Source: Xanthostigma xanthostigma (taxonomy: Eukaryota; Arthropoda; Insecta; Raphidioptera; Raphidiidae). Taken from it: DNA of 64,000 nucleotides. The position numbers were made by a program, and so were the translations under genes. The stretch covers positions 19,300,001 through 19,364,000 of the forward strand of contig OY754469.1 in assembly GCA_963575645.1 (NCBI GenBank), given 5' to 3'. Within the stretch, counting starts at the first letter, position 1; every line of letters starts with the position of its first letter. Positions 1 through 64,000 of the stretch are shown one piece after another. The notes under the pieces are model-generated. The model was not told the origin of the DNA and did no database searches. It saw only the letters and a program-made list of their open reading frames with translations.

Positions 1-235
1 CCTGTAAGTTTTTAATACCAAAAGTCTTGACAGACAGACTGACAACAAAGTGATCCAATAAGGGTTTGTTTTTTCTTTTTGAGGTTCGGAACTCTAAAAA
101 TAATTTTCTCTTCTGTGTTGCATAGCTAACTTAATACCTCTAGCCGTTCCTGAGAAAAGGGTCTTGACGTACAACAAAGTGATCCTATAAAGGTTCCTTT
201 TTTTATTTTGAGGTACGGAACCCTCAAAATGATAC
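1..235 (-). repeat. Two partial copies of the 'agggttccgtacc' dispersed repeat
   Basis: Read on the minus strand, 1-111 and about 150-230 both contain the start of a dispersed repeat: a 'ggttcc.tacctcaaaa' head, a purine run, and 'ggatca(c)tttgttgt' followed by a 'ctgtctgtc' run. The same head occurs on the plus strand at 2192. The two partial copies lie in the same orientation 150 bp apart. Similar repeats are common in Lepidoptera and some Hemiptera, and I regard them as 3' ends of RTE-like LINEs or SINEs. No coding capacity is seen. Confidence 0.55.
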
Positions 236-240
236 AAATT

Positions 241-2185
241 AATTAGATTTTAAAAATGTGCTCAAAAATAGCGTATAGTTATAATTAAAATTTAATCAAA
301 ATGCCAACAAAAAACTGTCGTTATTTTGAATTAACCTTTTTGTAATATATTTAGAAAACAAAATCTTTTTGCTCACAATTACAAATTCAATTAAAGAGTT
401 GTAACACATTTTTGTGTAAAGTTTAATAATATTGACTTGTGTGCAAATAAAAATGTTCCTAAATACCGTTGTAACTTTACGAGAATGTGTTACAACAATT
501 CTCTTATTAAAGTGAATTTGCGATTGTGAAAAGACATGACTTTTCCTTAATGTATACATATAATTCCCCACGTAGGTATTTGTCCTATACAATTAGAAAA
601 CGATACAACTAATTAATTCCTGGAGAGCAAGTATAAATATTGTAATTGTTTATTTAAATGTAATATTAATTGTATTTAAGCTTCCGGAGTTACCACAAAG
701 CCATGCATTAGCTACGTTATATTTGTTTATATTACAAGAATCATTTTAAAAAAAGCTTCTGATGCTATAGTTACTAAACAAATATATATCCGAACTATAG
801 TTTTATTCAATACGAGCGTTTTGAATGTAATCGTTTTTTAATACCTATACAGCTCTTTTATCAGGTATTATCATTTCAGTTTCGAAGTATTATAGTATAG
901 ATTTTTTTTTAAATAATACATGTAGTGTACTAGCAATGATTCATATCTACATATTGCTATTTAAAATTTTTATTGTCAACTCATTTTTTTTGTTGTACAC
1001 TTAACCCTCGGTTTATATGATAGATTGATTCGGCAAAAGTTCCATTGAGATCGAAATCATGAAATCGAGATAATATATTTGTTCATAAAGTTGAAATTAT
1101 GGGATAATATTACAAACTGCTAATCAGAATCCGGCCGAAGGCCAGTTTTTTGGCAATAGCCGAACCTCGTTTTTTTTCTCATTTTCAACCGACGCAAGGG
1201 AAAATACTTATTATTTGTAAATTGTACGCTAGGTATAGATATTTAAATATAGAATTTAAACTGGATCGTACAGTTTATTAATTATTTTCTAGAGGGATTT
1301 TACATTAATAAGCGTATCCTTAACGAGTTGTGGCACTTATCAGTAATTATCAGAACGCATTCTGGTCGATTATCAAAATAGCCAAATAACGAACTTCGTT
1401 TTGTGAGATTTTACATTGTCACAGGCGTTATGAACATTTTTATGATGGTCTATTAATAGATTGACGTCTGTGTGGCAAATAGTTTTCAATTTTGCGGCCA
1501 ATTCAACAGACAAATAATTATAATTGAAAAAATGCGACGTTTCTTTTCTTCAAAAAAGCTACCATTGTTAGTGTATATTTACTACTAGAGTGACCTGTGC
1601 AAATTATTCGCACTAAATAAGTATATTAATTATCACTTTACAAAATTATTTTTTAAATATGATTGCAGGTATTCAATTCGTTTCTAATTTTGCACACTGC
1701 TTATAACGTTCTTCTTTTTGTTGTATTACAATATGAAGCTCAGATGACAGATCGAAGAAATATTTTACTAAAATTGTCATATAGAGGCGCAAGTAGCAAA
1801 AGCGTTGAGCTAAGCCGTCAGATGGCATCATGCAGTATTGTTGTGACGTTGCTCAGCGTTGCTCGCTGTTTCAAAATTAAAGCCGTCAGATGGCAGACGC
1901 TGTTCAGCGTTGCTGTAATTTAATTAATTTACAAAAACAAAAGCAATAATAAATTTTTCAGTTGTCGATGTCAGTAGAGCAAGCAATTATCTGTAAAATG
2001 ATATATAATTTATGTGGAGAAATTGTGAGGTTTTTTATAAAAAGGGAGGCAAACATCTTTAACCTTAGCGTATTAATATATATGATGATGATGATATGAC
2101 ACAATGATACATACACTGTCGATCGGATGGCGGAATCTAGAGATTAGACCAAAATTTCTCGACGTTTCTCACAGTTCTAAACAAC
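241..2185. other. AT-rich region without a recognised gene
   Basis: Only chance frames are present. One notable piece is 1795-1917, where an 'aagccgtcagatggca' motif and a 'gctcagcgttgct' motif each occur twice, suggesting a short duplicated repeat fragment. A 'gaatccggccgaaggccag' stretch near 1127 could be a pogo-like fragment, but no partner terminus was found. No promoter, splice pattern or conserved protein was recognised. Confidence 0.4.
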
Positions 2186-2191
2186 TTGGCA

Positions 2192-2659
2192 CCCTTTTAG
2201 GGTTCCATACCTCAAAAAGAAAAAAGAAACCTTTACAGGATCACTTTGTTGTCCGTCTGTCTGTCTATCAAGACTCTTAGGAATCAAAACATATAGGGTA
2301 GGTACATTGACTCAGAATCATGAAATTTGGCAAGAAGCGTCCGCTACCGGTGCGTTTATGCAGCACAATATGAGAACTCTCGCATGCAACACGGTACGAT
2401 AACTAGGCTATCAGATATAACCACGAGGTACAATACAGTTCAGTAGTCCGTCTGTCATCGGAACTCATTGCAACTATATACGCTTGTTGGGAAACTGACC
2501 GCGTCGTTTGACGATGTATGAGAACGACTTTCGACGGCTAAGCGGGGAAAATCTTCGAGACTCGATTCCCGTAATGGACGAACTATTTACCTATTAGACG
2601 TACAAGTTTGTGCGGAACCCTCGATGCGCGAGTCCAACTCGCACTTGACCAGTTTTTTA
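2192..2659 (+). repeat. Dispersed SINE/RTE-tail repeat, near full length
   Basis: The unit begins 'agggttccatacctcaaaa', runs through 'ggatcactttgttgtccg' and a (tctg)n stretch, and ends 'ggaaccctcgatgcgcgag' then 'tcgcacttgaccagtttttt'. This head and tail are a widely dispersed insect repeat, and 46851-47314 has the same overall design with a different centre. The final T-run resembles a retroposon tail. It encodes nothing recognisable. Confidence 0.65.
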
Positions 2660-4137
2660 AATGTTTATGGGTAGAATCGAATTTAAATTTTCATAAAACT
2701 GCTTGTTTTCAGATATAGGTGTACTGAAGGCTGTGTTTAATGACAGTGCAATTGCATTTAAGAAAACGCATAATATTTTAAGGAATGTATTAGGACAATT
2801 TTTTTGTTTTTTCCAAAAACAAACTTAAATTTATATTTATAATGAAGCCACAATGTATGTATTAGCAAATATACACTATCTTATCGGCAGGGTTTGGCAG
2901 TGCGATCCGAATTTTATATTATTATTTGTCCGTTTAATTGGTCATTAATAAATTGAAAACATATACATCATATTTTCAGATATATTTTGTGCGTCAACTT
3001 TCCTCTCTGCTTTTATATCTCGTAATAAATCATGATATTTGACCCATTACAGTGTCACTGTAGCTATTGTAGGTATAATTTGCTAGCTATCTACTCATAA
3101 GTCGTCACAATATTGAGTTGGCATGGAATATGCATCATTTATGCAAAATGTATAGCGTATTTATTTACCAGATACCTTTACATAATATACAACACCGCCT
3201 ATTGTGAAAAGCAACAACTGTGAAAAGCATTTGAGTGGTTTTATTATAATCCTTCCAACATGTAAATAACGTTTTCCATTGCATTTTAATATTTTATTAT
3301 CAAATGAATTTTACGGGATGTGAGTTCAAAATATTATGCTGAGTACCGAGGGATTTAACATTTTCAATTTATGTTAGTGCATGAAAACATTTTAAAATAG
3401 CTCAAATTGAAAATGTTTTATACTAGGTGCAGAATTGAAATGTGACGGTATCAGAGCACAGTGCACACCTGCAAAGTTCAAGGCATGCACATTTTCCGTT
3501 CAATGAACTACTGAACGAGAATTTTACCATTCAATGACTATTTCTTGAGGAAGATTACTGTTTGCATTTTCCATCAGCTCGAATACCGAGTGTGACAGCG
3601 GTGGTGGCGGCACATTTCATCATGACACCCCCATCGGCTGTCCATGGTCAAGTTCGCTTCCTGCAACCACTGTTACTTCAGATCAGCTGTACGTACAAGA
3701 GATCTTTAAAACTGAAAAAAGTTGTCACAAAAGCTGAAGCTTACGATTCATATTACATTTCCAAACAACTGAACCACTCAATGCTCATTTCAAATATGCC
3801 TTGGAACTTTGATGGCAATGGTATTCTTTTTCTATGCCCGGCCTTACTCCGAGCATGTATAAATCAGATTCATTTCAAGTTGGATTGAAATGAAGTTTAT
3901 GTCTGTGTGATAATAATAATATGTCGTGAGCAGTTAATAATAAATTCGAGTGAGCGAGCGAAGGGAGTGTGCAAATTATTTATTATTTAGTTATAAATGC
4001 GAACGACCCGAGCGAAGCCGAATGTGGCATTTTACTCGTGATTATATCGATTTATATTTAAAAAAAGGCTATATATTATATAATCAGCACAGTGACCAAG
4101 TTAGCCATATAGTTTCTCGCAATGATTCAATCGGTAG
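2660..4137. other. No recognised gene; hypothetical 108-codon frame at 3562-3888
   Basis: The stretch is AT-rich and mostly featureless. A plus-strand frame of 108 codons at 3562-3888 is the only notable open frame. Its product matches no family I know and has no clear domain, signal peptide or low-complexity bias. It could be chance. At 3948-4023, 'cgagtgagcgagcgaag' and 'cgacccgagcgaagccg' look like fragments of a GC-richer repeat. Confidence 0.3.
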
Positions 4138-4169
4138 TGTTGGTATTGACTGGCAGGGTCGCCATGTAG

Positions 4170-4466
4170 TGTTGGTGGTTATCAGGTTCTTTTAAATTAG
4201 TAAAACTATTTAAATTTGGTTTAATATTGCTTTATTTACGATGCCAACGTTGACCTACGCCAGCTAGCGCTGGCATAGCCACGTGCGTCCACCACCTGAC
4301 TTCCTCCTTCCTTCCTAATACACATATATTTATATCATTCAAAATGCAAACGTCGCGTTATTAACTAGAACGATTATTACTAACCGCTTTAAATTAACAT
4401 ATCTTGCAGTTCTACATTTCAAATGATATACGTAATTATAGCCTACTTACTGATGTATCCACTACA
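4170..4466 (-). repeat. 3' LTR (minus-strand element)
   Basis: Direct repeat of 6891-7186, with few differences (for example 'tggtggttatc' against 'tggcgttatc' at its start). On the plus strand it starts at TGTTGG and ends at ACTACA. The near identity of the two copies points to a fairly recent insertion. Confidence 0.75.
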
Positions 4467-4708
4467 CCTCCCCCGAAATTTTAAAAATAAAACATATTCG
4501 AAGGATGTGTTTTGTTTTTACATACTTATAAGTAATACAATTCTTAATCTAAATATACAAAAAAAAATTACATTAGTATTACAATAAAATTTGTTTCATT
4601 ATTGATATTAACACATTTTTTTTTCAATAATCATTAAATTCGTCTTAATCATTTTAATATATATTTCTTCAATATTCATTTTCTTTCATATATAATTGTT
4701 ACAATTCA

Positions 4709-4911
4709 TTAATATTCGTTTCTTTATTATTTCTTCATTATTTAATTCTTTCTCAATATTTATTTTAATACATATTCCTCCAATTATTCCTTTTCTTACA
4801 TCATTTTTCCACTTTATTAATATTCGTCTCTTTATTATTTCTTCAATATTCAATATTTATTTTAATACATATTCCTTCAATTATTCATTTTCTTACATCA
4901 TTTTTCCAATT
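4709..4911. repeat. Diverged tandem duplication, period about 107 bp
   Basis: Two pyrimidine-rich copies, starting 'ttaatattcgt' at 4709 and 4816 and sharing 'attttaatacatattcc' and 'tcttacatcatttttcca', lie head to tail inside the LTR element. On the element's sense strand they are purine-rich. They may be local expansion of non-coding internal sequence. Confidence 0.6.
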
Positions 4912-6480
4912 CTCTCAACAATACGTCTGGCGTGAGTGTCGATCGAGTAAAAGGATTTATTAATTAATCATACAATTTTCCTATTCCTTTGTCATAACAA
5001 TAATATAACATATATATCTTCCTTTATTCTTGTCAATATAATTCTTCTATATACTTTTAATATAATATGTTCTCATAAGTATAAATATATCTTAATTTAT
5101 TACTAATTATAATATCCAAAGTATCTACTGAATAACTAACTATTCAAAAATAATATTTCACTTATCTAGAAAAATAGAATTGCAATTATTTGGAAATCTT
5201 CCCGAGGAACAGTCTCATTTATAAATACATACATCTTGGTTCATTATTTTAGTAATTTCCATTAGGTCGACTATTTCTTTAAAAAATTTATAATTATTAC
5301 ATCCCTGACCAAAATTGTAATTATTACATCTATCTTTGATTAAAATTTTGCTGACTGTAATTTTATCTATTAGTTATAAACATTAAACTGCCTATGGTTG
5401 TTTTTGTTAAGGTTTCTGTTTGCGGTCGTGTATTCTTTATTGCTGAATTGTGCAGAGTTGCCATTTTACAATTTGCCTATTACGTGTGAAATTAGTAGAT
5501 CAAATATTTTAGTTGCATATACGCAATTAACAATTACTGATTATAATATTATTTATGAAGAACAATAACACATATGAGTGACATTTACGATATTATAGTG
5601 TGATTCACCAAAGAAATATTCACAGACAAAAGTTTTCCCGTGATTAAAATTTTCATTTAAAATTCAATTAGGTACATAAATGCTAACCATTTTTGATTAA
5701 ACAAAAACCTGATACAAAAACAAACATGTAAAAAAAAATCCTTTACTTCAAATACTCTATTTTAAAATCATTACTCGATAAATCAAAAGGTAGTTATGGT
5801 TCATAATCTAATTGATAATTCTGTTTCATTATTTATTTATTTATATTACGTAAACCAAAATTTCACAAAAATAATATTCTTTACTGATTTCGTCAAATTC
5901 TACTTGTTAACTTTCTTATCCTCTCAAATTCACTTATAAATCCATCAAAATAATAAATTAACAAATTCACAAAAAAATCATACTTCACAAAACAATGTTA
6001 ATAGTGCTGACTGTCCCTTTATATAAAATTCTTTATAAAATACAACGCATTTCTCGAAATTAGCCATTAATAAACTTAAATAATTATTAATATTCAAAAA
6101 GATAACTCAATAAATTTAAAAAAAAAAAACGGAATTTACTAATTTCAATTTTCAATGAACAAACGATATTTAAATTTCTTATAATTCAACAAAAATTCTT
6201 ATTACAAAAATCTTTTCAGCTCTAAGTGATCACGTAGCAAATTCTTTACACAGTCTAAATAATCTTAAAATATTGCGAATAAAAGCCAATCTCAGACATA
6301 ACGAATCTAATTTCAATATATTATGTTATTAAAAAAAATTCAACCAATTCTGCAAAAATTTACTACTGTAACATCAATTTGAATTGTACATAAATTATTT
6401 CTTTATCAACATAAAATTATTTTGCTGCTCTTTCAAAAAAATTACTTATTATGTTACTATTTACTATTTTAAAAAATTTC

Positions 6481-6822
6481 TTACATTGTGTTGCTGTGGA
6501 CGTTTACTTGAATGTTGCGCAGGTCTTGTTTGTTATTTTCATGTCGTTGACGATCGTTTTGTGAATCTTTTCTTTCACGCCGTTGATGATCTGTCTTCTT
6601 CAGATGTTTGACGTTCTTGAGATCGTTGATTGTCCATCGACTGGTTGCTGTTATCGTCTTGATAATGTTGTTGTTGTTGATTTTCATCGAGCTGTCTGTG
6701 TTGTATTGTTTTCCTTTATTGTTGCCTTTAACTGCCAAGTTGATGCTGACTGTTGCTATGTATTGTTGCCTTGAGCTGGCAAGATTGCTATGTATTGTTG
6801 GCTTGAACTGGCAAGTCGCCAT
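6481..6822 (-). CDS. Hypothetical 113-codon frame at the 5' side of the LTR element
   Basis: This minus-strand frame lies where a gag start would be, just downstream of the element's 5' LTR and candidate primer site. Its product is rich in Asn, Gln, Lys and Arg, with a basic stretch (LKKTDHQRRERKDSQNDR) in the second half. I cannot match it to a gag domain, and no zinc knuckle is visible. Its first third is read through the tandem repeat at 6721-6891, so it may be an accidental frame. Confidence 0.25.
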   Translation of the reverse strand: MATCQFKPTIHSNLASSRQQYIATVSINLAVKGNNKGKQYNTDSSMKINNNNIIKTITATSRWTINDLKNVKHLKKTDHQRRERKDSQNDRQRHENNKQDLRNIQVNVHSNTM

Positions 6823-6891
6823 GTAGTGTTGCCGTTAACTGGCAGGATCGCCATGTAGTGTTGCCGTTAACTGGCAGGATCGCCATGTATT
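6721..6891 (-). repeat. Tandem array of 31-32 bp units containing the candidate primer-binding site
   Basis: Four consecutive units begin at 6765, 6797, 6828 and 6860 on the pattern 'gttgccgttaactggcagg' plus 'atcgccatgtagt', preceded by a longer diverged unit from 6721. A single similar unit ('actggcagggtcgccatg') lies just outside the left LTR at 4149-4166. The array therefore touches both LTR boundaries with unequal copy number: either the true LTR includes a variable array, or the unit was copied across. Confidence 0.65.
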
Positions 6892-7186
6892 GTTGGCGTT
6901 ATCAGGTTTTTTTAAATTAGTAAAACTATTTAAATTTGGTTTAATATTGCTTTATTTACGATGCCAACGTTGACCTACGCCAGCTAGCGCTGGCATAGCC
7001 ACGTGCGTCCACCACCTGACTTCCTCCTTCCTTCCTAATACACATATATTTATATCATTCAAAATGCAAACGTCGCGTTATTAACTAGAACGATTATTAC
7101 TAACCGCTTTAAATTAACATATCTTGCAGTTCTACATTTCAAATGATATACGTAATTATAGCCTACTTACTGATGTATCCACTACA
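6891..7186 (-). repeat. 5' LTR (minus-strand element)
   Basis: Second member of the LTR pair. It ends at ACTACA on the plus strand, followed by unrelated sequence (agaactagaag), which gives a clear outer boundary. As the 5' LTR of a minus-strand element it should hold the promoter, but no TATA box could be assigned with confidence. Confidence 0.75.
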
Positions 7187-7457
7187 AGAACTAGAAGAGC
7201 TGCAGAGCTAAGCGTTAACTCAAGTCTCAAAAGTTGCTCTCTGAAAATTGTCACATCCGATTAGCACTCCCTCTTTATATTCGATACGTACCTATCTGTA
7301 TTATATAATGTCCATTACAAAGTTTTAGTTTTTTATTATTTTGTAGTATATAGATTTCCGTTCACAAATTTCTATATCAACGACAGAAACGTGAGTTTTT
7401 TACTCGTTTTTTATATTAGCGATTTGTAAATAAATATGACTAAAAGTAGGTATATAG

Positions 7458-8003
7458 TAGCGTTGCCAGACATCCCGATTTTGGCGGGACGTCCCGATTT
7501 TTAAATCAAAATTAAATGTCCCGCGCGGGACAGGCTCAGTCCCGCTTTTCGGGGATAACTCGGAGATATCTATAAAAAAAGTTAAATCTTCACAGAAATA
7601 TTATGAATAAATAATTAATTATTCCCTTATTGTAAGTTGCAATTTGTAACACTCACTCCACAGACTATTGTTTGAAACGCTATATTTTTCTAATGAATAA
7701 AACTTCTTTGATTTTGATTTCTGTTTTTTTTTTTTTGTTCTGAAGACGAATAAGACTGAACTATTTAACGATAGGGTAAATCTGATTTAAAATATTATAT
7801 TTGAATTAAAATTACATTTACGTGACAATAGATAGCAAAAATAGCCATAGAAAATGTATTTTAATAAAAAGATAAATGGGTATTTGAAAACTTCTGATTA
7901 TATACGTTTTTTTACTATGTCCCGCTTTCGACGAAAGAATCCCGCTGTTTTCACTCAAAGAGTTCCAAAATCCCGACTTGGCAAAAAAAAACTGGCAACG
8001 CTG
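7458..8003. mobile_element. Non-autonomous hAT-like element with perfect 8-bp target duplication
   Basis: The element is bounded by inverted termini TAGCGTTGCCAG and CTGGCAACGCTG and flanked by the identical octamer GTATATAG (7450-7457 and 8004-8011). An 8-bp duplication and a CAGNGTTGCCA-type terminus are hallmarks of hAT transposons. Subterminal sequence repeats 'tcccgattttggcgggacg' and related 'tcccg' motifs near both ends, plausibly transposase-binding sites. The interior has no transposase reading frame, so mobility would require a partner. The first base is T rather than the expected C. Confidence 0.85.
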
Positions 8004-8129
8004 GTATATAGGTATCTAATACATATTATGCTATGTAAAAAATAGCGCAAAAGTTTTAATCGAATATGTTTGTCATTTTATCTATAAAATAACAAGTAAT
8101 AAAAATAACATAATAATAACGAAATATTT

Positions 8130-8460
8130 AGGTCCTACCATATTTTTCGGGCGATAAGACGCATCTTAAATTTAAGATGATTTTTAGAAAAATATATTTT
8201 AATGTTAAGTTCGGGTCATAATTTTTATTTATTGTTAACATAACTTGTACTACAATATTCTGTTCATCTTTACTTTCGTCATACCTACCTTCAGTGGCGT
8301 GCCATATTTTTCGGACTATAAAACACCTCAAATTTAGAGACGATATTGAAAGAAATATTTTAATATTACCTTCGGACCATAAGACGCACTCAAAATTTGA
8401 GTCTATTTTTCTATATAAAAAGGTGCGTCTTAAGACGCTATATACTGACTCAAATATTAA
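8130..8460. repeat. Duplicated 'catatttttcgg..ataagacgca' repeat
   Basis: Two related units begin 'ccatatttttcgggcgat' (8138) and 'ccatatttttcggactat' (8304), each followed by an 'aagacgca/aaacacc' and 'aaattta(a)ga' stretch. A third 'ggaccataagacgcactc' occurs at 8375. CAGTGGCGTGCCA at 8293 could be a hAT-type terminus, but no matching right end was seen. Confidence 0.4.
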
Positions 8461-8469
8461 TAATAATAA

Positions 8470-9608
8470 TATTTATTTCACTCTGTGTACACCAAAAGTG
8501 AAGAGTAAGTCAAAAAATACAATATATTTAAAATACAATATTATAAAATTCGTCCATAGAATAAATGCTATGCTTTAATAGAAGTAGTTTAACTTTTCTT
8601 TTAAAAAGAGTAGTTATTTAGGCAAGTCCTCGTAGCAACGTTGACGCGCGCTTAGTGTCTAGTCTGTTCGCCACCCTCACAATTTCTCTTTCTATTAAGC
8701 TAGTAACGTGGAAATTGCATTTAATATCCGTTTCATCACGACCCTATACAAACTTTAAGTTTTTGTCTCAAAACGTCTAGGAGATACTACACCCCAGAAA
8801 ATCGGGATTTTAGAACTCATCTATTCTTTCATCAAAACATATTATAAGGTACGTGTCGTGCATTTAAAAACACATCAAAAAGCCACCCATAACCAGGGAA
8901 TGTCTGTGAATTTCTATGAGGAAAATTAGTTTACTTTGCAAACAACATTCCTTTCAAAAACAAAAATGTGAAAAATGAGCAAAATTATCTTCTGCGTTTG
9001 TTTCCAAAAGATTAAGATTCTGAAATGGTCCGATATTTCAATCCAGTCCCAAACTCAAAAGATTTGGAACATAAGCTCTGAAATAATTTTTTAGTGTCTC
9101 TTTTCAGAAACATTTCAAGTATAATTTTTCGGGTTTGGGGTTAAGACAAAACTTGATATTTTTAGATTTCCATTTTTTTGATAAGGTGTGTAGGTTTCCA
9201 ACATGTGATACACGTCTAGTGAATGTTTTTTTTTTCTTAAAAAAATATTAAACGACCATCCTGTATAGAACCTGCATATTATATCAGCAAAACACAAATA
9301 TAGCTGATATAAGTTAACGCTGTAACCAACTGACAACACAGTATGTTGTGCTGCTGATAAAATGTGTAAAAGATTGTTCGAAGAATATGTATCAGCCACA
9401 AAAAAACGATACACATACTACATAAATTTGTCTTTTTTTAAGTATATATATCAATATATCGTTTGAAAAAACATCATTCTTAAACAAATATACATACAGA
9501 GTACAGACACAACCCCACATCAAGTGTATATCGGTAAATATGGCCATGTGACAAAATGGTTTATGTCAAATATATATAGACATAATATAATAGTTACCAT
9601 AAGTTTTG
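8470..9608. other. No recognised gene
   Basis: AT-rich, with only chance frames on either strand (the longest is 99 codons on the minus strand at 9115-9414, not recognised). No RNA gene or transposon boundary was recognised. Confidence 0.35.
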
Positions 9609-9609
9609 T

Positions 9610-10166
9610 TATTAAACTATACTGCTTCGCCTGAATTTGTAGATTGCTACCGATTTTTCGTCGACTTACGTTGCAAAATTGGTCTCCACGAAAAGCTCTT
9701 TTATTTTAAAGCGATCTAGAGGGGGGCAAACCAGGCAATTGCCTGGGGCGGCAAGATTGAGGGCGGGGGCGGCGCGGCGTCGTCGGCGAAAATTTGAAAG
9801 ATGGTTAAACAAAAAAAAATCACACCCTACACAAAAGTTGTTAGAATATATTACTATTGACATCACTGAAATTTCACATCATATTTTACTATAGATTACA
9901 AAAATAAAATGTGGTCACACTGCGTCCTTCAAGCTGTGCTAAAATTACACCATCTATGGAACAACGCATGGGTAAAAGGCGGCAAATATTATTTTGCCCG
10001 GAGCGGCGATATAGCTGGATCGAGCCCTGTATATAGCCTATGTTCATCTTGATGGTCCATTCTAAATATTGGTGGAAAAAAATTTGAAATCGGATGAGTA
10101 GTTTCGAAGATTACCTCCTACATCCAAACTTACGAACTTTACCTCTTTATAATATTAGTATAGATT
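9610..10166 (+). repeat. SINE-like 'cttcgcctgaatttgtagattg' repeat with an inserted GC-rich unit
   Basis: The 5' part ('gcttcgcctgaatttgtagattg' to 'ggtctccacgaaaa') and 3' part ('ggtccattctaaatattgg' to 'aatattagtatagatt') match the repeat at 40274-40988. Between them (about 9712-10027) lies a foreign segment beginning 'aggggggcaaaccaggc' and ending 'tggatcgagccctg'. Its reverse-complemented right end, CAGGGCTCGATCCAGC, resembles a hAT terminus, but the left end matches poorly and I see no 8-bp duplication. Confidence 0.5.
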
Positions 10167-10169
10167 ATA

Positions 10170-11190
10170 ATTGTTATTTTTGAGTAAACTTTGACGAGAA
10201 GAAACTCTTGTAATGGCGAAAAAATTCATATTGATATTTCGAATTTTGGGAGTTAAAAAACTCATCCTAAAGCTCGTGTGAAAAAATTTTGTGTTGGCAA
10301 AAAAATGTTTGGCAACACATTGTTTTTTGAAAACAGTGTTAAGTCGCCAGAAAAACAGTTTTGCACAGGTCCAACTAGTAAATGACATTAAATTATAATA
10401 ATCAATTTTCGTCGATCGCGTGAATCACGCAAATGTCTATTTTTCGCTACAGCAAAAAAAAGGAAAAGCTGTCAGTCATATTCAACAGGACTTCTCAGTT
10501 TTTTTTTGTTCGACTCGTCGTCACAACACTCATATATAAAATACAAAGGTGCGTCCGGGCAACTAGCCGGGTTATCTTTTTTCATTGTTCGTTGCAGTAA
10601 AAAACAGACCACCAGATGTAACTGTTGAAATGTCCCCACGTACCGAAGTGTTTAGTCGTACTCATTTATTTTGCCAAAAATCTGACGTAAGCTACTTGAC
10701 CGCATGACCGCAGATTTGACATGCAGACGGGGACACCGCGTATCGGTTGCTTATGTAAACACAACACTTTGTCACAAAATCTTTAGTGAACGTTTATGGA
10801 ATACCAAATGCAATATTTTCAGCGCAAATCATTTTCAGAATGCGAACAACACTGTGGTGCTTCCAGCGCAGTATACTGACTGTTCGACAAAAAGAAAGTG
10901 TTCTAATTATGCTGCCATTGCGTGTATGCTGCTCCCGATCCGCTGTCAAAAATCCGGTTTGCCTTTCCAATGTGGGCACCTACATTGTAATCTTGGTGTT
11001 TGCTTTACTTCCAATGTCGACCGACATCGGATCTGGAGAAATACGGATCCAATCTAGGGGCAGCATTATAGGGATAGCCGACGCAGATATCCCCATTACT
11101 TCCACCTAATCACTTATGGAATGACTGACTTTTTGTTGGGATCATTTCCCGGCAATTAGTGATAATCACGTAATAAATGCAAATAACAGA
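10170..11190. other. No confident gene; overlapping 117- and 107-codon frames at 10704-11109
   Basis: Two plus-strand frames overlap at 10704-11057 and 10786-11109. Neither product matches a known family; the first is Cys-rich (about 13 Cys in 117 residues) but without spaced zinc-binding motifs. They cannot both be real and both may be chance. The segment is less AT-rich than its surroundings, so it may be a decayed transposon or a unique segment. Confidence 0.3.
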
Positions 11191-11194
11191 AAAA

Positions 11195-11379
11195 CTAATG
11201 AAGAAAACTTGTCTCAAAGAAGAGATGATCCTTGATTGATTTTAGTGTTTAGATGAAGAACTTTTTCGTAGCATAGTATTGCTTTTGTTGTTTGATCCTA
11301 TGCTACGAAGAAATTCTTCATTTAAACATCAGAATCAATCAAGGATCGTCTCTTCTTTGAGATAAGTTCTCTTCATTAG
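11195..11379. repeat. Long hairpin (arms about 83 bp, loop about 20 bp)
   Basis: The left arm (11195-11278) runs 'ctaatgaagaaaacttgtc' ... 'cgtagcatag'. The right arm (11297-11379) is its near-perfect reverse complement, ending 'gttctcttcattag'. Arms differ at about ten sites and small indels. It could be a foldback miniature element; no target duplication was resolved. A transcript would fold into one long stem. Confidence 0.75.
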
Positions 11380-11458
11380 GGTTTCTATTATTTGAAACTA
11401 AAACAAATAAAAGAATTTACCTACATGAAATAACCGTAACTTTTTCTTCTTGTTTCAG

Positions 11459-11629
11459 AAGGAAAACTCAGGGTGATTCAGTTCGTTTACCTGAAAAATG
11501 GATAAATATAAAAACTGATCCCACTCTTCAAGACTCAGCAGGCACATCTGTTTGCCAAGATAGTCACACAACAGGCAGCCCTGACGTGATCATCGAGGAT
11601 CATATTTACCGACTCAACAGGGTCAACTA
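11459..11629 (+). CDS. Possible terminal exon of an unrecognised gene
   Basis: A pyrimidine-rich tract ending TTGTTTCAG (to 11458) is a good splice-acceptor sequence. An open frame follows that could encode a polar peptide (containing LPEKWINIKTDPTLQDSAG) and ends at a TAA at 11627-11629. A donor-like GTAAGT follows at 11651. The peptide resembles no family I can name. No upstream exon could be joined, so this could be a host exon, a transposon remnant, or chance. Confidence 0.22.
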
Positions 11630-11659
11630 ATATTCATAAATCACATTTCGAAGTAAGTT

Positions 11660-13878
11660 TTTTTAAATTCATTATAACTTAATTACGGTAACACAATTAT
11701 GAAAATTGTCTATCGTCGCTATTAGGTATATATACTGGAAAAATAGTGATTATTATATAGTAACGAATAGCTGAAACGACCAAATTCCGAATATTTAGTC
11801 AAATTCATCGTCCGCATCCGGAATTAGACTTGAAGCTTGCATTATTGTTACGGTATATTCAATAAATTCGGTTGGCTAAATAAATTCCCAGCAACTATTA
11901 ATAATCACCTAAACATTTGCTAAAAGTGAATATTATACATGTATTTTTTACATTTACCGGTATTTATTAATAATTTCCAATGGAGATTGGTTGATGTAAT
12001 AAAGATTAGTTTAGTGTTCAGGTAATCATTAATTATATAGGAATAATTATTAATATTTTGAAGAATTAAATAATTAGAATAATTGTTTTTATCTAAAAGG
12101 GTTAGTTTTTTTCGATTCAAATTTAAATGTCAAACACCACTCATACGGGATTATTAAGAAATTAAAAAACTTCACTGTTGGTAAGAAATAGCGTGTATTT
12201 TACAATCTTTTATTTAACTTGCTATGCTGGTCCGTCAGTTAGCACCAGTTAAGCACTTTTGCTTAAAATTTCTTACAAAAATATAAAACGTTACCTTGTA
12301 TGAGAGTATTTTTACATACAAGTATTATGAAAATTATTTATACCATAATATGTAACCAATTCAAGTAGGTATACCATGAAAATTGCTTTCCTTATATTCT
12401 TTTGACATTGGAGTTTTTCATATGTGATCATTGATATTGATTTTGGAACGTTTAGTTAGTAATTAGATAGTACACTAGTCAGCATTCGGCCAAATAAGAT
12501 AGATAGATATTGTTGGTTTTAAACGCTCGACAACAGGCAACCGAAAATTCGTTGCATCCTAGTAAATACATATCTGTTGACAATAATCCAAACATTATTT
12601 CGCGTTCTTTTGTGATTTTTTCCGTTAATGGTAAATATTGCAAGATAATAATGTTTGCAGGGCCGGCGAATGGTGTTCATCCCGAAAGGGTAGTTGACCG
12701 GAAGGTGTGTATATAAATACGCTTCTTACGAAAACTAGCAAAACTCAGATTTCCCAACGTTATTCTAAATGGGAAAATCTAATCTTCGTTAGGGCAAATT
12801 AATTAAAAGACTAGGTTACTGATCGCTCACGGCAGTCATTACCGCATTATCACAATATAAATTGAACAAATCTATATATAGGTAGGTACCACAGAATTCC
12901 GAGTGGATAAATTGCCCACTCGGAATTTTCCAAGTGAGTAATACTATACCCATTGTATCCACATTATCCGCCAACCCTGAATGTTTGAATGAAACAACAT
13001 AACTAGTAGGTACTAACAGTATATTTAGTAGTATTGGACAACTTAAAAAATATTCAGCCAATTGTTGTATTTATGAAAAAATCATTGAGAAGAGGGAAAC
13101 TTCATTTTACTGACAAAGAAGTTTGTTTTTAAAATAATGAAATTTTCTTCAATAATTGTTCATAACGGTATATTTTAATAAATAATATCAACTAAATATT
13201 TGTTAACTTGTAAATTAACAGATTTCGCGATCTTTGATTTAAGGTAACGTGAACCTGCGACGTGCAACAATTGAAAGTGTGCGTGTACCTACCTATCGAA
13301 CATCCGGTGTGTAGTATCCGCGTGTACACGCCAATGTGTGTTACAGTTCTGGTTGTATTCGAAATGGCGCGGGCGCCATGATAAGAGGATATGGGGGAGA
13401 TCGGGGTACGATGGAGCACTGTGTAGTTTAAATACACAGCTTATACGCTACGCATGTATATATATATATGTATATATAGATACCTACACACATATCGTAC
13501 ACTGATAAGATAAGCTTATACTGCCGGCAAACGGTCGTGCAACCAGCGTGGTGCAGTATTTAGAATGTGTTTTTCATATGACGTTATATTAAGGGCGCGT
13601 CTAAAGCTAAAAACCTATACTGTATATGTTACAGTTAATGACGTAAATGCCAGGTCAATATCGTTAATAACGTCTTAAAGAATGATTTTTTTTATTTATT
13701 TAATTCGATTACAATAGAATTTAAAAATGTTCGAGGGTGGAAGCACAAAAATTATTTCTTGATCGAACATAAGAATACAGAAAAAAGTGTGATCCTAATT
13801 CAGACAAACTCACGGGGAAGTGAAACTTTTTTTATTCGTGTAATAATATGGTATTTAATTTTAATATAAGTTTTGACT
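11660..13878. other. No recognised gene
   Basis: Mostly AT-rich unique-looking sequence. It includes a small perfect hairpin at 12895-12925 (ATTCCGAGTGG / CCACTCGGAAT arms) and a (TA)n stretch at about 13456-13480. Open frames up to 81 codons resemble no known protein. Confidence 0.35.
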
Positions 13879-14138
13879 ATTCGCCATGGGAACTGATTCT
13901 AGCGCTCTCTGGTGGTAGAAAATAAAAGATGTCTGTGTTAAATCAAGTTTAAAGCAAATGTCACATAATTTATTTATAATGGATAATAAACATTTCGAAA
14001 TAAATATTACTGATATTATTAAATATTTTCTTTAGTTCACTCATCACAATAAACAAACAATGTCACAAGAAATTTAATATCTAGATAGCTTTTATTTACT
14101 CGCACCAGAAAACCCTAGAATCAGTTCCCATGGCGAAT
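13879..14138. mobile_element. Inverted-repeat miniature element (260 bp)
   Basis: Termini ATTCGCCATGGGAACTGATT (left) and its exact reverse complement (right) extend inwards as imperfect inverted repeats of about 40 bp. The interior is AT-rich and non-coding. No convincing target-site duplication is present, so the superfamily is unassigned. Confidence 0.65.
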
Positions 14139-14255
14139 TTACCAGTATATAAAAACAGATAAAAACAATATTATTTACATTAAAAAACACTAAGTATAAA
14201 AATACATACTGACAAGTGAAATTTTATAAAAGTTTATAAAAAGAATTAAGTTATA

Positions 14256-14587
14256 CAGTAGAACATCTTTAAGTCGAACCTTGATAAGTCGAAAACCTCC
14301 AAAACTCGAATAAATGTTTAGTTCCCTAATCCCTTCCCATCAAGCCCCAAAACCTATATTACTCGAAAACTCAACCCTCTATACTTCGAAATAATCAATG
14401 AGTTTCTACAAGCCATTTCGGTACATATTTTTCCTCCATAGCTCTAAAACATAAATTGGACCTCTGTATCTCGAACATAGCAACTCAAAATGAATATTTC
14501 CTTACAAAACCCGCCTAAGTCCAAATCTTTCATAAGTCAGAAACTCTATAAATCGATTTGTTTGACGTCTCCCTTGAAGTTCCACTG
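14256..14587. mobile_element. pogo/Tigger-like miniature element, TA-flanked
   Basis: The left end CAGTAGAACATC and right end GAAGTTCCACTG form approximate inverted termini of the CAGTRGAACYTC type, flanked on both sides by TA (14254-14255, 14588-14589). TA duplication and this terminus fit pogo-group Tc1/mariner transposons. The interior repeats 'aagtcgaa', 'ctcgaa' and similar motifs many times and contains no DDE transposase. Confidence 0.7.
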
Positions 14588-14589
14588 TA

Positions 14590-15092
14590 TACTTTTTAAC
14601 GCAGAAACCTGTGACTTTGAACATAATATTAACAAAATAATGTCTAGCAACTAGTGACCATTTTTATCGACAATTTTATACTTCATGGGAAATATATTGG
14701 TAATTGTAATTTGTATTCCATTAGTAATTATTTATTGTAAAAACAAATATCGAGTTTGTGAGAAAATAATTCCTTATATTACTTAATTCCGACTATAAAA
14801 GTGGAGTATGGCACTAAATTAGTACTCTACAAGTGAAAATAAGTCGCTCTGCTGAACGAGTGGTGACTGCCTCTTAACGTCTTTTATCACTGTTCACTGT
14901 GAGATCAGTAGGTAGATCGTTCACAAAAATTTAGAGTCGAACCAACATCGTTCACAGCTTTTCAAACTCGAATAAATCGCTTTTACAATAGTGCACGTTT
15001 TCAGCACTTTGTTGAGATAGTGAATTCGTAGTTCATACCAAGTAAACTGGATATTGACGTTACAATGAATTGACAATAGCATTAATACTAAG
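14590..15092. other. No recognised gene
   Basis: AT-rich spacer between a pogo-like and a Harbinger-like element. No structure beyond short direct repeats ('tcgttcaca' at 14918 and 14949) was recognised. Confidence 0.3.
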
Positions 15093-15095
15093 TAA

Positions 15096-15532
15096 AGCGC
15101 GGGTCACACTAGGCTGCTTGTCAGCCGCTGCTGATCAGCGGCGGATAGTCGCACCAGCAAGCAGCGGTGGGCAGCCCGGTCACGTAACGGCTGCTACTAG
15201 CTAGTCTACCGCGAGTAGTGGCTGCCAATCCGGTCACTACATCATCGAACATAAACCACGTGGTACATGATGGTTTACTCGCCTATGATGCACTGCTTCG
15301 GTCAGACTGCGCTTCTCGCTGGTGATAGCGGGTGCGAGTGAGTCACGTGACCTGCTAGTCGCCGCTGTCTGGCTACTAAAATAGAACATGTCCAATTTCA
15401 CCAGCCGCTGATAAATACTCGTCGGCTGGCGGCGCCAACGACGAATTTTATGCTCACACCAAGCTGATTGATGGCTGACAGTAGCGGCTTCCACAACTCG
15501 CGGCTGGCAATCAGCCTAGTGTGACCCGCGCT
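15096..15532. mobile_element. Harbinger-like miniature element, TAA-flanked
   Basis: Inverted termini AGCGCGGGTCACACTAGGCT are exact for 20 bp and continue imperfectly ('gcttgtcagccgctgctgat' against 'gattgccagccgcgagttg'). The element is flanked by TAA in the same orientation (15093-15095, 15533-15535), consistent with the TWA target preference of PIF/Harbinger. It is markedly GC-richer than its surroundings and contains many 'gcggc/gccgc' repeats. Minus-strand frames inside are by-products of these repeats. Confidence 0.7.
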
Positions 15533-15619
15533 TAACGATGTTGACCGTAACACATACATTGTATACCGTATAAGTAGATAGTACTAGATATAATAGTCCG
15601 CCGTATTCTGCTGTTTTAT

Positions 15620-16010
15620 ATGTAGAGATAACCACTATGACAGTGATTACTGATAGCAAGATTTATAGTCACTGATGCTAAGCTATTTAGACAAAAATAC
15701 ACTACCACTAATGTGTTCTCGGTAATTGATTACAATGCCTTAAAACGTACCAAAATATCACAGGAAAAGAAGGTAACCATAGCATTTTTTTGTCATATCT
15801 TAGAAACATATTTCCATAACTTTGTCGACCAACGTGATACTGTTATGGTCTATTAAGAGGATAATGTCGCTACTCTATATGGTCAGTGCTAACATTAACA
15901 ACTTTGTTCTGTCTCACTTTAACTTGTGTAATGTTAAATTTGTTAGGAAGAGACAAATTAACAGCGCTGTAAATTCTTACATTGATTTCACAGAAGTTAT
16001 AAAAATATGA
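15620..16010. repeat. Diverged copy of a 'ctcactttaactt..taatgttaaatt' repeat
   Basis: About 15868-15998 matches 20030-20162: both carry a 'ctgt(c/a)tctcactttaactt' type core, a 'taatgttaaatt.gttagaaag' segment, 'aaattaacagc.ctgtaa' and 'ttcttacattgat'. In the second copy the ends are inverted ('attctgtatg' / 'catacagaat'), suggesting a miniature inverted-repeat element. The rest of the interval holds nothing recognised. Confidence 0.45.
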
Positions 16011-16174
16011 TAAAAAAATTTAAAGTTTGTTTTCCAGATTATAGACGGTTTTTTTCAAATAAGAAAATCTAGTTTTCTTTTTGATATTGTGAAGCCTGTG
16101 CGATGCTGAGAGACTACGTATAGCTATGTAGTGATCAACAGCTGAACCAAGTGCCAATTCTTATTTTAATGTAT

Positions 16175-16412
16175 GACTAGCTGCTCCCCGCGGCTTCGCC
16201 CGCGACTGAGATGAACACACAACAAAATGTTTGTTCAGTTCACAGAGCTTACGAAAAGAATTCCCTTATTTTTATTTTTTTTTTAGCCTAAGTTACTCCT
16301 TATAACATCAGCTCGGCCAGTGAAAGTCCTATCAAAATCGCTCCAGTCGTTTCGGAGATTAGTTAGAACAGACAGATAGGCAGACAAAAACTTAAATTTT
16401 TTTTTTTTTTTG
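16175..16412 (+). repeat. SINE/RTE-tail repeat with poly-T end
   Basis: Begins 'gactagctgctccccgcgg' followed by 'cttcgcccgcgactgagatg', and ends with 'aaatcgctccagtcgtttcgg', 'acagacagataggcagac' and a T-run. This head and tail are a common insect short retroposon. It has no coding potential. Confidence 0.65.
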
Positions 16413-16419
16413 TATTAAG

Positions 16420-17190
16420 TAGGTACCATATATGCTTTCATATACATTTAATAAAAAGCTGTTATTTTGACATTACAAAAAGACACTTCAATTTTATTTA
16501 TCTGCAAAACAATACAAAATGGTTTTAGTTATAATTTTATTAGTTCTATCTAAAAAGAGACCAATGTATACTGAGCGAGTAAGCGTCACGACGCGACGGT
16601 TTTATATATTTGATTCTCACAAAACGACGAAACGTGATAGTAAAACGTTAAATTTTGTCGCGTCGCTCTAGTGTAAGAATTGCTATATTTGAAAACACGT
16701 AAATTTTTGGAAACAATTTTTGCCTTCGTCGTATCGCATCACCATGTGAAAATCGACCTTTAAGTAGAATACGGCTGAATATATAGCTAACTAATTACAT
16801 ACAGTCTGTTCCTATTCGATAAGTAAAACAACAAAAACAATTAGTTTTTTGTTCCAAACAAAACACAAGTGTGCATTCACTATTTACGTTGTATTTTACC
16901 AGTACAAAGTCACTTTAGATTTTTATATGTTGAATAAACAATCATGTCATTCTTTTACAGTCATTCCAACTACAAACCATAACATTTATATGCTTTGCTT
17001 TTGGAGATCGATTCGCATTATACGTAAGTGCCGTTTTTACCCGGCGTTGCCCGAGAATGACCGTACTTTCCCTGTTGCAATACCCTAATGAGGAATAACC
17101 TAAAAACTCACTCGCTTCACTCGTTCTATTGAAACGACAGCTAACTCGTTTGACCGAGCTATACGAAATAACAACATACTTTTTGTTTTA
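16420..17190. other. No recognised gene
   Basis: AT-rich. A GC-richer patch at about 16580-16740 contains 'gcgtcacgacgcgacgg' and 'gtcgcgtcgctctag', resembling a fragment of a miniature element without clear boundaries. Confidence 0.3.
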
Positions 17191-17195
17191 TACAA

Positions 17196-17600
17196 GCTGA
17201 CCGGTAATTGCTCGTATTCCTCTCGGGAGAAGAAACTATAACTAATTTGGAATGATTTAACCTCTATCACTTAAGGGTCGGAAATGCGTTGTTTTCGAGA
17301 AAATCTACTTATATGTTTTCTTTTTACAAAAATACGAATTTGGGCAGTTAAATATTAAAAAAAATATTTTCACTTTTTGGCCTGAATTTTTCCATGATCT
17401 GATTAGCTTACTAAATAGCTAACCCTCCTAAAGCTAAAAACCACGAAATTTACTGTTAGATTTTATGTTGTGTGTTAAAACAGTAAATAAAAAAAATAAA
17501 ATAAAAATTCTTCACAGAAGTGTCATTATCATAAAAAAATGACGCATTTCCGACCCCCAATAAATCATTCCAAATTAGTCATAGTTTCTTCTCCCAAGAG
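17196..17600. mobile_element. Inverted-repeat element, family copy also at 37876
   Basis: Arms of about 55-65 bp: 17225-17291 ('gggagaagaaactata' ... 'ggtcggaaatgcgt') and its inverted counterpart 17542-17595. The left two-thirds also match 37876-38235, which lacks the right arm. Shared internal text includes 'ttttccatgatctgattag' and 'gaagtgtcattatcat'. No transposase and no certain target duplication. Confidence 0.6.
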
Positions 17601-18118
17601 TTGGGAAAACAGATCTTTTTAGCGATTTCCATCTTTCCCGTATAGAATCCGACTCTCTGAACCGGCTCAAAGAGATCTGAGTTCTAAATATGTTACTGCA
17701 AATTTATCCAATAATGTTAACTGATAAAGTATGGCACATCGTTTTGCTTAAAAATAAAATTATTTGTCATTTGAAATCAAATTTCAAAATAATTTAAATT
17801 CTGCCTGTTTATAAATTTTATTTACAGTGCATATGAAAATATAACAAACTATGCTTGATTATTATTATTAACATATTGTGTGTATACAAAAACTTAAATA
17901 ATTTGTATTATACCTCATCAAACATCCATTCTACCTATGTCGGGAAATAATAATAGTTTTTTAAATTGAATTTATGTAATGGGATAAAAATAACTATTAT
18001 GCCGCACCATAAAAATTTTAATAAAATCTTAAATTTTAAGTTATATAAAACAAAAACGGAGGAAGTTCTCAAGTCGACGCGTATATTTTTTTTTTTTTTT
18101 TTTTTTATTTTTTTTTTT

Positions 18119-18448
18119 TATGTATGACCACGCATAGCTTTTTACAGAGTAGTCCGATTTTGATAAATATTTTTTTGTTTGAAAGGGTATACCCCGAAGT
18201 TGGTCCCATATAAATTTGGTAAAAAAATTCCAACCCTAAGGGTAGGAAAACAGGGGATGATTGATTGTTTACTCACTGATTGTAATGTATGACCACACAT
18301 AACTTTTTACAGAGTAGTCCGATTTTGATAATTATTTTTTTATTGGATAGGGTATACCTCGAGGTTGGTCTCATATAAGTTTGGAAAAAAAATTCCTACC
18401 TTAAGGGTGGGAAAATAGAGGTGATTTATTGTTCACTCACAGATGTTC
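18119..18448. repeat. Tandem duplication of a ~165-bp unit
   Basis: Two head-to-tail copies begin 'atgtatgaccac(g/a)cata' at 18120 and 18285 and share 'acagagtagtccgattttga', 'gggtatacc(c/t)cga(a/g)g' and 'aagggt(a/g)gg'. This resembles the 3' end of a dispersed retroposon duplicated in tandem. A T-run of over 30 bp precedes the first copy. Confidence 0.65.
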
Positions 18449-18496
18449 ATGCTGAGTTGTGTATTACAATTATAAATTATATAGCCACAAAAAATT

Positions 18497-19005
18497 ATAA
18501 AATAAAAACTTTTTAACAAAAAAATTAAACCGCCGAAAAACTGAAAAGCAAAAAATAATAAATCTTTTTATGTAACTAAGTTTTATTTAAGTAGTTGAAC
18601 GTATGTGACAGTCTAGTATATCTAAGTAATTTTGAGTCGGCGTCAAACAATCAATGAACAAAGATCACTAAAAGAAATAACCAAATCAAATTAACAATGA
18701 TACGTGAAATCTCTAGCGATAAACATTAACATTCTAACTATGCGCTCTCCACACGACCACTCGCAAAGACGTGTGCCCTCAGTGTGTGCCCGTTCGGGTT
18801 GCTCTGTCGCTGATATTAACTTCGTGAACTCTCAGAGATCTCCGGCGAAGGATTGTTGACGCCGACTCAAAATTACTTAGATATACTAGACTGTCACATA
18901 CGTTCAACTACTTAAATAAAACTTAGTTACATAAAAAGATTTATTATTTTTTGCTTTTCAGTTTTTCGGCGGTTTAATTTTTTTGTTAAAAAGTTTTTAT
19001 TTTAT
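18497..19005. mobile_element. 509-bp element with ~155-bp terminal inverted repeats
   Basis: The left arm (18497-18652) starts 'ataaaataaaaac' and ends 'gagtcggcgtcaaacaatc'. The right arm (18851-19005) is almost its exact reverse complement, differing mainly by one A. The 198-bp centre is GC-richer and non-coding. Near identity of the arms implies recent origin or arm-to-arm conversion. Target duplication is not evident (left 'aaaaatt', right 'cattgtac'). Confidence 0.8.
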
Positions 19006-19007
19006 CA

Positions 19008-19406
19008 TTGTACAATACTACAATCACGTGTACCGCGTGCCTACTACCTGAACAGATACACATTACAATGCACAGTACTGTATGTGGATCCGAGACGACA
19101 GAGATAAATATGCAACATGTATGTTCATTGGAACACTATAGAGCTGTTATACCTCTGCTACAGAAGTGCCATGAGTATAGAAAATGCGTCTGTATTAAAT
19201 ATTTCACGGAGTTAACTGATCCGTTGATCCGTCGGGTCAGAAAGAACGAAGTCGGCTCCCATGGATCTTCTGTCGGAATCGAATCTTCTAAACAGTTCAG
19301 TTACCCAACCCTAATTGCAGCTGAATGTGAGTACCAGCAACTTCTCACCAATTTTGGATTTCGTTCGCATTATACCATCAGCAAGGTATCTCAGTTAGTG
19401 GCATAA
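19008..19406 (+). CDS. Hypothetical 132-codon open frame
   Basis: This is one of the longest open frames in the window, directly right of the inverted-repeat element. Its start lies in the last bases beside the element's right arm. The product is moderately Cys-rich (about nine Cys) with no recognisable domain, signal peptide or membrane segment. The frame's base composition is less AT-rich than its flanks. I cannot say whether it is a host exon, a transposon remnant or chance. Confidence 0.22.
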   Translation: MYNTTITCTACLLPEQIHITMHSTVCGSETTEINMQHVCSLEHYRAVIPLLQKCHEYRKCVCIKYFTELTDPLIRRVRKNEVGSHGSSVGIESSKQFSYPTLIAAECEYQQLLTNFGFRSHYTISKVSQLVA

Positions 19407-19409
19407 CAA

Positions 19410-21145
19410 TCAATTTGAGGCCCCTAGTATATTTTTGCGGTGAATACTCTGGCATATTGAATAATAATTTGAGCTCCTCAAAGAAACATTGTCCCAATTT
19501 CATTTCTTCGTACCTAATTATTGTGACTAAATGTTGCAGAACCCAATTGACAAAAGTTTCGATCGCACAAGATTTTTAGACTATTGCCATTGGAAACTTT
19601 TTGTAGAAAATTTTATATTCTACAAAATACTGGTATACAATTGTCTCTAATCTAGCATGGTTTTCATAAAAAAAATGAGTGGAGGCTAGAAAACACATTC
19701 CGACGTTTTTTATTTTGATTTTTAAGGACGCAGTTTTTTGGCACAAATGTGTACACATAAATAAAACTATAAGTTTTTCAAAAACGTCGTCAATGTATTT
19801 TTTGTTCAGGCTGTATATTTTATATTTTTGCAGAAATTAATGTCTTTATGTCACACAAGCTTATGGTTTTGTATAATTAGAATAGTTGACATAACTTAAG
19901 CAAACCCTTTTAATTTATTTTAATTTTAGACCACCCATTGTTTAATTTATACTGAGCAATTCATTTCACAAGGAAACAAAAATCCTGTGTTATCCGTTTA
20001 AAGTGCATACTAATGGCGCTATTCTGTATGGTTAATGTTAAAATTAACCATACTGTTAAATTGCTATCTCACTTTAACTTATCTAATGTTAAATTGGTTA
20101 GAAAGTGAGAAAAAATTAACAGCACTGTAATTTCTTACATTGATCATACAGAATCATATTGTCAGTAAAACTATACATCCCTTTGCAGCTGGGGGATATT
20201 TTGTCAGCGAAATACGTTAGTAGAAAAAAATTCTTAAAATTTCATATATGCTGTAAAATAATCTTAAGGCTCTTGACTCTTGTCCATTTATTATAAACTA
20301 TTACTGGTATCTAATTATTAAATTGATAATGTTTTTATCCAATATTTTCATATGTAACCTTAAGAATATTTTATATGGATTTAAAGAGACAAAAATGGAG
20401 ATTTCGAAAAAAAACTATATCTCAGCAGTTTCCGATAGTAAATCTAGAGTTGAATAAAAAACTATTTAAACTTTTTTTGTATCTAGGGTTATACACGAAT
20501 TATTCGCTGTTACCACTTTAGGTGAACACACTATATATTATAAAGAAAATCATCTATTGACACATAATTTTTTTTTTTAATTTTAAATTATCATTTTTAT
20601 TGAACTGTTTATATTAATTTGTACACAGGTCAGTAATAATGATAGAAACGGTATAGTAAACTTTTATTAATTAAAAAACAGTTTTATCCAAAGACCTTAT
20701 AATTAATCTTATCGTATTTATTGACACTACAACTTTCAATTACCATCAAATATGATTTAGATGTTTTTTAAATACTAAAAATTCTAATGTGTATATTTTT
20801 TAAATTTTTTTTTCAAATCTCATATGGTAAAAAAAATGCCAAGCGGTCGAGTTAAAACAGGTCACACTCGCTTCGGTCGTTCGGTCAAAAAAAAAAAACA
20901 ATTTGCACAAAACTATAAAATCTCAAAACATTGAACGGTTCGTTAAAGCGAAATTATTTATTGAATGGTCTGTCGCCTCAGTAATTTGTACAATAATAAC
21001 CATAACGTCGATAAGCATCACAGAACAGTGAAACGGGTACTAAATTGTTTAGTTACCTTGTAGAAGCGTTCTTTGAGAGATTACAATCCGGAAAATTAAA
21101 AAAATCGCTATACACACAATTATAATAGTTAGGAGGATGGTGAAA
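19410..21145. other. No recognised gene; one short miniature element at 20030-20162
   Basis: AT-rich. 20030-20162 is the better-preserved copy of the repeat also at 15868-15998, with inverted ends GATTCTGTATG-like and internal 'gttaatgttaaaattaacc' palindrome. A 'tcactcgcttcggtcgttcgg' style phrase near 20866 resembles short dispersed repeats. Nothing else recognised. Confidence 0.4.
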
Positions 21146-21150
21146 GAGAT

Positions 21151-22075
21151 GATCAAGGAGCACTCGGTGGCAGAAACGCTCTCTTTCGTGTAGTCTGAGC
21201 CCCCGCTACAAATCCGCTTGGTGAAGTAGGGGCTTAGCACGTTGCGATACGTGGCTAAGGCACTTAAAAAAACGGCAAAATTCAAAAGTCCTCTACGAAA
21301 TGGCAAAAATTAATGACTGAACAGCATCTGGGGGACATCCTAGTTGTAGAAAAAATATTTTCTTATCCCCTACAGAGACTTTTAAAACCCTTTCAAAAAA
21401 TCGAAAAAAAAATGTCAAAAAAATAAAGAATTTAATTCGAAGTTAAAGTTGAAACTGGACATAATGGTTGATTCGGTGACCCGGAATACCAGAAAAAATT
21501 TTCGTGGCTCAAATGACTCCCTATTCCTTTCGACGATTCTACAAAATTTGCACAGGCCAAAATTCGCAAAGTCCTCGTGCAGAACTTCTTACCAGGCTTT
21601 CTATTAGTACCCAAAAAGTTTGTAAATAATATTGTGCCAATTTTGTCACTGCTAGATCACAATCTGCCAATTTAATGTACTTGTCATTAATGCTTTACCT
21701 GAACATGACCCGTTTTTGCAAAGTCGATTTTGGCTGAAAATTGTACCTCGGGATTCTCTACAAGAAGACGAACCATTAGAGCTCAGTTTCAATCACCGAG
21801 TTCTTTTTTTAATTTTATTTATTTTGAATTTATTTAGTCCCTCTGCAGGGGGTAAATTCTCATAAAATATTTTTTCTGCAACTAGGAGGTCTCTCAGATG
21901 CTGTTCAGTCATTTTCTGCCATTTTGTAGAGGACTTTTGAATTTTGCCGTTTTTTTTAAACGCCTCAGCGGCGTACCACAACGCGCTAGACCCCTACTAC
22001 ACCAAGCGAATTTGTAGAGGGGGGCTCAGACTACACGAAGTAGAACGTTTCTGCCACCCAGTGGTCCTTGACCAT
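21151..22075. mobile_element. 925-bp element with ~220-240 bp inverted arms
   Basis: The left arm (21151-21369) and right arm (21837-22075) are inverted copies. Both include 'gtggcagaaacg', 'gtgtagtctgagccccc', 'aaaacggcaaaattcaaaag' and 'gactgaacagcatctg'. They differ at roughly one base in eight, so this element is older than the palindrome at 36544. A minus-strand frame in the right arm (21793-21981) is open but not recognised. The 467-bp centre shows no transposase. Superfamily unknown. Confidence 0.7.
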
Positions 22076-22089
22076 TTCTGAAATTATGA

Positions 22090-23925
22090 AATAAAAATTC
22101 CTTTTAAAAAATTGATACGACTTTAAAAATTAATGTCTCATAAAGGATATAGAATAATTATTTACAAGCTACAATCACCTTCTCTAACCCTTAATTATTT
22201 AGGCATAAATAAATCTACGACTATTATAAAGCAATAATTACGTCGATTTTCTAATTAAAGACGTAGTCTGATGTTCGGGGTTCTGAAAATCGAATTTATT
22301 TTTTTAAATTTTCAGTAAGTACAATATATTGAGAAAATACTGTAAAAAATTTAGACCGAAATATTAAATATTTACAAAGCTATAGCATATACTCGAGAGC
22401 GCAACGGTCTTACGGTAAGACTCCTACCTGCTCTTACCTCTCAATTGTTATCAGTTATCACGTTACCTTTATACTCTCGCAGAGTAGAGCAAATAAATTA
22501 GCAGAAAACGATGCCTTTGAAGAAACGGAAGGTTTACTATACACGAGGCATAGCTGATTAGTGTAAATATTCATTTTTATTTTTTTGTAATAAATCTGAA
22601 ATCAAAGTTTTAAACGCGTTTTTCTCAAAACTACGTTTTTGTAGGCGGCGCGGGTGATTGAAACAATTGTATACAACCAATTGCTTTAAATTTTGCACAG
22701 GGTAGGTATTCTACACAGCAATAGCTTCGTCCGGTACTAGAATTACTTAATTATAAAAATTATTTCTATTTTTTTAACCGATTTTTAACGACAAAATCAT
22801 GATTTTCTCGTTGTTTTTTTTAAACCCGCAATTTTGTTATTTATCAACAAAAATGTTTATTTCTAGTACGGGATAGAGCCACAAGCCTACGAAACAATAA
22901 CCAATTTAATTTTTATAATTCAGATGATTCCAAGTGACGTTATCATCCGCGGTACCCACCTACCTCCATTTAAAGTTGTCTACTTTAGGTTAAAAAAACA
23001 ATTATAAAATGGCCTAAAATTATGCAAAAAAATTTTTCTTTTCTTAGCTTACGATGTCAGTAAAAACATGTAACAAAATTGAAATGATTGTACATTATTT
23101 TGTTATTAAAAAATTCTGTAATAAGGGTTGAAAACGAGCCTGAACATAGGACTACGTCCTTTACCGTAGATCAGTAATTATTTTTCTGCGACTTTGGTTG
23201 AAGTTCATATTATGTGTTTTAATTTTTTTTAAATATATTATGTAGGTAGCTGTATATTTTATATGTTTTTTTATATATCTGTAATATGTATATATTATAC
23301 TTAATATTAAACAAGTTTATTAAATTATTGCGTTCCAACGACGTTCAATATATTTATCAACTTTTCGAGTTTTGTTCAAATTGACATAGGTGTGTATATC
23401 GTATGTTTTCGTTCTGCATAATAAAAAATTCCATGCAAGTTTAGTACCCTATTGCGGTTTAGTGTTTCCGGGGCCTATGCAAACGTGGTCACATAAAACC
23501 CGTGGTCCGCTGGTTTTCAACCCCTGCACTAGATGTATGATAGTAGGTACCTACTCATCCTCCAAATCGTACAAAACTTTCGCCACGCTAGCGGCTGCGA
23601 CGTCCTAGTCCCTATCTGTTCCGGGAAATGTTTTTGTCTGTTTACCTTTCACTTGATAATATGTGTTGTCAGTAAAACGCTTCTACTCACACGTTATAAA
23701 CCTCTGCATGATACATTTCATTAACTATTCATTCAGCGATAAAAACCTGTTTAGATATTCATTTGTGTTATATTATTACGTAGGTATTTAATTAATAATA
23801 CGAATCCGAGGGATTTAAGCTTGAGAGCACTTCGACGCACCGAACAATATGATTATTCGATTTTCGCATAATATAGCCAAAATTGTTTAATAAAAATTCG
23901 AATGAAAAAATTGTCATATTAGATA
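22090..23925. other. No recognised gene
   Basis: AT-rich sequence. A 'gcggcgcgggtgattgaaac' phrase at 22646 and paired 'ctagtacggga' / 'cggtactag' motifs near 22733 and 22864 hint at an old repeat, but no boundaries can be set. Open frames are short and unrecognised. Confidence 0.3.
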
Positions 23926-23926
23926 T

Positions 23927-24011
23927 GTTCCAATCAGCCAGCATACGGACACGAAACGGTTACAGCATGCGGGTGACGGTTTCATGTCCGTTTGCTGGCT
24001 ACTTGGAACAT
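23927..24011. repeat. Short inverted-repeat (hairpin) element
   Basis: Arms 'tatgttccaatcagccagca' and 'tgctggctacttggaacata' continue inwards through 'acggacacgaaac' / 'gtttcatgtccgt'. The total is about 85 bp with a short centre. Flanks share TATTAG (before the left arm and two bases after the right), a possible target duplication. Confidence 0.6.
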
Positions 24012-24051
24012 ATACTATTAGCACAACACCGTAAACAGTGAGACTTGTTTG

Positions 24052-24500
24052 GGCCGCTGCATACGAGGCTAGAAACTGCTAGAAACACTGCTTGGACTTC
24101 TGCTGGCCGGCAGGCTGGGTACGAGGCTGGAAATGACATCACTGCGAGCTCGCAAGATAAATTTTAAAATTAGAACACGGGCTATTTCTCTTGCTAGGTC
24201 CTGTGCTTGCTCTGAGGAAGAACCAATCAGGAAACAGTATCTTGTCTCGTGGGCGACTCAACATGGCGTCATTGTGCTCAGAGTCAGACAACCATATATT
24301 TAGCAGACAACATAATATACGGTTTGCTCTGTGTTTATATTTGAACTGTCACTGCGCGCGCACCAGATCTATCCACAAAACAGGCTTGAAAAGACGTCTC
24401 CTGTGAAACGAGCACATAAAAGCAATTAACAGCGCTAGAAAACTAGTAGTCAAATCTGACAAGGAATCTAGCGGCAAATCCAGCTATGTGTGCAGCAGCC
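24052..24500 (+). mobile_element. GGCCGCTGC-family inverted-terminus element, copy 1
   Basis: Starts GGCCGCTGCATACGAGGCT and ends with the approximate inverse (TGTGTGCAGCAGCC). Intact copies of this family at 35811 and, less perfectly, 56591 are flanked by TTAA; this copy has degenerate flanks (TTTG / TTTA). Shared internal landmarks are 'aaccaatcaggaaacagtat', 'gtgtttatatttgaactgtc' and 'accagatctatccacaaaac'. No transposase is encoded; the 71-codon frame inside is an incidental reading of the repeat. Confidence 0.7.
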
Positions 24501-24509
24501 TTTAGATCG

Positions 24510-26120
24510 AACTTTGTGGACTTGGCCTTGTAGCTGAAAGATGATTAACTTTAAAGAGTTTCTGATAACATTGTTTTATTAAAAATTGCATTAAGAATAA
24601 GTAAGTTCATTGTATCTTTCTTCGTTTGTCTCTTAACTGCGGGATTATTTTTTCTTTGCTTTAAACAATTATTATAATTGTTAATTTTATGATTTCATAT
24701 TATAATTGTCTAAAACATATTTTTAGGAATTTCCCGTACATTTTTCATAATAATAAGATCCAAAACGAGCCATTTTTTAAGTTGTCAATGCTACAAATAA
24801 ACAGGAACATACATTTTACTATTGCTTAGGGGTCAATTAAACATATTCTGAAGAAAATTCTCGTCCTCCCAATTTTGTAAAGCGTCTGCAATAAGCTGTT
24901 ATAGGTGACATTGACGAACGCGCTTTACAAAGAGTTGTAGTGTCTTTTCACGACATTATTTATACTCATCCGCATAATATTATAAACCCTCTCAATGTAA
25001 ATAAAAAAAAAAAAAAAAAACAATGTTTATTGGTACTAACTGGCCGTATATCACGTTTTTTTAGCAGCTTGTTTTATTTTAGCTTGATACTAACTTATAT
25101 AGGTATAGCTATATAGAAAAGTCTTATTGTAATATGTAACTATTTTTCTAATTTTATCTTCTTCTTTGTCTCGTTACTCGTATATAATTTGTTGTTGTTT
25201 TTTTTTTTGCAACGATTTTTATAAAACAAACAAGTTTAAAAAATAAACTTATTCGTAGAATTTTATTCATGTTAATGTTGTTTCAAAAAGGTTCTAATTT
25301 GTTTTTTATCTTTTTCAAAATAACGACCTTCTGTATTCACGTGAACTTTACACTTAAAAAAAATATTATAAACAGTATCTATGGCTAGAAATTACTCAAA
25401 GACTAGAAGTGAGTTATGAATCCGAGAGAAGGGTAGAAAGGAATTATGTAAACAACTCCTACCTACGTCGCGATTGTCCAAATAAAAAATTTACATTTTT
25501 CAGGTAAAAACTTTATCGTTTAATTTTAAATATATAGGTATGTATTTTTGAAACGATCAGTTACTTAAAAATAAAAAATGTATAAATTAATTTAACAGCT
25601 TAAAGGGCGACTAACTATTTGCAACTAAAAAAATAACTTGACAGCGATTAAATATTTTCACAATAATTATATTAGATGAACTTCAAACGCAAGATATTAT
25701 AACAAGTAAATAATTACTACTTTTTATTTAAGGTAGCGAAAATATTATACAAGTCAATTGAAATCATAGGCGAGGTACTATAAATAGTGACATGGCGACT
25801 AATATTAACAGTCAAAGATTGTATTATAACAACTAGTGAAATTGTTTTATTATTATAACCAACCTAGTGCGTTTCTGAATAAAATCGTGATACTCAATTT
25901 TTTTCATTTTATTTTTAATGTTCCATATTCAAATTGGTAAAAATAGAACACTTATTTTATTGAAATATTGAAAACCAACTATGCGTATAAAGTAGATCAA
26001 AATCAATAAAAATAACCTGTATCAATAAATTTTTATTTCAGGTATCTTATCTTGTGATATTTAGTGCTTATTAGTTGCTTAGATCTTTTGCAATTTTGGT
26101 AAATTGCTATATTCATTTAT
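24510..26120. other. No recognised gene
   Basis: AT-rich with homopolymer runs (an A-run at 25003-25020, a T-run at about 25197-25208). Nothing coding, no RNA gene and no element boundary was recognised. Confidence 0.3.
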
Positions 26121-26123
26121 ATT

Positions 26124-26314
26124 TGTTTTCATTACACCCGTTCTTTATTTATTTTTTTAAAATAAATGATTTTGTTGTTGTTATTAAAATTTATTGAAAT
26201 AGTGAGTTTAGTTGTTTTATGCCAAAAGAAAAATCTTGTATGACATATTGTATTGTGTCTGATTTATTTAATAAAAATTAAAATAAAACTGCGCTTAAAA
26301 TATTAAATTCAATA
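26124..26314 (+). repeat. 5' LTR of the Copia-like element
   Basis: Matches 26985-27177 except at its first 10-14 bases, one T-run length, one extra GTT, and two transitions. It is followed immediately by the primer-binding site at 26315-26329. Confidence 0.88.
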
Positions 26315-26329
26315 GGTTATGGGCCCAGG
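26315..26329 (+). promoter_or_regulatory. Primer-binding site matching the initiator tRNA-Met internal (anticodon) region
   Basis: GGTTATGGGCCCAGG is complementary to the tRNA-iMet anticodon stem-loop (CTGGGCCCATAACC), not to the tRNA 3' end. Copia of Drosophila primes from such a half-tRNA, so this site supports the Copia assignment and suggests the same priming mode. Confidence 0.85.
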
Positions 26330-26351
26330 CTTTGAATAAGGAGAAATTAAT

Positions 26352-26624
26352 ATGACGTCAACAGTGAGTGCTACGAGATTTGAGCTTTTGAGTAAAGATA
26401 ATTATGAAGCCTGGAAAATTCATGTAGAGGCGTTATTGATTAAAAATGATTTGTGGGAATATGTCAGTGGTGATAAACTTATTCCTGATGTTATTGAAGG
26501 TAATCAAGCAAGTATTGTTGCGAGGAATGATTGGATTAAAACTGATCGTAAAGCTAAATCAGAAGTGATATTAGCGATTAGTTCAATGGAATTACAGCAT
26601 GTTCGAGGATCTTTCATCTACTGA
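26352..26624 (+). pseudogene. Copia gag N-terminus (truncated)
   Basis: A start codon 22 bases after the primer site opens a frame whose first ~85 residues read as the start of a Copia gag (UBN2-like): FELLSKDNYEAWKIHVEALL, then a Trp-Glu-Tyr-containing stretch and a DWIKTDRKAKSEVILAIS segment. In intact elements gag continues into a zinc knuckle, protease, integrase, RT and RNase H. Here it is cut after about residue 83, where the sequence jumps into the RNase H region in another frame; the last residues before the stop are therefore out-of-frame. It cannot make particles by itself. Confidence 0.85.
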
Positions 26625-26952
26625 ATCAGAGTATATTAGTTTATCAGAAGCTATGAACGAAGCAATATATTTAAAAGGATTATTAACTGAACTTGAGCAA
26701 GATGAATTTTCAGAAATTGAGTTACTAATTGATAATCGTGGAGCTGAACAACTGGCTTCAAACCCAGTTTATCATGCACGCACGAAGCACATTGATATTC
26801 GTCATCATTTTGTGAGAGAAGCAGTTGAAAATGCAATTGTGAAATTACGTCATGTATCTACAAATGAGATGGTTGCAGATATTTTGACAAAAGCACTTCC
26901 AAGAGAATTACATGATAAATGTATTCAAGGATTGGGACTTCAAATAATTTAA
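26605..26952 (+). pseudogene. Copia RNase H C-terminus (truncated)
   Basis: The frame reads the end of the Copia polyprotein: LSSTESEYISLSEA (the catalytic SSTE-EY motif typical of Ty1/copia RNase H), a middle segment with IDNRGAEQLASNPVYHARTK, then HIDIRHHFVREAV and DILTKALPRELH, ending at TAA 26950-26952. The first Met of the open frame belongs to the junction, not to the family. The join to gag is at about 26600-26610. It is a remnant: most of RNase H and all of RT are missing. Confidence 0.9.
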
Positions 26953-26984
26953 ATTATGATTATAACGTATGTCTTGAGGGGGTG

Positions 26985-27177
26985 TGTTGGAATCCAAGAC
27001 ACCCGTTCTTTATTTATTTTTTTTAAAATAAATGATTTTGTTGTTATTAAAATTTATTGAAATAGTAAGTTTAGTTGTTTTATGTCAAAAGAAAAATCTT
27101 GTATGACATATTGTATTGTGTCTGATTTATTTAATAAAAATTAAAATAAAACTGCGCTTAAAATATTAAATTCAATA
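26985..27177 (+). repeat. 3' LTR of the Copia-like element
   Basis: Begins TGTTGGAATCC directly after the GAGGGGG-TG purine tract and ends AATTCAATA. It is the better reference for the family because the start of the 5' LTR is altered. It probably supplies the polyadenylation signal (AATAAA occurs in it). Confidence 0.88.
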
Positions 27178-27179
27178 TA

Positions 27180-27875
27180 ATTGATAAGTTTACAATGATT
27201 TAATAAAATATAAGTATAATTTTCTTACAATTTGATAAATTCTAGAGTACTTGCCTATAAATAAACTTGTAGATATTATCTATTGATTATAAAGAAATTC
27301 AGGAGACGCATTGCGCTCGGAAAAAGTATTAACGCGGACACAACTGCTGAAAGTGTAGATAACATTTTTTGTTGTCACATATAATAATTTGGAGAGAGAG
27401 GGGGGAGAGATCTTTTCAAAAATAGTATAGTGACCTTGAAACCAAAATTTGTTAAAATTTTCTATTTCGATTTTCGGGCCTATTACAATAACTTGCCAAT
27501 GCAGTGAAAAGTTAGCAAAAAAGGGAATGGAAGATCACAAACACTTTATTTACAGGGTGTAAAATGATCTCTCCCCACTATTTCACGAGTTCAGTGCGCA
27601 TCCCAGATGCGTACGCGATCGGCAAACTTCTCTCCCCTCCTTCCCCGTAACTGGAAATATATTAACCTTCCAATCTACGCACCCACCTATCAACTCGTAT
27701 CCGTTTTGGATTGAATTTGCATAAAATCCGTTCTTAGTGGATGTCTATCTCGAGAAAGGAGTAACTTTGCCAAATCTCAAGTCAATCGGAGAGAGAGTCA
27801 ATTGGAGATCTCATGATGATTCACACTGAGTAAGTGAGTCAGTGAATGGTATTTCGCTTATATTGTAGGTATATA
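27180..27875. other. No recognised gene
   Basis: Contains a purine stretch (about 27391-27410, 'ggagagagaggggggagaga') and otherwise unstructured sequence. No frames or element boundaries recognised. Confidence 0.3.
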
Positions 27876-28330
27876 GACTAGCCGTTACCCGCAGGTTTGC
27901 ACGCGATTGAGACGAAACAAGGATGCATTCCCATTATTTGGCATAGTTATTCCTTTCTCGACATAGACCCCCCTAATAAATTTCGAAATTTATGACATTC
28001 ACGTGATCAACGTCCTGACAAACCTTAAGAATGACGCCCGTGTTGATTTTTAGACTATTTACCTCTTTTCACCCACTGAAGGGGTTTTTTCAAAAATCAG
28101 GAAACACGTGTTAATTTATTTGTTGACAGGAGAATACATCTATCATATGGTTTCTCCATGCAAATTTTGATTCTCCGTTTCACCCTTTTAGGGTTTGAAT
28201 TTTCAAAAATCTGTTCTTAGCGGATGCCTACGTCATAATAACTATCTGTATGCCAAATTTTAGCCCAATCCGTCCAATGGTTTGAGCTGTGCGTCAGTCA
28301 GTCACAGTTTCCTTTTATATATTTAGATTA
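27876..28330 (+). repeat. SINE/RTE-tail repeat, intact copy
   Basis: Starts 'gactagccgttacccgcag', runs through 'cacgtgatcaacgtcctgac' and 'gtgttgatttttagactatt', and ends 'gagctgtgcgtcagtcagtc' then 'ttccttttatatatttagatta'. The copy at 34171-35068 has the same order but is interrupted by a LINE fragment, which makes this one the reference for the uninterrupted site. Confidence 0.7.
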
Positions 28331-28334
28331 AACT

Positions 28335-28917
28335 TAGAAACAGAAATACGAATGATAAATCGCCCAGTTACGAGCGATACTTGATATTACCCATTAAACT
28401 AAACCACCCAGTATACGCTTTGGTAATTTTTTTTAATCAAATTAATTTTATTTACTGTGAAGTTAATTTCGGTATTAAACGAAATTCCAGGTAAAATGTA
28501 TAGACTCACGCCGACCTCACACAATACTCATACTTAAGTATAATTAAGTTACTTTGTTTTATACGATATTGGGTAGTAAATAGGTGTATGAAACAAAGCT
28601 GCTACCTAATAAGCTGACACCATTATCGTCCATTATACCATGCCGGCGCACAGTTCAGGGCATCTTTATTAGTAAGCAAAGCAGGACACACCACCCCATC
28701 CTCAACCACTGGCACAGGCTATGCCTGTACACTTAAAACACTTCTGAAATACCCGTGAACTGTATTGAAAATATCTTCTTAAACTAACATTAAAACAGCG
28801 GTTATAGGAAAACTGTTCTACACTATTTTCATTAGTTTTCTACGTCAAAGGTTTAGAAATCAAGATATAGTAAAGTCTCGTTAATTAAAACGACTACAAT
28901 CTGAACAAATATTATTC
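28335..28917. other. No recognised gene
   Basis: AT-rich sequence to the left of the hAT-like element; a GC-richer patch near 28680-28760 has no recognisable product. Confidence 0.3.
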
Positions 28918-29510
28918 ATAGATACTAGTGATGTGCCGGATATCCGAGGGAGAAGAAAGATCCGTATCCGTTAGTTTTTGACGGATCTTTTACGGATCTT
29001 TTAACTTATTAATTTTCAATTCATAGATGAAATTTTATATATATTGTGACATTATTGTCACAAGAATAATATTACATAATCTTAGAATATTGTTACATTA
29101 CTATTTTCATTATTTCTCAAACACTTTACAATCGCTAATAATTATTATTTTAATCTGCAACTGTACGCCAAGCGCCAAAGTTCTACCTTTCGCCAACAGA
29201 GTACGCCAGCAGTTACCGACCACGGTTTTACACCTAGTTGGTGTTCAATCTGCGCTCAGAACCAACTGTACCGCCTGTATTATTCACGAAACACTACCAT
29301 TTATATCACCGTATAATTTGAAATGTTATAGGCAGCTGTGAGGGCTAATTGCGTTCTCTAAAAATATATGTGGCTAGACAACCTACGGGGATCAAGGGCG
29401 TGTGTTTAGGACAATGAGTGGGGTGTTTTTTGTTTGAAAAGTGATTGCTAGGGACGCGGAAAAATAACAAACATTGAATTATTATATTTTTTGAAGAAAA
29501 GTAAAGAACC

Positions 29511-29790
29511 TTTTTGTCCTGTCTGTAAAAATAAGCTGTTTTCTTGTTCTTGCTATCTGTGGTTAATTTGTTTATAATTGCTAATAATATGGTCTGTATT
29601 TAGTTATTTTTGTCCTGTCTGTAAAAATAAGCTGTTTTCTTGTTCTTGCAATCTGTGGTTAATTAGTTTATAATTGTTAATAATATGGTCTGTATTTAGT
29701 TATTTTTGTCTTGGTCTGTAAAAAATAAGTTGTTTTCTTGTTCTTGCAATCTGTGGTTAATTTGTTTATAATTGCTAATAATATATTCGG
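29511..29790 (+). repeat. Tandem repeat inside the hAT-like element, period 96-97 bp, about 2.9 copies
   Basis: Copies share 'gtctgtaaaaataagctgtt', 'ttcttgttcttgc', 'atctgtggttaatttgttta' and 'taataatatggtctgtattt'. Their phase is set by 'gtctgt' at 29521, 29617 and 29714. Divergence among copies is low. Confidence 0.8.
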
Positions 29791-30173
29791 TCTTAATTGA
29801 AACAATTGATTTTTATTTAACAAATAAACGATTCACATAAAGAGTCTCAGGCCGGCTCACAAAATAAATAACATCAACAAAAGATAGGGCCCAGCACAAT
29901 AACATCAAGTCGCGCCTGAGAATTTAAGTGTGTTCCGTTTCTCGTTGCTTCGTTTTTCTTCCTACAGGTTGAACAAGTGGGATTCCGTCGAGGCCGCCCG
30001 ATGGTATAACGTTAAAATATATAGGTGATTAGGTAATAATGAAAAACTGTTAAATTCCATTCAGATTATTTTTTAAAATCGTATTTGGCACCTTTATATT
30101 GCAAACATTTATCGTAGTGAGTACTATACTAATAGTATATAACTCAAAGGTAATAAAAAACTATCCTTATAAT

Positions 30174-30286
30174 ATTGCACATCGATCTTTGGAAAGAGAC
30201 AATTTGTTATGAGAGATAACTCTTAAAAAGGTCAATAACTTTTTGATAGTCTCTTTCCAAAGGTCGATGTGCAATATTTACCGCCG
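30174..30286. repeat. Hairpin inside the hAT-like element
   Basis: Arms 'ttgcacatcgatctttggaa' + 'agagac' and their inverse 'gtctctttccaaaggtcgat' + 'gtgcaa' are about 26 bp with one mismatch, separated by about 55 bp. Confidence 0.7.
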
Positions 30287-30656
30287 CGTACTCTAAGAAA
30301 TTTAAGATCCGTATTCGTATCCGCGGAGCTTGAAACCAAATATGGGTATTCAGATCCGTATCCGCGGATATACATTTTTAACGACCCGGCACATCACTAA
30401 TAGGTACTAATATTATAAATGCGAAAGTAACTCTGTCTATCCGTCTATCTGTTCCGCTTTTACGGCTAAACCCCTGGGCCGATTGTGATGAAATTTAATA
30501 TAGAGATATCCAAATGTGTAGACTTTCAAGGCCGGTATTGATCCAAATCTTCTTGGTTTCCGGGATTGTATGCCGTGGTCCATTGGTATTTCTACCTGAC
30601 GCTCATCGGATAAAAAAAGCCATCATGTTGGCTTCGCTACGTAGATTATCACGCTT

Positions 30657-31435
30657 GTAATATGGAGCCACGGAGAACAAGAATTGGAAAAGTTTTTCAG
30701 ACACATCAAATCCATAAATCCTAGAATACAATTCACGATGGAAATGGAGAAAAACAAACAAATAGCCTTCCTGGATGTGCTACTTGAAAGACAAAACGAT
30801 GGCAAGCTAGGACACAGAGTCTAACGAAAACCAACTCATACAGACCGGTTCAAGAAGACCAAATAGGAAGAGCGTATTTTCCGTATATTACAAACACAAC
30901 GGATTGCATCAGCAAACTCCTGAAGAAATATAACATAAAAAACCATATACAAACCAACAAAAAAGATTCAGGAGTGCCTGAGATCTGCCAAGGATACCAG
31001 AGACCCACTGACAACACCCGGTATTTATCGCGTTCCCTGCGCATGTGGATCATTGGGACAACAAAACGAAGCTCAAAGACACGCATAACAGAACACAAGA
31101 GAAGTTGTAGACTGGGACACATTGAAAAATCTGCAATAGCCGAGCATACGTTGACTCTAGACAACCATAAGATCCTTTTTGAAGAAACCAAAGTTATAGA
31201 CTGAACATCGAGTTACTACCCGCGCATATACAGAGAGGCCATAGAAATACACAAAAACACAAGTAATTTCAACCGGAAAGATGAAGGTTTGAATCTAAGT
31301 AAAACATGGACACCAGCACTGTGCAATACCAACCCACTGAATGAAACGACCAATCACAGAAGAGCATACTACGACCGAGCAGAGAACACGAGCACGCTGA
31401 CCATAAAAGAAGAGAGTATGGGGAGTACCGCAATT
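30657..31435 (+). pseudogene. Penelope-like RT C-terminus and GIY-YIG endonuclease, multiply disrupted
   Basis: One frame reads HGEQELEKFFRHIKSINPRI and then KQIAFLDVLLERQNDGKLGH, the 'FLDVL..R..DGKLGH' signature that precedes 'YRKPTHTDR' in Penelope-like RTs; the latter is here after a stop (RKPTHTDRF). After a frameshift, GIYRVPCACGS matches the endonuclease start (G-[IV]-Y-R-[IV]-P-C-x-C-G). In another frame, TRITEHKRSCRLGHIEKSAI and AEHTLTLDNHKILFEETKV give the conserved EHKR and SAIAEH segments, followed by a REAIEIHK-like end. At least two frameshifts and several stops are present. Such proteins act in target-primed reverse transcription in the nucleus; this copy is dead. Confidence 0.85.
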
Positions 31436-31490
31436 GTCGACACAGTTACCTGTGAGCAGCCTAGAAGGACGCTTTGCCCGCTACCACATC

Positions 31491-31533
31491 GCCTTTGATA
31501 ATGTCTACTGCAGTTGTAGACGAAACATCAGGT
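31491..31533 (+). ncRNA. Hammerhead-like ribozyme relic next to the Penelope pseudo-LTR
   Basis: In order: GCCT (stem I 5'), TTGATAA in place of the CTGANGA core, an extra T, a perfect six-pair stem II (GTCTAC ... GTAGAC, 31503-31508 with 31516-31521), GAAAC, ATC, and AGGT (stem I 3'). The two core changes (C3 to T, G8 to A) would preserve the 3-8 base pair. Hammerhead motifs in Penelope-like terminal repeats are established knowledge; activity here is unknown and probably reduced or lost. Confidence 0.55.
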
Positions 31534-31849
31534 TTATAATACCAATGGACCACGGCATACAAGCCCCGAAACCAAGAAGATTTGAATATGGAGATAGTTT
31601 GAAGCCTGGGGAAGGATATAAGCTACTTTTTTTTCAAAATTCATCCCCTGTGGAAATGAAAAGAGGGTTTTAATATTGTGTGAAGTTCCGCGTTCACGGC
31701 CAGATCGCTGAGCCTATTGTAATGAAATTTAATATGGAGATAGTTTAAACTCTGGGGAAGGGGACATAAAGTACTTTTTCTTCAAAAATTAACCCTTAAG
31801 GAGGCTACTTGCCTTCTCATAAATTAAGGGTAAAAGTGGGTGTTCCGGT

Positions 31850-33300
31850 ACATACATTTTTATCGTAATTATTTTAAATGCAATTTGCAAGTACCTGTAA
31901 CAGATCATGTTTGGGTTTTCCTTAAATATTTTATGAAAAAAAAATTCACAATTAAAAATCAAGATTTAATCGATTTAATAAACTCTTTTCGCAATATTTT
32001 ATACATAAGTGTTTTGAAAAATTATTTTATCGTTATCTATCATTTATCGACTTTTATTTCATATGGAGGTAATTTATCGTAATCAGTTGATGATAAATTA
32101 AAATTAAACATTACTAATCTGATAAACTATCAAAAACTGTGTAGCTATCAAAGTGGCTTATAAGCAGGGAAGTATAGACAAAAATGCTTTTTAAAATGAC
32201 TGCAATAAGGAAGACATGGACAAAATTTGTAGCGTGACGTAGATAGAATCTACTCAAGGCTATTTAAATTAAAATTATAATAAATTATAGTTTTTACATG
32301 AAAAGAGGGTAAACCAAGCCTTAATGATTTCCACTACAGTAATCTCCTCGCGTTTTCAAGCCTTCGACGTATCCTGTATATGTAGGTAGATTATTAAACA
32401 TAAAAAGCTCTACAAAAAATCTTGGGCAACATACGTGTCACCGGTCAAACCCGAATTTGGAATAAACTTTTTCCTAGACCAAACTAGTTTTTAGGATTAA
32501 CCAGTTTAACCTAGGACAAACTGGTTGATTTTAGTATAAATTCGCTTACTCTACGATAAACTGCTACGGTCTAGTTACTCTAGTCTATATACAGTAATCA
32601 AAATGTATAGGAGAATATATACATAACAGAAAAAATAATCACGATTTATTAAAGTACTGGTTACCATTAAAGGTACCTAGGCCCTAGGGTATGTATGTAT
32701 GATAAATGATGTTTCTGAGGTCACCTTAATTTCACTATACCAATTCCGGACGTAAGTACCGGAATTGTTATAGTCACACATTGTCTTCGATGTTGACAAA
32801 CGAATGGGATTTGTCCGAAATATCTTTCATTTTCGGAGTTAATTTGTTTTATAAGATTCTCTGCCACCATTTTTTCTAGCTTTTTAAAAGTTATTTTCAG
32901 CTGAAGAGCCTTCGTCTTTGTCAGCAATTTCCACAACGTTAACACCATTGTTTTCTGTCAGGTCAACATTGCAATCATCTTCGATAAATTTTCTAAGTCA
33001 ACAGTCCTACTCTAAGTTAAAATCCGAATAATTTCTTTTAAGGCGTGATTTTATTCCCGATTTCGGAATTCTTGGCTCAGTTACTTTCAACCAGGTGAAA
33101 CTATCCCACAATAGTTTATCCTGGAGTGTGCTAGTGCTTATTGATATTATGATAGACTGGTTTATCTTATCGAGTCTATGTAAAATAGTTTGGTATAAAA
33201 AAAAAATAGTTAATCCTAATATCGAGTTTTGTAGGTACTCGGTAGCATAGTATTAATTGAACTGTATCCAAATGACAATTAATATTGGCATATAGGCTAA
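31850..33300. other. No recognised gene
   Basis: 32430-33240 contains many short related motifs ('taaccagtttaacctagg', 'acaaactggtt', 'gataaactg', 'agtttatcctgg') in both orientations, perhaps an old inverted-repeat element whose ends I cannot fix. A TACCGGAATTG / CAATTCCGGACG-type inverted motif lies at 32740-32770. Nothing coding recognised. Confidence 0.35.
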
Positions 33301-33311
33301 AAAATAGGTTA

Positions 33312-33533
33312 AATAAAATATAGTTTAAAAAAAACTAAAAAACACGCTTTATATCGGACTAAAAAGTAAAAAATAATTGTTTTAAAATAAGCTTAAAAAG
33401 CGTTGGGCGCTCGATGTACGAAAATGTGGAACAAAGCGCCCCACGCTTTTTAAGCTTATTTTAAAACAATTATTTTTTACTTTTTAGTCCGATATAAAGC
33501 GTGTTTTTTAGTTTTTTTTAAACTATATTTTAT
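33312..33533. repeat. Foldback sequence (arms ~98 bp, loop ~26 bp)
   Basis: The left arm (33312-33410) and right arm (33437-33533) are almost perfect reverse complements, sharing 'cacgctttatatcggactaa' and 'ataagcttaaaaagcg'. The loop is 'gctcgatgtacgaaaatgtg' and a few bases. The sequence directly downstream (33593-33715) is the same dispersed tail that follows a different, shorter hairpin at 60720-60776. Confidence 0.8.
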
Positions 33534-33592
33534 TTTTCACTTTTTAGTTTGAGGATCTATAAAAGAATTTATTAATCCTGGGGGTCCTAATA

Positions 33593-33720
33593 AGGATAAT
33601 GGGAAACTGTTATCAAATTATTGCATTGTCATCGGTCCTTGATACGTATGCAAAGTTTCAAATTAATCAGACTTCGGGAAATTGGTGAAAATTATGCTCA
33701 AAGATTCCGTTACATACATA
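33593..33720 (+). repeat. Dispersed tail unit, second copy at 60890-61010
   Basis: Shared landmarks with 60890-61010: 'attattgcattgtc' type start, 'acgtatgcaaagtttcaaat', 'aatcagac' and 'aaagattccgttacata'. In both places the unit follows a hairpin by 60-120 bp, so hairpin plus tail may form one repeat family. Confidence 0.55.
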
Positions 33721-34170
33721 CATACTTACAACCCAAACTAATATAAAGCGTATAAAAAAAAACAAAACTCTGTTCTGAACGTCCAATCAAGCGTTTGTAT
33801 AATATTTCAAATTCTAAAGAGTGAAATTGTCAAATTAAATGATTGAGATAACGTTTGTACAGGATACCCTGTTGAGATATTTGAGCTGGAAATCGCAAGC
33901 GTCAGTGATTTCGTCACAAATTGCGAGATCGAAAATCTGCATATAGAGCAATTTGAATTAATTAGAGATGGTCACAGTCACTGGTTTTGTCCGTTCGCTG
34001 CCATGTACTCCTGTTCATTAAAGAGAATCAAATTTAAATTCAACTGTTTTTAAATTATTTCTGCTTGAAAGCGGTTTCATCGATTAAATTTATACGGGTT
34101 ATATTTAATTTATGACACAGTACCTACATATTTGAAAAATGATTATTGTTTATAATACATTTTATTGATT

Positions 34171-35068
34171 CACTGGCCGTTACCCGCGGCTTCGCACGCG
34201 ATTAAGACGAAACACGGATGCATTTCCATTATTTGACATAGTTACTGCTTTCCCTATGTAGACCACCTTGATAAATTTCAAAATTGATGACAGTCACGTG
34301 ATCAACGTCCTGACAAACCTTGAAAACGACACACATGTTGATTTTTAGACTATTTACCTCTTTTTACCCTCTGAAGGGGTTGTTTTTGAAAAAGCATGAA
34401 TCACATGTTGATTTATTTGTTGACATATTATTTTGTAATCCTGCGCATTTTCGAATTGATACATATACCTTATATGATTTCTCCATTCAAATTTTGAACC
34501 CCCGTTACAGCCTTTTAGGGGTTGGATTTTCAAAAATCAGCTCTTATCGGATGTATACGTCATAATAAATATCTGTGTGCCAAATTTCAGCCCAATCCTT
34601 CCAGTGGTATGAGCTGAACAATTCATGATATCTTAACAATTCATGATCTCTATGTCCTCGAGTGTGCAAGCTTTATTAAATTTAATTCCAATCTTTTCTC
34701 AGGAAATACTCCAAATCATACATACAACACCATAACAGGTACGAACTACAGACTTAATTACACGTCGTTGACTACGGTCAACAAAGGTCCCATCAATGCA
34801 ATGTTGAAGGTGTTTAACAGGTTGCCCCAAGAGATTAGAAATCTACCAGAAATACAATTCAAACCTAAATTAAAATCTCTACTATTACAGAAAAACTTCT
34901 ACTCTGTCGAGGAATTTTTTAACCATAAGTTTTAATGATATATTTTAATGACGCATTCCACATTGTATCTACAGTATTAATAGAATAAAGTTTATATCTA
35001 TCTATCTATCTATCTCTCTATATCAGTCAGTCAATCAGTCACGGTTTCCTTTTATATATTTAGATTAT
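34171..35068 (+). repeat. SINE/RTE-tail repeat interrupted by a LINE 3' end
   Basis: 34171-34615 matches 27876-28318 from the head ('ggccgttacccgcggcttcg') to 'gagctg'. The remaining tail ('cagtcagtcaatcagtcacgg' onwards) resumes near 35023 after about 400 bp of LINE-derived sequence. Comparison with the intact copy places the insertion after 'gagctg'. Confidence 0.7.
34621..34935 (+). pseudogene. Non-LTR retrotransposon ORF2 C-terminal fragment
   Basis: An uninterrupted frame of about 104 codons ends at TAA 34933-34935. The product reads IHDLYVLECASFIKFN, then SLTTVNKGPINAMLKVFNRL and PQEIRNLPEI, and ends NFYSVEEFFNHKF. The pattern 'lFN.LP.EIR......Fk.kLk..L....fYsv.EF' is typical of the C-terminus after the RT domain in Jockey/CR1-type LINEs. 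The RT itself is absent: a severely 5'-truncated insertion, as normal for LINEs. A (TATC)n run at 34994-35014 forms its tail. Confidence 0.7.
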
Positions 35069-35069
35069 T

Positions 35070-35806
35070 TATTAAAAAAATACACAAATTTTAAGTTATG
35101 ATATTTTCTATATTGATATCGCCGTTGTTTATATAGCATTTCCATTGTTCTTCTATTTTACAACCCCCTAGTTCTCAGGTTCTATTCAAAGTTTTTAAAA
35201 CAGAGATACTTTATTCAGATTGAATGTACATCAACCAATCCTATCATCGGAGAAATCAGGGAATTACATCAAAGAAAGAGACGCAGATATATAATTTCGA
35301 TGCGCTTTGTAGCTTACAATAATTCATATAGTAAATTATTAAATATATGATTTAATCTTTAAATAAATTTTCTACATGTATTTGTGCTTGGTGAATTGAT
35401 TAGTAATTTCTATCTTTAATAGTGTTCAATGAATATGACCATAAGTTTGCAAAACGGCGAGCACAATTCAGAAATGTCTTTAAATCCATCAGGGATTTTC
35501 CAGTACACAACAGCTGAATAGACACGACTACTTGAAGGCAGTAAAGCGTGAAACAAGAGGCTTAACGTGCCCAACAGCTTCGTAATATCTTTCCTTTAGT
35601 TCTCACATGACCTTATAATGTCGCAGTGCTGTACATATCCGCCTTATAATATTATATGTACTGTTTTATGTTATGTAATGCTATTGCTATACTCAAGTCG
35701 TGTTACTGTACCGTATTCGAAGACAAAATGACACTTTAATCCCGCGTTTGAACGGTACTTATTGTAACGCGTCAGAACAGAACTAGAAGTAATTTATTTA
35801 CAATTG
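35070..35806. other. No recognised gene
   Basis: AT-rich sequence. A GC-richer stretch at 35500-35620 has no recognisable product. Confidence 0.3.
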
Positions 35807-35810
35807 TTAA

Positions 35811-36526
35811 GGCCGCTGCTAGATTCTTTGCTAGATTTGTCTACTAGTTTTCTAGCGGTGGTTTTCTTGATTGCTGTTAAGTACTCGCTTCACACGAGAC
35901 TATTTTTCAAGCTTAATTTGTGGATAGATCTGGTGCGCGAGTTACATACGTATTATTGCTGACAAGCCAACTGATAAACACCTACACATCATCGCTATCT
36001 AATTTGGCGACTTAAATGCATCAAAGTAGACAACACTATCATTTATTAGATTCATTATATTTTTAACGACCAATGGTTGACTTATAATCATTACAATAAT
36101 TAAATAATCCATTTATATTAAATGTACTTCATTTTTCATTACAATAAATCCTATTGTAAACTTTCCTAAATAAATAATTGTTTTTTAAAAACATTTTATC
36201 TGGTATCAAAACCATAATTCGCGCACAGTGACAGTTCGAATATAAACACAGAGCAAAACGTCTGTTGTCTGACTCTGAACAGAATGCGACACCATGTTGG
36301 TTTACGGGTGTTTGTTCAAGTGCCCACGTGACACGATACTGCTTCCTGATTAGTTCTTGCTCATACCTGACAGCAAATCTCGCAGGGAAAATAACCTTTG
36401 TTCTAATTTTAAAACCTATCTTGTGAGCTAGCAGACCAGCCCGCAGTGACGTCATTTCTAGCTTTGTACCCAGCCTACCGGCTAGCAGAACTCCTGGCAG
36501 CGTTTCTAGCCTCGTGTGCAGCGGCC
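35811..36526 (-). mobile_element. GGCCGCTGC-family element, best-preserved copy, TTAA-flanked
   Basis: Starts GGCCGCTGC, ends GCAGCGGCC, and is flanked on both sides by TTAA (35807-35810, 36527-36530). Internal order is the reverse of copies at 24052 and 56591: 'gcctcgtgtgcagcggcc' is at its right end. TTAA duplication is typical of piggyBac-group transposons, but the terminus lacks the usual CCC start, so the family is uncertain. No transposase; the 108-codon minus-strand frame (36129-36455) reads through repeat sequence. Confidence 0.8.
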
Positions 36527-36543
36527 TTAAAACATATAGTTAA

Positions 36544-37752
36544 GGCAATGGTGCGTATTTCAATCGGTGGAAAGCAACCGGATGACTCTTGGTATTTGAG
36601 TTCCTGAAGCAATTTGGAAACTTTTTTGTTCAGTACCTCATAACCCCAAAATGGAAGGAATCGGAGAAAAGGGGGGGGGGTCAAAACGTAAAAAAAAATT
36701 GTTTAGAAACCAAATGGAAAGGCGGTAGCATTAAAGTACATGTACTCACTATTGTTTAAAAAAATTGTCATCCGAAACGTGCGGACGGTTTGCGCGAACC
36801 GATTTTTTGAAAATCGGAAAAAAAAAATTGTGTCGCAACCGGTTGCGATTTTGAGGAAAATTCTTGTTTTTGTTCAGAGATGCTGTAAAAAAATTGTCAT
36901 CCGTTTCTGCTGGACGGATTTTGAGGAATTAAAGGTTTGAGTGGCTAAAATTCTCGATTTTTCACTAGCTTTTTTCAAACATCATAAAAAAATTGCTAAA
37001 ATTGTTAAAAACGGATGACGTTTCTTATACATGTTCTCAGAGGGTCCAACTATAATATGTATCAATGTCATCCGTTTTATAACATTTAACCTCATTTTTC
37101 AACCCCTAAAGGGGTTGTGTACGTTATCTGTATGCCATCAGAAACGAGTCTAACCTCAATATTCTGATTAATATCGCACAAAAGTAAGGGGTTGAAAAAT
37201 GGGGTTAAATGTTATAAAAACGGATGACATTGATACATATTATAGTTGGACCCTCTGAGAACATGTATAAGAAACGTCATCCGTTTTTAACAATTTTAGC
37301 AATTTTTTTATGATGTTTGAAAAAAGCTAGTGAAAAATCGAGAATTTTAGCCACTCAAACCTTTAATTCCTCAAAATCCGTCCAGCAGAAACGGATGACA
37401 ATTTTTTTACAGCATCTCTGAACAAAAACAAGAATTTTCCTCAAAATCGCAACCGGTTGCGACACAATTTTTTTTTCCGATTTTCAAAAAATCGGTTCGC
37501 GCAAACCGTCCGCACGTTTCGGATGACAATTTTTTTAAACAATAGTGAGTACATGTACTTTAATGCTACCGCCTTTCCATTTGGTTTCTAAACAATTTTT
37601 TTTTACGTTTTGACCCCCCCCCCCTTTTTCTCCGATTCCTTCCATTTTGGGGTTATGAGGTACTGAACAAAAAAGTTTCCAAATTGCTTCAGGAACTCAA
37701 ATACCAAGAGTCATCCGGTTGCTTTCCACCGATTGAAATACGCACCATTGCT
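36544..37752. mobile_element. 1.2-kb TTAA-flanked near-perfect palindrome (foldback element)
   Basis: Left arm 36544-37106 and right arm 37188-37752 are reverse complements over about 563 bp with very few differences, around an 81-bp centre (37107-37187). Termini are GGCAATGGTGCG (left) and CGCACCATTGCT (right), flanked by TTAA (36540-36543, 37753-37756). Each arm carries five copies of GTCATCC/GGATGAC (left arm at 36580, 36767, 36896, 37013, 37067), several embedded in 'aaaaaaattgtcatccg'. No open frame is convincing. A transcript would form a hairpin of over 500 bp. It begins only 13 bp from the previous TTAA element. Confidence 0.9.
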
Positions 37753-37875
37753 TTAACTAATAGTTATTAACAATATCGTTGTTATGTCGTGGTCGCATCA
37801 ATATAGAGTGTCCCAGACATGACTTCCAAGACCATTATTTTTAAAATTATTTTTAAAATAACCCCACCAAGCCTA

Positions 37876-38235
37876 TACAGGGTGACCGGTTGCTCGTATT
37901 CCTCTTGGGAGAAGTAACTATGACTAATTTGGAATGAGTTAACCTCTATCATTTGGGGGCCGGAAATGCGCCATTTTCGAGAAAATCTCCTTTTGTTGTC
38001 TTTTAACAAAAATCCGAATTTTTTGAGTAAAAACTTAAAAAAAAAATATTCACACTTTTTGGTCTGAATTTTTCCATGATCTGATTAGCTTACTAATTGG
38101 TTAACCATCCTATAGCTAAAAATCACGATATTTACTGTTAAATTTTATGTTGTGTGTTAAAACTTACAATATTTAATAAAAAAAAAAAAATAAAAATTCT
38201 TTACAGAAGTGTCATTATCATAAAAAAAATTTTGA
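37876..38235 (+). repeat. Partial copy of the 17196 inverted-repeat element
   Basis: Matches 17196-17540 through 'gggagaagtaactatgac', 'ttttccatgatctgattag' and 'gaagtgtcattatcat', but lacks the right arm and continues into unrelated sequence ('gaagtttgaccctgcagggc'). Confidence 0.6.
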
Positions 38236-38239
38236 AAAG

Positions 38240-40270
38240 AAGTTTGACCCTGCAGGGCATATCTGAAACTTCCCGCAATTTTCGAGTTCAAAAATATATA
38301 AAATATAGCAAGAAATTTATTTTTTAGCTCTTTGCGCTCAAAAAAAAATACTTCCTTACGAATTTTTCGTTCACGATATCTCGTGAACAAATGAATCAAT
38401 TTTGATTCGGTTTGCGGAAATTGACGTTTTTTAAGGAGAAGAGCTGATTAGATTTTGGAATTAATCGGCTTAGTAGTTTAGAATATATTTCCAAAAAACA
38501 AATTTCTAAATATATTTTAAACTTGTATTTTTTAGATTTCTCAAATTTTATTAGGCCGATTCATTCCAAATTTTCAGGAAATCTAAGTTCAGTAAGGTCA
38601 AGTCAGATGCCGCAAACCGCGTTTCAATCGGACACCCCATTCAAAAGTAATAAGTGGTTTACAATTATACATATCGGGGGGAAAAAATCCAAAAAAGTTG
38701 TAGAGAAAAAGAATCCGCGAAAGCTTGTTCTAAACCGGGTCGGATAGGACACCCGTCACCCGTATGTTCGTAAATGGGATGAAATTATAAGCAAACATAA
38801 TATGTAAAACGTAGTGCTTATATTTGGCCTTTTGAAACTTAAATTCCATCTCTGGTTGACTAATGTTCATCATTCTGAAAACAGCTGGACTGATTTTAAT
38901 AAAAAAATATTATGTACTGATATTTAAGCATAAAGTATAGGCTATACTTTTTATCTGGATACGATTGAATTAAGATAAGATTGCAATATCAAAACCGACT
39001 TCAACACCAGCAAAAGATCAAATTACATAGATATCTATAGATGGTATATGTTTATTGTCTATAGATAAATAATACCTATATAAAGTTATTTACTTCACTG
39101 TCATATGACAATGATAACTTTTTATATTATTTTAAATCATTTGGTATATACTGTCACGAATACCCTACATTTTCTGGTAAATAATAAAACTATAAACAGA
39201 TGTCAATATTTTGATGTACTATCTTGTCTGCCTTATGTCTGAAAATTAGTGTCGGTAAAGTAAGGATTCTTAAATGAAAATGACAAATTTCGTCCTCCTT
39301 TCACAACTTAACATAAGGTAACAAATGTGTAAGTAATACTTTAATGTAATTTGTAGCCAAAAGACAATTTCACAATCTCCAAATGAAATAAATTCAATTA
39401 AACATTCTTGTAAATTTATAACACAATTAGTTAATGGAATACTATTGTTTGTTGACTCTCCTTTTATAGTCAATAATTAGTTAGAAAATAAGTTCATGAT
39501 ATCAGTTTAATTACACTGTCTGAAAAGTTTTAAAATGTTCCCAATTAAGTGAAAGATTTAATAACGAATAATAATTATTATAAAACTTCTCTAAAGTTTA
39601 CAACTCGTGCTTATTAAATATTTTAACATATAACGTTAAATTTGATATTAGACAAATAAAATATTCAAAAAGTTTTTGGCCTTGAACGCGTTTCATAAGT
39701 GTCTACTTTTTCATTGGTTTAGTAGGTATGTCGATGTAAATTTTGATTGTATTTGACCCAAACTGACACACTAAGAGTATGGCAAGTTAAATAAAAACTT
39801 TGAATAACATTCTTTAAAAAATTACTAAAAAATAGAACCGTGTCTGAAATTATCTGTTAATTAGTAAGTCTGTGATCATTTAAAAACAATAATATTTAAA
39901 GTTAAAATTTTATACTAATCGAAGTCTCTGATCAACGGTGATGAAAATTAAAATATCTTTTCCAATAAGAAATCTCGGTGTATAAGTGATGCCGCATGCA
40001 AGCATTGTATTTGTTACACGTGACTCAGAAACAGGATTTTGGCTGGAATGGGAATCATCAGTCACTAACCCGGAGAAACGCTAGAGCACCCTTCCAACAC
40101 CAGCAAGGGCTGCAAAAGCTCTCTAACACAGATTAATGTCTGACATTGTGGCATAACATTTCTGGCCAGTTGGGAATCAAGGCTACCACCATCACAGTTC
40201 TAAAGTTATCTATGCGTATACATATGTGGCCGACAAACATTCAATTTACATTTTCAACATTTTATTTAAA
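38240..40270. other. No recognised gene
   Basis: 38240-38760 has dispersed-repeat character ('gatatctcgtgaacaaatg', 'caatcggacaccccattc', 'cgggtcggataggacacccg') but encodes nothing recognised. The remainder is AT-rich. 39960-40210 is GC-richer without an interpretable frame. Confidence 0.35.
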
Positions 40271-40273
40271 CAC

Positions 40274-40988
40274 TAGCGGTCCGGATCGGCTTCGCCCTAA
40301 TTTGTAGATTGCCGCCATATTTTCGTCGATTTACTTTTCAAAATAGGTCTCCACGAAAAATGTTAAAATGATAATATATAGACTATGCCCATCCTGAAGG
40401 TCCATTCTAAATATTGGGAATTTTTGAAGTGAAAACTTCTTTAGCGGCGTTGTACACTTTTTTTGTAATGGGTAAAAAATGTTAAACTCGCGTCAGATTC
40501 AGATTGAAAATTCGTAAGACCAAATTCGTAAGACCTGATCGAAAATTCGTAAGACCAAATTCGTAAGACCTGATCGAAAATGCGTAAGACAAAATTCGTA
40601 AGACGAAATTTTTTTGTTTTTTTTGCTTAGCTATTTTAAAATAAATACAAAATGTAATCACATATTTTAATGGAGTAAGCAATTGTCTTTCAAATGCAAG
40701 AAACAGTTTTTTGATTTAATGAATATATTTTGACAAAATCAAATGTTTGTAAAAACGATTCTTACTAGTAGTGGATTTCTGAGTAACGCTAAGTATATAT
40801 ACGAGTTGTTGAGGCACGTCTACCGTACTTGCTTCGGCAATACATATACTAAAATTGGAACGATACACAGAAGATTCAAGTTTTCACTTCTGCCGGCACT
40901 CCCGGAGTGCAACCCGTATTTTTTTTTAAATCGGTTGAGAAATCTCGAAGATTACCTTCTACATTCAAACTTAATATTAGTATAGATT
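40274..40988 (+). repeat. SINE-like 'ctagcggtccggatcggcttcg' repeat with inserted sequence
   Basis: Head 'gcttcgccctaatttgtagattg' and tail 'gattaccttctacattcaaa' to 'aatattagtatagatt' match 9610-10166. Related heads occur at 47694 and, inverted, at 43780. Foreign or expanded sequence between 40480 and 40860 includes the tandem repeat at 40506. Confidence 0.55.
40506..40610. repeat. Tandem repeat, 35-bp unit, three copies
   Basis: Unit 'gaaaattcgtaagaccaaat' + 'tcgtaagacctgatc' starts at 40506, 40541 and 40576; the third is partial and diverged. Within each unit 'attcgtaagac' occurs twice, so the basic period is about 17 bp. Confidence 0.8.
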
Positions 40989-40989
40989 G

Positions 40990-41475
40990 AGGAACATGTC
41001 TCAAAACGGGGTGCTCAATGGTTTCATGCTCATTAACATCTTATTACAATTTATTCACATCTCACTATTGTTATTTTGAAATTGATTTAAATAATAATAA
41101 TAATATTAGGTATTATTAAAGGCACCGTTCAGTTAAACTGGTGTTTCACTCAACCCATCAAAAAATTTAAAACCGTTAATATATAAACAAATAGCTTACA
41201 AAACAGTAAAACGCGACACCATTAACAACTAAGAAGTGCAGCTTAAAAATTACAGTTTGTTGGCGTGTTGCGAAATGACTGCACATATCCTTTTTCTCGG
41301 CGATTAAAAGCAGGAACGGGTAGTTTTAGCCCTGTAAGAAAAATATTTTGACGTAGGTGGAACGTGAAGAGAGGGATAGCTGATGTTTAGATCGAATGTT
41401 AATTCAAATCTTTGATTAACATGATAATGGCTGGCCAGTTCCTCAAATCTCTCAGCTGATTGAACGGGCTCGTTA
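40990..41475. other. No recognised gene
   Basis: AT-rich flank of the next GGCCGCTGC-family copy. A short (ATA)n run lies at 41090-41105. Confidence 0.3.
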
Positions 41476-41479
41476 CGTA

Positions 41480-41832
41480 AGTAGATTTTCTGAACGAACA
41501 AAATCATATGTAGGATTAATATTAGTGAAATTTTCTGAAAAATGATTTTACGAGCTTTAGACGCAACATAAGCAGGTTTTGTTTGTTTGGTAGCTGTGAC
41601 GCCGTGTTTGTTTGTGGGCGTTTGTTCATGTCCCCCACGTGACAAGATACTGTTTCCTGATTGGTTCTTGTCGAAAACAAGCAGAGAAAGTAGTTCGATA
41701 AATAGCCCCGGTTCTAATTTTGAAATTCATCTTGTGACCTCGAGCGCGAGCCCGCACTAACGTCATTTCCATCCTCGTAGCCAGCCTGCCAACCAGCACT
41801 GATTCTAGCGGCAAAACCAGCCTCGTCTGCAA
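41480..41832 (-). repeat. GGCCGCTGC-family element, partial copy
   Basis: Read on the minus strand it contains 'gcagacgaggctggttttgc', 'ggaaatgacgt', 'aaccaatcaggaaacagtat' and 'cttgtcacgtgggggacatg', in the order of copies 24052 and 56591. The outermost GGCCGCTGC terminus is missing at its right end, so it is truncated or rearranged. Confidence 0.6.
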
Positions 41833-42149
41833 ACGTGTATCAGACGACAGAATACGGTCCTCATAGCTTGCATCCGAACTTCCCTTGAGCGCCCGGTCTA
41901 TGTTGCATTTTATGTGGAACGATTATGCATGTTCGGCCTTAAATGAAATTTACTGTATAATGTTGCCTGTAGCATATATGTATATTACAAGCAGTGCAAC
42001 CACAATATCTATTCAAACTGAAAAGCTGTCTCCTGTTTGTTTAGAATTTATATGGAGTTCTGACTGTTTATAAATATATTTGCAATAATTGTAGAAGATT
42101 ACAGCTTTAATTAAAGGAACTAACTATCGTATATTTAAAAAAAATACTA

Positions 42150-42567
42150 TAGTTATAATAATAATAATTTCCTTTATTCCATATTGCTAGTTACAGCGTA
42201 GATAGCGTCAATAGGATTTAAAATATCAATAAAACATCAAATATTAAAATATTAAATAAATTTTAAAATCTATATACTAAAATTCTTAAAATCTATAAAA
42301 TTCATCTAAGTTATAAACTGCATTACTCATTAAAATCTTTTTCATTTTTTGTTTTATTTTCAATACGTCTAGTTTTATTATTTCTGAGGGAATTACATTA
42401 CATATTTTTACAATATTGTTGTAATAATCACGGGAATTTAACAAAAATTGTTGAATGTTGTATATTGTTAATTCTGCTCTGAATGAACAGTTTAATCCAT
42501 CAAAACTGATAATTTTGCGAAATATTTCTAGTACATAACATTTGTAAATATGTACAAGAAATTCCAC
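42150..42567 (-). pseudogene. Probable LINE ORF2 C-terminal remnant
   Basis: A minus-strand frame of 93 codons (42567-42286) ends NAVYNLDEFYRF after KICNVIPSEIIKLDVLKIKQ. This resembles the 'lFN.LP.eI......fK.kLk..L....Yn.dEFy' end of Jockey/CR1-type LINEs and the fragment at 34621-34935. Downstream on the minus strand, an (ATT)n run at about 42155-42170 could be the LINE tail. The match is weaker than at 34621. Confidence 0.45.
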
Positions 42568-42792
42568 ACTTTACCTACCTATAAATATAGATAATCATAA
42601 AAACGTAAATGTTGGAAAGCAAGCTGAATTTATTCAAGATTATTATCTATATTACCTACTAGTGGTATTATCATGTAGGTGTGAAAACCCTTGTTTTAGT
42701 TAATCAGACGATATTTATTTTTTCCTTTCATTTAAGGCGATGTATTCGATAAGTTATTGTTTCTCCCAGAGATACTCTGGTTTCTCCTCTTA

Positions 42793-42986
42793 TAGTGCTA
42801 ACACACGGTCGAACTTGGTCCGGTCCGACAACGGACATGGTACGGCGGATCTTGCAACAGACGACCGAATCTGTTCCCATCGAACCGGGCGGACACGCAG
42901 ACTACTGTACAGACGAACAGATTTGGTACGGAGCGGACCAGATCCGCTGTCCGCTTCGAACCAAGTTCGACCGTCTGTTAGTACTA
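42793..42986. mobile_element. Harbinger-like miniature element, TTA-flanked
   Basis: Termini TAGTGCTAACACACGGTCGA and (right, inverted) TAGTACTAACAGACGGTCGA are near-exact and continue 'acttggt(c/t)cg'. Flanks are TTA on both sides (42790-42792, 42987-42989), fitting a TWA target. The 194-bp interior is GC-rich and contains further inverted 'cggacc/ggtccg' motifs. Open frames running through it are incidental. Confidence 0.75.
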
Positions 42987-42989
42987 TTA

Positions 42990-44310
42990 CACTTAAATGT
43001 GTCCTTCAAGTCTTTAAGAGGGCATGTATTTCAGGTAACTTTAATTCCTTCATCTCTACGCTCATAAAATGCAATGTATTCGGTCTGTTTGCCTCATAGA
43101 AATATACTCGTATATTTAATAGATTGTGGATACACTAATGCCTCCTGTCCCTTTTAGAAGCCATTTTGAATGTGGAAAACGGCGTAAAAAGCGCGCGAGA
43201 TTCAAAAATATTAATTATTCTATAATATGATTTTATTGAGAAAAACAACAAAACTCACAGTAAACAGTGATATTTTGCTCCAAAACCTATTTTTATACTG
43301 TAACGTTTCAAAAATTACAAAGCTGAACATAAATATCCGGCGTTTTTTAAAAAATGCGTTAATACTACCTTATGTTATAGCTTCCACTTTATTTTCATGG
43401 AAATTAATATTTGAAAAATATTTATTTGTGAAAAAAATGCAGTTCAAAACCAAAAAAGCGGAGCTACGTCTATAATGCAGCTGCGGTCACGCAGTTATAT
43501 ACGCGTGAACGGGCATCGTTGCGGACCTAACCTATATGATTGCAATTTGTTTTCTTTAATTGTATTTCCGAAGTAATTTAACTTTGTTTATAATTACCTA
43601 TTAATAAATAAATAAATAAGTTAAATTAATTATTAATTTTGTTGATAACAAATAAATTAATTCATTTATTATAAATAAAAAACAACGCCGGTCGAATACT
43701 TGTGTAGAAAAGTCCGCTACAGCATAATAGGTATATAATCTACAAATTCGGCCGAACCGGACCGGGCTGCTAGTTTAGCATTAAAAACCTAGTCTTTGAG
43801 AATAGGTTGTTTAAAAACATGTTTAAAATGTGTTTTTAAATACGGGTTATCACTATAAACAGCATAACTTCGAGATCTTAATTTTAGAATCAGCTCTTTC
43901 CCAGTGATAGTAACTATTACCATTTTTCTTCGTTCCATCTATGCATAACCCGACGCAAGTAGCATAGTACAGAGAATGGTGCCTACAAAGAGCCTAAGAA
44001 GTAAGAGAACACCTGTTATGTCAGCGACTTCTTCTACATCTCGCGCACTTCTTACGGGAGCCTGGCGTAAAAAGCAGATGCTAAACTCATTCATATCAAC
44101 AGTCAAAGACGTATTTATGATATTTGCGTCCCCGATAAAGGCGATTTGCCGCCCTTCTTTCAGTTTTATTTTCTCTGCGTCCTACTGACCTGCTTCTGAT
44201 ATTTGAAACATAGTTTGTTACGTCCATCAAAAGTTAGAAGTAAAGGAAAATATAGAAATGTTATCGTATCAAGGGCGGAAAAAACGTTATTTTAACGCGT
44301 CTGATGCGAC
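42990..44310. other. No confident gene; inverted SINE-like fragment at 43680-43785
   Basis: 43690-43785 is a minus-strand copy of the 'ctagc..cccggtccggttcggcc' short repeat. At 43976-44188 frames are open on both strands: the plus-strand frame is 70 codons, and a minus-strand frame includes KEGRQIAFIGDANI. Neither is recognised. Otherwise AT-rich. Confidence 0.35.
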
Positions 44311-44311
44311 A

Positions 44312-44602
44312 TTAAAATGGCATATCATCATCGCGTCCGCGGTCGTCCGCCGCGGAGGTTGTGCCGTCTCTGAAGTGTGCCTTCCTGGGCAAGTGCAATT
44401 TTCGCTGTGTGGTAAATGCGTCTCTGTTAACAGTTGAATCTTTGCGGCCGTCGTCACCCCTTACACATGTGTAGGCTATACATTCAATGAACCCTGTAAA
44501 TGTGACATTTATAATTACACAAACATCGGTTGACATTAAATTGTCAGTGGCACATCCTGTAAATGTAACACTACACTGCAGCGTTGTCAAGCATGCCACC
44601 AC
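44312..44602 (-). CDS. Hypothetical 96-codon open frame
   Basis: A GC-richer minus-strand frame starts MVACLTTLQC and ends with an acidic-basic tail (ADDRGRDDDMPF). No known domain; the N-terminal half is hydrophobic enough to be mistaken for a signal or membrane segment. It might be a fragment of a host gene or transposon. I have no independent evidence that it is expressed. Confidence 0.2.
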   Translation of the reverse strand: MVACLTTLQCSVTFTGCATDNLMSTDVCVIINVTFTGFIECIAYTCVRGDDGRKDSTVNRDAFTTQRKLHLPRKAHFRDGTTSAADDRGRDDDMPF

Positions 44603-44850
44603 GTTTGTTTCTAATGTTAGTTCTTAGTATTACTTAAAGTTCAGATTATGGCGTTATTATAGTTTTTAGAAAATTGCAATATGAGAGTAGTATAACAGTA
44701 TAAGGTACCAATATTTAAGGCGTTAGTCATCATCATAGTATACGGTTCGCTAAGTTCGCTTAACGGAGCGCCCATAAGCATTGAAACAATTATAAAGAAT
44801 ATAATTATGCATAAAAATTATACCGCTTATACTTATATTATGAAGTATAA

Positions 44851-45060
44851 GGCCTAGTTTATATGAGAGGCGTTCAACGCGCGTTGGCCCAACGCGCGTT
44901 TACAGCTTCTATACAATTGTATAGAACTGTTTATATGATAACGCGCGTTCAACGCGCCACCAACGCGCGTTATCATATAAACAGTTCTATACAATTGTAT
45001 AGAAGCTGTAAACGCGCGTTGGGCCAACGCGCGTTGAACGCCTCTCATATAAACTAGGCC
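44851..45060. mobile_element. Palindromic Harbinger-like miniature element, TAA-flanked
   Basis: The whole 210-bp element is an almost perfect palindrome, centred near 44956, starting GGCCTAGTTTATATGAG and ending with the inverse. TAA lies on both sides in direct orientation (44848-44850, 45061-45063), fitting the TWA preference of PIF/Harbinger. Repeated AACGCGCGTT palindromes (at least six) lie within it, plausible transposase-binding sites. Because of the symmetry, both strands show nearly the same 64-codon frame, which is not a gene. Confidence 0.85.
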
Positions 45061-45200
45061 TAAGTGTACGGCTCACTGCTTAAATTTAGAATATTTGACA
45101 GAGTTATGACAACTTTTTAACAAATAAGTTGTCATGTTTAGGACCTACTTTAAACTGTTTAAATAAAAGTCGTATTTCATATTTTTAAAGTGAATCTTCT

Positions 45201-45230
45201 TATAATAATAATAATAATAATAATAATAAT
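45201..45230 (+). repeat. (TAA)n microsatellite
   Basis: About ten TAA units, followed by a GC-richer phrase 'gcgacagctcgacgc'. It could be a LINE/SINE tail. Confidence 0.8.
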
Positions 45231-45338
45231 GCGACAGCTCGACGCTTAGGGAATAAAATTATTGAAAAGAAATTAAAAGACACAAATGCGTTCACAATTA
45301 ATGAGAGGTAATATGAGGAGTCCGAACTGTCGATAACT

Positions 45339-45411
45339 GATCACTTAGCTTATTTGGTTAGAGCGTAATGCTAATTACGCAAAGGTCGTGAGTCAGATCC
45401 CCCTATGAGCT
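45339..45411 (+). pseudogene. tRNA-Ile (anticodon AAT) pseudogene
   Basis: The sequence follows the eukaryotic tRNA-Ile(AAU) cloverleaf: TTAGCTTATTTGGTTAGAGC (D-arm, A-box-like), anticodon loop CTAATTA with AAT at 45373-45375, AAAGGTCGTG (variable region) and GAGTCAGATCCCC (T-arm). The B-box has AGTCAGATCC where GGTTCGATCC is expected, and the two acceptor strands barely pair, so it is a degenerate copy rather than an active gene. It might also be the head of an old tRNA-derived SINE. Confidence 0.65.
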
Positions 45412-45601
45412 ATATAATATTTTATTTTTTTACGTTGTATTTTATTTTATTTTTTATAACAATAGTAAACTTGTTATCTTTTTATTTACACATAATAAAA
45501 CAAATAATAAGAAATAATCGATTTTTATATAAAATATTCATACATTTCAAATCGCTCGTGTGTGCCGTGACACATGCCTTTTTAACCTTTCTTTTTTAAA
45601 A

Positions 45602-46370
45602 AAAACAGAGGTTATCAATTCGTCACGTATTTATTTTATTGTTATAAAGCGATAACTTTCCGAGAGGTGAACCGATTTAAACAAAATCGACACCATTTTG
45701 TTCAGAATGTTTACAGAATGGTCGTATATCATTTTTTAACTGCAGACTTCAAAAAATGATTTTGACGTGATAACGTCTTATAAATTGATGAATCACCAAT
45801 CTTATAAATTGATAAAACACCGGCTGCATGCACTAAAAAGTGTAACGTTCCTAACGCGTGACGTTCCTAACGTTCGTAACGTTCCGCCTGACCCTGTGCG
45901 TGCTTTTCTCGAAAACGGCCATAACGATTTGGATGAAATTTACTGAAAAGGGATTTTGGGGGGCAAAAAATCGTTTTAGCTAGGTCTCATCTCTCGAAAA
46001 AATCGTTTTCTTACAAATTTTATCATTATAAAAATCAATTTTTTGACGTATGAAAATACTTAAATATTGTAAGTAGGTTTTGGAATTTTATATTATAAAC
46101 AGTGAAACAATTGTTTTATAAATATTATGACAGCTAATCTTTGAGACTTAAAATAAATACGAAAGAAAGTTAAAAAAAACAATTATATTATATGGTGAGT
46201 AATTTAAATAAAAAAAATTAACCTAAATTTGAAGCGAAAGATGCAATATCATAGATTCGAATTATTATAATCATTATATAAATTTAGGTTATGTATTACG
46301 GAATACGTTATCACGTAAAACTATCGTCCGTAAACCGACTTTACAGACAACCAATTTTTTTTTTGTATGT
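45602..46370. repeat. Two dispersed repeats: 'gagaggtgaaccgat' unit and an inverted partner of 52160-52440
   Basis: 45630-45720 ('cgagaggtgaaccgattt' ... 'cgacaccattttgttca') recurs at 52930-52980. At 45764-45860 ('gacgtgataacgtcttataa' ... 'ccggctgcatgc') and 46300-46360 ('cacgtaaaactatcgtccgt') the text is the reverse complement of pieces at 52160-52440. No coding content. Confidence 0.55.
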
Positions 46371-46507
46371 TACCTCATATCATCAACATCTGTGAATTGA
46401 TTTAGATGATTCACACAATCGGCCAACATTCAGTCACACGGCAGAGGTTGAGGGAGAAAGTGCGCAAAATTGTTTATTTATTTATTTGTTTTTGTAGTAT
46501 GTAGCGC

Positions 46508-46582
46508 GACGACAATGCGTGGACCAACACAGAGACTTTTAAATTTATGGAACTCTACCAAAAAGAACCATGTAATTGCAGC
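46508..46582 (+). pseudogene. Short MADF-like peptide fragment
   Basis: A frame of about 25 codons reads WTNTETFKFMELYQKEPCNC. MADF domains, found in insect DNA-binding adaptors and in the second protein of Harbinger transposons, commonly begin 'F(V/I)elY...PcLWd'. The similarity stops after the Cys, where intact domains continue LWDPS. A pyrimidine-TAG acceptor-like sequence lies just upstream. It could be an exon piece, a Harbinger fragment, or coincidence. Confidence 0.3.
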
Positions 46583-46850
46583 GGCCGCTAGCACTTAGAC
46601 ATCCATGTCGAACGGATGACAGTGAGTGAATTATGAACCGGCACGATTGTGTGGACGGCCAGGTAATCATCGCGGCGATGATAGGCACTTATTTGAGTGG
46701 CGGTGCTGGCCACGCGTGTAGTGGAGGCTTAAGGCTCGTCTCACATATATTTTACTTAAATCGGTACAGCAGTTTTGTTTTCTAGTTTAGTATTAAAATT
46801 TGCCGGCACCTTAATACTTTGTTACTTTACACTTATTAGGGGTCTTTTTC

Positions 46851-47314
46851 AAAGGTTCCATTTTTTTGTTAAGTTTTTAAGCTTCCGTACCCGAAGAGTG
46901 CTCAACAAGACTCTATTACTTAGTCTCCGCTGTCCGTCCGTCTGTCTGTCTGTCAGCGGGCTGTAACTCATGAGCCGTAATAGATAGAGAGTTGAAATTT
47001 TCACAGAGTGTGTATTTCTATTGCAAAACCAAGATGGCTAATATCAAAATGGCCGCCATGCAAATTTGAAAATCTACTAAGCTGATATTAAGTATGCGTG
47101 TTCAGTCCTATTAACAATATACGAAAATAAAAGAAAAAAGATGGCGAATTTCAAAATGGCCGCCTTATAAATTAAAAAAAAATCTCCAATTAGGCAATAA
47201 GTTGGTATTGGTCATGCCTGTAAAAAGTACATATATAGTGTTATATCTTGTACGATGGTACTGAACCCTTCGTGTGCGAGTTCGTCTTGCGCTTGACCGT
47301 TTTTTTTTTTTTAT
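46851..47314 (+). repeat. Dispersed 'ttccgtaccc' repeat, second design
   Basis: Head 'aaggttcca' and 'cttccgtacccgaagagtgc', a (ccgt)(ctgt)n run at 46928-46954, then 'aaaatggccgcc' twice (47047, 47152), and the tail 'ctgaacccttcgtgtgcgag' + 'ttcgtcttgcgcttgaccg' with a T-run. The tail is shared in design with 2192-2659, while the centre differs. Confidence 0.65.
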
Positions 47315-48820
47315 TTTTAACTTTGTTGCAATATCATAATAAGTTCTGTAGCAAATAAAAATTGTTTCTGGCAACATCGGTGCAGTGATTTGATATATCA
47401 ATGTGTGATGTACCGGCGCATTGTACCACATATCGCGTTTGAATGCACTGTTCACTTGACCTGCCACAAATGCATCATGGCCACAGATATACATCATTTA
47501 CGTTTGACTCACAATATTGTTGTGTCTGTTTTTGAAATATCGAACAGGGATGTTACAGATGTGGATTTTACTGACATCAGCAGATGCGGATGCGAATTTT
47601 TTTGACGTTCACATCGGCAGATGCGGAATAATAATATGATTTATCTATGCAAATAATTAAAATTGAAGTGTATATTGTAATATATTACATACTAGCGGGC
47701 CGGTCCGGCTTCGCCCGGATTTGTGGATTGCCTATTAAACATTGACATTATTATGAGGTATCGGACTTTTTTATAGAATTATAGCGGACTCGATAAAACA
47801 ATTATACACAAAAAACTAAACACATGCGTTGTTTTTACGTCGTATTGTTTGTCTATGAAACACATCTGACGTGGAATTAATTGTAGCTATCCGATTTGTT
47901 TTTGGACTAATAGTTTTGAGCAAATTTCTAACAGATATCGCTATTTGGTACTAAATCAGGAACTCTTTAATCAGTTATCAGGAGGCCTAGCTATGCCTGC
48001 TGTGTTTCGAAATGGACCGTTTTCTGGTGCACGCGAGATGGCGTTGCTATCACTACCTGGGAAAACTTCGGTTCTTGATTTTTATTTATTAAATTTTGAA
48101 AATTTCAATATTTTACAATTTTTTTATTTTTCAATTATTTTTTTTAAATATATACGATATTTGAGATATTCAAAAATAAACTTAGAAGATTCGAAAATTG
48201 ATAAATTTTTGAATTTTGCATAACTTATGAAATGTTTTTTAAATTTTTTTTCCGTTGGTAAGGATGAAAGAATACTTCTGACCAAATTTCATTCAATTCG
48301 GAATGGGTCGATTTGACTTGGAATGACCCATAAATGTAAATCTGTTCTATTATTTCAAATAGAAACTTTGTTTTTTAGATTGTCTATCTATAGTACATTC
48401 GGTGTTTACTGAGTCATATGGACGCCTTAAGTATTAGGGTTCTAAACTAGCATCTCATGAATTGCCGCCCTAGATATTATATTATATACTATTATTGGAT
48501 AACCATTATCAACTTATTGTCTTATCAACCAGAGTTGACATCATCTCGAAATAATTTTTTTATTATTTTTATGAGTTGTGACACATTTTGTTGTGGATCT
48601 TTATTCAGCTTAGTCACTAACAATGAACACAGTCATTTCATGAAATGTCTCCATTTAATCCTGCAGTGATGATATGCTGTAATTCAAATAATTAAACTTT
48701 AAAATTAAGAGTATAGGTACATATCTTAGTTTTCAAGACAGTATTACTGGTAATAAAACATTCCAGCCAATTGAGCGACAAGACCATTTCAACTTCAGAA
48801 ATATTGGCATTTAATATACC
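47315..48820. other. No recognised gene; SINE-like head at 47694
   Basis: 47694-47740 is the head of the 'ctagcgggccggtccggctt' short repeat. Around 47545-47635, 'gatg(c/t)gga' motifs recur, resembling subterminal hAT sequence. 48060-48320 is very AT-rich. Frames of 70-110 codons are present but unrecognised. Confidence 0.35.
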
Positions 48821-48880
48821 TATTGAAGGAGATTTATTTGGTTGAGGAACAATTGAAAAATAAGCTTTACCAGAGTATCG

Positions 48881-48928
48881 CTTGTGGCCAACGTTTCGAA
48901 AAATATATTTTCATCTTCAGGGTCTCAA
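48881..48928 (-). ncRNA. Hammerhead-like motif, left arm
   Basis: On the minus strand: TTGAGACC (stem I), CTGAAGA core, an extra T, GAAAATATATTTTTC (self-complementary stem II), GAAAC, GTT, GGCCACAA (stem I). Six of eight stem I positions pair. Stem III would be minimal, as in described Penelope hammerheads. Confidence 0.55.
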
Positions 48929-49121
48929 TACATGATCATTTAAATTATGAATTTCAACAATTTTTAAATTTAATAATATCATAAAACAGTTTTTTCGATA
49001 AAATTGTTCTGTTCAATGTGAAAATAAATATTGATATTTTTAAATTTTAAAACTGTTGTAATTCATAATTTAAATGATCATGTATATTACAATAATTTGC
49101 ACAATTTACCATCTCAACATA

Positions 49122-49168
49122 TTGAGGCCCTGACGATGAAAATATATTTTTCGAAACGTTGGTCACAA
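49122..49168 (+). ncRNA. Hammerhead-like motif, right arm
   Basis: In order: TTGAGGCC (49122-49129), CTGACGA (49130-49136, fitting the CUGANGA core), T, GAAAATATATTTTTC (stem II), GAAAC (49153-49157), GTT (cleavage-site type NUH), GGTCACAA (49161-49168). Stem I pairs at seven of eight positions. The extra T between core and stem II departs from the textbook motif but also occurs in the two other examples in this window. Activity is inferred, not shown. Confidence 0.6.
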
Positions 49169-49239
49169 GTGATACTCTGGTAAAGCTTATTTTTCAATTG
49201 TTCCTTAACCAAATAAATCTCATTCAATACATATTTTTG

Positions 49240-50705
49240 GAACAAAACTTTTACTAACAATTTAATACATTGTAATAAAAAAAATTCTGTTAAAGCGTGC
49301 GTCGACGCGGGTAGCGACTAGTCTATACAAATATAAAATTGATATTAAATATTATGATGTTTGCTATTCGTTTTGAGTATGTTCATAACATAAAAAATAA
49401 CCAAAGCATGCTTGAAAGCTACCTTATTTCTTTGTGACAGATCTTCAGAATAAAAAAATATTTTCAAAATATTTCCAAAACTTTCAAGTTTAGAAAAACA
49501 TGTTTTTACAAACTTTCTTGAAAATAGTATAACAAGCCGTTATAAAAAGTATACCATTCCCAAAACAATAGCGCTCTTCATATTTGCATATCAAGCATCC
49601 TTCCAAAATTTGGTTTATCCGTTCGACCTGTCTCTTGTTCAGAGACAAGCAGACGCACACTTTTTTCAAAAATATATTTTTTAAACTCAGGGGACCGCTA
49701 TACGAAGAAGTATTGTTAAAAATTTTGAAACGTGAATTTTTACCTAATTTAATATCATTCCCCTTGTGGAGTTGAAATGGTAAATGATCAAATGTACTTC
49801 ACAATATATTATTTTTTTTTTTCAAAAGTTCATCAAATTTTAGACATATACTATACCTTCTCGATTAATTCAGTACGTCTTCAAAATCCTATTAATATTT
49901 CAATAAAATTGTAAAAAATCACTATTCGAAATATCAAACCTTCGAGATATTTTTAGATAAAATGTATTGGTCCACCGTTGGTCAGTGATCTACCCTTTCT
50001 GAATATTTCAGAAACATTTTTGTAATTTCTTTGGAAATAACAATAATTTAAGATGGAATAGGTATATTATTTTCATCTGCGAACAAATACATAATGCAGT
50101 GTCGTAACTATAATTGAACGCCATTTTATATCAACAATACGTTTAATAGCTATACTTTCTCTTGGTATTATTATGAGGAAAATCAAAGGGCAAATAAATT
50201 GTATATCAAGTCTTAGGTAAAACTGAAATATTTGCAAATATTTTTAAGACATAATTTCATTATTGAATTGTAGCAACAATTATACGTTCATATTTTTAAC
50301 TTACAGCACTGGTAAAAACAGATATTAAACGTCATGAATAAACAGGAAGAAAGAAAAGAAAAAGCATATAGAAAACCCGTTGCAATAATACAGTTTCGAA
50401 ACTAAAATATTTACAGTTATAAATAGAACGAAATAGAAGTCTGACATCATGAAAAAAAAGATTACGTTATAATTTCCAATAATTTCCAGCTGCTTATCAG
50501 GTAGTTAAAGTAGGTACAGTAATTAAAAACATCATCTGATTAGTGGTGACACAGTTATGTCCATATTGACATAGTGCATTCTATGTGACATTATAATATA
50601 CTTTGGAAAAAAGTATTTTGAAGAAAACAAAACTTTGTGAAAACAATATTTAAATATTTGAAAAAAGTTCCTACATCAAAAAGGATAGAAAAGTTTTTGT
50701 ATAAT
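49240..50705. other. No recognised gene; old repeat head at 49285-49450
   Basis: 49290-49450 ('cgacgcgggtagcgactagt' ... 'tgacagatctt') resembles the reverse complement of 52670-52805, an inverted copy of the same short repeat. The rest is AT-rich without features. Confidence 0.35.
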
Positions 50706-50712
50706 TAGGTAC

Positions 50713-51187
50713 AGTAAAATCTACTAATCCGGCCGTCAGCAGTGGCGGACTAACTGGCATTGGTCGATTTTTCATATCGTTACGGTTCACTGTTATGTGA
50801 TTTATGCATGCATTCGTGCACGGGAATCCCCGAAAACTTTTATATTACATACGTCAATAGTTTTTCCCGTCAAATTTCTTATAAATTTTTATTAGTTTTA
50901 TTTAGTTTTTTTTTTTTTGAGATTATATTGGAATGTGAATAGAAATATAATTTTCCGTGGAGGAAAGCCCCCTTACCGAGGAGATCCCAGACAAACCGCC
51001 CCCGCCGTCTTCCTGAATTTCTCTAGCATGTCAATTGACCTGATTATGCATTATCTATTAATTATAATTCACAGTATACGATACTCTGACGTCAATAAAC
51101 CAGCCAGCACCTGCTGTAAGCATGTAATACATCGGATTTTTTTTAATATCTCCTGTAATCCGACATTTCCGGTAATCGGGCAGTGTT
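50713..51187. mobile_element. Possible pogo/Tigger-like remnant
   Basis: The left end TA-CAGTAAAATCTACTAATCC resembles pogo-group termini. The right part contains 'ctgtaatccgacatttccgg' and 'taatcgggcagtg', an approximate inverse. The exact right end is unclear, and no transposase is seen in the 90-codon frame inside. Confidence 0.4.
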
Positions 51188-51189
51188 GA

Positions 51190-52010
51190 GCAATTTTAAA
51201 ACGAGAGTTATCATCAATATTTAATATCAACACATTAGCTTTTTACGCACAAAGCGGAGCAGTAAATCAGTATACGAATAATTTATTGTGGTTTGTGGTA
51301 AAAATAAAACTGTTAATTATTAATAAATTATTATTTAATTCATATAATTATATCAGTGTATTATTTTTTGATGAAAAAACTTGTTTAACATTGTTGTGAG
51401 ATGTATAACAATTAAAAAAAAAGGTTAATTCTCTAAATGTCATGACAATTCTGATTTCCGTATAATTTCATGTCAAAATGCAATATGTCCATCTGTCTGT
51501 TCTGTTCATATTGACATCATTCGAGAACGACTGAAATAACTTTGATGAAACTCAGGACATTATACACAAACTTGGCTGTGTGTAATCTCATTAAAGATTA
51601 ATTATCTTTGATAATTTCTATTTTATTTACCTTTATTATACGATTTCATGATAAAAAAAACTCTTAAATAAATACTGAAATCCATTTATAAAATATTTAA
51701 TCAAAGGCTGGATTTTTCACTTCTATTGTTCGTGGAATTTTAAAACAATATTTTTTTTATATTTACTTACATAAAAACTCAATAAATTTGCAATTATATC
51801 CACTGGTACAGCCATTTAATGTTTAATAAAAAGTTCATTGAGAGACAAAAAAAAAACAATTTCATTGTTTGAAAAAAAAAATTATTGACAGGGAACATTG
51901 AAACCTTGTTTATTCAATACAGTTATTAGCACTGTATTTTTTTCCAATTACAATAGGGTCTTTTTAAGTCAACGCTTCTATGGTGCTCTCCTCCTGCATC
52001 ATTTTGTTTT
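51190..52010. other. No recognised gene
   Basis: AT-rich. No element boundaries or coding signals. Confidence 0.3.
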
Positions 52011-52011
52011 T

Positions 52012-52600
52012 TAACTGACTTCAAAACAAAAAACAGAGATTTTCAAATATTCGTCATGTATATGGTACGATTCCAACCCACAAGTGGGGAATGGTACTAG
52101 TTTAGGTCAAAAATCACTCTTCAAAATTTTACAATATCTTTTCGTTTTGTGGTCCCCCGAGTCCGAAAAACATTTTTTGAAAAAATTGGTTGTCTGTAAA
52201 GTCGATTTACGGACGATAGTTTTACGTGATAACGTCATAAAGAAACATTGATGAACTCTCTGACGTCACGCGAGAAGAGAGAGAAATGCCTACAAGCCGA
52301 CGCTTGGGCCGATCGTGCCTCTCTATCGCTTATACCGCGCTCTCGCTTGCACGCTCAGGCTCAGGCGGAACGTGACACTTTTTCGTGCGTGCAGCCGGTG
52401 TTTCATCAATTTATAAGACGTTATCACGTCAAAAACTCTGTGCGTTTGTTTGTATGTTTGTCTGTGGCACGATACAGGATCAAACGGATGGACTGATTGA
52501 AACCTATTGTTTTTGGGGAAAATCGGCGCATGCGCAGAAGAGATATATGCTATAACGGTGTTTTTATAGAATAATGGTATACTTTTCATAACGGCATATT
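52012..52600 (+). repeat. Dispersed repeat with 'acgtgataacgtc' inverted ends
   Basis: 52170-52235 ('aattggttgtctgtaaagtc' ... 'acgtgataacgtcat') and 52395-52435 ('gccggtgtttcatcaattta' + 'taagacgttatcacgtc') contain the inverted pair ACGTGATAACGTC / GACGTTATCACGT around a GC-rich centre. Pieces of both occur in opposite orientation at 45764-46360. The upstream 'ttaactgacttcaaaac' phrase is a common insect repeat start. Confidence 0.55.
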
Positions 52601-52779
52601 ATTCTATTTATTTTTTCAAAAAAGTTTCGTTAAAATTTTTTTCCTAACTTTATAGTTTCGTAGTTCTTTTGTTTTGTAGATCTGTCAGAAATAAACTAGT
52701 TAAACATGCTTTGATTAATTTTTACATGACGGCGAACGTATAATGTAGGTAACCATAGCAACTAATAGCAAATATCATA

Positions 52780-53190
52780 TTGAATACTAGCCACTACCCG
52801 CGTAACCTCACGCGACTTCAGAAATTTTGTTTTCTTTATTATTTATACTGTATCAAATGTAAATATTTTGAAGGTGGAATGGTCCCGTCGCCCAATTGGC
52901 TGGAATTTTTTTGTTTGTTCAGTATTAACTTTTCGAGAGGTGAACCGATCTGAATAGTCTCGACACCATTTTGTTCACGGGTTGGTACCGTATAATTTTT
53001 ATAGTTGCAGTCGTTCTCAAGTGACTGAAGCATTTGTGAACCGATTTTGACGATTCTTGTTTCTATTTAATAAGACATACCTTTAGGATGGTTCACATAA
53101 ATTTTACTTAAATCGGTTCAGCAGTTTAGTAATGAAATATTAAGGACGAAGACGGCTAATAACAAACAAACTATACGGATTGCAGAGCCA
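52780..53190 (+). repeat. SINE/RTE-tail repeat
   Basis: Starts 'tactagccactacccgcgta', includes 'cgagaggtgaaccgatctga' (shared with 45655), and ends 'cttaaatcggttcagcagtt' ... 'aacaaacaaactata'. The end motif also occurs at 46755. Typical of short insect retroposons. Confidence 0.55.
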
Positions 53191-53340
53191 CTAAAAAATA
53201 AAAAATAAACTTTTATTTACCTAATGAGTTTTTGAAATTTTTTCTCAGAGCTTCAAAATAGATTGGTAAGAGTAGATTTTTTCAGCTTAAATCATTTTCA
53301 AAATATCTCCATGACAATAATAATTAAATGTACTGACGTA

Positions 53341-53650
53341 CATTTGACCCGCGGTAATTCGACAAACGTTTTGCAAGGCGGCATCGGACGATCGAATTTG
53401 TCGGATTATAAAGTATTCCCCCCGACGCTACCCCTTGTAGTCCGGAACTTTTTTGAAAAGGAATACCTTGTAATTCGACAAATTACTTACGCTATAAAAG
53501 TCACCGTGCCGTGAATAAGTCACAACATGTTTAAGCATGCATTGACGAAGATTTGCCGCAATAAATGTGCTTTGTATATGTACTCTATAGGAATGTCGGA
53601 TTATAAGGGTTGCCGGATTAGACAGGGGTCATATTACCGCGGGTCAGCTG
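53341..53650. mobile_element. pogo-like miniature element, TA-flanked
   Basis: Left CATTTGACCCGCGGTAATTC and right (inverted) CAGCTGACCCGCGGTAATAT are similar termini, flanked by TA on both sides (53339-53340, 53651-53652). Several 'tcggattata' and 'attcgacaaa' motifs repeat inside. There is no transposase; frames at 53263 and 53527 run through the repeat and are not genes. Confidence 0.65.
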
Positions 53651-53654
53651 TATT

Positions 53655-54110
53655 TGTACAAACTTGTAGGTATAGCACATGTTTTTGTTATAGCAATGTC
53701 CGATTGGTCACAGCGACGCGGTATGATAGCCGATAACGCAGATAGCTAATGTCTGATAGTAATATAATGTGTAACTTCCGGATGAAGACTCATTGTTTTT
53801 ACAAATTACAATTGTGTCATATAACTGATTATTATTATTCACAAGGTAACATGTACCTGTTAGCGGCAATGCTACAACTTTTTTCATTTAGGTATATAGA
53901 TTTTTAATTCAATTTCAATGAACACAATTGTATAAATATATAATTCAGTCAGTAATATTGAACTCTACTACGGTTCTGAAATAATAGACTGACTCATGGA
54001 GCCGAGAAGCAATGAAATAATATAAAACATAATATCCAACACACGCATAAAGACTGTGCCGCTTATAATTAGATTGTGAAGTTTAAATGTATGAACAACT
54101 ATAATAGCGT
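53655..54110. other. No recognised gene
   Basis: AT-rich unique-looking sequence. Confidence 0.3.
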
Positions 54111-54111
54111 C

Positions 54112-54332
54112 ATTCTGTTCAATGTCAGACAACAGACACGTTTTGATCTGTGTTTATATTTGAACTGTCACTGCGCGCGCACCAGATCTATCCACAAAAC
54201 AAGCATGAAAAGGCGTCTCGTGTGAAACGAGCACATAAAAGCAATTAAGAAAACCAGCGCTGGAAAACTAGTAGTCAAATCTCGTAAGGAATCTAGCGGC
54301 AAATCCAGCCTCGTGTGCAACGGCTTTAGCAT
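54112..54332 (+). repeat. GGCCGCTGC-family element, 3' half only
   Basis: From 'aatgtcagacaacagacacg' through 'gtgtttatatttgaactgtc', 'accagatctatccacaaaac' and 'gtctcgtgtgaaacgagcac' to 'gcctcgtgtgcaacggcttt', it matches the right half of copy 24052-24500. The left half is absent. Confidence 0.7.
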
Positions 54333-54334
54333 TC

Positions 54335-54750
54335 AAACTTAAAAATTTAATAAATTATGTAGGTACCGTCGAATTTCGACCACTAGTATGAATAAATGAA
54401 ATGTTTTATACTTTAATTTAAGCGATGACACCGTATTTTGTGTTCGCGTTTCGGTACGTATTCCCGCGCATAGCGCATCTTTGTCAGTACTTAGACCATA
54501 TTATTTTGTACATTGCACTGTAGAGTAATTTTAATTAATTACATTGATCTTATAAAACGTCTATTTAAATGAGAAATTAACTTGATATTTTATTCTACAG
54601 AATGTTCCACGATTTTATGTCATAATTTCAGGATTTGATTCGGGATTGTGATATCATATCAATTCGTTGGAGCTCAATATTTTTTTTAATTATTTTGTTT
54701 ATTAACGGAAGTCGGTTTGTCACCGGGAGCACACCGCAGCCTCTCTACCA
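54335..54750. other. No recognised gene
   Basis: AT-rich sequence. Nothing recognised. Confidence 0.3.
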
Positions 54751-54754
54751 ATCT

Positions 54755-55880
54755 ATACTAGGCAATAAGTATATAGAAGTTATAGAACTGAAGAGTTTGT
54801 TTGGTTGAACGCGCTAATCTCAGGAACTACTGGTTCGAATTGAAAACACATTTTTTTTTGGTTGGATAGTCCATTTATCGAGGAAGACTATAGGCTATAT
54901 AATATCACGCTACGACCAATAGGAGCGGGGCATCAATGAAAATAACTCAAAATTTGACCGTCCGACAAAAACTTTTGAACAGTAACTCCGATCATCATGA
55001 AATTTGGACACAACATTCATCTCGGTAAACTAAGATGAACGTGCGTACTCATGTCCCTCCTCCCCATTCATTCTTTTGCACCCGGGTGAAACTGGGCGGG
55101 ACCGCTATAGTCTCTTATATCACTCGATCCAGTGTCCTCGTTCCTTGCACTAGTTCGTGCAGTCCGTGGAGCCCAATAATTTAGTATGAGCAGTTATATT
55201 TAAATAACGTGAGAATAGATACCTACCTAATAACCTATTCAATTTAAAGTTGCGTTAATCATATACCTAGTACTCGAAAAAAACACTCAATAAGAAGAAT
55301 AGATAGTGCGTAGTCAGAACCAGAGATATTTAATATCTCTGGTCAGAAGTAGAACACACAGAACTAAAAAGTGAAAATATTTTATTTTTTACCTCCACTC
55401 CCTGCGCTTTTACCTCCAGCCCCCACACTACCTCCCTCTACTGCCACCGCCATCCTTCCCCCCTCGACCGACCGACGGTTCCTTCATATAGACATATCTC
55501 TTTCTTGTTCCCCAATATGTTGATGAAGTTCAGTATTCCATTTTTCATTGAATAAGTATTTCTGGTTTTATGAGCTGACTGGCAAGTGGCACGCGTTTGG
55601 TTCTAAGCTCAATATTTCTAAAAACTCGTGAAATTAGTTGTTCCGCGCAAGGTTTTAAATTTTTTCTAGAAAATCGGGACGCGCGACAACGCTCTCTGAA
55701 GGGTACACACGGTATATTGATATATAATTTATAATATTATACATATATATAATGTATGTCACAAATTGACTGGCGTACTGTACCAGAGTAAGTCGAAGAG
55801 CACAAGGAAAGGCGGGTAAGCGAGCAAAGCATTGCCTTCGCAGTACCTTACATACACATGCTTGTTAATATAGATTATTT
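54755..55880 (+). repeat. Dispersed 'gaacgcgctaatctcaggaac' repeat, with interior insertion
   Basis: The head at 54780-54985 ('ttgaacgcgctaatctcagg', 'ccatttatcgaggaagacta', 'accaataggagcgg') is a common insect repeat. The tail 'taagcgagcaaagcattgcc' to 'cttgttaatatagatta' is at 55815-55876. About 55095-55780 between them is probably inserted or diverged sequence; a GC-rich 'cctccactccctgcgc' stretch at 55394-55480 encodes nothing recognised. Confidence 0.5.
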
Positions 55881-56040
55881 ATGCCTGTATTTGTGTGTAG
55901 TGACGTTTTTATAAACAGAAAACTCGTATGTCACTTTTTCGCTACTAAAACAGTAGGTTGTCCGCACACGAGCCAACTCGAAAGCAATTCAATAGCGATA
56001 AGATAAAAGGAGTAGGGACCCATCAACGGTACAATGGAGG

Positions 56041-56281
56041 CAGTGTTGCCAGGCTAGTACAATTGTACTAGATCTAGTACTTTTTTGTCATTTTCTGTAC
56101 GCTAGTAAAAAGAAAAAAGGTCATTCGTTTTTTTTTTGCTCTCCAATTGTGCACGCAAAAAGATTATTTAAGCCAGGTTGTTAAAAAAAAAGTCATTTGT
56201 GGTTGGCAAATCTTAAAAAAATTCTAGTACTTTTTTCAACCCTGATCTAGTACGCAAAACAAAAAAGTTTTGGCAACACTG
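56041..56281. mobile_element. hAT-like miniature element with perfect 8-bp duplication
   Basis: Starts CAGTGTTGCCAGG and ends TTTTGGCAACACTG, flanked by AATGGAGG on both sides (56033-56040, 56282-56289). Internal 'tctagtacttttttg' motifs repeat near both ends in direct orientation. Terminus and duplication length identify hAT. At 241 bp it is entirely non-coding. It lies inside LINE-derived sequence. Confidence 0.88.
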
Positions 56282-56284
56282 AAT

Positions 56285-56446
56285 GGAGGATGAAACAGCC
56301 AACCATTTACTGTTCGAATGCGAGACCCTGGCCTACAGGAGAACAACCATCCTTGGATACATCGATGAGAGCGGAGTAATTCCCCAGAACAATATACTCA
56401 CCAATCTTCTGGAGATCATGAAAAGATCCAAACTATTGGAGGTCTA
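56285..56446 (+). pseudogene. LINE ORF2 C-terminal (zinc-knuckle) fragment
   Basis: The frame beginning at the target duplication reads MEDETANHLLFECETLAYRR, followed by TILGYID and a stretch ending KRSKLLEV before a TAG. 'E(D/E)ETa.HlLfeCp.la..R' is the histidine and last cysteine of the C-terminal CCHC found in Jockey/R1-type LINEs. The two upstream cysteines are not visible across the hAT insertion. Only the extreme C-terminus survives. Confidence 0.65.
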
Positions 56447-57097
56447 GATCTACGACAAGGGGGAGCACAAAAATTCTTTTAGGATGACGTGCATAACGGA
56501 CTATTAACCATAACCCCTAATGTATTCATACATATGAACGCAATTACGCTCGAAGTCCCATGACATCCATACCATAAGAAGAGAGCTAAAGGCCGCTGCA
56601 CACGAAGCCGGGTTTGCCGCTAGAAACACTGCTGGGACTCGGGCTGGCTGCCGGCTATGCGGGTTACAAAGATGGAAAATTGGAAAAGACGTAACTGCAG
56701 GATCGCCTGCGAGGTTACAAGACGAATTTCAAAGTTTGAACGGGGGTTATTATTCTCGCTAGTTAATTTGTTTGCGTGTTTTTAACAAGAACCAATCACG
56801 AAACAGTATCTTATCACGTGGGAGACATGGACAAACGCCCACAATTAAACACTGCGTCATAGCGTCATGAGACGATAAACGTCCACGTTTGTTAATAATA
56901 TGCGCGCGCACTAAACGCATCTAAGAAGCCAGCTTCAATTCGTAAGGCTCCGGGCACGATACGAGCGTTGAGCGGCGAGCGTCGAACGGCACTCGAGCGT
57001 CACCAGAGCGGCGAGGGTGGTCACGATACAAGCGGCGTTAGAGCAGCTGTTTGAGCGGCAACCTTGATTTGTATCCCAGCTACCAGTGTGTCGCAAT

Positions 57098-57277
57098 ATG
57101 CCTTCGAGTGAGGACCTAGTACATCTTCTGTTGTTATCGGAAAATTCAATATTGAAAAGGCGTGTAGTTCGGGGGTGCAAGCGTGGGATAAAACGATGGG
57201 GGTTCATCCCATTAACAGGAGAAGAAGGGTTTATGGAGAGTACCACCATCTCATCAAACAGTGATGAACGACACTGA
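57098..57277 (+). pseudogene. Candidate Harbinger transposase N-terminus (truncated)
   Basis: The frame from Met 57098 reads PSSEDLVHLLLLSENSILKR and then a basic stretch ending KRWGFIPL. Harbinger transposases often begin with a Leu/acidic region followed by a basic, Trp-rich segment before the DDE domain, which this resembles loosely. The frame ends after 60 codons in what is probably out-of-frame sequence past the deletion junction. No DDE residues remain. Confidence 0.4.
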
Positions 57278-57387
57278 ACTTCACATATCAAACTTTCAAT
57301 TTGAGTATCACTAATTTTTTTCAAAGCAGCAATGTCCTTTTTTTTAAGTTTGGCTGGAGGCCCACGTGGTTCTTGCTCCTCTGACAT
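57240..57387 (-). pseudogene. MADF-domain protein N-terminus (truncated)
   Basis: From Met at 57387 the product reads SEEQEPRGPPAKLKKKDIAA and then TQIESLICEVQCRSSLFDEM. '(L/I)I.EVq.r..LfD' is the start of a MADF domain, the DNA-binding module of the accessory protein of Harbinger transposons. After about residue 50 the similarity ends; the remaining 100 codons of the open frame (to 56935) run antisense through the transposase-side fragment and terminal repeats and are not a natural protein. Confidence 0.55.
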
Positions 57388-57713
57388 CTTGAACTAGACT
57401 TAAAACCGTGGGGAGAAGCATGACTCATCTGAGCGTCGTACAAAAAGTAATCGGGCAGGGTTTGGTGATGCCTTCGACGCTAAGCGGCGCCGCTCACCGC
57501 TCAGGTCTAACGTGACTCCCCTCTTCAAATTTGCACGGCAACATATGGGGCCCGATTGCAGAGCGGTGACGCTCGACGCTCACCGCTCGTATCGTGCCCG
57601 GGGCCTCAGATCGTGTGAAGCGAACACATAAAAGCCATCATGAAAACCAACGCTTGAAAACTAGCAGTTTAGGCTAGTGGCAAAATCAGCCTCGTCGTGT
57701 GCAGCGGTCTTAA

Positions 57714-60500
57714 GATGTTTACACACCAAAAACCTTCTCTTTGCAGAAACACAACTAGAATAATGTAATATAGAGAATAGTCAGTCAGGTCCATCGTAGC
57801 GTATCGTGTGTGTATTGGAATGGAATCTGCCCCGTCTCGTCCCCCACCTTACCACTCATACCTTGGTACAAACAAACACACACAACCAAGGACCAGTCTG
57901 TCCAGTCAGCATAGCATGTACGTGTGCATGGTACACGAATAATATTGTGTTCTGCTATATTATATTATTATACAGCTGCAACTCGTCCGATGTCCCGTCC
58001 CGTCTGTGCCGACATCGCAATGTAGTGCATTATTCGCAAACTCGTCGAAAGGTGCTTAACTAAAGTGATGATAGATTCACTGCAATTCATTGATATGAAT
58101 TTTTTATCGTAGATAACGTTAATAATTTGTTTGCAGTTTCTGTGCTAGCGTTTTTATAAATCAGTGCTTCTCTTTTAATCGGTGTTAGTGTACGTTTTTT
58201 TTGTAGCAATATCTATTGTGATCTAAAGATGCTGTAAGTGTAATGTACTGTGAATGTTTTTTGTGTACAGTAATAAATTTATACAGTGTGCACTATAAAT
58301 AGACTAATGTAAGCAAGTTAAGATAAACACGTGCTGTTTGAATAATTTATAAATTGTTTATGTATCTACAAAATCTGTTAAAACATCAGGAGCACTTAAT
58401 ACCAATGTTCGGTGCAAAATATTAATAAAGTGTGCTAAAACATAGTTTTATCGCTTGTTGTGTTTGGTGTTTTAAAAATATTGTTTTTGTGCTGTCGGTT
58501 AACGCTTTTCGCTGCTTACACGTTGAAAGGACGCCAACATTTCAATATATGATCTGTAATTCAATACAAGGTATTATATTCTTAAAATATTCGTTTTATT
58601 TAGAACTATTCGTATTTATCTGACGTATCAGATTTTCCGTTGAAATGAAGAGGTGTCGTCGAAACCTATTAAAATGTAAAAATGAACCTGAACTACTGTC
58701 ATAATGTATTAATTTTGATACACAGAGACTGTCAAAGCTTGCCATTCGTATAATATGAATCTGTGATATTCTGTAAGTTCATAAATCTATAAAGTTAACT
58801 AAATCTTCGGCCTGGATTTGCAAATTTACATTTACTATCGTCTATTCGACAAACTTGAATTCAATCCGATTTGTAACCTATAGACTTTTTTGTGAAACTT
58901 TTAAAAATCGGGATTTCTCCCATGTGCATATTATACCTATTCATCGCTGTAAAAACAAATGACATCTACTGTAGTATCTGATGAGGAAAGGTAAACACTA
59001 TTTTTATTTGATGCTTTATGAAGCGAAAGCAAATCCCTTTGAAACAATATACTCTGCAATTTATAATATTAATATGTAACCTACGCCTACGTTCATAGTT
59101 TTTACTCATTCATAAAAACGATGCGTCAACAAAAATAGCACAAAAATTATTCAGTGTAGAAACCGCAGTCTGTTGAAGGAAATATCGGAACAATTCATTG
59201 TATTTCAGAGCCTCTTATTTGAATCGTTTAAATTCATAGAAATAATATTAACAGTTACAATTAACAATGATTAATCTTTATTTAAAATGGATGACTAATT
59301 TTTTAATAACTGATGAAATCACAGCTTACCTTGTATGATTCAATTTCTTTGCTCTTGAAATTTATAAAAAAATCGGTTTGTTGTCTGTTGTTTTACCTAA
59401 AGGTCTCATAGACTATCAAACATGTAAGCGTAATAATTTTGAGTATCTTAAAAATTATATTAACAAATAAAACGTTGCATTTGAGATTTTAGCTAGAGTC
59501 GGAACCCATTTCAAAATATTCAGTTTGGCCGCCCTATACGAGGCTTTTGCATTGACAGCCGGGCTATACGATGTTTAATTGAAATGTATATTTCCAAGAA
59601 ATAAATTTATCGTTAGAGTGATAGTAGGTAATCCTACAAAACGTAATTATATCGAAGAGAAAAAAAATCGCGAGAGCTGATCACATCGTATAAGATTAAC
59701 TTTGTTGCTTTCTGCATGCGAATGTCAAATTTGAAAGTGAAACCGTATGAAATCAACGACAACTCTAACGTTTCAATTTAACAATTTGATATCAGCATTT
59801 AAACTGGATTTACTAATACACAACACATATCGTGCTTCTTCTTCGTTTTTACGTCTAACTTCCATAACTGTAAACAAAAAATATTTACAAAAATACGTAG
59901 CGAGAAAGTACGCTTTACTCCATGAGAAGCCCCGCTTAGGATAGTTCACTGGAATGCTTTGTAGATGGCGCATGGATGAAGTAAAATTCCAATACTAACC
60001 TGCTATACAAGTGTGTATAAACGATCCAAACGTGTTTGGTACTGGTAGTCTGTAGACTACTTTACGTTGCAGTAGCAAAAAGATACTTACATAAACAACA
60101 TTTTTAGTTGGATACACGAATGAGTAAACAAGGTATGCATGAAAACATGTTACAACAATCCATAAGTGGTTTATAAATAAAAGTTCGCATCAGAATCAGT
60201 ATCTACAACTTAAATTGAAACGGTTACCAGAATTTTTGTCTGTCGTTACTTAAACTTAAAATATTCATGGATATAGAGATACGATTTCCATGAAAATAAA
60301 AAATCACACGAGAATTTGTGAACAAATTTAGCGCTCACGCAGGCAAGTTCCATTCCCGGGTAACGCCCATATTACTTATTAAATTTCTACATAAAATTAC
60401 TTCGAACTTTTGTCCTGAATCTTCGACTTAAAAACTGCATAGGCACTCGTTACACGCAATAAGGCACTTGTAAATGGACACGGATGGTATCAAATCAGTT
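57714..60500. other. Longest repeat-poor stretch; no recognised gene
   Basis: I see no transposon terminus here. 57790-58060 is less AT-rich and has 'tcagt'-type initiator-like motifs and a TATA-like run (57955-57975), compatible with a promoter or 5' leader, but this is weak. Open frames (65-85 codons) are unrecognised. At 59525-59575 the phrases 'ccgccctatacgagg' and 'gccgggctatacgatg' are related. Confidence 0.3.
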
Positions 60501-60505
60501 AGATG

Positions 60506-61020
60506 CAGTGCCGGATTAAGACTCCTTGATGCACTAAGCATTTCTTGTCTATGGGTCCTCATCCCTAACAGAGGCTGTCTAATTCTAATATTATGTATCT
60601 GTGATGTTAAGTGTATACATAATTTTTTTTTCAAATTGTGAATGTCAATTGTTGACTTCATTTTCAGTACCGAAATTTTCAAAATTTCATTTGTGTGGGA
60701 AAAAATATTTTTTATAAATATAAAGGTTTTGTTCAACGGCGAGTTGGGGGGGCTTCGTATCGCTGTTGAACAAAATCTTTATATTTAAAAATTATTTTGT
60801 ACTTTTTTATCCACATTGCTATAAAATAATGTTTTTTTTTTGTTTTTTTAAACTCTATTTTTAATATTATAACCGTAAAAACCACTCAAATGACAATGTT
60901 TATATAAATTATTGTATTGTCGTGGGTTCTTAATACGTGTGCAAAATTTCAAATTATTCAGACGTCTGGAAGTGGGTGTAAATTAAATGGAAAGATTCCA
61001 TTAGATAGATACGTAACATA
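60506..61020. repeat. hAT-like left end, hairpin and dispersed tail
   Basis: CAGTGCCGGATTAAGACTCC at 60508 resembles a hAT terminus, but no right end was found. A hairpin at 60720-60776 ('aaaggttttgttcaacggcg' / 'cgctgttgaacaaaatcttt') follows, then the tail shared with 33593-33720 ('gtgtgcaaaatttcaaatta' ... 'aaagattccattag'). Confidence 0.5.
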
Positions 61021-61024
61021 TATG

Positions 61025-61928
61025 TGAAGTTAATGAAAGAGCGTTAAAAACAAGCTTTTGCAGCTACGAGGTATTAATTTGAAACCATCGGTACAAGAAT
61101 ATCTCAAGTAGGTACATTCTGTTGAGCATAATAGATGAATCACCCAAATTGAAAGGAAACCGGTCTCCTCATCTCATAATTAAATCTTGAATCACACCTG
61201 TGATTTATTGTTCTCTCTTATAAGTTGGAAACTTGGAATTCATGGTGCCTCGAACACAATACACCTATTGATCTTTTTTTGAATCGATATTAATATTGTG
61301 AAAACAATATTAGAAATAATGTCATTTTCTAGCAGCATAACGGCCTGTGTGTTGAACATAGCGACACTTAGCAATATAATTTTGTAATCGGACGTTAATC
61401 AAAGTTTAAATTTAAAATTCCATCTTCAGCTTATTTTAATACAAAGACTCAGAGCTACCAAACGAGCCCAAAAACAAAACAAAATTTTATCAGTCCTTCG
61501 ATGTGGCGGTTTTTTACCTTTTCTGAGAATGTTGGTTCTTTGGATTTGTCAAATTTTGCAAACGAGCTCCTCATATATACCTAGATACCTACATACAAAG
61601 AATTGTATATATTAATATAGATAATATTAGATAATAATGCGCAAAATGTTCCTATTTGTACAGATACTTTCGCTGCAGTAACTTTATCCGAAAAACTGAT
61701 ATTAATATAGGTGTGTGATAAGAGGATTATTTATGATTACACTGTTCAGTTGATAAGCAAAGTTGCCATAAAATTTCATTTTTAACCGACTTCAAAAAAG
61801 AGGTTATCAAGTTGACATCTTGCAGGAACTTCAGAACCAATTTAAAAATATAATAATATAATATTCTATCCCAATGCTTTTAACGAACAGAGAATTGGCG
61901 CACAACGAATTCAACCAGTTAGTGCAAG
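61025..61928. other. No recognised gene
   Basis: AT-rich. 'ttttaaccgacttcaaaaaa' + 'gaggttatcaa' at 61780-61812 is the common start of a dispersed insect repeat, truncated here. Confidence 0.35.
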
Positions 61929-62214
61929 TAGGGTTGTCATGCATCCGGACTTTTTGGCCATGTCTAGAATTTTAACACTGTCCTGGATGCGGATGGAATT
62001 GTGATGTGTCCGAGATTTTCATAAATATGATGAATGTATAAAATACACCTCAATCACTTCAGTCAAAATAGAAAAAGTGGTTACACTTCCTAATTATTAG
62101 ACTTTATATTTTTCACAGCTGCAAGATTTCTTCTTGATTGTTAAAATTTTCATGCGCGAATCTATCGTTAAGAAGAAAAGACCGGGAATTTATTTTTGCG
62201 TCCTGGCAACCCTG
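61929..62214. mobile_element. Probable hAT-like miniature element
   Basis: Left TAGGGTTGTCATGCATCC and right (inverted) CAGGGTTGCCAGGACGCA are of the CAGNGTTGCCA type. Eight-base flanks (AGTGCAAG, TAAGTATA) do not match, so the insertion may be old or one end misplaced. 286 bp, non-coding. Confidence 0.55.
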
Positions 62215-62615
62215 TAAGTATAAAGTCTCGTCGATTAGCGGTTTTCACATTTAAATGCTATTGAACTGTCCCATTTCTGTTCTGGAAATTTTATGTGATT
62301 CGTTTTATGGTAATTCAGCGATAATAGTTCTTTCTAATGAAATTCGAAAGCAGAATAAAAGCGAAAATATTTATGACATAAAACAATGAACTGCCCTGGA
62401 ACAAAAACCATCTTCTGTTTGCTTTTGTTATGTTAAAAATATCATCTTCTCACAGACTACTGATTAGCCACAGACTCATGTATTATTCGTGCATCTTTGA
62501 ACGCACATGGTAGTATGGCACAATGTGTTTGTTAAGACATTTCTAATTTGCGCAAATAAAATCAAAAACTCAACGTGTTTAGTTAAAGGCACCTATAAAA
62601 AAAAAAAAAAACAAA
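62215..62615. other. No recognised gene
   Basis: AT-rich sequence ending in an A-rich run at 62597-62620. Nothing recognised. Confidence 0.3.
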
Positions 62616-62621
62616 ATAAAA

Positions 62622-62989
62622 AAATTTGAAAAAACCCACGACGAATGTAAATATTGTAATAGAAAAAAATTAGATAAAATTCTAAAATCCCCCGACATGT
62701 TAACGCAGGTAAGTTACCAAAGAAAATCCGTCGGGGGCTGCCATTCACTGCCCTGAAATGAACTAAAATATTGCAATTTTAGAGTATGTGGCTGATTGAA
62801 ATCACGTTTGGTACCTACGTAAAAAACTGTAGTCTAATTTATATTCTTAATTCAGGGCAGCGAACGGCAGCCCTCGACGAATTTTCTTTGATTACTTACT
62901 TGCGTTATGTCGGGGATTTCAGAATTTTATTTTAATTATTTTTCTATTAGGTACAACATTTACATTCGTCGTGGGTTTTTTCAAAATTT
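62622..62989. mobile_element. Inverted-repeat element, arms ~137 bp
   Basis: Left arm 62622-62757 and right arm 62851-62989 are inverted copies: 'ttgaaaaaacccacgacgaa', 'gaaat/aaatcccc(c)gacat' and 'gggctgccattcactgccc' on the left each have counterparts. Divergence is roughly one base in ten with small indels. The 93-bp centre is non-coding. Ends lie in A/T runs, so the exact boundary and duplication are unresolved. Confidence 0.7.
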
Positions 62990-63059
62990 TTAATTTCGTT
63001 TCATTTTAAACTTTTTAGAGATTTTATAAAAGTTTGTTCAGATGGTCTAGACTCTAGAC

Positions 63060-63557
63060 CAGAGGTTCCCAAACTTTTTTGTCTCGTAGACCACTTGCCA
63101 TGTTTTTTGGTTTTGGATAGACCCCCTGCTTATCTGATACTGATTTTTTGCAAATTCATTATTTCAAATGTATTTTTGACAACCGGTATAGTGCTACTCA
63201 CTTTGAACGATTTTAATTTATAACGGTAGTGAAATGTAGTGTGAAATGTTTAGTTTTATACATTTATTAATTAGATTCAAATTAAACGAATCAAATTAAA
63301 ATTTAATTTCTGTTACTGAGGGATGAACCTGATGCTTTAATAATAAATTTTCAACATTTGGCATCAATTTAGTTAGATTTAATCTTAAATCTCTTCGGTT
63401 AACGATGTCCAGTTTGTTTCTTTTTTTGTTAGGAGATTCACTATCGTTGACCCCCATTTTCATTTCATGGACCCCCATTTTTTTCCCGCTGACATGGACC
63501 CCTTGCAAGTTGTCGTCGACCCCTGGGGGTCGATATAGACCACTTTGGGAATCACTG
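63060..63557 (-). mobile_element. hAT-like element with perfect 8-bp duplication and transposase tail
   Basis: Starts CAGAGGTTCCCAAAC and ends TTTGGGAATCACTG, flanked by CTCTAGAC on both sides (63052-63059, 63558-63565). CAGNGGTTCCCAA is a known hAT-type end. 'agaccac' and 'gacccc' motifs recur under both termini. Within lies the last part of a transposase gene on the minus strand. At 498 bp it is an internal-deletion derivative, which hints that a full-length relative exists in the genome. Confidence 0.9.
63296..63508 (-). pseudogene. hAT transposase C-terminal tail
   Basis: The minus-strand frame ends with RRDLRLNLTKLMPNVENLLL and then KHQVHPSVTEIKF. 'LRl.Lt...PnI..L....Q.hpSH' is the usual C-terminus of ZBED5/GTF2IRD2-type hAT transposases. 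The preceding 30 codons (repeated MGVHEM/KMGVND-like text) are translated subterminal repeat and not protein-coding by origin. No catalytic residue remains. Confidence 0.6.
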
Positions 63558-63565
63558 CTCTAGAC

Positions 63566-64000
63566 TCTAGCCGAACTAGCGTACACAGTGTAGCTATATC
63601 TGAGAGCCTAGCTGTCGAATCGCGTTATGTGCGAGAGTGCTTATAATTGTGTTTTTAATAAATGTTTAAGTGTATTGCTGTAAAAAAACACTAGTGACGC
63701 TTGTTAGATCTGTTTGTCCGTAGCACGTTTGTTATGGTTTTTGCGATTATTTTTTGGCGCAGTGCAGCGCCCCCTGGAGCGTTACCATCGTAATATCTGT
63801 CTAAGAACCATCGCAGATGAATTACAAACCCTTTACAGAAAACCGCATCTGAATTGATCAAACCGTTTTCCAAATAAATGGCGACATTCGAGTGCACAAA
63901 CAAACAATCTCTCAAGCTAAACCGCATATACCTTCATCATTCCGTCGTGGGTATAAATATACGGAAATAGTGTACCTATATCAGTTTTATGGTGGCTTTT
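63566..64000. other. No recognised gene at the right edge
   Basis: A 78-codon minus-strand frame (63691-63927) is open and reads LRDCLFVHSNVAIYLENGLI with no recognised domain. The sequence is GC-richer than average, so a host or transposon segment continuing beyond the window is possible. Confidence 0.25.

Follow-up and report, generated by a model that had tools for sequence, protein, structure and literature searches.

The palindrome found in the window (the whole stretch of 64,000 nucleotides of Xanthostigma xanthostigma DNA that was analysed, located on contig C6) is one copy of an element that moves as a single 1.2-kb unit and duplicates 3 bp of AT-rich target. We consider it very probable that this is a cut-and-paste DNA transposon, non-autonomous and palindromic over its whole length, whose arms are kept alike by repeated conversion of one by the other. 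The termini are of the type TA..TA, and consist of either TAGTTAAR or TATTCAAR followed by GCAATGGTGCG. That the element is non-autonomous, and that a motif repeated along its arms is a transposase site, is what we infer. Copies of the element were compared within the same genome (623 Mb in 28 contigs), as were those of a second, related family.

The near-perfect symmetry noticed in the preliminary description was confirmed. Over the 568 alignment columns that compare both arms (36544-37108 and 37186-37752) there are only two internal substitutions, G/A at 36544/37752 and T/C at 37092/37202, plus a single base at the edge of the spacer and, within three homopolymers, four gap columns. An apparent clustering of these differences toward the spacer was a weak signal and was dropped. 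The extent originally proposed (36540..37756, 1217 bp) had to be corrected, since the symmetry reaches three bases beyond TTAA (TAG TTAA ... TTAA CTA, as seen in the window alone), so that the element has 1223 bp, with arms of about 571 bp (Table 1). No open reading frame or stop-free stretch of at least 80 codons is present inside the palindrome. Folded as RNA it gives a single long hairpin (-1029 kcal/mol), which is expected of any palindrome of such kind.

Table 1. Coordinates of the palindromic element and its parts within the window.
Feature	Position	Strand	Basis
Whole element of family A, 1223 bp	36537..37759	.	Boundaries from 25 copies and empty sites
3-bp target site duplication ATA, left	36534..36536	+	Copy comparison
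3-bp target site duplication ATA, right	37760..37762	+	Copy comparison
Left arm	36537..37107	+	Arm alignment
Right arm, reverse complement of left	37187..37759	-	Arm alignment
Spacer, about 79 bp (limits accurate to 1-2 bases)	37108..37186	.	Arm alignment
Left terminus TAGTTAAGGCAATGGTGCG, includes TTAA 36540-36543 earlier read as target duplication	36537..36555	+	
Right terminus TAGTTAAAGCAATGGTGCG (reverse strand)	37741..37759	-	
GTCATCCG site 1, left arm	36579..36586	-	Motif count; A/B alignment (GCCATCCG in B)
GTCATCCG site 2, left arm	36767..36774	+	Motif count; A/B alignment
GTCATCCG site 3, left arm	36896..36903	+	Motif count; A/B alignment
GTCATCCG site 4, left arm	37012..37019	-	Motif count; A/B alignment
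GTCATCCG site 5, left arm	37067..37074	+	Motif count; A/B alignment
GTCATCCG site 5', right arm	37221..37228	-	Motif count; whole-length A/B alignment
GTCATCCG site 4', right arm	37276..37283	+	Motif count; whole-length A/B alignment
GTCATCCG site 3', right arm	37392..37399	-	Motif count; whole-length A/B alignment
GTCATCCG site 2', right arm	37520..37527	-	Motif count; whole-length A/B alignment
GTCATCCG site 1', right arm	37710..37717	+	Motif count; whole-length A/B alignment

We have used one arm to search the genome and obtained 213 candidate places; the best 40 were scored, and their 80 arm matches make up 40 palindromes, in keeping with the earlier idea that the element moves as a palindrome. 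Examination of 30 returned loci (five of which repeat a copy) left 25 distinct copies of what we call family A, a sample drawn from the best-scoring 40 of the 213 candidates. The exact ends GTTAARGCAATGGTGCG appear 349 times in the genome and an alternative end TATTCAARGCAATGGTG 35 times, both with zero matches for the reversed-pattern control, and halving the end count suggests about 190 copies with intact ends. Among the 100 matches listed out of the 349, 86 ends form 43 inward pairs, 40 of which span 1199-1228 bp. The other 14 belong to 11 palindromes whose second end is either variant (TATTCAAR in nine: L061, L062, L064, L065, L066, L068, L069, L070 and L071) or damaged (L063 and L073), and to three truncated copies (L067, L072 and L074). 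L072 has just one arm and breaks off at its inner end. The truncated copy of L074 (reverse-complemented, 2814-3677) lies near open reading frames that we take to encode a TCP-1-type chaperonin subunit, and is probably inside or beside a gene. Three ends on contig C1, of the TATTC type without a GTTAA partner, correspond to short or truncated elements. A tandem array with a unit of about 120 bp was seen in L084 (3569-6024), and also in L069 and L071.

The second family (B) has the end pattern TAKTYAARGCAATGGV, with 1007 matches in the genome (seven for the control); all of the 100 matches listed continue with C. Six ends of the GGR class (control, six) and 50 of the GGCB class (control, zero; partly an unrelated repeat) were subtracted, and the remaining 951 suggest roughly 475 copies. 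Ten paired copies (three at first, then seven) and one pair with wide spacing were retrieved; the ten are palindromes of 1208-1209 bp, all on contig C1. When the genome was searched at the DNA level for one B arm, 804 candidates were obtained, the 40 scored giving 78 matches that form 38 adjacent pairs and two singles, with no arm matches far apart among these 78. A and B are 60-62% identical in alignments that cover all or most of the elements, and are two related palindromic families on the same plan.

The evolution of the arms could be followed by aligning all four arms of the window copy and of one B copy over 563 ungapped columns. At 328 columns the four arms are identical, and at 228 the two A arms are alike and the two B arms are alike with A differing from B, while the arms differ inside a family at only two (A) and five (B) columns. 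Furthermore, the A and B arms terminate at corresponding points of the alignment. This favors descent from a single palindromic ancestor, with joint change of both arms since then. Compared with simulations in which variants were placed at random and the relatedness of copies was ignored, minor alleles were found in both arms of one copy 10 times in family A versus 2.4 simulated (maximum 7 of 5000), and 28 times in family B versus 8.0 (maximum 19 of 5000), the B statistics being those of 10 copies from a single contig. Of the variants with two carriers, four out of five in A and nine out of 21 in B (1.1 expected) were on the two arms of the same copy. At four sites, two B copies (L088 and L090) have the same variants on both arms, as would happen had conversion preceded amplification, and in two others (L083 and L087) common variants are restricted to one arm. 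The arms of B differ by 1.19% within a copy versus 1.87-2.06% between copies. For A, the mean number of differences was 1.9 between left arms of different copies, 3.0 between the two arms of one copy, and 3.7 for right-right and left-right comparisons between copies.

Since single copies carry variants in both arms above what random placement produces, the arms evolve in concert, probably driven by arm-to-arm conversion. The homogenisation of the arms, one of the options raised by the preliminary description, is thus supported in both families but incomplete. At 37092/37202 conversion has not been complete, because the T/C difference between the arms persists in 23 of the 25 A copies, and family A seems to be a recent burst from a master in which this inner difference was already present. 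This is a clean example from nature of concerted evolution within individual copies of a transposon, in two families with 58% arm identity (329/563 columns).

The arms could also be alike from youth alone, if A and B had arisen independently, each formed recently by inverted duplication of one end of a relative that was not palindromic. A snap-back of this kind could be primed by the short inverted repeats CAACCCC/GGGGTTG present at the inner junction, and both the low divergence of the A arms and the single-arm copy L072, which goes no further than the inner end, would be understandable. Such independent origins do not easily account for the homologous arm ends of A and B, for the private variants that occur on both arms of a single copy in A and in B, nor for the common variants present in both arms of two B copies, and we regard them as rather unlikely. 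Repeated conversion in descendants of one palindromic ancestor is the explanation that we prefer.

The comparison of copies and of sites without the element also served to define the ends. TAGTTAAR is the start of all 25 A copies and YTTAACTA is found directly at the end in 24 (L051 has a short insertion there). Outside these ends an exact direct repeat of 3 bp appears in 25/25 copies, and one of 4 bp in none. The duplicated triplets are ATA (five copies), TTA (five), TAA (four), TAT (three), TTT (two), CTA (two), TTC, AAT, TCA and ATC; 70 of their 75 bases are A or T, and nine of the 25 are TWA. The 3-bp duplication was likewise found in 10/10 B copies, and in 43 of 44 complete copies across the fetched loci (overlapping loci and repeated copies included). 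The sole exception, the family-A copy L079, has flanks that mirror one another as inverted repeats outside the element, perhaps as a larger inverted duplication. To obtain the empty sites, the flanks were joined with a single copy of the 3 bp and matched to paralogous sequences without the element. The matches had no gap at the junction for L044 (98.8% over 321), L049/L056 (99.2% over 362), L050 (97.8% over 92, inside the window itself at 45760-45851 and at further loci) and the B copy L083 (94.7% over 150). The spanning matches of L032, L033 and L058, only 74-89% alike, were not clean enough for use.

The target duplication is, therefore, a variable AT-rich 3 bp, and TTAA is part of the element. 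The TTAA duplication read originally from the window copy is refuted, because the copies and the empty sites show a 3-bp duplication outside TAGTTAA. The search with one arm had been expected to reveal full-length copies with TTAA flanks, and empty sites elsewhere; many full copies and the empty sites were recovered, and the 3-bp duplication takes the place of the TTAA flanks. With them, the existence of a young mobile foldback-like family can be considered well founded.

These same data bear on the assignment to known superfamilies. TA is found at both ends of the element, and large palindromic elements of a seed beetle have been classed as Tc1/mariner (PMC10849321), so that a Tc1/mariner-like element with TA duplication could be envisaged. 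A TA duplication predicts XYZ-TA-XYZ at the empty site, but the clean empty sites hold only one XYZ, which is the triplet duplicated in 25/25 copies; the TA duplication is refuted and we find this affiliation very improbable. A non-autonomous element of the Kolobok or piggyBac type with TTAA duplication was convincing from one copy, with TTAA on either side of the boundaries first proposed and an adjacent RG..CY that fits Kolobok as it is described (PMC9587614, PMC6004289). It is refuted, as TAG stands before TTAA in every A copy, CTA directly after it in all but one, and the direct repeat always outside them, and TAGTTAA is absent from the empty sites. Even within family A TTAA is not fixed, because there are TATTCAAR ends. 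The lesson is that a TTAA or TA inside a terminus can mislead the assignment to a superfamily when a single copy is read. Finally, an assembly artefact or a one-off inverted duplication, in favor of which there is the symmetry itself and nothing more, can be practically discarded given 40 scored copies at distinct places (the best 40 of 213), the own flanks and target duplication of each of the 25 copies, and the empty sites.

According to the descriptions in the parts of the sources consulted (PMC9587614, PMC6004289, PMC10045372, PMC4482050, PMC4079192), the combination of this duplication with TA..TA termini fits none of Kolobok, piggyBac, Tc1/mariner, PIF/Harbinger, Pangu, NuwaI, NuwaII, ISL2EU, Chapaev3 or IS3EU. 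Kolobok has 5'-RR..YY-3' termini and piggyBac CC..GG, both with the TTAA duplication, and the TA duplication of Tc1/mariner disagrees with the empty sites. The length of the duplication fits PIF/Harbinger, but only the nine TTA or TAA cases would be its TWA. Chapaev3 (CMC) is described with CAC..GTG termini and a TWA duplication (PMC4079192), and IS3EU with the same TA..TA termini as here but usually a 6-bp duplication. The 3-bp duplication coincides with that given for Zator (PMC10045372) and lies within the 3-4 bp given for AcademX. Structurally, the families belong to the MITE-like/foldback class (inverted repeats, no protein of their own, many copies and a target duplication). They might conceivably constitute a separate group of DNA transposons, with TA..TA termini, an AT-rich 3-bp duplication and a constitutively palindromic structure, in which the copying of arms would be part of, or driven by, the transposition-repair cycle. 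We put this forward as a tentative proposal of rather low probability; if it were true, element and binding motif would evolve as one, and a motif change, matched by the transposase, would sweep through the ten sites together.

Large palindromic elements without genes are already known, by the accounts cited here, in a beetle and a mosquito. In Callosobruchus maculatus, gene-less 'Tc1-Mariner' elements of 1-2 kb, abundant (5.2% of the genome) and often essentially whole palindromes, resemble those of Xanthostigma, although, compared by description, they are Tc1-Mariner, while here a 3-bp duplication lies outside TA..TA (PMC10849321). Among 32 unclassified TIR/palindrome clusters of Anopheles gambiae, six are palindromic and nine exceed 1 kb; these MITE-like palindromes are similar by a description that, in the part consulted, does not mention a 3-bp duplication (PMC3212995). 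Galileo/Foldback of Drosophila also has long terminal inverted repeats, and sequence gained by one of them can pass to the other, but its duplication is of 7-8 bp and its transposase of the P superfamily, versus 3 bp and no transposase found here (PMC4168063). The Kolobok T2-MITE of Xenopus has a similar short AG-type sequence adjoining a TTAA string, but there TTAA is a true target duplication (PMC6004289), refuted in our case.

A conspicuous component of the arms is the motif GTCATCCG. The ten GTCATCC sites reported earlier are indeed there, 10 of the 13 occurrences in the window being inside the palindrome (2.99 expected in the window), and of the 11 occurrences of GTCATCCG 10 are also inside (0.68 expected). 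The motif is located at offsets 43, 231, 360, 476 and 531 of each A arm, and the homologous GCCATCCG at 44, 231, 359, 475 and 530 of the B arm, a correspondence that the whole-length A/B alignment reproduces for the other arm. Within the motif 35 of 40 bases are conserved between A and B, versus 56% elsewhere (P 2e-5); each of the five differences concerns one and the same T/C position. The sites are intact in 249 of 250 cases in the 25 A copies and in 98 of 100 in the 10 B copies. A protein-binding site that has changed in step with its protein at every homologous site would look like this, the candidate protein being a transposase. The homologous places in A and B make the transposase sites of the preliminary description plausible as binding sites, the role of the transposase itself being putative.

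In the mechanism that we favor, a transposase encoded elsewhere in the genome would bind the terminus and the five GTCATCCG sites of each arm, make cuts staggered by 3 bp and insert the element. The similarity of the arms would be maintained by repeated conversion, for example through strand snap-back in the repair of the excision gap or intrachromosomal gene conversion. By this route a change in one arm, the binding motif included, could pass to its counterpart, and transposition would then multiply it.

No transposase-bearing partner with A or B ends was found among the matches listed (100 of 349 and 100 of 1007), and the end pattern TAKTYAARGCAATGGTGCGV had zero matches in the genome. Three fetched ends of the GGCB class were rejected as partner, being an unrelated repeat of about 340 bp whose similarity continues outside the supposed end. 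A 4.6-kb B interval, also rejected, corresponds to a B copy interrupted by a nested insert, the long open reading frames of which presumably belong to a non-LTR retrotransposon. The Zator-type model PF07592 had zero matches in this genome, and likewise in 0/14 control genomes. Scanning of viral contigs gave 30 matches to a 16-base pattern, about the chance level by our uncomputed estimate, and none to three longer patterns; a collection of genome contigs gave none. Strings from the terminus occur in the text of 32 papers, where they are probably parts of primers.

The window has an overall G+C of 33% and is eukaryotic-looking DNA; ARAGORN detected no tRNA in it, and no Rfam family reached the gathering threshold. 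It is rich in foldback-like repeats, since further palindromes or long inverted repeats with 72-99% symmetry are found at 33311-33535, 48813-49237, 62603-63007, 11180-11394 and 18493-19009. Another palindrome (212 bp, 96%) at 44850-45061 has AGGCCTAG ends between flanks rich in A/T, and may be a Harbinger-like MITE with TAA duplication. The repeat-end-like sequence GCCGCTGCACACGA has five matches in the window (0.08 expected), at 24053, 54311, 56592, 57695 and 36512-36525, the last of them 11 bases to the left of the start of the family-A palindrome. Direct repeats of about 180 bp (97%) at 26134-27177 flank a copia-type gag piece (26340-26621), and this region is a small or deleted copia-like element.
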